38,490 nt of DNA from Isoptericola halalbus (GTDB taxonomy: Bacteria > Actinomycetota > Actinomycetes > Actinomycetales > Cellulomonadaceae), in NCBI GenBank assembly GCA_009663185.1, contig VJZX01000020.1:1-38490 (forward strand), given 5' to 3'. The notes beneath the pieces were generated by a model. It saw only the letters and a program-made list of their open reading frames with translations, was not told the DNA's origin and did no database searches. This document shows positions 1 through 38,490 of the stretch, one piece after another. The position numbers and the translations under genes were made by a program. Positions within the stretch are counted from its first letter, which is position 1; each line of letters begins with the position of its first letter.

Positions 1-414
1 GGGCCGACCGGCGTCGCCGCCACGGGCACCTTCCCGGCTGCGCCGAGCGAGGTCCCGCCATCGCCGGGCGCGGTCCCGCCGTCGCCGGGGGCCCCGTTCC
101 AGGCCCCGCCGGAGCCCCCCGCAATGACGACGGGTTCGCTGCCCGTCGTCGACGGACGCCCGCTCACCCGCCGCGAGCTGCGCGAGCGCGAGCAGGCGCG
201 CCGGCTCGCGGAGCCAGGCGGCGTCGGGCGTCGCCTGCGCGCCCTGACCGGGTCGATCCCGGTCGTGCGGCAGCAGGCACAGACCCCGCCGCCCGAGCTC
301 CCGCAGGCCGACGCCGAGACGTCGGCCGCTGCGAACCGTGCCGCCGCCTGGCGGCAGGCCTGGGGCTTCACGCCGACCGGCGACACCGACACGAACGACG
401 GAGGGAACCGATGA
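1..414 (+). CDS. C-terminal part of an unidentified Pro/Ala-rich protein (5' end outside window)
   Basis: The frame is open from the first base and stops at TGA 412-414, so only the last 137 residues are seen. The first 40 or so are a low-complexity Pro/Ala/Gly/Ser linker. This is followed by PLTRRELREREQARR, a basic helical stretch, then GSIPVV and a short tail ending TNDGGNR. An internal ATG at 124 could start a 96-residue protein. However, the same frame continues upstream with linker-like composition and no Shine-Dalgarno sequence is evident before 124, so a longer protein is more likely. It overlaps the next gene by 4 bp (ATGA), which suggests co-translation with the lipoprotein gene. 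No enzymatic motif is visible and I do not recognise the family. Confidence 0.6.
   Translation, partial: GPTGVAATGTFPAAPSEVPPSPGAVPPSPGAPFQAPPEPPAMTTGSLPVVDGRPLTRRELREREQARRLAEPGGVGRRLRALTGSIPVVRQQAQTPPPELPQADAETSAAANRAAAWRQAWGFTPTGDTDTNDGGNR
52..93 (+). repeat. 21-bp tandem repeat, two copies, in coding sequence
   Basis: Two adjacent 21-bp units (52-72 and 73-93), differing at only a few bases, each encode VPPSPGA in the Pro-rich linker of the partial protein. This is probably slippage-type expansion of a disordered linker. Confidence 0.7.
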
Positions 415-1460
415 ACCGCGAGCCCACGCTCCGCCCCGGGCGCGGCGCCACGGTCCGCCGGCGTGGCCTGGCCGCCGCGAGCGCGGTGGTCGTCACGTCC
501 ATGCTGCTCGCCGGCTGCGCCAAGGACCTGCCGACGCCGGACCCCGAGCCCGCCGCCGAGGGCCCCGCGCTGAGCCAGGACCAGGAGGCCGCGGTGCTCG
601 AGTCGGTCGTCGCGGTCCTGTCCAAGAGCACCGAGTCGGGCGATGCGAAGCCGCTCGGCAACCGGGTCACCGGCCCGGCGCTCGAGGTCCGCAAGAGCCA
701 GCTCCAGGTCGCCAAGGTCCGCGGCGACAACGACCTCGTGACCAGCGTGCCGTCGACGTTCCTGCAGCTCGTCGCGCCGACGACGACCGAGTGGCCGCGC
801 ACGGCGTACGCGATCACGGAGGCCACGGAGAACCTCGAGACGCCGCGCCTGGTCGTGCTCGAGCAGGCCGAGGCGCGCCAGGCCTACCGCATGTGGGCGT
901 GGGTCCAGCTCGTCCCGGGCGTCACCATGCCCGCGTTCGCCGACTCCGAGATCGGCAGCGAGGCCGTGGGCGCCGACGACGAGTCGCTGGCCGTCTCGCC
1001 GCGCGCCGCGCTCGAGCGGTACGCCGACCTGCTCACCAAGGGCACCAAGGAGTCCGGGCACGCCAAGTCGTTCGACCTGCTCGAGGGCGATCTCGTCAAC
1101 CGCATCCAGGCCGACGCCTCGAACCTGCGCAAGAGCGACTCGTTCAAGGAGGCGGACGGCGAGTACTCGATGTCGTTCTCGCTGCGCAAGGGCGACATGC
1201 GCGCCGTGCGGACGGCCGACGGCGGAGCGCTCGTCGTGGGCGTGCTCGTGGGCAAGGAGCTCGTCAAGGCCGAGGAGGACGCCAAGGTGCCCCCGCTCAC
1301 CCGGACGCAGGAGGCCCTGCTCGACGGCGAGGACCCGACGAACGTCCTGCGTACCCAGTACACGGACATGATCGCGCTCTACGTGCCGCCGTCGGGCTCC
1401 GAGGACAAGATCCGTCCCCTCGGGTACTCGCACGTGGCCACCCAGGCCGCCAACGAGTGA
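411..1460 (+). CDS. Predicted lipoprotein, function unknown
   Basis: A 349-residue protein. The N-terminus has an Arg-rich n-region (TVRRRGLAAAS), a hydrophobic stretch and the lipobox LLAGC with the lipidated cysteine at residue 36. This predicts export and anchoring on the outer face of the membrane. The mature part begins with a Pro/Glu-rich linker (PTPDPEPAAEGP), then about 300 residues of mixed alpha/beta composition with no motif I can assign. The ATG overlaps the previous stop by 4 bp. The start of the next gene is only 25 nt past its stop. The family is probably a conserved actinobacterial lipoprotein, but I have no function to offer. Confidence 0.8.
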   Translation: MNREPTLRPGRGATVRRRGLAAASAVVVTSMLLAGCAKDLPTPDPEPAAEGPALSQDQEAAVLESVVAVLSKSTESGDAKPLGNRVTGPALEVRKSQLQVAKVRGDNDLVTSVPSTFLQLVAPTTTEWPRTAYAITEATENLETPRLVVLEQAEARQAYRMWAWVQLVPGVTMPAFADSEIGSEAVGADDESLAVSPRAALERYADLLTKGTKESGHAKSFDLLEGDLVNRIQADASNLRKSDSFKEADGEYSMSFSLRKGDMRAVRTADGGALVVGVLVGKELVKAEEDAKVPPLTRTQEALLDGEDPTNVLRTQYTDMIALYVPPSGSEDKIRPLGYSHVATQAANE

Positions 1461-1473
1461 CGCCGGTCGTCCC

Positions 1474-1479
1474 TAGGAT
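1474..1479 (+). promoter_or_regulatory. Candidate -10 element for a leaderless start
   Basis: TAGGAT ends 6 nt before the ATG at 1486, which would place transcription initiation at or next to the start codon. No Shine-Dalgarno sequence precedes that ATG. The -35 region is weak. Confidence 0.45.
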
Positions 1480-1485
1480 GACGCC

Positions 1486-2433
1486 ATGAGCAACTCCACC
1501 CCCGAGCCGAGCATCAGCACGCGTGGCGCCGTCGACCTGTCGGCGCTCAACCGGACCCAGTCGCCGCCCCCGGGTGAGCCGGGCGGTGCGCCGTCGGCGG
1601 GCGGGTACGTGCTCGACCTGACGGACACCAACTTCCAGCAGGTCGTTCACGACTCGACGACGTACCCCGTGGTCGTGCTGCTCTGGATCCCGACGGACCA
1701 GGCGAACGCCGAGCTGGGCGCGCTGCTCGGGAGGCTGGCCGACGAGTACGCCGGCCGGTTCCTGCTCGGCCGGGTCGACGCCCAGGAGTACCCGCAGATC
1801 GCCGCGGCGTTCCAGGTCCAGGGCGTGCCGACCGTCGTCGCGGTCCTCCAGGGCCAGCCGCTGCCCCTGTTCGCGGGCGCGGCGCCCGAGGATCAGGTCC
1901 GCGGCGTGCTCGACCAGGTGCTGGCCGCCGCAGAGCAGAACGGCGTCACGGGCCGCGCGCCCGCGCAGGGTGCGGAGGGCCCGGCGTCCCCGGGGGAGGT
2001 CGAGCCGGCCGAGGAGCCGCTGCCGCCCCTGCACCAGGAGGCGTACGACGCGATCCAGCGCGACGACCTCGACACCGCGGCGGCCGCGTACGAGAGGGCG
2101 ATCAAGCAGGACCCCAGGGACGCGGACGCCGTCGCCGGGCTTGCGCAGGTGCGGCTCATGCAGCGCACCCGTGGCGCCGACCTGCAGGCCGTCCGCACGG
2201 TCGCGGCGGACGCGCCGGCCGACGTCGACGCTCAGCTCGCGGTCGCAGACCTGGACCTGTTCGGCGGGAAGGTCGACGACGCGTTCGCGAGGCTGCTCGA
2301 GCTGCTGCCCGACGCCGACGCGGACGGCAAGGAGAAGCTGCGCGTGCGGCTGCTCGAGTACTTCGAGGTCGTCGGCCCGACCGACCCGCGCGTGGTCAAG
2401 GCGCGCCAGCGCCTGGCGATCAGCCTGTACTGA
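1486..2433 (+). CDS. Thioredoxin-fold/TPR protein, CnoX (YbbN)-like, without redox cysteines
   Basis: 315 residues. A Pro/Gly-rich N-terminal segment (about 1-40) is followed by a thioredoxin-like domain (about 41-160: YVLDLTDTNFQQVV, then FQVQGVPTVVAVLQGQPL with the cis-Pro of VPT). After a Pro/Glu linker comes a helical TPR-type C-terminal region (about 180-315, HQEAYDAIQRDDLDTAAAAY and following). The usual WCxxC site is replaced by WIPTD (residues 67-71) and that site has no cysteine, so disulfide chemistry is excluded there. In the CnoX family such proteins act as holdases or co-chaperones; that role here is inferred. A TAGGAT hexamer 6 nt upstream suggests leaderless transcription, although the preceding gene is only 25 nt away. 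Confidence 0.85.
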   Translation: MSNSTPEPSISTRGAVDLSALNRTQSPPPGEPGGAPSAGGYVLDLTDTNFQQVVHDSTTYPVVVLLWIPTDQANAELGALLGRLADEYAGRFLLGRVDAQEYPQIAAAFQVQGVPTVVAVLQGQPLPLFAGAAPEDQVRGVLDQVLAAAEQNGVTGRAPAQGAEGPASPGEVEPAEEPLPPLHQEAYDAIQRDDLDTAAAAYERAIKQDPRDADAVAGLAQVRLMQRTRGADLQAVRTVAADAPADVDAQLAVADLDLFGGKVDDAFARLLELLPDADADGKEKLRVRLLEYFEVVGPTDPRVVKARQRLAISLY

Positions 2434-2448
2434 CTGCCCCTGGAGTCG

Positions 2449-2513
2449 GCAACGAGCGTGCTGGCTCTTTCCCCAAACCGGCGGTTTGGGGAAAGAGCCA
2501 GCACGCTCGTTGC
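2449..2513. repeat. Perfect 65-bp palindrome, type A copy 1 (possible bidirectional terminator)
   Basis: Two 32-nt arms (2449-2480 and 2482-2513) are exact inverted complements around one central base. The outer ends are GCAACGAGCGTGCT and its complement. It lies 15 nt after the thioredoxin/TPR stop and 57 nt before the glgB stop, between convergent genes, so its RNA hairpin could end transcription both ways. There is no flanking T-tract. A diverged copy of the same element lies inside moeB at 20538-20604, so it is a dispersed repeat and not only a terminator. Confidence 0.9.
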
Positions 2514-2570
2514 TTCCACGCCTCCCAGGAGCGATACCTGCGCAAGCACCACCACGGAGGGACGCGCGCG

Positions 2571-4847
2571 CTACTTCGGCACCAGGATGAGCGCGCCGAG
2601 CGGCGGCACACGGAGCGACACCGAGTGCGACCGGCCCTTCCACGGCACGGGCTCGGCCGTCACGCTTCCGAAGTTCCCCACGCCCGAGCCGCCGTAGACC
2701 TCGGCGTCGCTGTTGAACGCCTCGACCCACGTGCCGCCGTCGGGTAGCGCGAGCCGGTAACCCTCGTGCGGGAGGCCCGCGAAGTTGACGACGACGACGA
2801 CGGGCCGGCCCTCACGGTCGCGGCGCACGTACGACAGCACGTTGTGGTCGGCGTCGTCGGCGTCGAGCCACTCGAAGCCGCCCGGGTCGAAGTCGCGCTC
2901 CCAGAGCGCCGGCGTCGCGCGGTAGAGCCGGTTGAGGTCGCGCACGACGCGCTGGATGCCCGCGTGTGCCGAGTTCTCGAGCAGCCACCAGTCGAGGCCG
3001 ACGCCCTCGTTCCACTCGGCGTCCTGCGCGAACTCCTGACCCATGAACAGCAGCTGCTTGCCGGGGTGCGTCCACTGGTACACGAGGAACGCCCGCACGC
3101 CGGCGAGCTGCTGCCACCGGTCGCCGGGCATCTTGCGCAGCAGCGAGCCCTTGCCGTGCACCACCTCGTCGTGGCTGATCGGCAGCGCATACTGCTCCGA
3201 AAACGCGTACACGAGCGAGAACGTCAGCTCGCCGTGGTGGTAGCGCCGGTACATCGGGTCGTGCGCGACGTACCGCAGGCTGTCGTTCATCCAGCCCATG
3301 TTCCACTTGAGCCCGAACCCGAGGCCTCCGGCACTCGTCGGACGCGTGACGCCCGGGAACGCCGTCGACTCCTCGGCGATCATCATGACGCCCGGGCTGC
3401 GCCGGTACGCCGTCGCGTTGGTCTCCTGCAGGAAGCTGATGGCCTCGAGGTTCTCCCGCCCGCCGTGCACGTTGGGCACCCACTCGCCCTCCTCGCGCGA
3501 GTAGTCGAGGTAGAGCATCGAGGCGACGGCGTCGACCCGCAGCGCGTCCGCGTGGAACTCCTCGAACCAGTACGTCGCGTTGGCGACGAGGAAGTTGCGC
3601 ACCTCGCGCCGCCCGAAGTCGAAGACGTAGGTGCCCCAGTCGGGCTGCTCGCCCTTGCGCGGGTCGGCGTGCTCGTACAGCGCGGTGCCGTCGAACCGCG
3701 CGAGCGCGAACTCGTCGCGCGGGAAGTGGGCGGGCACCCAGTCGATGATGACGCCGACGCCAGCCTGGTGGAGCCGGTCCACGAGGTACCGGAAGTCGTC
3801 GGGGTGGCCGAATCGCGCCGACGGCGCGTAGTAGCTCGTGACCTGGTAGCCCCAGGACCCGCCGAACGGGTGCTCGGCCACCGGCAGGAGCTCGACATGG
3901 GTGAACCCCTGCTCGGTCACGTAGTCGGTGAGCTGGTCGGCCAGCTCGCGGTATCCCAGCCCGGGTCGCCACGACCCGAGGTGCACCTCGTACACGCTGA
4001 TCGGGCCGTTGTGCGGGTCGCGCGACGCGCGGGCCGTCATCCACTCGAGGTCGCCCCACTCGTACTGCGACTCCACGACGACGCTCGCGGTCGCGGGCGG
4101 GACCTCGGTGCCCTTGGCGAGCGGGTCGGCCTTGGCGCGCCACACGCCGTCGGCCCCGAGGATCTCGTACTTGTAGCGCATGCCGGCGCCCACGCCGGGG
4201 ACGAACAGCTCCCACACCCCCGTCCAGCCGAGCGAGCGCATGGGGTGCACCGGCGTCCAGCGGTTGTGGTCGCCCACGATTCGTACGCCGCGCGCGTTGG
4301 GCGCCCAGACCGCGAACGACGTCCCGTGGATGTCGCCGAGGGCGCTCGGGTACCGGGTGAGGTTCGCCCCGAGCACGCGCCACAGCTCCTCGTGCCGGCC
4401 CTCGCCGACGAGGTGCAGGTCGACCTCCCCGAGCGTCGGCAGGAAGCGGTAGGGGTCGTCGGTGGTCTGCACGTCGGTGCCGTAGCGGGTGCGCACGCGG
4501 TAGTCGGGCGCGTGCCTGGCGCCGTCGTCGTCCGTGGGCGCGGGCAGGACGGCGGTCCACACGCCTGCGGCGTCGTGCGACGCCGTGTACTCGCCGTCGG
4601 TGGTCACGACGACGACCTCGTCGGCGAGGGGGCGCAGCGTGCGTACGACGGCCCAGGAGCGGCCGTCGCCGGTGTCACCCATGAGGTGCGGGCCGAGCAC
4701 GGCGTGCGGATCGTGGGTGTTGCCCTGCGCGACCGCCGTGAGCACCTCGGTGTCGACGGCCGGGGCGGGCGGCGGGGCCGAGGGGCGCGGCGCTGCCCCG
4801 GCCGGGTCCTGCAGGGGCTGCGGGTCGTGGTAGCGGCCGGACGTCAT
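2571..4847 (-). CDS. glgB: 1,4-alpha-glucan branching enzyme GlgB
   Basis: 758 residues, a GH13 enzyme that cuts alpha-1,4 chains and re-attaches them by alpha-1,6 bonds. Domains in order: a Pro/Ala-rich lead, an N-terminal beta module (about 50-150), a CBM48 module (about 160-260, [20 protein letters not shown]) and the (beta/alpha)8 catalytic domain. The domain has [19 protein letters not shown], the nucleophile region [19 protein letters not shown], the acid/base region [13 protein letters not shown] and the transition-state stabiliser [16 protein letters not shown]-terminal beta domain ends at LGALILVPK. The ATG at 4847 is chosen because GAAAGGTGATC lies just upstream; an in-frame ATG at 4904 has no such signal. 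It is last in the glgE-treS-mak-glgB series and is separated from mak by the inverted array at 4991-5146, so it may have its own promoter there. Confidence 0.96.
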
Positions 4848-4990
4848 GCGATCACCTTTCCACGCTGGGCGGGCCGTCGCGTGTCGAACACGCGAGGTGG
4901 ACATCTTTGCGTCGTCGGCGGCCGCCGTCGACTGGGCATGCGATCCGGTGCGGGAAAGCGGTGAGGTATGTCCCGCATCGACGACCGCCC

Positions 4991-5138
4991 AGGTAGAACG
5001 CTTCCCGCCGAGGTAGAGCGTTCTTGGCCGAGGTAGAGAGAATCCCGGAGCGAGACGGGTTCCTACGTCGCGGCGCTTCCTTCTACCTCGGCTGACGGCG
5101 TTCTACCTCGCCGGACGTTGTTCTATCTCGGGGGGCTT

Positions 5139-5146
<8 letters not shown>
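4991..5146. repeat. Dyad-symmetric array of AGGTAGAA units at exact 20-bp spacing
   Basis: On the plus strand, AGGTAGA-type units start at 4991, 5011 and 5031. The inverted form TTCTACCT (TTCTATCT in one) starts at 5081, 5101 and 5121, with a degenerate unit at 5061 and an extra one at 5137. All three pairs share one dyad axis at about 5059.5. The 20-bp period is close to two helical turns. The 5137 unit contains the mak stop codon. The array occupies most of the 291 bp between mak and glgB. It could be an operator array for glgB, a long hairpin in the mak-glgB transcript, or an expanded palindromic repeat. I see no other gene or site in this gap. Confidence 0.85.
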
Positions 5147-8244
<3,098 letters not shown>

Positions 8245-8248
<4 letters not shown>

Positions 8249-10299
8249 GCCAGGCCCACCCGAAGGATGTGCGCGACTCGCACACGCGGGTCCAGCCGCA
8301 CGTAGGGGTGGGCGCCCCATCGGTAGCGTTCGCCGGACAGCACGTCCTCGACGACGAAGAACGGCTGGTCCTCGACACCCTCGGGCCTCGTCAGGCCCAG
8401 CTCCTCCAGGTCGAGCAGGATCGTGGACTCCTGCGTGCCCCACGGGTCGAGGTTGAGCACGACGAGCACGACGTCGTCCTGCGTGGCGCCCGGGTGACCT
8501 GCGGCGGGCAGGTGCTGGGCGCGGACGCGTCTCGAGAACACGACGACCTGGTCGTTGGTCGTCTCGTGCACCGTGAGGTTGCGCAGCTGCTGCAGCGCCG
8601 GGTGAGCGCGCCGGATCTCGTTGAGCCGCCGGAGCAGGGTCGAGATGCCGATGATCTCGGCCTGCGACCAGTCGCGGGGCTTGAACTCGTACTTCTCGTT
8701 GTCGATCTGTTCCTCGACGCCGGGCCGCGGCACGTTCTCGACGAGCTCGTACCCCGAGTAGATCCCCCACGTGGGGCTGCCCGTCGCGGCGAGGACCGCG
8801 CGGACCGCGAAGCCGGCGACGCCGCCGTGCTGCAGGTACGGCGGGAGGATGTCGTGGGTCGTCGGCCAGAAGGACGGGCGCATGACCGAGCCCTGCGGCC
8901 CGGACACCTCCTCCAGGTAGGCCTCGATCTCGGGCTTGGTGTTGCGCCAGGTGAAGTACGTGTACGACTGGTGGAAGCCGATGCGCGCGAGCGTGGCCAT
9001 CATCGCTGGCTTGGTGAACGCCTCGGAGAGGAAGATCACCTCGGGGTTCGTCGCGTGCACCTCGGCGAGCAGCCACTCCCAGAAGTCGAGCGGCTTGGTG
9101 TGCGGGTTGTCGACGCGGAACAGCGTCACGCCCCGGTCGATCCACAGCCGGATGATCCGCAGGATCTCCGCGGCGATGCCCGGGGGGTCCCGGTCGAAGT
9201 TGAGCGGGTAGATGTCCTGGTACTTCTTCGGCGGGTTCTCCGCGTACGCGATCGACCCGTCGGCGCGCACCGTGAACCACTCGGGGTGCTCGGTCACCCA
9301 CGGGTGGTCGGGCGAGCACTGCAGCGCGATGTCCAGCGCCACCTCGAGGCCGTTGTCGCGCGCGGCGGCGACGAAGGCCTTGAAGTCCGTCTCCGTCCCG
9401 AGCTCCGGGTGGATCGCGTCGTGGCCGCCGTCGGGCGAGCCGATGGCGTAGGGACTGCCGGGGTCGCCCGGCTGCGGCGTGAGCGTGTTGTTGCGGCCCT
9501 TGCGGAACGTGGTGCCGATCGGGTGGATCGGGGTGAGGTAGACGACGTCGAACCCCATGTCCGCGATGGCCGGGAGCCGTTTCGCCGCCGTGCGGAACGT
9601 GCCGGACCGCCACGTGCCGTCGGGCTCGTGCACGGCGCCCTCGGAGCGCGGGAAGAACTCGTACCAGCTGGCCGCGAGCGCCGTCTTGCGGTGGACGCGC
9701 AGCGGGTACCGGGCGCTGGGCGTCATGTGCTCGCGCAGCGGGATGCGGCGCAGCGCGTCCTTGACGGCGCGGGTGGTGGCCATCGCGAGCCGCGCCCCTG
9801 CCGGCCGCGACGAGTCGGCGATCTCGCGGGCCACGTCGGCGAGCAGCGCGGCGTCCTCGGCCGTGCGTCGCCGCTGCAGCTTCCTGTCGACGATCCGCTC
9901 GAAGAGCCGCGCACCCTCGGCGAGCATGAGGTCGACGTCCTGGCCGGCCTCCACCTTGATGACGGCGTCGTGGGCCCACGTGGCGTACGGGTCCGACCAC
10001 GCCTCGACGCGGAAGGTCCAGTCGCCCTCGGCGTCGGGCTGGAGGTAGCCGCGGAAGCGGTCGAGGCCGGGCGCGACGTCGGTCATGGGCGACCAGGAAT
10101 GGACCCTGCCGTTCGGGCCGAACAGCACGGCGGTCGCGCTCACGGCGTCGTGGCCCTCGCGGAACACGGTCGCCTCGATCGGCACGACCTCGCCGACGGA
10201 GGCCTTGGCGGGCCAGCGGCCGCCTTCGATGACGGGGGAGAGCTCAAGCACGGGGATGCGCCCGATGGGCACGTGGGGGGTGGGCTGCGGCGTCGTCAC
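8245..10299 (-). CDS. glgE: Alpha-1,4-glucan:maltose-1-phosphate maltosyltransferase GlgE
   Basis: 684 residues. It transfers maltosyl units from maltose 1-phosphate to the non-reducing end of alpha-1,4-glucan (GH13 subfamily 3). An N-terminal beta domain (IGRIPVLELSPVIEGGRWPA) is followed by a helical S-domain region, then the barrel: MGFDVVYLTPIHPIGTTFRK, TLFRVDNPHTKP (nucleophile Asp), VIFLSEAFTKPAMM (acid/base Glu) and FWPTTHDILPPYLQ. Length and motifs fit the family. The start is the GTG at 10299. TAGCGT ends 7 nt upstream, so the message may be leaderless; a GTG at 10308 is an alternative. It is the first gene of glgE-treS-mak-glgB and is divergent from the gene at 10471. Confidence 0.94.
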
Positions 10300-10306
10300 G
10301 GCACCC

Positions 10307-10312
10307 ACGCTA
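10307..10312 (-). promoter_or_regulatory. Candidate -10 element for glgE
   Basis: TAGCGT on the minus strand ends 7 nt before the glgE GTG, the spacing expected of a leaderless actinobacterial promoter. No convincing -35 is seen. The 171-bp divergent region also holds a perfect 10-bp palindrome (GCTGCGCAGC, about 10328-10337) of unknown role. Confidence 0.4.
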
Positions 10313-10470
10313 GCCAGGGCATAGGGGCTGCGCAGCACAACATGCCAGGATGCGGACTCCTGAGGTCGCGCACGTGGACAGCCGGGCCGGCGCGGAGGGG
10401 ACGTCCGGCCGGCGGGAGCCGGGACCTTCGGCCCTGTCCGCCTGGGGTGCACCGCTGCTGGTCTGAGAGG

Positions 10471-11529
10471 GTGCTGAACGTCGCGAGTCGGGTCCTCAGC
10501 GGGACGGTGGGACGATGGATGCTGCTGTGCGCGGCGGCCGAGGCGGTCGGGATCTCGGCGGCGGCTCTCGCATCCCGGATCTCCTGGGCGACCGTGGGTG
10601 AGCCGTCCACGGTCACGCAGGGCGTGGCCGTGCTCGCTCTCGTGACCGCCGGTGGCCTCGTGGAGGGCGCGGCGCTGGCGCTGGCCCAGCGCGCGGGTCT
10701 GCGCGCCTGGCGGCCGCGGCTGCGCACCGCCGGTTACGTCACCGGGACCGTCGCGGTCGCCGGGCTGGGGTGGGCCGGCGCGTCGGCGCCGTCCGCACTG
10801 TCCGGGACCGGCGACGGCAGAGCGTCGGCACCGTGGTTGATCGTGCTGGGCGCGGCGGCGCTCGGTGGCGTGATGGGCCTGGTGCTCGGCGGGGTGCAGG
10901 CGGCGACGCTGCGCCGGCAGGTGAGCCACCCGTGGCGGTGGGTCGTGGCCAACGCGATCGCGTGGATCCCGGCGATGACGGTGATCTTCGTCGGCGCCAC
11001 GCTCCCGGGACGCGACTGGCCGACCGCGGCCGTGGTCGCTACCGGTGCGGTGACCGGAGCCGTGGCGGGGGCGCTCCTGGGCGCCGTGCTCGGGTGGTCC
11101 TTGCCCTCGTTGCAGGCCGCAGCGCCGCACGACCGGGCCGTGCTGGCCCTCCTCGGTGGAACCCCGGGCGCGCCGACGCCGGCCCGGCGGGCCCGCGGTG
11201 CCGTACGACGGATCCTGGGCCGGGCCCTGATCGGGCTGTGCGTGCGCGGCGTGGCCAGCGGCCGGTGGGTCGAGCTGCCCGTGATGTACGCCGCCGACGG
11301 CGCCGGCCTGGTCCTTCGGCCGGGCAGGCCGGACCGGAAGCGGTGGTGGCGCAACGTGCGCGGGACGACGACCGTGGCCGTGCTGCGCGACGGACGGTGG
11401 CAGCGTGCGCAGGCGGTCGTGCTCCGCGACTCCGACCCCGGGTACGCAGACGCCCTGGTGACGTACGGCCGCCGGTGGCCGCGGGCGACGATCCCGGCGG
11501 GCGCGCCCCTGGTGCGGGTCAGGGTCTGA
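10471..11529 (+). CDS. Membrane protein with C-terminal DUF385-like (deazaflavin nitroreductase-like) region
   Basis: 352 residues from GTG 10471; starts at 10507 (GTG) or 10519 (ATG) are possible. The N-terminal two thirds hold about six hydrophobic segments rich in Ala, Gly and Val (for example WMLLCAAAEAVGISAAALAS and LIVLGAAALGGVMGLVLGG). After a basic loop, the last 100 residues include VMYAADGAGLVLRPGRPDRK, KRWWRNVRGTTTVAVLRDG and GYADALVTYGRRWPRATI. These resemble the small split-barrel F420/deazaflavin-dependent nitroreductase (DUF385) family. Catalytic function is unproven and cofactor residues cannot be checked by eye. It converges on the FAD dehydrogenase gene with an 11-bp overlap. 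AGAGG directly abuts the GTG, which is too close for an ideal ribosome site, so the start is uncertain. Confidence 0.7.
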   Translation: MLNVASRVLSGTVGRWMLLCAAAEAVGISAAALASRISWATVGEPSTVTQGVAVLALVTAGGLVEGAALALAQRAGLRAWRPRLRTAGYVTGTVAVAGLGWAGASAPSALSGTGDGRASAPWLIVLGAAALGGVMGLVLGGVQAATLRRQVSHPWRWVVANAIAWIPAMTVIFVGATLPGRDWPTAAVVATGAVTGAVAGALLGAVLGWSLPSLQAAAPHDRAVLALLGGTPGAPTPARRARGAVRRILGRALIGLCVRGVASGRWVELPVMYAADGAGLVLRPGRPDRKRWWRNVRGTTTVAVLRDGRWQRAQAVVLRDSDPGYADALVTYGRRWPRATIPAGAPLVRVRV

Positions 11530-13225
11530 GGTCGCCCTGGGGCTGAGGTGACCGGCCGGCGAGCGCCCTGCCGGTCACGCGACCGGTGTGGAGACACCCG
11601 CCGAGGAACGTTCCCTCGAGCGCCCGGTGCCCGTGCATCCCGCCGCCACCGAAGCCCGCGGCCTCGCCCACGGCCCACAGGCCCTCGAGCACCGACCCGT
11701 CCGCCCGCAGGGCGCGCCCGTCGGGGTCGCACCAGATCCCGCCGAGGGTCTTGCGCGTCAGGACCGACAGCCGCACGGCGAGCAGGGGGCCGTCCTTGGG
11801 AGTCGTGAGCGGGCGCGGCGGCGCGACGCGCAGCAGCCGGTCGACCCGGAAGTCGCGCGCCGCGCGCGTCGCGACCACCTGCGGGTCCTTGCCGAGCCCC
11901 GAGGCGACCTGCGCGTCGCGCGCCGTGACGACGGCCGCGAGCGCCTCCGGATCGATCGACCCCCGCGACCCGGGCGTCGACGCCGTGAGCGCGTTCATCT
12001 TCTCCGCGAGCCCGGCCGGGGTGTCGGCCCACAGGAACTCGGGGGACTCCTGCGCGAACCGGGCCACGGGTCCCACCGCGCCCGGCAGTACGCGCCTGGC
12101 GAGCAGCCGCACGTCCTTGCCCGTGAGGTCCGGGTTCTGCTCGGAGCCGGACAGGGCGAGCTCGGACTCCATGATCGCCTTGTTGAGCACGAACCAGGAG
12201 TGGTCGTCGCCGCGCCGCGTGACGTGCTGGAGCGCGCCGAGCGCGTCGAAGCCGGGGAACAGCGGCGCGGGCAGGCGGTTGCCGTCGGCGTCGAGCCACA
12301 GCGAGCTGGGACCGGGCAGGATGCGGATGCCGTGATTCGTCCAGACGGGGGAGTGGTTGGCGATGCCCTCCGGGTAGTGCCACATCCGGTCCTCGTGCAC
12401 CAGCACCGCGCCTGCCGCGGCCGCGTGGGAGAGCATGAGCCCGTCGGTCGAGTCGGGCACGCCCGAGAGCATGCGCGGGGGCAGGGTGCCGGCGTCCGGG
12501 TCCCACCGGTCCCGGGCCAGCGCGTGGTTCGCGCCGATGCCACCGGTGGCGACGACGACGGCGTCGGCGGCGATCTCGACCTCGCCGGTGACGACCCGGT
12601 TCGACGGCGCGCCGCGTTCCGCGTCGTCGTCGGCGAGTCGTTCGGCACGCACCCCGGTGACGCGACCATCCGTCGTCGTGAGCCCGACGACGCGGTGCCG
12701 GAACCGGATGTCGAGCAGGCCCGCGGAACGCGCCTCGCGCGCGTCCCGCACGAACGGCGTGAGCACTGCCGGGCCGGTTCCCCAGGTGACGTGGAAGCGG
12801 GGCACGGTGTTGCCGTGCCCGCCCGCCGGGTAGCCACCGCGCTCGGCCCACTGCGGCAGCGGGAACCAGCGCACACCCTTGCCGTACAGCCACGAGCGCA
12901 GGTCGCTCGCGGCGAGCTCGACGAAGCGCTGCGCCCACGCGTACCCGTGCCGGTCGGGCCCCTCGCCGCGGTCCGCGCCGGGGGCGAACCCGGCCGAGCC
13001 GAGCCAGTCGGCCCACGCGAGCTCGGCGGAGTCGCGCACGCCCCAGCGCCGTTGCTCGGGCGAGTCCACGAGGAACAGCCCTCCGAACGACCACCACGCC
13101 TGACCGCCCAGCGAGGCCTCGGGCTCCTGGTCGAGCAGCACCACGCGCTTGCCGGCGACGGTGAGCTCGGTGGCCGTGACGAGGCCGGCGAGCCCCGCAC
13201 CGATGACGACGACGTCAGCGCTCAT
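11519..13225 (-). CDS. FAD-binding dehydrogenase of the fumarate reductase/KstD-like superfamily
   Basis: 568 residues. The N-terminus is a dinucleotide-binding motif for FAD, DVVVIGAGLAGLVTATELT, with VVLLDQEPEASLGGQAWWS after it. A second FAD contact region, DAVVVATGGIGANHALARD, lies mid-protein. The C-terminal FAD motif is LWAVGEAAGFGGGGMHGHRA followed by EGTFLGGCLHTGR. This arrangement is that of the FAD-dependent oxidoreductase 2 family annotated as a predicted FAD-binding dehydrogenase (COG3573-like). The substrate is unknown; steroid dehydrogenation should not be assumed. No signal peptide or haem site is seen. It lies 35 nt downstream of nothing on its strand but is transcribed away from glgX's stop by a short gap, and its 3' end overlaps a convergent gene by 11 bp. 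Confidence 0.85.
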   Translation of the reverse strand: MSADVVVIGAGLAGLVTATELTVAGKRVVLLDQEPEASLGGQAWWSFGGLFLVDSPEQRRWGVRDSAELAWADWLGSAGFAPGADRGEGPDRHGYAWAQRFVELAASDLRSWLYGKGVRWFPLPQWAERGGYPAGGHGNTVPRFHVTWGTGPAVLTPFVRDAREARSAGLLDIRFRHRVVGLTTTDGRVTGVRAERLADDDAERGAPSNRVVTGEVEIAADAVVVATGGIGANHALARDRWDPDAGTLPPRMLSGVPDSTDGLMLSHAAAAGAVLVHEDRMWHYPEGIANHSPVWTNHGIRILPGPSSLWLDADGNRLPAPLFPGFDALGALQHVTRRGDDHSWFVLNKAIMESELALSGSEQNPDLTGKDVRLLARRVLPGAVGPVARFAQESPEFLWADTPAGLAEKMNALTASTPGSRGSIDPEALAAVVTARDAQVASGLGKDPQVVATRAARDFRVDRLLRVAPPRPLTTPKDGPLLAVRLSVLTRKTLGGIWCDPDGRALRADGSVLEGLWAVGEAAGFGGGGMHGHRALEGTFLGGCLHTGRVTGRALAGRSPQPQGDLRP

Positions 13226-13260
13226 GACCGCAGTGTGCCAGAGCGCTGCTGGTCAGGCGC

Positions 13261-15540
13261 TCAGCGCGGGGCCACGAGGACCTCGACGCTCAGCGCCTCG
13301 AGCGTCCACGTGCCGCCGATCGGCTCGTCGTCGGGAGGCTCCGGCGCGTCCCAGGTCGAGCTCCACACCCGTTCCCACGACCAGGCGCCGGAGAGCGGCT
13401 CGGGCGGGCTCACCTCGACGTCGTCGAGCCCGCCGTTGATCACGAGCAGGACGTCGGCCTCGCCCTGGCCCGGTCCGGGCCTCAGCATCTGGATCACGCG
13501 GCGGCCGGCGACGCTCCACGCGTCGTGATCCATGGGCGTGCCGGCGGCGTCGTACCACAGCAGGTCGGTCTGCTCCTCGCCCGGGCGCGGCTTGCCAAGG
13601 AAGAACGACTCGGCGCGCAGCGCGGCGTGGCGGCGCCGCAGGCCGAAGAGGAACCGGGTGGTCTCGAGCAGGTGGCGTGCCGCCTCGTCGAGCTCCCAGT
13701 CGAGCCACGAGATCTCGTTGTCCTGCGCGTAGGCGTTGTTGTTCCCGCCCTGCGTACGCCCGATCTCGTCGCCCGCGGTGAGCATGGGTGTGCCCGCCGC
13801 CAGGACCAGCATCGCGAGCAGGTTGCGCTGCGAGCGCCGCCGCAGCGGCACGACGGCGGACCACGGCTCGGTGCCGACGTCGTCGCCGCTGGGCGCGTGG
13901 CCCTCGACGCCGTGGTTCCACGACAGGTTGTGCCCGTGCCCGTCGCGGTTGTCCTCACCGTTGGCCCAGTTGTGCTTGTGGTCGAACGCGACGAGGTCGG
14001 CGAGCGTGAAGCCGTCGTGCGCCGTCACGAAGTTGATCGACGCCACCGGCCCGCGCATCAGCGGCGGGTCCGAGTGCCCGAACAGGTCGGCCGAGCCCGC
14101 GAGCCGGGTCGCGAGCTCGCGCATGCCGCGCATCTGCTGCCCGTGCGAGCCCTGGCGCGGCGCGTCGAGCCAGAAGCCGCGGACGCTGTCGCGGAACTTG
14201 TCGTTCCACTCGGCGGTCGGCGGCGGGAACTGGCCGGTGCGCCACCCGCGCGGGCCGACGTCCCACGGCTCGACGATGAGCTTGAGCTGCGAAAGCACCG
14301 GGTCGGTCTGCAGGCCCGCGAGGAACGGGTGGTCGGGGTCGAAACCGAAGTGCCCGCGGGCGAGCGTCACCGCGAGGTCGAACCGGAAGCCGTCGACGCC
14401 GACGTACTCGGCCCAGTACCGCAGCGAGTCCAGGGCCATCTGCACCACGCGCACGCGGCGGAAGTCGAGCGAGTTGCCGGTCCCCGTGACGTCGGCGAGC
14501 CGGGCCGGGGAGCTGCCGTCGTGCAGGTAGTACAGCGAGTTGTCGAGGCCACGCCACGACAGGTGCAGGGAGTCCTCGCCGCCCTCGCACGTGTGGTTGT
14601 AGACGACGTCGAGGATGACCTCGATGCCGGCCTCGTGCAGCAGGTGCACCATGCCGCGCACCTCGTCGAGGACGGCCGCCGGCCCGCGTTCGCGGGCGCC
14701 CTTGGTCGCGTATGCCGCGTGCGGCGCGAAGAACCCGAGCGTCTGGTAGCCCCAGTAGTTCGTCAGGCCCTGGGCCACCAGACGCGGCTCGCTCGCCGAC
14801 GCGTGGATCGGCAGCAGCTCGAGCGTCGTGACGCCGAGCTCCTGCAGGTGGGCGATCGTCGCCGGGTGTGCGATGCCCGCGTACGTGCCCCGCAGCTCCT
14901 CGGGGACGTCGGGGCTGCGCTGCGTGAGGCCGCGCACGTGCGCCTCGTAGATGACCGTGTCCGACCACGGCACGCGCGGGCGCGTCAGCGGTGGCACCGG
15001 CGGCGGGTCCGGCATGACGACCGCATGCGGCACGTGCGCGATCGAGTCGGTCTCATCGGGCGGGCCGTAGGGGTCGGCGAGCCACCAGCGGACGTCCGGC
15101 GTGTCGGGGTCGTCGCTGCGTGGGCGGCCCGGCGCCCCGAGCGTCTCCGGCCCGTACGACAGGTCGCCGAGGAGGCCGCGCGCGTACGGGTCCACCAACA
15201 GCTTGGCGGGGTTGTGCCGGTGACCCGCGGCCGGGTCCCACGGCCCGTGCGTGCGGAACCCGTACCGCTGCCCGGGCGCGACGTCGGTCACGTGCGCGTG
15301 CCAGACCCCGTACGTCGGGCCGTCGAGCGGGACGCGGCGCTCGCGGTAGCGGGCCGGGTCGCGCTCGTCGCGCGCCGGGTCCACGACGTCGATCAGGCAC
15401 AGGTCGACGCCCGTCGCGTGCGACGCGACGACCGCGACGTCGATCCCGCCGTCGGGCGTCACGTGCACGCCCAGCGGCGGCACGTGGCTGCGCCGCGCGG
15501 TGGGGCGGGTCAGCGGGGTCACCTTGGGCCTGGCACTCAT
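13261..15540 (-). CDS. glgX: Glycogen debranching enzyme GlgX (isoamylase type)
   Basis: 759 residues, GH13 subfamily 11; it hydrolyses alpha-1,6 branch points in glycogen or limit dextrin. The CBM48 module at the N-terminus (PPLGVHVTPDGGIDVAVVAS) leads to the barrel: VIYEAHVRGLTQRSPDVP, VILDVVYNHTCEGGEDS, VDGFRFDLAVTLARGHFGFD (nucleophile Asp), KLIVEPWDVGPRGW (acid/base Glu) and NFVTAHDGFTLADLVAFDHK (third Asp). Further on, GGNNNAYAQDNEISWLDWEL is typical of GlgX. The start ATG at 15540 has GAGGAC 9 nt upstream. It complements the branching enzyme of the GlgE operon but is a separate unit, divergent from the esterase gene. Confidence 0.95.
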   Translation of the reverse strand: MSARPKVTPLTRPTARRSHVPPLGVHVTPDGGIDVAVVASHATGVDLCLIDVVDPARDERDPARYRERRVPLDGPTYGVWHAHVTDVAPGQRYGFRTHGPWDPAAGHRHNPAKLLVDPYARGLLGDLSYGPETLGAPGRPRSDDPDTPDVRWWLADPYGPPDETDSIAHVPHAVVMPDPPPVPPLTRPRVPWSDTVIYEAHVRGLTQRSPDVPEELRGTYAGIAHPATIAHLQELGVTTLELLPIHASASEPRLVAQGLTNYWGYQTLGFFAPHAAYATKGARERGPAAVLDEVRGMVHLLHEAGIEVILDVVYNHTCEGGEDSLHLSWRGLDNSLYYLHDGSSPARLADVTGTGNSLDFRRVRVVQMALDSLRYWAEYVGVDGFRFDLAVTLARGHFGFDPDHPFLAGLQTDPVLSQLKLIVEPWDVGPRGWRTGQFPPPTAEWNDKFRDSVRGFWLDAPRQGSHGQQMRGMRELATRLAGSADLFGHSDPPLMRGPVASINFVTAHDGFTLADLVAFDHKHNWANGEDNRDGHGHNLSWNHGVEGHAPSGDDVGTEPWSAVVPLRRRSQRNLLAMLVLAAGTPMLTAGDEIGRTQGGNNNAYAQDNEISWLDWELDEAARHLLETTRFLFGLRRRHAALRAESFFLGKPRPGEEQTDLLWYDAAGTPMDHDAWSVAGRRVIQMLRPGPGQGEADVLLVINGGLDDVEVSPPEPLSGAWSWERVWSSTWDAPEPPDDEPIGGTWTLEALSVEVLVAPR

Positions 15541-15609
15541 GGGTACATCGTCCTCGCAGCGTCAAACTCGGTGCGTGCGGCCGCGGGCGGGTGGAGTCGG
15601 CGTACGCCG

Positions 15610-15638
15610 TTGACTTCAGCCGTCCCCGTCGCTAGCAT
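15610..15638 (+). promoter_or_regulatory. Sigma-70-type promoter of the secreted esterase gene
   Basis: TTGACT (15610-15615), a 17-nt spacer and TAGCAT (15633-15638). Transcription would begin near 15645, giving a leader of about 75 nt. This is the best-matched promoter in the window. Confidence 0.65.
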
Positions 15639-15642
15639 TCGG

Positions 15643-15658
15643 ATTGAACCGATTCAAT
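15643..15658. promoter_or_regulatory. LacI-family-type operator overlapping the predicted +1
   Basis: ATTGAACCGATTCAAT is a near-perfect 16-bp palindrome with a central CG, the form of LacI/GalR operators. It starts 4 nt after the -10 hexamer and covers the predicted start site, so a bound repressor should block the promoter. A sugar-responsive regulator encoded elsewhere is inferred; none is in the window. Confidence 0.6.
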
Positions 15659-15719
15659 ACGGTTCGAGGGCTATGTCAAAGATCTCTGCAATGGCGCATC
15701 TGATCGATTGGAGTGCTTC

Positions 15720-17756
15720 GTGACATCGACGTCCAGCACGTTCCGGAAGGCGTATTCCGGCCTGGTTGCCACGGCGGTCCTGCTCCTGGCCACGGTTGTG
15801 GCACCACCTCCCGGGGCTGCCCAGGACGGTCCGACCACCGTCTATCTCGCCGGCGACTCGACGGTCGCCAGCTACGCACCGTCGCAGTATCCGCTCACGG
15901 GGTGGGGGCAGATGCTCGGCGGATACCTGGCCGACGACGTCGTCGTGGACAACCGTGCGCTGGGAGGACGTAGCTCGAAGTCCTTCGTCCTCGAAGGGCA
16001 CCTCGACGCGATCCTGGACGACATCCAGCCGGGGGACTACCTGTTCGTCCAGTTCGGCCACAACGACCGGCAGAACACGGACAACCTGTGCTCGGTGAAC
16101 TCGGTCTACTGCAACCGGCACACCGACCCGTACACGACCTTCAAGGAGTACCTCCTGCGGTACGTCGACGGGGCCCGTGCACATGGTGCGACTCCGGTGC
16201 TCGTGACACCGATGGGGCGGCGCAGCTTCGACGACGACGGCCGGTTCCAGAACGACTTCCACGACTACGCGGCCGCCATGAAGCAGCTGTCGGGTGAGCA
16301 CGACGTTCCCCTGGTGGACCTGAACACGGTCAGCATCGACTTCTACACCCGCATCGGCCCGCCGGCGACGGAAGAGATCTTCCTCTACACCGAGCCGCTC
16401 GAGTACGAGGCCTACCCGCAGGGCCGCGAGGACAACGTGCACTTCCAGGAGTTCGGTGCCGACTGGCTCGCGCGCTTCGTCGCCGAAGGGGTGGCCGAGC
16501 TGGGTCTGCCGCTGTCCGACTCGGTACAGGTGGACACGATCGTCGACAACCTCGCCGAGGACGGCGCCGTGACCGCGTCGAGCTCGTCGGAGGCGGACGG
16601 CTGGTACGGCTGGAACGTCACCGACGGAAACAGGACCTCGTCCGTCCCGCAGGCCCTCGGCTGGAGCAGCGACGACGTCCTCAGCGCGATCGACCAGTCC
16701 GAGTGGGTCCAGGTGGACCTCGGCCACGCTCTGCCGCTGACCCGGGTGGTGCTCACGCCCGCGCAGGCCGGCGAGGGCTTCCCCCGAGACCTCACCGTCG
16801 AGGTCTCGCGCGACGGCAGCGAGTGGGCCGCCGTCGCGCAGCACGCGAGCCCCCAGGTGCCCGACGGGGCGGTCGAGCTCACGTTCGCCCCGACGGACGG
16901 GCGACACGTGCGCATCGCCGGCACCCGCCTGCGGCAAGGCGCCGACCTGCTCTTCCGCATGCGACTGGCGGAGCTGGAGGTGTACTCGGACGTCGTCTCG
17001 CTCACCCTGACAGGTCCACGCGAGCTCGCGGCCGGTGCACGCGGCGCGTACACCGCGGCCCTCCGCATCCCGTCGCCGCTCACCGCGCCGGGGGGAGTGC
17101 GGTTCGCCCTCGAGGTGCCCGACGCGTCGTGGGAGGTGCGCAAGGCTGCCTCCCGGACCGCTGCGTCGACGACCTGGTACGTCACCGCCCCCGCCGACGG
17201 CTGGGACGGCTCCGCCGTGCTGCGTGCCACTGCGGAGTACTCGGCGTCGGGGGAGAAGGTCGTGCTCGCCGACGAGGTCGCCGTGGACTGGGCCGCGCCC
17301 CCGCCGCCTCCGCAGCCCGGACAGCACTGGGTCAGCGACGTGCCCTTCCTCGAAGAGGTCAACGGCTGGGGCCCGGTCGAGCGGGACATGGCCAACGGTG
17401 ACGTCGCACCCGGTGACGGCGGTCCGATCACGATCGACGGCGTCGTGTACGGAAAGGGCCTCGGCGTCCACGCCGAGTCGTCGGTCACGATCGCGCTGGA
17501 CGGCTGCGAGACGTTCACCACGGTGGTCGGCCTGAACGACGGCGCGGGCGACGGCGGGTCCGTGGGCTTCATGGTCGAGGGTGACGGCGCGCCGCTCTGG
17601 GTCCATCCTCTGGTAACCGACTCCGACCCGGGTGTCCCCGCGGAGGTGGACGTCTCCGGGGTCGAGGTGCTCCGGCTCGTCGTGAACGGTCTGGGCCACA
17701 ACGGGCACGACCACGCCAACTGGGCCGCGGCGAGGCTGCACGGCTGCGCCGTGTGA
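15720..17756 (+). CDS. Secreted SGNH-hydrolase esterase (rhamnogalacturonan acetylesterase-like) with F5/8C and NPCBM modules
   Basis: 678 residues. The signal peptide is residues 1 to about 35 (LVATAVLLLATVV, cleavage near PGAAQ). The SGNH domain (about 38-260) has block I YLAGDSTVASY (Ser47), the GGRS glycine (82-85), QFGHNDRQNT (Asn115) and DNVHF (Asp238, His241), so the catalytic set is complete and resembles acetylesterases of pectin side chains. A discoidin-like F5/8 type C domain follows (about 277-425), then a beta-sandwich linker domain, then an NPCBM domain (about 530-678: YGKGLGVHAESSVTIAL). The start is GTG 15720 with GGAG 6 nt upstream; a TTG at 15708 is less likely. The preceding promoter and operator suggest sugar-controlled expression. 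Deacetylation of plant polysaccharide outside the cell is inferred. Confidence 0.87.
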   Translation: MTSTSSTFRKAYSGLVATAVLLLATVVAPPPGAAQDGPTTVYLAGDSTVASYAPSQYPLTGWGQMLGGYLADDVVVDNRALGGRSSKSFVLEGHLDAILDDIQPGDYLFVQFGHNDRQNTDNLCSVNSVYCNRHTDPYTTFKEYLLRYVDGARAHGATPVLVTPMGRRSFDDDGRFQNDFHDYAAAMKQLSGEHDVPLVDLNTVSIDFYTRIGPPATEEIFLYTEPLEYEAYPQGREDNVHFQEFGADWLARFVAEGVAELGLPLSDSVQVDTIVDNLAEDGAVTASSSSEADGWYGWNVTDGNRTSSVPQALGWSSDDVLSAIDQSEWVQVDLGHALPLTRVVLTPAQAGEGFPRDLTVEVSRDGSEWAAVAQHASPQVPDGAVELTFAPTDGRHVRIAGTRLRQGADLLFRMRLAELEVYSDVVSLTLTGPRELAAGARGAYTAALRIPSPLTAPGGVRFALEVPDASWEVRKAASRTAASTTWYVTAPADGWDGSAVLRATAEYSASGEKVVLADEVAVDWAAPPPPPQPGQHWVSDVPFLEEVNGWGPVERDMANGDVAPGDGGPITIDGVVYGKGLGVHAESSVTIALDGCETFTTVVGLNDGAGDGGSVGFMVEGDGAPLWVHPLVTDSDPGVPAEVDVSGVEVLRLVVNGLGHNGHDHANWAAARLHGCAV

Positions 17757-17764
17757 CCGGATCC

Positions 17765-17823
17765 GCACGGCTGCGCCGTGCGGTCGACACGTGCCCTGAC
17801 GCCGGACGCCGGCGTCGGGGCAC
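17765..17823 (+). terminator. Two adjacent hairpins after the esterase gene
   Basis: 17765-17781 forms a 7-bp stem with a 3-nt loop. 17791-17823 forms a 15-bp stem with one mismatch and an ACG loop. There is no T-tract, as is common in high-GC terminators. The first hairpin repeats a 16-bp sequence that also ends the esterase gene, a short direct duplication around the stop codon. Confidence 0.55.
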
Positions 17824-17946
17824 CTGTCTGCGCCGTCGCACGATGCGGACCGATGCCCTGGTCGGCGCCCCGAGCGCAGTACGCTCGTGGCCAGGGCGGC
17901 CGCGGCCGCCCGGACCCCTCGAGCACCTTGAGTCGGAAGGTTCCCC

Positions 17947-18750
17947 GTGCGCATCGTCGTCCCCGTGAAGTACGTGCCGGACATCAACGCGGACCGCCGC
18001 TTCTCCGACTGTCGCGTCGTGCGCGACCCCGCGGAGGGATCGCTCAACGAGCTCGACGAGAACGCGCTCGAGGCGGCGCTGCGGATCATCGAGGCGCTGG
18101 GCGACGACGAGCGGGAGGCGAGCGAGATCGTCGCGCTGACCGTGGCACCGGCCGACGGCGACCTGGCCCTGCGCAAGGCGTTCCAGATGGGCGTGGACCG
18201 GGGCGTGCGCGTGACGGACGACGCGCTGGCCGGCTCGGACTACTTCGGCACGACGGCGGCCATCGCCGCCGCGGTGCGCCGGCTCGAGTCCGAGGGCCCG
18301 GTCGACCTCGTGATCACGGGCATGGCCGCGCTCGACGGGCTCGGCTCCGTCGTGCCCGCGCTGCTCGCGGCCGAGCTCGGCCGCCCGGCGCTGACGCTCG
18401 CGAAGAAGGTCGCGATCGAGTCCGGGGCGCTCACGATCACGCGTGAGACGGACGACGCGACCGAGGAGCTGTCCGCGCCGCTGCCCGCGGTGCTGTCGGT
18501 CGCCGACACTGCGAATACGCCGCGCTTCCCGAACTTCAAGCTGATCATGGCCGCCCGCACCAAGCAGATCGAGGCCTGGTCGCTGGCCGACCTGGGCCTC
18601 GACGCCGCATCCGTCGGGACCGCCGGCGCCCGGACCGAGACGACGAGCGCCGCCCCCCGCCCGCCGCGGCCCGAGGTCGAGCTGGTCCAGGACAAGGGCG
18701 AGGGCGGCACCGCCCTGGCCGAGTTCCTCATCCGCAACGAGCTGGTCTGA
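17947..18750 (+). CDS. etfB: Electron transfer flavoprotein subunit beta
   Basis: 267 residues. EtfB pairs with EtfA to pass electrons from acyl-CoA and other flavin dehydrogenases to the membrane chain; this subunit carries AMP (or FAD in bifurcating forms). The N-terminus MRIVVPVKYVPDINADRRFS and the motif NELDENALEAALRI are typical, as are DLVITGMAALDGLGSVVPAL and the TPRFPNFKLIMAARTKQIE tail. An Ala/Pro-rich linker precedes a conserved C-terminal helix, GEGGTALAEFLIRNELV. The start is GTG 17947 with GGAAGG upstream. It forms an operon with etfA, 11 nt downstream. Confidence 0.95.
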   Translation: MRIVVPVKYVPDINADRRFSDCRVVRDPAEGSLNELDENALEAALRIIEALGDDEREASEIVALTVAPADGDLALRKAFQMGVDRGVRVTDDALAGSDYFGTTAAIAAAVRRLESEGPVDLVITGMAALDGLGSVVPALLAAELGRPALTLAKKVAIESGALTITRETDDATEELSAPLPAVLSVADTANTPRFPNFKLIMAARTKQIEAWSLADLGLDAASVGTAGARTETTSAAPRPPRPEVELVQDKGEGGTALAEFLIRNELV

Positions 18751-18761
18751 GGGAGGCCGTC

Positions 18762-19754
18762 ATGACTTCGCCCCTGCCCACCCGGAACCGTACGGTCCTC
18801 GTCCTGCTCGACCCCGCGACCGAGGTCCGCTCGAGCGCGCTCGAGCTGTTCACGATCGCCCGCACGCTCGGCCGTGTCGAGGCCGTGACCCTCGAGGCGC
18901 CCACGGTCGAGGTGCTCGCCCAGCTCGGCGCGTACGGCGTCGAGACCGTGCACCAGGCCGAGCTGGCGGCGTCGTACCAGCAGGACGAGCGGCACCTGCC
19001 CGCCGTCGTCGGCGCGGCGCTCGCCGCAGCCATGAGGCTCACCGACGCCGACGTCGTGCTCGCCCCGGCGACGTTCTCCGCCAAGGAGGCGACCGCGCTC
19101 GCCGCCCACCGCCTCGGCGCGGGCCTCATCATCGACGCCGCGGGCGTGACCGAGGACTCCGAGGGCCGCATCGTCGGCAGCAAGCGCGTCTTCGCCGGCG
19201 CCTGGGACACGGTGAGCCGGGTCACCACGGACGTGGCCGTGCTGACCGTCCGGGCCAACGCCGTCGTGCCGCAGCCGGCGGACGCCGCGGTGGCGACCGA
19301 GGTCGAGGGCTTCCCGGTCGAGCTCGACGCGCCGCTGCCGACCGTCGTGTCCCGCACGGCCAAGGTGCGCGCGGCCGGGCGGCCGTCGCTCGAGGAGGCG
19401 GCGATCGTCGTCGCCGGTGGGCGTGGCACAGGCGGCGACTTCGGGCCCGTCACCGAGCTCGCGGATGCACTCGGCGCGGCCGTGGGCGCCTCGCGCGACG
19501 CGGTGTTCGAGGGCTGGTTCGACCAGTACATCGGGCAGACGGGCGTGACGATCGCGCCGCGCGTCTACGTCGGTGCGGGCATCTCCGGCGCTCCGCACCA
19601 CCGGGGCGGCATGCAGGCGTCCCAGGTCATCGTCGCGGTCAACAGCGACCCTGAGGCTCCGATCTTCGAGATCTGCGACTTCGCCGTCGTCGGCGACCTG
19701 GCCGACGTGCTGCCGCAGGCCGCCGCGAAGATCCGGGCGCACCGCGGGGTGTAG
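18762..19754 (+). CDS. etfA: Electron transfer flavoprotein subunit alpha
   Basis: 330 residues. An N-terminal Rossmann-like domain (VLVLLDPATEVRSSALELFT) is followed by the FAD-binding C-terminal domain, with VAGGRGTGG, WFDQYIGQTGVTIAPRVYV and VGAGISGAPHHRGGMQAS. It ends in APIFEICDFAVVGDLADVLP, which fits the family. HHRGGM stands where many homologues have QHLAGM, a mild variation. The ATG has GGGAGG just upstream. Its partner dehydrogenase is not encoded here. moeB starts 4 nt after its stop, so the three genes probably share a transcript. Confidence 0.95.
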   Translation: MTSPLPTRNRTVLVLLDPATEVRSSALELFTIARTLGRVEAVTLEAPTVEVLAQLGAYGVETVHQAELAASYQQDERHLPAVVGAALAAAMRLTDADVVLAPATFSAKEATALAAHRLGAGLIIDAAGVTEDSEGRIVGSKRVFAGAWDTVSRVTTDVAVLTVRANAVVPQPADAAVATEVEGFPVELDAPLPTVVSRTAKVRAAGRPSLEEAAIVVAGGRGTGGDFGPVTELADALGAAVGASRDAVFEGWFDQYIGQTGVTIAPRVYVGAGISGAPHHRGGMQASQVIVAVNSDPEAPIFEICDFAVVGDLADVLPQAAAKIRAHRGV

Positions 19755-19758
19755 CCCG

Positions 19759-20844
19759 GTGGCCGCGCTCGACCCGCTCGTGCCGTCCGGCGCGCCTCTG
19801 GCGCCGGACGAGCGACGGCGGACGGCGCGGCACCTGCTGCTCGAGGGCTTCGGACCGGAGGCACAGGCGCGGCTGGGTTCCGCGCGCGTGCTCGTGGTCG
19901 GCGCGGGCGGGCTCGGCTCGCCCGTGCTGCAGTACCTCGCGGCGGCCGGCGTCGGGACCCTGGGCGTGATCGACGACGACGTCGTCGACGAGTCGAACCT
20001 GCAACGCCAGGTGGTGCACGGGGCGGCCGACGTCGGGTCGCCCAAGACGGTGTCGGCCGCAGCCGCGCTGCGTTCCCTGCGGCCTACGGTGACCGTCGTC
20101 GAGCACGCCGTCCGGCTCGACGCGTCGAACGCGCGGTCGCTGCTCGACGGCTACGACCTCGTCGTCGACGGCTGCGACACGTTCACGACCCGCTATGCGG
20201 TGTCCGACGCCGCGGCCGCGCTCGGCCTTCCCGTGGTGTGGGGCAGCGTGCTGGGCTGGGACGGGCAGGTCAGCGTGTGGTGGTCGGCCGCGCCCGACGG
20301 GCGGGCCATCACCTACCCGGACGTGTTCGGGCCGGCTCCCGCCGAGGAGGGTGAGACGTGCGCGACCGTGGGTGTGCTGTCGCCCGCGTGCGGCGTCGTC
20401 GGCGCGACCATGGCCGTCGAGGCCGTGAAGCTGCTCACCGGGACCGGCGACGTCGCGCTCGGGCGGCTGCTCGTGTACGACGCGCGGACGTCGTCCTGGG
20501 ACTCGATCGACCTCGCCGCTCCGGCCACCTCCTCGGATGCAACGAGCGTGCTTGCTCTTTCCTCAAACCGCGCTCTTGAGGAAAGATCCAGCACGCTCGT
20601 TGCACCGCAAGGAACGCTCGTGCTCGACGTCGGACCCGCGCCGGGCGCAGCGTCGCCCGGCTCCGTGTGGGTCAGCCTCGAGGACCTCGCCGCGGGCGAG
20701 TACCCGCCCGAGCTGTCGGGGCACCCCCGGGACGCGCCCGTCGTCGTCGTGTGCGCGCAGGGGCTCCGGTCGCGCGGCGCGGCGGCGCTGCTCACCGCCG
20801 AGGGCTGGACCGACGTCCGCCCCGTCGCCGCCGCGCGCCGGTAG
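19759..20844 (+). CDS. moeB: MoeB/ThiF-type adenylyltransferase with C-terminal rhodanese domain, interrupted in frame by a palindromic element
   Basis: 361 residues. It should adenylate the C-terminal GG of MoaD; the rhodanese tail supplies sulfur as in MoeZ-type proteins. The ATP site is VLVVGAGGLGSPVLQYLAAA, followed by DDVVDESNLQRQV. The adenylyltransferase cysteine is in GETCATVGVLSP (Cys201). The rhodanese-like domain has VVVVCAQGLRSRG (Cys332). The two CxxC zinc pairs of E. coli MoeB are absent (ITYPDVF replaces the first; there is no CPVC). Residues 261-282 are encoded by a 66-bp palindromic element placed exactly at the domain junction. The start is GTG 19759, 4 nt after etfA. moaD lies opposite, convergent. 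Confidence 0.9.
   Translation: MAALDPLVPSGAPLAPDERRRTARHLLLEGFGPEAQARLGSARVLVVGAGGLGSPVLQYLAAAGVGTLGVIDDDVVDESNLQRQVVHGAADVGSPKTVSAAAALRSLRPTVTVVEHAVRLDASNARSLLDGYDLVVDGCDTFTTRYAVSDAAAALGLPVVWGSVLGWDGQVSVWWSAAPDGRAITYPDVFGPAPAEEGETCATVGVLSPACGVVGATMAVEAVKLLTGTGDVALGRLLVYDARTSSWDSIDLAAPATSSDATSVLALSSNRALEERSSTLVAPQGTLVLDVGPAPGAASPGSVWVSLEDLAAGEYPPELSGHPRDAPVVVVCAQGLRSRGAAALLTAEGWTDVRPVAAARR
20538..20604. repeat. Palindromic element type A copy 2, in frame inside moeB
   Basis: A 67-bp inverted repeat with arms of about 29 nt and two mismatches. The ends GCAACGAGCGTGCT and AGCACGCTCGTTGC are identical to those of the intergenic copy at 2449-2513. Bases 20539-20604 make exactly 22 codons (starting ATSVLALSS, ending SSTLVA), so the moeB frame is kept. 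The insertion lies between the adenylyltransferase and rhodanese domains. Confidence 0.9.
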
Positions 20845-20885
20845 CCGTCAGCCATCGCCGCGCAGCGGTGACCGTCAGCAACCTT

Positions 20886-20951
20886 CCCTTCGAGGTCGTC
20901 ATCCTTTCCGGAAGACGGCCGGAAAGCGGAAAGGATCGCGACCTCGAAGGG
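20886..20951. repeat. Palindromic element type B copy 1, between convergent moeB and moaD
   Basis: 66 bp with 25-nt arms and two mismatches; the outer ends are CCCTTCGAGGTCG and its complement. A TTCCGG/CCGGAA inner stem lies near the centre. It lies 42 nt after the moeB stop and 16 nt before the moaD stop, so it could act as a bidirectional terminator. A second copy is at 30450-30513. Confidence 0.9.
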
Positions 20952-20966
20952 GACGTATAAGCCGCG

Positions 20967-21251
20967 TCAGCCGCCGGCGAAGGGGGGCAGCAGGTCGAGC
21001 CGCGCGCCGTCGGGCACCACGTCGCCGGGCTCGGCCCGGCGTCCGTCGAGCAGCATCGCGCACCGCGCGAGCACGGGCTCGGCTGCAGGCGTGCCGGCGG
21101 CGAGCTGCCCGACGACGTCGCGCACCGTCACGCCGGGAGACACGGCCAGCGTCTCGCCCGGCCGTCCCAGCGCCGCGCGCGCCGCCGCGAAGTACCGCAG
21201 CTCGACGGTGCTCACTTCTGTGCTCGTACCGGTGCTCATCCGCGTGCTCAC
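20967..21251 (-). CDS. moaD: Molybdopterin synthase small (sulfur carrier) subunit MoaD
   Basis: 94 residues from GTG 21251. The ubiquitin-like fold is indicated by VELRYFAAARAALGRPGETL, a central VTVRDVVGQLAAG and the C-terminal LLPPFAGG, whose Gly-Gly is the thiocarboxylation site. Its partner is MoaE, not in the window; its activator is probably the MoeB protein encoded on the opposite strand. The GTG overlaps the moaA stop by 4 bp (GTGA). Internal starts at 21239 (ATG) or 21215 (GTG) would give 90 or 82 residues, the last being closest to the usual length. Confidence 0.9.
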   Translation of the reverse strand: MSTRMSTGTSTEVSTVELRYFAAARAALGRPGETLAVSPGVTVRDVVGQLAAGTPAAEPVLARCAMLLDGRRAEPGDVVPDGARLDLLPPFAGG

Positions 21252-22354
21252 CCTCCGATCGCGCTCATCGTCCGCTCGGGCTGCGTGAACCCGGTGTCGG
21301 CCATGCCGTGCCCGGCCTTCTTGCCCCACATCGCGGTGCGCCACAGGTCGGCGAGCGTCTCGTCGGACGCCCCGGCGCGCAGCGGGCCGAGCAGGTCGGT
21401 CTCGGTGTGCGCGAACAGGCAGTCGCGCACCCCACCCTCGGCCGTCAGGCGCGTGCGCCGGCAGTCGCCGCAGAACGGCTCGGTCACCGACGCGATGATG
21501 CCGACCCGGCCCAGCCGCCGGCCCGTCGAGCGATCAAGCACGACGAACCGCTCCGCGGGCGCGCCGTCGCGCGGCTCGTCGTCGCCCACCAGCGTGAACC
21601 GCTCACCCAGCAGCGCGCGCACCTCGGCGGCCGTGACCATGGCCGCGCGGTCCCACGTGTGATCGGCGTCGAGCGGCATCTGCTCGATGAACCGCAGCTC
21701 GAACCCGCGCTCGAGGCACCAGGCGAGCAGGTCCGCGGCGTGGTCGAGGTTGACCCCGCGCACCAGCACGGCATTGACCTTCACCACGTCGAACACCTGG
21801 GCCGCGGCGTCGATCCCGGCGAGCGTGCGCTCGAGGAACGGGCGACGCGCGAGGGTCGCGAACGTGTCGGGGTCGAGCGTGTCGAGCGAGATGTTGAGGC
21901 GGTCGAGGCCGGCGTCGCGCAGGGCGCCGGCGCGGGACTCGAGGCCGACGGCGTTGGTCGTCAGGCTCAGCTCAGGCCGGTGGGGGAGCGCGGCGCAGTC
22001 GCGCACGATCTCCACGAGGTCGCCGCGCAGCAGCGGCTCGCCGCCGGTGAACCGCACCTGGCGCACCCCGAGGTCGCGCGTCGCCACGCCCACGAGGCGC
22101 GCGATCTCCGCGCGCGACATGACGGCGTCGCGCGGCAGGGTCGGCAGGCCCTCGGCGGGCATGCAGTAGGTGCAGCGCAGGTTGCAGCGGTCGGTGAGCG
22201 ACACGCGCAGGTCGGTCGCGACGCGCCCGAACCGGTCCACCAGGCCTGGTGTGCGCGGCCGGTCCGCGGGCAGCACGACGTCGGGCATCGCACCGTCGGG
22301 CACCGCGCGGCGACCGCCTGTGATGCCCGGCATGCCCAGCTCGACGAGCGCCAT
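21248..22354 (-). CDS. moaA: GTP 3',8-cyclase MoaA
   Basis: 368 residues, a radical SAM enzyme that with MoaC converts GTP to cyclic pyranopterin monophosphate. The radical SAM cluster is DRCNLRCTYCMPAEG (Cys57, Cys61, Cys64). FTGGEPLLRGD and RLNISLDTLDP follow. The second cluster region is EPFCGDCRRTRLTAEGG with RDCLFAHTE. The protein ends in the functional Gly-Gly (SAIGG). The start ATG 22354 has GGAGG 9 nt upstream. moaC is not seen here, so it must lie elsewhere. Confidence 0.95.
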   Translation of the reverse strand: MALVELGMPGITGGRRAVPDGAMPDVVLPADRPRTPGLVDRFGRVATDLRVSLTDRCNLRCTYCMPAEGLPTLPRDAVMSRAEIARLVGVATRDLGVRQVRFTGGEPLLRGDLVEIVRDCAALPHRPELSLTTNAVGLESRAGALRDAGLDRLNISLDTLDPDTFATLARRPFLERTLAGIDAAAQVFDVVKVNAVLVRGVNLDHAADLLAWCLERGFELRFIEQMPLDADHTWDRAAMVTAAEVRALLGERFTLVGDDEPRDGAPAERFVVLDRSTGRRLGRVGIIASVTEPFCGDCRRTRLTAEGGVRDCLFAHTETDLLGPLRAGASDETLADLWRTAMWGKKAGHGMADTGFTQPERTMSAIGG

Positions 22355-22358
22355 CCGA

Positions 22359-22619
22359 TCAGACCTCCGGGCGCCAGTCGAGCGCAAGCGTGGTCGCGCG
22401 GTCAAGTCCGTCGGAGTCCTCGCCCCGCGCGGCCGCCAGACCGTCCGCGTACCCGACGGCGTACGTGGTCAGCGGCGCGGCGGGGCGCGCGACGCCGTGC
22501 GCGGCGTCGCGAGCAAGGTCGAGGACGGCGCCGACGTCGACCGACCCGGCGGGCAGGCCGAGCTCGGTCTCCAGCGCCGCGACCCACGTGTCGAGCACGG
22601 TCGGGGTGTCCTGCGTCAT
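22359..22619 (-). CDS. Small DUF6457-type protein in the Moco operon
   Basis: 86 residues, mostly helical: TWVAALETELGLPAGSVDVG, VLDLARDAAHGVARPAAPLT, TYAVGYADGL. This matches the DUF6457 small-protein type found between mobA and moaA in actinobacteria. Its function is unknown. It overlaps mobA by 4 bp and ends 4 nt before the moaA start, so it is co-translated with Moco enzymes and a supporting role in Moco synthesis is inferred. Confidence 0.8.
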   Translation of the reverse strand: MTQDTPTVLDTWVAALETELGLPAGSVDVGAVLDLARDAAHGVARPAAPLTTYAVGYADGLAAARGEDSDGLDRATTLALDWRPEV

Positions 22620-23236
22620 GAGGTGCCCTCCTTGTCCAGCCTGCTCACATCGTCCCAGGTGTCGACGTCGTCGCTCAGTCCGGTCTCATCGGCGACGTCG
22701 ACGCACCTCAGGTGCCCGACGAGCCGACGCACGGACACACCATGCACCGAGCCGGCGGGATCGCGCACGCGATCGAGCGCGGCTCGCAGCGCGGTGCGCC
22801 GGTACAGCCCGACCAGCCATTGTGGCCCGGCCTCGGTCGCGAGGTGCGCGCCGTCGGCTTCCGCTGCCTCAGCGAGCGCCGCACGCAGGCGCGGGACCGC
22901 GGCCGCCGAGCGTGGCACGTCGACGGCGAGCACCAGCACCAGTGGCTGCGCCTCGCCCTCGCCGTCGAGCGCGTCGAGCGCCCGCAGGCCGGCGTCGATC
23001 CCGGCGACCGGCCCGCCGAACGGGGGGTCCTCGCGCGTGCGGAGCGTGCCGTCGGGGAGGCGAGTGCCGTCGTCGGGCCCGACGACGGCGGTGCGGCGCG
23101 CGTCGCGCGCCGCCACGAGCGCGTGGTGGAGCAGGGTAGAGCCCCCGACGACGACGCCCGGCTTGAGCACGCCGCCGAGGCGGGTCGCGCGACCGCCGGC
23201 CAGGATCAACCCGTCGAACACCGCGTCGAAGCTCAT
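22616..23236 (-). CDS. mobA: Molybdenum cofactor guanylyltransferase, MobA-like
   Basis: 206 residues. It should attach GMP to molybdopterin, giving the bis-MGD cofactor used by NasC-type enzymes. The nucleotide-binding loop is GLILAGGRATRLGGVLKPGV, a looser form of LAGGxSxRMGxDK. DPPFGGPVAGIDAGL and LAVDVPRSAAA correspond to the later substrate and metal motifs. The ATG overlaps the moeA stop by 4 bp. The relaxed N-terminal motif leaves some room for a related nucleotidyltransferase, but context favours MobA. Confidence 0.85.
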   Translation of the reverse strand: MSFDAVFDGLILAGGRATRLGGVLKPGVVVGGSTLLHHALVAARDARRTAVVGPDDGTRLPDGTLRTREDPPFGGPVAGIDAGLRALDALDGEGEAQPLVLVLAVDVPRSAAAVPRLRAALAEAAEADGAHLATEAGPQWLVGLYRRTALRAALDRVRDPAGSVHGVSVRRLVGHLRCVDVADETGLSDDVDTWDDVSRLDKEGTS

Positions 23237-24615
23237 GCGAGCCTCCCCGGCAGGTCGAGGACGGCGACCTCGTCGCCCGCGGCGACCTTCTCGACGTCGG
23301 CCGCCACGACGGCGAGCGCGTCCGCGGCGAGCAACGCGGAGAGATGGTGGGCGGCGCCCCCGGCACCACCGTGCAGGGGAGCGCACGGCGCGACCTCGCC
23401 CGATCCGAGCGTGCGGACGGCCAGCACCTGCTCGCGACCGGGCGGGCTCGTCCAGGCCGCGGCGGCCCGCCCGGTCCGCGGCCGCGGCGGCGGAGCACCC
23501 GCGAGCCGCGCGAGCGCCGGCTGCACGAACATCGCGAACGACACGAACGCGCTCACCGGGTTGCCCGGCACCGCGACCCACGGCACGCCGCGCCACCGCG
23601 CGAGCGCCTGCGGCTTGCCCGGCCGCATCGCGACCGAGGCGAGCTCGACGTCGGTCACCGGGGATCCGGGCTCGGCCACCCCGGCGAGCACCTCGCGCAC
23701 GACGTCGGACGCGCCGGCCGACACCCCGCCCGACGTCACGACCAGGTCCACCGTTGTGAGCGGACTATTGGCCCGGTTCTGACCTTGAGAGGGGGCCAAA
23801 AGTCCGCTCACAACGTGGTCGAGGGCGGCGGTCAGCGCGTGGGCGTCGTCGGGCACCGCACCGACGCGCACGACGTCGGCGCCCGCGGCCCGCGCGAGCG
23901 CCGCGAGCATGAGCGAGTTGGAGTCCGGGACGGAGCCAGTGGCACCGGAGGCCTGCGCCAGCCGGGCTGCGTCCGCGGACACGAGCTCCGACCCCGTCGA
24001 CAGCACCGCGACGCGCGGCCGGCGGCGCACGTGCAGCGCAGCGAGCCCGGCGGCCGCTGCCACGGCGACGAGCGCCGGGGTCACCGGCTCCCCGGCCCGC
24101 GCGAGCACGTCCCCGGGCCGTAGGTCCTCGCCCGCGGCGCGCACGTGGGTGCGCGCCTGCCGCGACATCGTGACGTCCTGCTCGGTCTGCGCTCCGCCTG
24201 CGAGGAACCGGCCGGTCGACGTCCGCTCGACCGGCACGACGGCGTCGGCCCACGCGGGCATCGGCGCCCCGGTCATGATGCGCACCGCCGCGCGCTGTGA
24301 GATCACGCCCACAGCGGGGGTGGCCGCGCCGGGGCGCACCTCGCCGGTGACCGGCAGCGTCACGGGGGTGCCGTCGTCGGGCAGGTCGGCGAGGCGAACG
24401 GCGTAGCCGTCCATGGCCGCGTGGTCGAACGGCGGCACCGCCGCGGCGGCGACGACGTCGCGCGCCACGACGAGCCCCGGTCCCGCGCTCGCGACGTCGA
24501 CGAGCCCGAGCTCCACGGCCGGCAGCGGCGCCACGCGCGCGAGCACGGCCGCGGCGTGCTCCGCGATCGTTCGCGGGGCTGGCACCGGGGCGGGGTCCAC
24601 CGGACGGGACGTCAT
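23233..24615 (-). CDS. moeA: Molybdopterin molybdenumtransferase MoeA, carrying an in-frame palindromic insertion
   Basis: 460 residues. It inserts molybdate into adenylated molybdopterin. Family landmarks are PPFDHAAMDGYAVR, VRIMTGAPMPAWADAVVPVE, VRAAGEDLRPGDVLARAG, VAVLSTGSELV, PDSNSLMLAAL, VDLVVTSGGVSAGASDVVR and WVAVPGNPVSAFVSF. Residues 267-288 are encoded by a 64-bp palindrome just before the conserved VVTSGGVS strand. MoeA paralogues usually run about 400-420 residues, so this insertion accounts for part of the extra length. The start is ATG 24615, with TACCGT 7 nt upstream and no Shine-Dalgarno, suggesting a leaderless start. It is the first gene of the Moco operon. Confidence 0.93.
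   Translation of the reverse strand: MTSRPVDPAPVPAPRTIAEHAAAVLARVAPLPAVELGLVDVASAGPGLVVARDVVAAAAVPPFDHAAMDGYAVRLADLPDDGTPVTLPVTGEVRPGAATPAVGVISQRAAVRIMTGAPMPAWADAVVPVERTSTGRFLAGGAQTEQDVTMSRQARTHVRAAGEDLRPGDVLARAGEPVTPALVAVAAAAGLAALHVRRRPRVAVLSTGSELVSADAARLAQASGATGSVPDSNSLMLAALARAAGADVVRVGAVPDDAHALTAALDHVVSGLLAPSQGQNRANSPLTTVDLVVTSGGVSAGASDVVREVLAGVAEPGSPVTDVELASVAMRPGKPQALARWRGVPWVAVPGNPVSAFVSFAMFVQPALARLAGAPPPRPRTGRAAAAWTSPPGREQVLAVRTLGSGEVAPCAPLHGGAGGAAHHLSALLAADALAVVAADVEKVAAGDEVAVLDLPGRLA
23752..23815. repeat. Palindromic element type C, in frame inside moeA
   Basis: Arms 23752-23774 and 23793-23815 (23 nt) match with one mismatch around an 18-nt loop. The outer end is CGTTGTGAGCGGACT. 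It encodes residues 267-288 of MoeA, 22 codons, without breaking the frame. Confidence 0.88.
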
Positions 24616-24622
24616 GAATGCC

Positions 24623-24628
24623 ACGGTA
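24623..24628 (-). promoter_or_regulatory. Candidate -10 element for the moeA operon
   Basis: TACCGT on the minus strand ends 7 nt before the moeA ATG. The -35 is not recognisable. It sits inside a 9-bp inverted repeat (24616-24624 and 24669-24677, GAATGCCAC/GTGGCATTC) that could bind a regulator. Confidence 0.4.
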
Positions 24629-24986
24629 GGCCGCGCGTGTGTCCCGCGTGCAGCGGTCTCCTCACACGGTGGCATTCGACCCGGTGAGGTCGGGGGGTGG
24701 CGATCATTCCCCGTGCGCCCGCACCGGACCGAGGGTGAACAGCCTCGCTCCTGCGCAGGTGTCGTCCGAGCCGCAGGAGCGCGTCCTGGGTCCGGCCGCA
24801 TCCGGCCTCGTCCGAGCGCGGTGCCCCGGTGAGCTGAGACATGGACGTCTCGCGCGAGGAGTGAGAGCTGCGCCGGCCGTCTCGTCCGCAGGCAACCCCA
24901 CCGCGGCGCGGGGTGCACGGCCAGACGGGGCCTCGCCCGCCGCACAAAACTTCTCACAGCATGCCCCGGGCTCCTGTGCGTTTGTC

Positions 24987-25002
24987 CTCACCTTGATTTC
25001 AC
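24987..25002. promoter_or_regulatory. Tentative GlnR/PhoP-type half-site pair upstream of narK
   Basis: CTCAC, 6 nt, TTCAC: two AC-ending half-sites at 11-bp spacing, as in GlnR or PhoP boxes. They match consensus less well than the nirB site and no third half-site is clear. The nitrate-transporter context favours GlnR. Confidence 0.3.
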
Positions 25003-25088
25003 GGCCGCGCGCGGCACCGCGAAACACCTCGTCCGTAGCGTTCTAGGCGTCGGTTCGACGAAGAGCCGGACGGTTTGTACGACAGGCA

Positions 25089-25134
25089 CCCGGCACCCGC
25101 CGGGCCGCCCCAAAGCCGCCCGACGCCGTCGGGC
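25089..25134 (+). promoter_or_regulatory. Two stem-loops in the narK 5' leader
   Basis: 25089-25104 folds as a 6-bp stem with an ACCC loop. 25118-25134 folds as a 7-bp stem with a GCC loop. The second ends 9 nt before the AGGAGG of narK. They may control translation or elongation. The loops do not fit the ANTAR hexaloop rule. Confidence 0.4.
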
Positions 25135-25155
25135 AACGCGCACAGGAGGACAGCG

Positions 25156-26501
25156 ATGGTTGCTCCGACGACGGTGACCCAACCGACCGGGACCCGGGAG
25201 GAGACCCGCGCCCGGCGTGGGCGCTGGATCGAGCACTGGGACCCCGAGGACGAGACCTTCTGGCACGACGGCGGGCGCAAGATCGCGCGCCGCAACCTCG
25301 TCCTGTCGATCTTCGCCGAGTTCCTCGGCTTCGCGGCATGGGCACTGTGGTCGATCGTCGTGCCGCAGCTGCCGGCCGCCGGCTTCGCGCTCACCGTCGA
25401 CCAGATGTTCTGGCTCATCGCGGTCCCGAGCCTCGTCGGTGCCACGCTCCGCATCCCCTACACGTTCGCGGTGCCTGTCTTCGGTGGCCGCAACTGGACG
25501 ATCGTCTCGGCGCTGCTGCTCCTGCTGCCGGTCGGCGGGCTCACCATGGTCGTCCAGAACCCGCAGACCTCGTTCCCGGTGCTGCTCGCCGTCGCGGCGC
25601 TCGCAGGCTTCGGCGGCGGCAACTTCGCCTCCTCGATGGCCAACATCTCGTTCTTCTTCCCGGAGAAGGAGAAGGGCGCGGCGCTCGGCTGGAACGCCGC
25701 GGGCGGCAACATCGGCACGGCGGCCGTCCAGCTGGCGGTCCCGCTCGTCATCGTGACCGCCGCCGGTGTGGCGCTCGAGCGCGCGGGGCTGGTGTTCATC
25801 CCGTTCATCCTGCTCGCGGCGATCCTGGCGTGGCGGTTCATGGACAACCTGTCGACCGCCAAGGCCGACCCCCGCTCGTTCGGCGCGGCCGTGCGCGAGA
25901 AGCACACCTGGATCATCTCGTTCATCTACATCGGCACGTTCGGGTCGTTCATCGGCTACTCGGGGGCCTTCCCCACGCTCCTGGCGGGCCAGTTCCCCGA
26001 GGTCACCCTGTCGCTCGCGTTCATGGGCGCACTCGTCGGGTCGGTCTCCCGGCCGCTCGGCGGCATCCTCGCCGACCGCGTCGGCGGCGCGGTCGTGACC
26101 ATCGCGAGCTTCGCGGTCATGAGCCTCGGCGCGATCGGTGCGATCTCGGCCCTGGGCAGCCACAACTTCGCGCTCTTCTTCTCGTCCTTCATGCTCCTGT
26201 TCGTCGCCACGGGCGTCGGCAACGGCTCGGTGTACCGGATGATCCCGGCCGCGTTCCGCGTGGCGGGGGCTGCGGGCGGCGGGAGCGCGACGGCGAAGGC
26301 CGCGGCCGGCTGCATCGGCATCGCAGGCGCGGTGGGCGCGTTCGGCGGGTTCCTCATCCCGCGCGGGTTCGCGATGTCGAACACGATCGCCGGCTCGCTC
26401 GTCCCGGCCCTGTGGGTCTTCGTCGGGGCGTACGTGGTCATGGCCGCCGTGACCTGGGTGGTCTACGCCCGCAAGGGCAGCGACATGCAGGTGGCGCGCG
26501 T

Positions 26502-26505
<4 letters not shown>
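25156..26505 (+). CDS. narK: Nitrate/nitrite MFS transporter NarK (NasA type)
   Basis: 449 residues, about 12 transmembrane segments. It should import nitrate for assimilation. The cytoplasmic N-terminal arm ends in WIEHWDPEDETFWHDGGRKI, typical of actinobacterial NarK. The first nitrate signature is GGGNFASSMANISFFFPEKE and the second is GVGNGSVYRMIP with GGGSATAKAAAGC after it, so both Gly-rich helices of the nitrate/nitrite porter family are present. The start ATG 25156 has a strong AGGAGG 6 nt upstream; an earlier in-frame start would add a Pro-rich tail without a ribosome site. Its stop overlaps the nasC start by 4 bp. Confidence 0.95.
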
Positions 26506-28744
<2,239 letters not shown>

Positions 28745-28748
<4 letters not shown>

Positions 28749-30421
28749 ACACCCTGCGTGTCCCGCTGCGCGTCGTGATCGTCGGCCATGGCATGGTCGG
28801 CGCACGGCTCGTCGACGAGCTGCTGCGCCGCGACGCCGACGGCGCGCTCGACATCACCGTGCTCGGCGCCGAGCCGTACGAGCCGTACAACCGCGTGCTG
28901 CTGTCCGACGTCGTCGCCGGGCGCACCGACGTCGCCGCGATCGGCATGCCCCTCGTCGACGACGAGCGAGCCCGTGTGCTGCGGGGCACGGTCGCGATGT
29001 CGGTCGACCGGGACGCGCGGGTCGTCCTGGCCGACGACGGCACGCGCCACCCGTACGACCACCTCGTCCTGGCGACCGGCTCGTCCGCACGCATCCCGGC
29101 CATCCCGGGCCTCGCCGACCTGCCCGCCGGCGTGCACGCCCTGCGCACGCTCGACGACGCGCGCGAGATCGTCGCCGCGACGGTCAACGGGCCGCGGGCC
29201 GTCGTCGTGGGCGGCGGCGTGCTCGGCGTCGAGGCCGCGCACGGCCTGGCGGGTCGCGGGCTGCAGGTCACGCTGGTGCACCCCGCCGCCTCGCCGATGG
29301 AGCGTCAGCTCGACACCGAGGCGGGTACGGTCCTCAGCGCCGGCCTCGAGGCTGCGGGTGTCACCGTCCGCACCGGCGTACAGCCGAGCGAGGTGCTCGT
29401 CGTCGGTGGACGGGCCGTCGGCGTCCGGCTGGAGGGCGACGTGCGTGAGCTGGGCGAGGTGCTCGGGGCGGGGCTGGTCGTGCTGGCATGCGGCACCGTG
29501 CCTGAGACGGGACTGGCGCGCGACGCGGGTCTGGCGGTCGACCGGGGTGTCGTCGTCGGGCACGACCTGGCGAGCGTGAGCGACCCGGCCGTGCATGCGG
29601 TCGGGGACTGCGCGCAGCCGCCCGAGGGTTCGCGCGGGCTCGTGGCCGAGGGGTGGGACCAGGCGCGACGGCTCGCCGAGCGGCTCGCGGCGCTCGCGGC
29701 CGACCACTCGGTCGCGTCGCTCCCGGCGGCGGACGAGCCGGTCCGCGGCCCGCGCGAGCACCTGCGCCTGCCCAAGGAAGGACAGCGACCGTCGCTGGCC
29801 GTGCGCCTGGGCGCGCTGATGTCCTCGCGTGCGGCGACGGACCACGGCATCGAGACGCGCGGCACGGACGTCGTCAAGGTCAAGGCAGGATCCCTGAGCA
29901 TCGTCTCGATGGGTCGCGCAGGGACGGGACGCACGCCGGCGCCGGGGGAGCGCACCGTGCGGCTCAGCGACCCCGACGCCGGACGGTACGTCGAGGCCGT
30001 CGTGGCGGGCGGGCTGCTCGTCGGCGCCACGTGCGTGGGTGACCCGCGGGTCGCGGCCGACCTCACGGCGGCCTACACGCGCCGCACGCCCGTGCCCGCC
30101 GACCCCGCGTTCCTCCTGCTCACGCCCGTCATGCCGGCCGCCGCGCCGGCGTCGTCCCCCGAGCACATGCCCGACGACGCCACCGTCTGCCGGTGCAACG
30201 GCGTGACCAAGCACGACATCGCCTCGTGCGTGCGCGACGGTGCGTCCACCGCCGAGGACGTCGCGAAGGCCACCCGCGCCACGACCGGCTGCGGCGGCTG
30301 CACCGAGGCCGTGTGCGGGCTGGTGGACTGGCTCCGCACGACGCAGGTCGCCGACGGTGACGGCGCGCCGGAGCCGAGTACCGCCGACGCTCCGGGCCGC
30401 CCGTCCCTCACCTCGTTGTGA
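28745..30421 (+). CDS. nasB: NirB-like FAD/NAD(P) oxidoreductase with [2Fe-2S] domain, electron-transfer subunit for nitrate reductase
   Basis: 558 residues; proposed to pass electrons from NAD(P)H to NasC. The FAD site is VVIVGHGMVGARLVDELLRR, then YEPYNRVLLSDVVAGR. The NAD(P) site is AVVVGGGVLGVEAAHGLAGR. HAVGDCAQPPEG closes the FAD fold. After a divergent middle region, a BFD-like [2Fe-2S] domain carries CRCNGVTKHDIASC and TGCGGCTEAVCGL. The domain order is that of the N-terminal part of NirB, without the sirohaem half. The GTG at 28745 overlaps the nasC stop by 4 bp, so a nasC-nasB complex is likely. The exact redox partner is inferred. Confidence 0.88.
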
Positions 30422-30449
30422 GCGCGCCTGCGGGCCTCTCGTGGACTCA

Positions 30450-30513
30450 CCTTCGAGGTCGCCATCTCTTCCGGAAAACCGCGGGAAGGCGGAAATGATG
30501 ACGACCTCGAAGG
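30450..30513. repeat. Palindromic element type B copy 2, between nasB and the P-loop gene
   Basis: 64 bp, ends CCTTCGAGGTCG and CGACCTCGAAGG, with 25-nt arms and a few mismatches. It aligns without gaps to the copy at 20886-20951. Its right edge is 4 nt from the TAGCCT that precedes the next gene, so it may have supplied or altered that promoter. Confidence 0.88.
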
Positions 30514-30517
30514 GAGG

Positions 30518-30523
30518 TAGCCT
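30518..30523 (+). promoter_or_regulatory. Candidate -10 element for the P-loop gene
   Basis: TAGCCT ends 6 nt before ATG 30530. A competing GGGAGG (30512-30517) is rather far for a ribosome site, so leaderless initiation is possible. Confidence 0.4.
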
Positions 30524-30529
30524 GCGGAG

Positions 30530-31060
30530 ATGTCCGGTCGACGCGCCCGTCTCGTGCTCATGTGCGGGCCGGCAGGCTCCGGCAAGTCGGTGCACGCCCG
30601 GCAGCTCGAGGAGGCCGGACACGCCCTGCTGTCGATCGACGAGCTCGCCTGGTCGGCCGGGTTCCGGCAGCCGCACCCGCTGCCCGACGACGTCGCTCGC
30701 CGTCTCGAGGCCGACCTGCGCTCCCGCCTCGAGCGGCTGCTCGCCGACGGTCGTGACGTCGTCCTCGACAAGTCCTTCTGGTCGCGGGCGGCGCGCGACC
30801 AGTACCGCGCGATCGGCGCCGCGCACGGGGCCGTCGTCGAGGTCGTGTACGTCGAGGTGCCGCGCGAGGTCGCGCTGGCGCGCGTCGCGGCGCGCCGCGG
30901 CGCCGGGCCGCACGACGTGCAGCTCATGCCGGACGCCGCCGCCTACTACGACGGCTTCGAGGTGCCGACTGCGGACGAAGGCCCGCTGCGCATGGTCCGT
31001 GGTGACGGGCTTCTCTCACGGACGCCCGAACCCAGTGAGCAGAATGTTCCCGAGAGGTAA
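30530..31060 (+). CDS. Small P-loop ATPase/kinase, zeta-toxin/AAA-like, function unknown
   Basis: 176 residues. Walker A is LMCGPAGSGKSVHARQLE. A Walker-B-like strand LLADGRDVVLDKSFWSRAAR follows, with VVEVVYVEVPREVALARVAARR typical of small-molecule or nucleotide kinases. The C-terminal third is poorly conserved in character. It belongs to the broad AAA_33/zeta-toxin-like kinase group, but no antitoxin is adjacent and the substrate is unknown. It sits between nasB and nirB in the nitrate cluster. Its TAA stop lies inside the GlnR-like operator of nirB, so the operator could also affect its 3' end. Confidence 0.8.
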   Translation: MSGRRARLVLMCGPAGSGKSVHARQLEEAGHALLSIDELAWSAGFRQPHPLPDDVARRLEADLRSRLERLLADGRDVVLDKSFWSRAARDQYRAIGAAHGAVVEVVYVEVPREVALARVAARRGAGPHDVQLMPDAAAYYDGFEVPTADEGPLRMVRGDGLLSRTPEPSEQNVPER

Positions 31061-31061
31061 C
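31035..31061 (-). promoter_or_regulatory. GlnR-type operator upstream of nirB
   Basis: On the plus strand: GTGAG, 6 nt, GTTCC, 6 nt, GTAAC. Read on the minus strand this is GTTAC-N6-GGAAC-N6-CTCAC, matching the alternating GTnAC and GaAAC half-sites of the GlnR consensus at 11-bp spacing. It begins 71 nt upstream of the nirB ATG and overlaps the end of the P-loop gene. GlnR activation of nirB is established in streptomycetes; its action here is inferred. Confidence 0.65.
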
Positions 31062-31093
31062 CACCCCCTGACGGTGCCGACACGGCGGGTTCC

Positions 31094-31099
31094 TACGGT
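31094..31099 (+). promoter_or_regulatory. Candidate -10 element for nirB
   Basis: TACGGT ends 6 nt before ATG 31106 and no Shine-Dalgarno is visible, so a leaderless nirB message is plausible. The GlnR-like site lies about 33 bp further upstream, a position suited to activation. Confidence 0.4.
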
Positions 31100-31105
31100 C
31101 GTGGC

Positions 31106-33778
31106 ATGAGCAGCGAGCCCCCCACCACTACTGCCCGGCACCTCGTCGTCGTCGGCGGCGGCATGGTCGCCCAGCGCTTCGTCGAGGCGATGCGCGCCCG
31201 CGACACCGCTGGCGCCTGGCACGTCAGCGTCTTCGCGGAGGAGCCCCGCAAGCCGTACGACCGCGTCGGTCTCACGCGCTACTTCGAGGTCCGCGACCCG
31301 GAGGAGCTCACGCTCGGCGACCCCGCGCTGTGGGACGACCCCCTCGTCACCCTGCACCGCGACTGCAAGATCGAGTCGATCGACCGCGAGGCGAAGACCG
31401 TCACGGACCGCCTCGGGCGCGTGCACCACTATGACGAGCTCGTTCTCGCCACGGGTTCGAACGCGGCGATGCCGCCCATCCCCGGCAACGACCTGCCCGG
31501 CGTGTACGTCTACCGCACGATCGACGACGTCGCGGCGCTGCGCGGCTGGGTCGAGGCCAAGCGCGAGGCGAACAAGGTCGAGACGCGCCGGGGTGTCGTC
31601 GAGAAGCCGATCCGCGGCGCCGTCATCGGCGGCGGCCTGCTCGGCCTCGAGGCCGCCGGCGCGCTCAAGGCCCTCGGCGCCCAGGCCACGGTCATCGAGT
31701 TCGGCACGCACCTCATGGGTGTGCAGATCGACCTCGGCGGCGGCGAGGCGCTCAAGCGGCTCATCAACGACAAGGGCATCTCGGTACGCGCGCAGACCGC
31801 CACCAAGGAGATGAAGCCGCACCGTCGCACGGGCCACGTCGGCCGGCTCGACTTCGCCGACGGCGGCCGGCTCGACGTCGACGTCGTCGTCGTCGCGACG
31901 GGCGTGCGCCCGCGTGACGAGCTCGCCCGCGCGGCCGGGCTGGAGGTCGGCGAGCGCGGGGGCGCCGTCGTCGACCTCAGCTGCCGCACCGAGGACCCGC
32001 ACGTCTGGGCCATCGGCGAGGTCGCGTGCATCGAGGGCCGCTGCATCGGCCTGGTCGCGCCCGGCAACACGATGGCCGAGGTCGTGGTCGACCGCCTGCT
32101 CGGCGGTGAGGCCACGTTCCCCGGCGCGGACACCGCGACCAAGCTCAAGCTCTCGGGCGTCGACGTCGCGAGCTTCGGCGACGCGCACGGGCGCACCGAG
32201 GACGCGGTCGAGCTCGTCTGGGCCGACCCGCTCGCCGGCGTCTACAAGAAGCTCGTCATGTCCGACGACGCGCGCACGCTGCTCGGCGGCGTGTTCGTCG
32301 GCGACGCGGCACCCTATGCGTCGCTGCGGCCCATGCTGGGCGCAGAGCTGCCGGGCGACCCGGCCGCGTTCCTGCTGCCCGAGGGCGGCGGAGCCGGCGC
32401 GCCGGCGATCGAGCTGCCCGACGACGCCGCGGTCTGCTCGTGCAACAACGTCTCGGCGGGGGCGATCCGGGCCGCTGTCACCGACCACGAGTGCACCGAC
32501 GTCGCCGGCGTCAAGGCGTGCACCAAGGCCGGCACCACCTGCGGTGCGTGTCTCCCGCTCGTCACGAAGATCACCAAGACCGAGCTCGAGCGCGCCGGCG
32601 TCGAGATCAGCACCGCGCTGTGCGAGCACTTCGCGCTCTCGCGCGCCCAGCTGTTCGACGCCGTCCGGGTTGCCGAGCTGCACACGTTCAGCGAGATCAT
32701 CGCGCGCTTCGGCGTCGTGCCCGAGGGCGCGGCCGACCCGGGCCGCGGTTGCGACATCTGCAAGCCCGTGGTCGCGTCGATCCTCGCGAGCCTCGGCAAC
32801 GGGCACATCCTGGCGGGCGAGCAGGCCACGCTGCAGGACACCAACGACCACATGCTCGCCAACATGCAGAAGGACGGCACCTACTCGGTCGTCCCGCGCA
32901 TGCCGGGCGGCGAGGTCACGCCCGAGGGCCTCATCGCCGTCGGGCAGGTCGCCAAGGACTTCGGCCTCTACACGAAGATCACAGGCGGTCAGCGGATCGA
33001 CATGTTCGGTGCGCGCGTCGAGCAGCTGCCCGAGATCTGGCGCCGCCTGGTCGACGCCGGGTTCGAGTCCGGCCACGCGTACGGCAAGTCGCTGCGCACG
33101 GTGAAGTCGTGCGTCGGCTCGACGTGGTGCCGCTACGGCGTCCAGGACTCGGTGGGCATGGCCGTCGAGCTCGAGCTGCGCTACCGCGGCCTGCGCTCCC
33201 CGCACAAGCTCAAGCTCGGCGTCTCGGGCTGCGCCCGCGAGTGCGCCGAGGCCCGCGGCAAGGACGTGGGTGTCATCGCGACCGACAAGGGCTGGAACGT
33301 CTACGTCGGCGGCAACGGCGGCCAGACGCCCAAGCACGCCCAGCTCCTCGCGGAGGACCTGAGCTCCGCCGAGCTCCTCCGGGCGATCGACCGGTTCCTC
33401 ATGCTGTACATCCGCACCGCCGACCGGCTGCAGCGCACCGCGCCGTGGGTCGAGGAGTACGAGGGCGGCCTCGAGGCCATCCGCGAGGTCATCCTCGAGG
33501 ACTCGCTCGGCATCTGCGCCGACCTCGACGCCGCGATGGCCAAGCACGTCGAGGCCTACGAGGACGAGTGGAAGGCGGTCCTGGAGGACCCGGCGAAGCT
33601 CGCCCGCTTCGGCTCCTTCGTCAACGCCCCGTCCACCCCCGACCCCGACCTCGCCTACGTGCCCGAGCGTGGCCAGAAGCGTCCTGCGACGCGGGACGAG
33701 ATCGCCGCGGGCGCCATCGACCCCGCCCTCGTCGGCCCCGTGCTCGTGTCCGGTCCCACCCTGGAGGTTCGCTCGTGA
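31106..33778 (+). CDS. nirB: NAD(P)H-dependent assimilatory nitrite reductase, large subunit NirB
   Basis: 890 residues; reduces nitrite to ammonium with six electrons. Domains in order: FAD (HLVVVGGGMVAQRFVEAM), NAD(P) (AVIGGGLLGLEAAGALKAL), a BFD-like [2Fe-2S] region (about 440-495, CSCNNVSAGA and TTCGACLPLVTK) with GCDIC near 549, a ferredoxin-like half domain (YSVVPRMPGGEVTPEGL) and the sirohaem/[4Fe-4S] domain. The four cluster cysteines are C669, C675 (CVGSTWC), C709 and C713 (GCAREC), and all are present. Length is normal for the family. The ATG at 31106 lies just after a -10-like hexamer. It heads the nirB-nirD-cobA-hemD-modABC run of overlapping genes. Confidence 0.96.
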   Translation: MSSEPPTTTARHLVVVGGGMVAQRFVEAMRARDTAGAWHVSVFAEEPRKPYDRVGLTRYFEVRDPEELTLGDPALWDDPLVTLHRDCKIESIDREAKTVTDRLGRVHHYDELVLATGSNAAMPPIPGNDLPGVYVYRTIDDVAALRGWVEAKREANKVETRRGVVEKPIRGAVIGGGLLGLEAAGALKALGAQATVIEFGTHLMGVQIDLGGGEALKRLINDKGISVRAQTATKEMKPHRRTGHVGRLDFADGGRLDVDVVVVATGVRPRDELARAAGLEVGERGGAVVDLSCRTEDPHVWAIGEVACIEGRCIGLVAPGNTMAEVVVDRLLGGEATFPGADTATKLKLSGVDVASFGDAHGRTEDAVELVWADPLAGVYKKLVMSDDARTLLGGVFVGDAAPYASLRPMLGAELPGDPAAFLLPEGGGAGAPAIELPDDAAVCSCNNVSAGAIRAAVTDHECTDVAGVKACTKAGTTCGACLPLVTKITKTELERAGVEISTALCEHFALSRAQLFDAVRVAELHTFSEIIARFGVVPEGAADPGRGCDICKPVVASILASLGNGHILAGEQATLQDTNDHMLANMQKDGTYSVVPRMPGGEVTPEGLIAVGQVAKDFGLYTKITGGQRIDMFGARVEQLPEIWRRLVDAGFESGHAYGKSLRTVKSCVGSTWCRYGVQDSVGMAVELELRYRGLRSPHKLKLGVSGCARECAEARGKDVGVIATDKGWNVYVGGNGGQTPKHAQLLAEDLSSAELLRAIDRFLMLYIRTADRLQRTAPWVEEYEGGLEAIREVILEDSLGICADLDAAMAKHVEAYEDEWKAVLEDPAKLARFGSFVNAPSTPDPDLAYVPERGQKRPATRDEIAAGAIDPALVGPVLVSGPTLEVRS

Positions 33779-34179
33779 CCACCCTCGCCCAGACCCCCGA
33801 CGAGGCCACGACGGCCGCCACCTGGACCGCCGTCTGCCCGCTCGACGCGCTCGTCCCCGAGCGCGGCGCGGCGGCCCTGCTCGAGAACCCGGACGGTGCG
33901 CCGGTCCAGGTCGCGCTCTTCCGCCTGCTCGACGACGAGGTCCGCGCCGTCCAGCAGCTCGACCCGTACTCGGGCGCCAACGTCATGTCGCGCGGCATCG
34001 TCGGCACGCGCGGCGGCGAGCCCACGGTGGCTGCACCGGTGTACAAGCAGGTCTTCGCGCTGCGCAGCGGCGACTGCCTCGAGTCCGGCGGCAAGACGCC
34101 GCTCCCGGGCCACGGCGCCCACCTGGCGACGTTCCCGGTCGAGGTGCGCGACGGCGTCGTGCACGTGGCGCTGGGATGA
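33775..34179 (+). CDS. nirD: Nitrite reductase small subunit NirD
   Basis: 134 residues with a Rieske-like fold (TAVCPLDALVPERGAAALL, QVALFRLLDDEVRAVQQLDP, VYKQVFALRSGDCLESGG, ATFPVEVRDGVVHV). As usual for NirD, the Rieske CxH and CxxH ligands are missing (LDPYSGANVMSRG stands there), so it holds no cluster and serves as an accessory subunit of NirB. The start GTG 33775 overlaps the nirB stop by 4 bp and has GGAGG 7 nt upstream. Confidence 0.94.
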   Translation: MTTLAQTPDEATTAATWTAVCPLDALVPERGAAALLENPDGAPVQVALFRLLDDEVRAVQQLDPYSGANVMSRGIVGTRGGEPTVAAPVYKQVFALRSGDCLESGGKTPLPGHGAHLATFPVEVRDGVVHVALG

Positions 34180-34970
34180 CAAGCGCCGACAACGAGGCCG
34201 CCGCCGGCAGGGTCACCCTGGTCGGCGGCGGCCCCGGCGCGCCCGACCTGCTCACCTTCCGCGGCTGGCGCGCGCTCATCCAGGCCGACGTCGTCGTGAC
34301 CGACCGGCTCGGCCCCGTCGAGGTCCTCGAGGACCTCGGTCCCGACGTCGAGATCATCGACGTCGGCAAGACGCCGGGCCACCACGCCGTGCCGCAGGAG
34401 GAGATCAACGCGCTTCTCGTGCGGCACGCGCGGCTCGGCAAGCACGTCGTGCGGCTCAAGGGCGGCGACCCGTTCGTCTTCGGCCGTGGGGGCGAGGAGG
34501 TCGCGGCGTGCCGCGGGGCCGGTGTGCAGGTCGACGTGGTTCCGGGCGTCTCGTCGGCGCTCGCGGTCCCGGCGCTCGCGGGCGTCCCGCTCACGCATCG
34601 CGGCACGACGGCGGCATTCCACGTCGTCACCGGTCACACGCGCGACGGCGAGGCCGTGCTCGACGACGTCGCCGTGTCCTGCGTGACGACGCGGACGGCT
34701 ACGCTGGTGATCCTCATGGGGGTGTCGGCACTGCCCGGGATCGTGCGGCGCCTGCTGGACGCCGGGGCGGAGCCCACCACCCCCGTGGCGATCGTGGAGC
34801 GGGGCTCCACCCCGGAGCAGCGGGTCACGCGTGCCGCCCTCGACCTGGCGGCGAAGCGTGCCGACGAGGTCGGGGTGAGCTCGCCCGCCGTGATCGTGAT
34901 CGGTGACGTGGCGGCGGACGGAGTGCTGGAGGTGCCGGGTGAGCGGACGGTGGGAGAGCGGAGTGGCTGA
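34176..34970 (+). CDS. cobA: Uroporphyrinogen-III C-methyltransferase CobA
   Basis: 264 residues. It uses two SAM to make precorrin-2 from uroporphyrinogen III for sirohaem, which NirB needs. Motifs are VTLVGGGPGAPDLLTFRGW at the N-terminus, VVRLKGGDPFVFGRGGEEV, VDVVPGVSSALAVPALAGVP with LTHRG, and TLVILMGVSALPGIV. It lacks a fused CysG dehydrogenase/ferrochelatase, so those steps are encoded elsewhere. The ATG overlaps the nirD stop by 4 bp and the last 8 bp overlap hemD. Confidence 0.95.
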   Translation: MTSADNEAAAGRVTLVGGGPGAPDLLTFRGWRALIQADVVVTDRLGPVEVLEDLGPDVEIIDVGKTPGHHAVPQEEINALLVRHARLGKHVVRLKGGDPFVFGRGGEEVAACRGAGVQVDVVPGVSSALAVPALAGVPLTHRGTTAAFHVVTGHTRDGEAVLDDVAVSCVTTRTATLVILMGVSALPGIVRRLLDAGAEPTTPVAIVERGSTPEQRVTRAALDLAAKRADEVGVSSPAVIVIGDVAADGVLEVPGERTVGERSG

Positions 34971-36096
34971 GCCTGCACGACCTGCCCTCAGTCAGGTCAT
35001 GGCCGGCTGCACCGTGCTCATCACCGCCGACCGCCGCTCGGGCGAGCTCGCCGCCGCCCTGCAGCGCCGCGGTGCGACGGTCCGGCACGCACCCGCCCTG
35101 AGCATGATCCCGCACGTGGACGACGACGCGCTCATCGCCGCGACGCGCGCGCTGGTCGGCGACCGGCCCGACGTCGTCGTCGCGACGACGGGCGTCGGCT
35201 TCCGGGCGTGGATCGAGGCCGCGGACGTGCACGGGCTCGCCGACGACCTGCTCGCCACGCTCAGGCGTGCTCGGCTGGTCGCGCGCGGCCCCAAGGCGCG
35301 CGGCGCGATCCAGGCCGCCGGGCTGCAGGCCGACTGGGTCGCCGAGTCCGAGACGTCCGCCGAGGTGGCCGAGGTGCTGCTCAGCGAGGGCGTCACCGGG
35401 CTGCACGTGGCGATCCAGCACCACGGCGCCGGCGCCGACGGGCTCGACGAGGTCTTCGCCAAGGCGGGCGCGCGCGTCTCGAGCCTCGTCGTGTACCGGT
35501 GGGGTCCGGCACCCGACCCGGAGGCCGTCCTCGCCTCGGTGCGGGCCGCCGCCGCCGGCGAGATCGACGCCGTCGCGTTCACGTCGGCACCCGGGGCCGA
35601 GGCATGGCTCGAGGCGGCCGAGGCGGCCGGAGTGGCACAGCAGGTGGTCGGGCGGTTCACGTCCGGCGGCATGATCGCCGCCGCCGTCGGGCCTGTGACC
35701 GCGCGACCGCTCGAGTCGCGCGGCATCACGACGCTCCAGCCCGAGCGCGGTCGGCTCGGCGCGCTCGTGCGCGCGCTCGTGGGGCACTACGAGCACATCG
35801 AGTCCGTCGCGCTCGCGACCGTGGCCGGGCCGCTGACCATCCGCGCGCGGGTGGCGGTGCTCGACGGGCAGGTGCTGCCGCTCTCGCCCACGGGCGTCGA
35901 GGTCCTGCGCCTGCTCGCCTCCGCGGGTGGCGACGTCGTGTCGCGTGACAAGGTGCTCGACGTGCTCCCCGGTGCCTCGCGGGACCCGCACGCCGTCGAG
36001 GTGGCGATCGCCCGGCTGCGTGAGGCGACGGGGCGCAGGGACCTGATCAAGACCGTCGTCAAGCGGGGGTACCGCCTCGAGCTCGCGCATGACTGA
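34963..36096 (+). CDS. hemD: Uroporphyrinogen-III synthase fused to an OmpR-type winged-helix DNA-binding domain
   Basis: 377 residues from GTG 34963, with GGGAGAG upstream and an 8-bp overlap with cobA. Residues about 15-270 form a HEM4 domain (GCTVLITADRRSGELAAALQ, DVVVATTGVGFRAWIEAAD, IDAVAFTSAPGAEAWLEAAE). About 285-375 form a winged helix of the OmpR/PhoB C-terminal type ([50 protein letters not shown]). Such two-domain proteins are known in actinobacteria, for instance next to nir genes in mycobacteria. It may be both an enzyme and a transcription factor for this cluster, or only one of these. A canonical hemD elsewhere in the genome would favour a mainly regulatory role here. Confidence 0.9.
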   Translation: MAEPARPALSQVMAGCTVLITADRRSGELAAALQRRGATVRHAPALSMIPHVDDDALIAATRALVGDRPDVVVATTGVGFRAWIEAADVHGLADDLLATLRRARLVARGPKARGAIQAAGLQADWVAESETSAEVAEVLLSEGVTGLHVAIQHHGAGADGLDEVFAKAGARVSSLVVYRWGPAPDPEAVLASVRAAAAGEIDAVAFTSAPGAEAWLEAAEAAGVAQQVVGRFTSGGMIAAAVGPVTARPLESRGITTLQPERGRLGALVRALVGHYEHIESVALATVAGPLTIRARVAVLDGQVLPLSPTGVEVLRLLASAGGDVVSRDKVLDVLPGASRDPHAVEVAIARLREATGRRDLIKTVVKRGYRLELAHD

Positions 36097-37033
36097 GGTG
36101 TCGCGTGCGGGCACGGCGAAGTCGGGACCTCCGTTCGCTCGAATGAATCGGTCGCTGCGCTCCCTCTGCTCTCGCTCACGAAGGTCCCGACTCCGCCGCG
36201 CCCTCGGTTCTGGCCTGCGTTCGCAGGGTGCCCGACCTCGAACCACCCCTCGCGTGCGCCGGGCGTTGCGCGGCGGAGGTGTCGCCTGCTTCGTGGGCGT
36301 CCTGGTCGGTGCCTGTGCGGCGAGCCAAGAGGGCGGTGGGCGGACGCTGGACGTGCTGGCGGCGGCCTCCGTGGGGGAGGTGTTCGAGCAGCTCGCCGAC
36401 GAGTTCGAGGCGGCTCGTCCGGGTGTGACGGTCCGGCTCAGCGTGGCGGGGTCGCCCGACCTCGTGGCGCAGGTGGTGGAGGGTGCGCCCGCCGACGTGC
36501 TGGCCACGGCGGACGAGGCCACCATGGCACGCGTGACCTCCGATCCGTCCCTCGGGGCCGGTACGCCGCAGGCGTTCGCGACGAACACGCCCGCGCTCGT
36601 CGTCGCGACCGGCGGCGCCGCGGCCGCCGGCATCGGCTCGCTCGCCGACGCCGCGGCGCCCGGCGTGCGGCTCGTCGTGTGCTCGCCGGACGTCCCGTGC
36701 GGGGACGCGACGGCGCGCCTCGCCGCGGCGGCGGGCGTCGAGCTGCACCCCGTGAGCGAGGAGCTCAAGGTCACCGACGTGCTGGCCAAGGTCACCAGCG
36801 GCGAGGCCGACGCCGGCGTCGTGTACACGACCGACGCGACGGCGGCGCTCGCGCGCCACCCCGGGTCGGTGCGCGTCGTCGACGTGCCGGAGGCCGCCGG
36901 CATCGTCAACCGGTACCCCGTCACGGTGCTCGAGGACTCGCCCGAAGCCGACCTGGCGCGCGCGTTCGTCGACCTCCTGACGGGGCCGTCAGGGCGGGCG
37001 GCGCTCGCCGAGGCAGGCTTCGGTGCGCCGTAG
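36089..37033 (+). CDS. modA: Molybdate ABC transporter substrate-binding lipoprotein ModA
   Basis: 314 residues if started at ATG 36089, which overlaps the hemD stop by 8 bp, the same overlap as cobA/hemD and modB/modC. The lipoprotein signal ([20 protein letters not shown], lipidated Cys76) lies far downstream of that ATG, so a GTG at 36254 giving a normal 20-residue signal may be the working start; neither has a clear ribosome site. A palindromic element at 36115-36197 fills most of the odd leader. The mature protein has [68 protein letters not shown] and the ModA-type C-terminal [18 protein letters not shown]. It binds molybdate or tungstate outside the cell. Confidence 0.85.
36115..36197. 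repeat. Imperfect palindrome at the 5' end of modA
   Basis: 20-nt arms (GGCGAAGTCGGGACCTCCGT and its partner ending at 36197) match with two mismatches around a loop of about 43 nt. A second weak stem lies at 36213-36227. It separates the hemD-coupled ATG from the modA signal peptide. Confidence 0.7.
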
Positions 37034-37862
37034 CGCGATACCGACGGCCGGGACGGCCGCGACCGTGCCCGGCTGGGTCGTCGCCGTCGCGGTCGCGGGC
37101 GCGACGTTCGTCGCCGTGCCCGTCCTCGTTCTCGGCGGGCGGGCCGACTGGGCGGGCCTGCCGACGCTCGTGACGACTCCCGAGGCGCTCGACGCGCTCG
37201 GGCTGTCGCTCTGGACGGCGGTCGCCTCCACGCTGGCGTGCGTGGTGCTCGGGGTGCCGCTCGCGCTCGTCCTGGCCCGCACGTGGTTCCCGGGGCACGC
37301 GGTGCTGCGAGCCGTGGTGCTGCTCCCGCTCGTGCTGCCGCCGGTCGTCTCGGGCCTCGCCCTGCTCGCGACGCTCGGGCGCCGCGGCCCCGTGGGCGCG
37401 GTGCTCGAGGACCTCGGGGTGGGGGTTGCGTTCACGACGACAGCAGTCGTGGTCGCGCACACCTACGTGTCGCTGCCGTTCCTCGTCCTGAGCGTCGAGG
37501 GCGCCCTGCGCGTGGCGGGCACGCGGGGCGAGCTCGCGGCCGCCACGCTCGGCGCCTCGCCGAGCCGCACGTTCTGGATCGTCACGCTGCCCGCGATCGG
37601 GCCGGCCGTGGCCGGTGGCGCGCTCCTGGCGTTCGCGCGCTCGCTCGGGGAGTTCGGCGCGACGCTCACCTTCGCCGGCAGCCTCCAGGGCATCACGCGC
37701 ACCCTGCCGATCGAGATCTATCTGCTGCGCGAGACCGACCCCGACGCCGCCGTCGCGCTGTCGATGCTGCTCGTCGTGGCTGCGCTCGTCGTCGTCGCCG
37801 TCGTGCACTCCGCGGGCGGCACGCGGGGGCTGCGTGCGGCGCTCGGGAGGCAGCATGCCTGA
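37023..37862 (+). CDS. modB: Molybdate ABC transporter permease ModB
   Basis: 279 residues, about six membrane segments. The first is [38 protein letters not shown] is a ModB signature. The cytoplasmic EAA loop that docks to ModC is [20 protein letters not shown], followed by [20 protein letters not shown] and the [11 protein letters not shown] of molybdate permeases. The start GTG 37023 overlaps the modA stop by 11 bp. Confidence 0.94.
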
Positions 37863-38490
37863 CGAAGCGTCCTACGCTGGGCGGATGGCCAGCAAAAACG
37901 GCGGCGCGAGGCTCGAGGTGATGGTCGTCGACCCACCACGCGGCGTCGAGGTGTCGATCGAGGTGGGTGCCGGACGCACGCTCGCGCTTCTCGGGCCGAA
38001 CGGTGCGGGCAAGTCGACGGTGCTGCGCACGATCGCCGGCCTGCACGCGCCCGCCAAGGCCCGCGTCGTCGTCGGGGACACAGTGCTGTCCGACGTCGGG
38101 AACGGCGCCCGCGCGTTCTGGTCACCGCCGCGGCAGCGGGCCGTCGGGCTCCTCGACCAGCAGCCCGACCTCTTCGGACACCTGACCGTTCGCGGCAACG
38201 TCATGTTCGGACCACGCGCGAACGGCGCCTCGAGGCACGCGGCGCGCACCTTCGCCGACCACCTGCTCGACGCCGTCGGCGCCCGCGACCTGGCACGCCG
38301 CCGTGCGCGGGCGCTCTCGGGCGGGCAGGCCCAGCGCGTCGCGCTCGCCCGGGCGCTCGCCGCGTCGCCGCGACTGCTGCTGCTCGACGAGCCCCTGGCC
38401 GCCGTCGACGCCCCGTCCGCGCGCGAGCTGCGCGACGTCCTGCGGCGCGTGCTCGACGGCGTGACCGCCGTCGTCGTGACGCACGAGGTG
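37855..38490 (+). CDS. modC: Molybdate ABC transporter ATP-binding protein ModC (3' end outside window)
   Basis: 212 residues are seen and the frame is open to the last base. Walker A is [20 protein letters not shown], the Q-loop region is [20 protein letters not shown], the signature is [16 protein letters not shown], Walker B is [12 protein letters not shown] and the H-loop is VVVTHEV at the very edge. It powers molybdate import with ModB. A C-terminal TOBE/Mop domain, usual in ModC, would lie beyond the window. ATG 37855 overlaps the modB stop by 8 bp and follows GGGAGG; ATG 37885 is a weaker alternative. Confidence 0.93.

Follow-up and report, generated by a model that had tools for sequence, protein, structure and literature searches.

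A palindrome in frame in Isoptericola moeB, its dispersed family and a candidate AbiEi-nuclease partner gene

Introduction

In a 38,490-nucleotide stretch of Isoptericola halalbus DNA (contig VJZX01000020.1, hereafter the window), a near-perfect palindrome runs in frame through a moeB-like gene, which raises the question of what kind of element this is and how it could have come to lie within a coding sequence. An earlier note on this DNA likened it to the Rickettsia palindromic elements, repeats that, according to PMC10969869, lie between genes in some places and are read in frame as peptide inserts in others. REPs offer another comparison: according to PMC3733652, these are dispersed palindromes found mostly downstream of genes, between convergent or same-direction ORFs, and sometimes in frame inside modular proteins; the paper also describes a dedicated gene that such repeats enclose, and REP classes that have no dedicated mobiliser. 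Since in-frame REPs in modular proteins are already on record there, the moeB insert taken by itself would be a curiosity. The main pattern in our data is the placement of such palindromes at gene 3′ ends together with their pairing with genes of an AbiEi-REase family, and its nearest analogue is the REP/RAYT system.

Results and discussion

The palindrome in moeB

Only two palindromes in the window score at least 17 on our own scale, the copy in moeB (23) and an intergenic one that begins at position 2449 (32); when the window was shuffled five times in two-base blocks, the best palindromes scored 17 and 13, and the remaining three fell below the floor of 12. The two copies are 88% identical and represent the same element, as the earlier note had proposed (Table 1). 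Its further claim of an in-frame peptide at the junction of the adenylyltransferase and rhodanese-like domains was also borne out, 66 of the 67 nucleotides in moeB forming exactly 22 codons (ATSVLALSSNRALEERSSTLVA). The numbering of these residues as 261-282 holds if translation starts at 19759; with a start at 19780 they become residues 254-275. Structure-model confidence (pLDDT) is below 50 for MoeB residues 249-270, so the insert sits in a linker without predicted structure.

Table 1 Features of the window discussed in the text
Feature	Position	Strand	Remarks
Thioredoxin/TPR gene	1486..2433	+	3′ end towards the 2449 copy; G093 orthologue 90% identical
Solo palindrome, 65 bp	2449..2513	.	Between convergent genes, 15 bp past the left stop codon
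GlgB-like gene	2571..4847	-	Convergent, to the right of the 2449 copy; G093 orthologue 92% identical
moeB-like ThiF-rhodanese fusion gene	19780..20844	+	Start uncertain, alternative 19759; from Pfam and orthologues
ThiF adenylyltransferase domain	19825..20529	+	Pfam ThiF, residues 16-250
Palindrome, 67 bp, near-perfect	20538..20604	.	Solo copy of the CGAGCGTGC-type element
In-frame codons (22), ATSVLALSSNRALEERSSTLVA	20539..20604	+	The palindrome's share of MoeB
Rhodanese-like domain	20656..20820	+	Residues 293-347; 21.2 bits, just under the Pfam cut-off of 22.2

The closest named relative of the protein is from Isoptericola sp. RH59_bin.012 (80%). Homologues lacking the 22 residues had been predicted in the event of an insertion, and the element is indeed absent from all six readable congeneric MoeB orthologues (the G091 sequence, which would be a seventh, runs off its contig and was left out); a search of the seven MoeB loci for the element gave nothing beyond two 12-bit matches. 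The linkers of the six orthologues are nevertheless not 22 residues shorter, measuring 49, 51, 57, 50, 57 and 81 residues against 53 in the window, so that any insertion either replaced sequence or was followed by a loss. Judged from these alignments, the inter-domain linker is hypervariable, with the window's 53 residues inside the orthologue range, and the element is most simply read as a newcomer in a freely varying linker.

Two neighbouring observations concern the same region in other genomes. G086 is without this moeB, and a copy of the element (L269:3001-3065) lies there between the convergent ends of a ThiS-family (moaD-like) gene and an ETF-alpha-like gene, the place that moeB takes up in the window. 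G084 has a moeB orthologue, and behind it comes a palindrome of a second, TTCGGCA type (L165:1080-1139).

A dispersed family in the genus

Many genomic copies were to be expected of a dispersed element, and the window's genome holds 15 copies of a near-perfect palindrome of about 65 bp (30 matches over both strands), found with a covariance model made from the 14 places first located by DNA similarity. By this model, copies are present in 17 of the 18 genomes of the Isoptericola-like genus, with none in G093. A sample of 150 genomes of the family, screened with stricter filters, yielded 16 with matches: 15 of the genus and G099, from another genus, whose match is marginal (E 6e-4). We read 141 of the 142 listed copies with their flanks and analysed 138, three in G085 being assembly duplicates.

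The copies are 58-67 bp long as called, and 88 of the 138 measure 65 bp, which is not a multiple of three. Compared by eye with the GTAG or CGTC end tag of REPs, those of the window's genome mostly end in GCAACG..CGTTGC, and some in other genomes end in CGTCGC. Mean identity between copies is 0.779 between loci of one genome, 0.766 at orthologous loci and 0.725 otherwise; copies within a genome are thus little more alike than orthologous ones, which weighs against the spread of copies proposed below.

The idea of the half-palindrome as a free uptake-type signal was dropped, as all 14 near matches in the genome fall inside palindrome copies. G042 and G089 carry a near-identical copy with near-identical flanks (L238:3001-3065 and L281:3001-3065), possibly a recent transfer; G089 has only two copies.

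Placement behind genes and hairpin structure

Placement was scored from genes called by codon usage, with a caller of our own that took known genes as seeds and whose stops are surer than its starts. By these calls, 70 of the 136 copies outside genes occupy convergent gaps, 60 same-direction gaps and 6 divergent gaps, whereas element-free gaps of at least 65 bp at the same loci number 17, 132 and 108, respectively (convergent against the rest, Fisher p about 1e-23). The copies lie close behind genes, at a median distance of 15 bp from the stop codon with quartiles of 10 and 24 (200 distances). Their arms pair at 84.2%, a figure slightly favoured by choosing the centre of each copy for best pairing, against 69.5% when arms are swapped within a genome and 56.3% when they are swapped between genomes; the arms have thus changed together. 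The element hairpins are strong, and in copies read by eye with their flanks we noticed no U-run behind them.

Strong hairpins with arms kept paired, just behind stops and between convergent genes, would also be found if the palindromes were immobile, conserved and bidirectional 3′-end structures (terminators or mRNA stabilisers) under selection, the link to AbiEi-REase genes then reflecting ordinary gene-end hairpins. The copies form 91 locus clusters, and the 30 of these that are common to two or more genomes fit such conservation, but the other 61 are each confined to a single genome. Further points against it are that sequence-specific families are common to unrelated loci and that copies occur inside coding linkers, where termination would harm. 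Together with the evidence from gene pairs and loci given below, these make immobile hairpins an unlikely explanation.

Among the 138 copies, only the one in moeB is convincingly inside a gene. A copy in G088 was likewise called intragenic, most likely through a misplaced start, since it lies 12 bp behind the preceding stop; with two of 138 copies so called and one of them a probable miscall, frequent in-frame insertion into ORFs, as in the Rickettsia elements, was not observed. A called gene reaches into the element in 13 copies. Seven of them are entered by the AbiEi-REase gene, which ends 41 bp inside, so that in seven genomes the 3′ copy supplies about its last 12 codons and stop; at four further copies a called gene ends 21 or 41 bp inside the element.

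The likeness to Rickettsia elements drawn in the earlier note is therefore partial: intergenic and in-frame forms both exist, but intragenic copies are exceptional. An element of that kind, inserting in frame into genes, would account for the moeB copy, for the gene ends supplied by copies and for the in-frame copies of the second family in two genomes, described below. It accords poorly with the single convincing intragenic copy, with a moeB linker no longer than those of the orthologues and with a prevailing length not divisible by three, and we hold it to be very improbable.

A gene bracketed by two copies

In seven genomes, the window's own among them (G000 C45:124294-125455), two copies bracket a unit of about 1.16 kb in the order palindrome, gene, palindrome. 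The gene codes for a protein with an AbiEi-like half fused to a Vsr/homing-endonuclease-like domain. The N-terminal half matches Pfam AbiEi_4 (PF13338; 37.4 and 26.9 bits, cut-off 25) as well as PADLOC AbiEi models, the nuclease-like half has a weak match to Pfam REase_MTES_1575, and fold matches were obtained to the AbiEi antitoxin 6y8q and the homing endonuclease 3r3p. The nuclease-like domain has a PD-(D/E)XK-like fold with conserved acidic residues, E212, D245 and D261 being invariant and E259 nearly so in 45 aligned proteins; sequence searches of NCBIfam and PDB with this protein returned nothing informative. By its domains and folds, which are AbiEi- and nuclease-like, the flanked gene is not an HUH/Y1 tyrosine transposase. 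It is the single gene between the palindromes, and in the CGAGCGTGC units an AbiEii nucleotidyltransferase toxin beside it is absent. The protein family is widespread: of 246 genomes sampled from the class, 150 have a match at E 0.001 or better.

The neighbours of the unit, with names checked with Pfam, are ThiG and ThiF, or an ABC transporter with a SURF1 or GyrI-like gene. Rfam searches of five unit loci found a TPP riboswitch alone, which lies upstream of thi genes near the unit (L195:626-729).

In 16 of 22 units, the right edge of the upstream palindrome falls between -128 and -147 relative to the model start. A distance so nearly constant would suit an operator, and, according to PMC7319586, the promoters of AbiEi antitoxins contain inverted repeats to which the antitoxins themselves bind; the protein might then autoregulate through the flanking pair and control a regulon marked by the solo copies. 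The second palindrome of the unit, however, lies over or behind the gene's stop codon, the solo copies lie at 3′ ends with few of them between divergent genes, and the nuclease residues are conserved, so that we regard operators as an improbable account of the palindromes.

Gene-specific palindrome pairs

To compare the family more widely, a genus-wide protein search with locus retrieval was used, which gave 59 near-full-length distinct AbiEi-REase genes. An upstream palindrome was present at 26 of these, a downstream one at 42 and a matched pair, defined as two palindromes at least 60% identical, at 21, leaving 38 without such a pair. For 462 control genes the counts were 50, 171 and 4, with palindrome windows measured from the called start rather than, as for the family genes, from the profile start; in two of the four control cases the pair consists of adjacent copies of the CGAGCGTGC-type element itself. 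The 171 controls with some downstream hairpin favour the view that hairpins are an ordinary feature of gene ends, but the matched, gene-specific pairs, at 21 of 59 against 4 of 462, count against it.

The paired palindromes differ in sequence from gene to gene across the family, and the units they delimit are 1142-1310 bp long (22 units whose pairs are at least 55% identical). For five orthologous units, end-to-end identity within a unit averages 0.84 (one only 0.68), higher than the 0.68-0.70 obtained when the same end is compared across species. Protein identity and palindrome identity are correlated (Spearman 0.386, 43 genes, 0 of 999 permutations). In other families of the class, a strict test found matched pairs at 1 of 29 genes and a relaxed test at 6 of 29, compared with a mean of 0.74 and a maximum of 4 in 200 shuffles; one of these six, L387, is doubtful, its upstream palindrome being far away. 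The relaxed test applied to genes of the genus gave 44 pairs in 76 (shuffled mean 10.6, maximum 19 in 200), a result that we keep out of the main evidence because some of the loci had been fetched by palindrome.

A second palindrome family

A model of the TTCGGCA palindrome has matches in all 18 genomes of the genus, among the matches listed. Four listed pairs about 1.09 kb apart, at places without a previously known gene, all proved to contain an AbiEi-REase gene (4/4), one of which was matched only over profile positions 88-281 plus a small fragment; a fifth pair, 1.55 kb apart, contains none. Palindrome spacing thus predicted genes, which speaks against hairpins held in place by selection. 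A family gene was present in 10 of the 43 loci fetched around TTCGGCA palindromes.

Placement of 29 TTCGGCA copies put 14 between convergent genes, 12 between same-direction genes, 1 between divergent genes and 2 in frame in PxpB-PxpC fusions. The in-frame copies (G072 and G089; L402:1501-1560 and L418:1501-1560) lie between the two domains, and both of their arms are changed. The earlier note's view of one repeat in two states, non-coding DNA and in-frame peptide, is thus upheld by the moeB copy with its intergenic relatives and again by this second family.

A further palindrome type, GAGATAG..CTATCTC, was seen behind the ThiF stop (L174, L175, L171), at the ThiG/ThiF junction; several lie in a row in G086 and G088.

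Occupied sites, empty sites and copy numbers

The CGAGCGTGC unit lies between the ThiG and ThiF genes in G000 and G091 and adjoins an ABC-transporter gene near a SURF1 gene in G083, G085, G058, G021 and G081; one clade of units therefore occupies two loci. At the ThiG/ThiF site of G072 there is a decayed relative of the gene (one internal stop) with a single element copy and, on the other side, what by eye is an inverted repeat of a different type. Across 15 genomes read by eye, the ThiG/ThiF junction holds the gene in 3, a TTCGGCA palindrome in 2, a GAGATAG-type palindrome in 3 and none of these in 7. The 2449 site is empty in G093, where the orthologous gap is 74 bp, compared with 137 bp here, a difference of 63. 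No target-site duplication was readable, the flanks at empty sites being too diverged. Presence and absence, together with one unit type at two loci, support mobility, and the two loci, one of which is unoccupied in other genomes, are at odds with fixed 3′-end hairpins.

On the other side, a common neighbour was seen for 56 of the 81 gene pairs that are at least 58% identical; most related units thus retain their surroundings, which counts against frequent movement. Genomes without a cognate gene carry up to 14 copies with arm pairing of 0.844, against 0.841 with the gene, which indicates that the gene is not needed for palindrome upkeep, as would be the case for hairpins conserved in their own right. 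The proposal that presence of the gene makes for better-kept palindromes was rejected on these figures. Copies per genome are somewhat more numerous with the cognate gene, at 4-18 vs 0-14 (p 0.04).

Interpretation and relation to known systems

We consider it rather probable that the palindrome in moeB belongs, as a solo copy, to a REP-like family of palindromes of about 65 bp, and that the AbiEi-nuclease unit of about 1.16 kb is its likely autonomous form, spreading the copies. The AbiEi-like part would bind the palindrome, as AbiEi antitoxins bind inverted repeats, the nuclease-like part would nick or cut at or near it, and repair or transposition would then copy the palindrome elsewhere. 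Copies behind stop codons may survive because they are harmless, or useful as 3′-end hairpins. A copy that landed in moeB would have met a disordered, hypervariable inter-domain linker in the frame most often open in copies: counted from the outer GCA, the frame used in moeB is open in 108 of the 138, compared with 92 and 55 for the other two. MoeB could in this way have kept its reading frame, with part of the old linker lost at insertion or later.

So described, the system works like REP/RAYT but fails in their defining feature, a tyrosine transposase as the flanked gene. To our knowledge, where a dedicated mobiliser has been proposed for REP-like repeats, it is a tyrosine transposase of the RAYT type. 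The likeness to REPtrons and TIRtrons, as portrayed in PMC3733652, extends to dispersed palindromes that are mainly extragenic at gene 3′ ends, to a dedicated gene flanked by the same palindromes and to occasional in-frame copies. The differences are that AbiEi-like and Vsr-like nuclease domains make up the partner protein where RAYT is an HUH/Y1 tyrosine transposase, that the palindromes measure 58-67 bp compared with 20-40 bp for REPs, and that paralogues here have palindromes of their own.

Other systems resemble this one in parts. Rickettsia palindromic elements share the intergenic and in-frame forms, according to PMC10969869, whereas wholly intragenic copies here are rare, shorter and in inter-domain linkers. 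The N-terminal half of the protein is like an AbiEi antitoxin of type IV toxin-antitoxin systems by Pfam, PADLOC and the 6y8q fold, and the arrangement differs from AbiE in its one gene between palindromes, with no AbiEii toxin there, and in its fused nuclease-like domain. Unlike I-Bth0305I-type (EDxHD/Vsr-like) homing endonucleases, the gene is bracketed by palindromes. As with MITEs, there are short non-autonomous repeats and a possible autonomous parent with the same ends, but here the whole solo element is one palindrome; no target-site duplication could be read at the diverged empty sites.

The new part is the palindrome-bracketed AbiEi-REase genes; in the open-access literature, we found no paper on palindromes paired with such genes. 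That these represent a new class of mobile DNA in Actinomycetes, in which AbiEi-nuclease fusion families, each with its own long palindrome, seed solo copies at gene ends and occasionally in linkers, a REP-like system around a non-HUH enzyme, seems to us an evenly balanced proposition. If it is true, a second, unrelated type of enzyme associated with palindromes would mean an independent origin of the REP-like lifestyle, and a function would be suggested for the widespread AbiEi-REase proteins. How palindromes are copied, and why they end up behind genes or between domains, can be tested directly in this system.

Probable assembly joins at palindromes

Two assemblies show irregularities beside palindrome copies. 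The contig ends of G085 overlap by about 16 kb (L285, L286, L287), and one copy recurs in reverse at the extreme end, which is probably an artefact of assembly at the palindrome. In the window's own assembly (L033:4190-4419), an N and a duplicated ThiG end adjoin the palindrome that precedes the unit, which probably reflects an assembly join at the hairpin.
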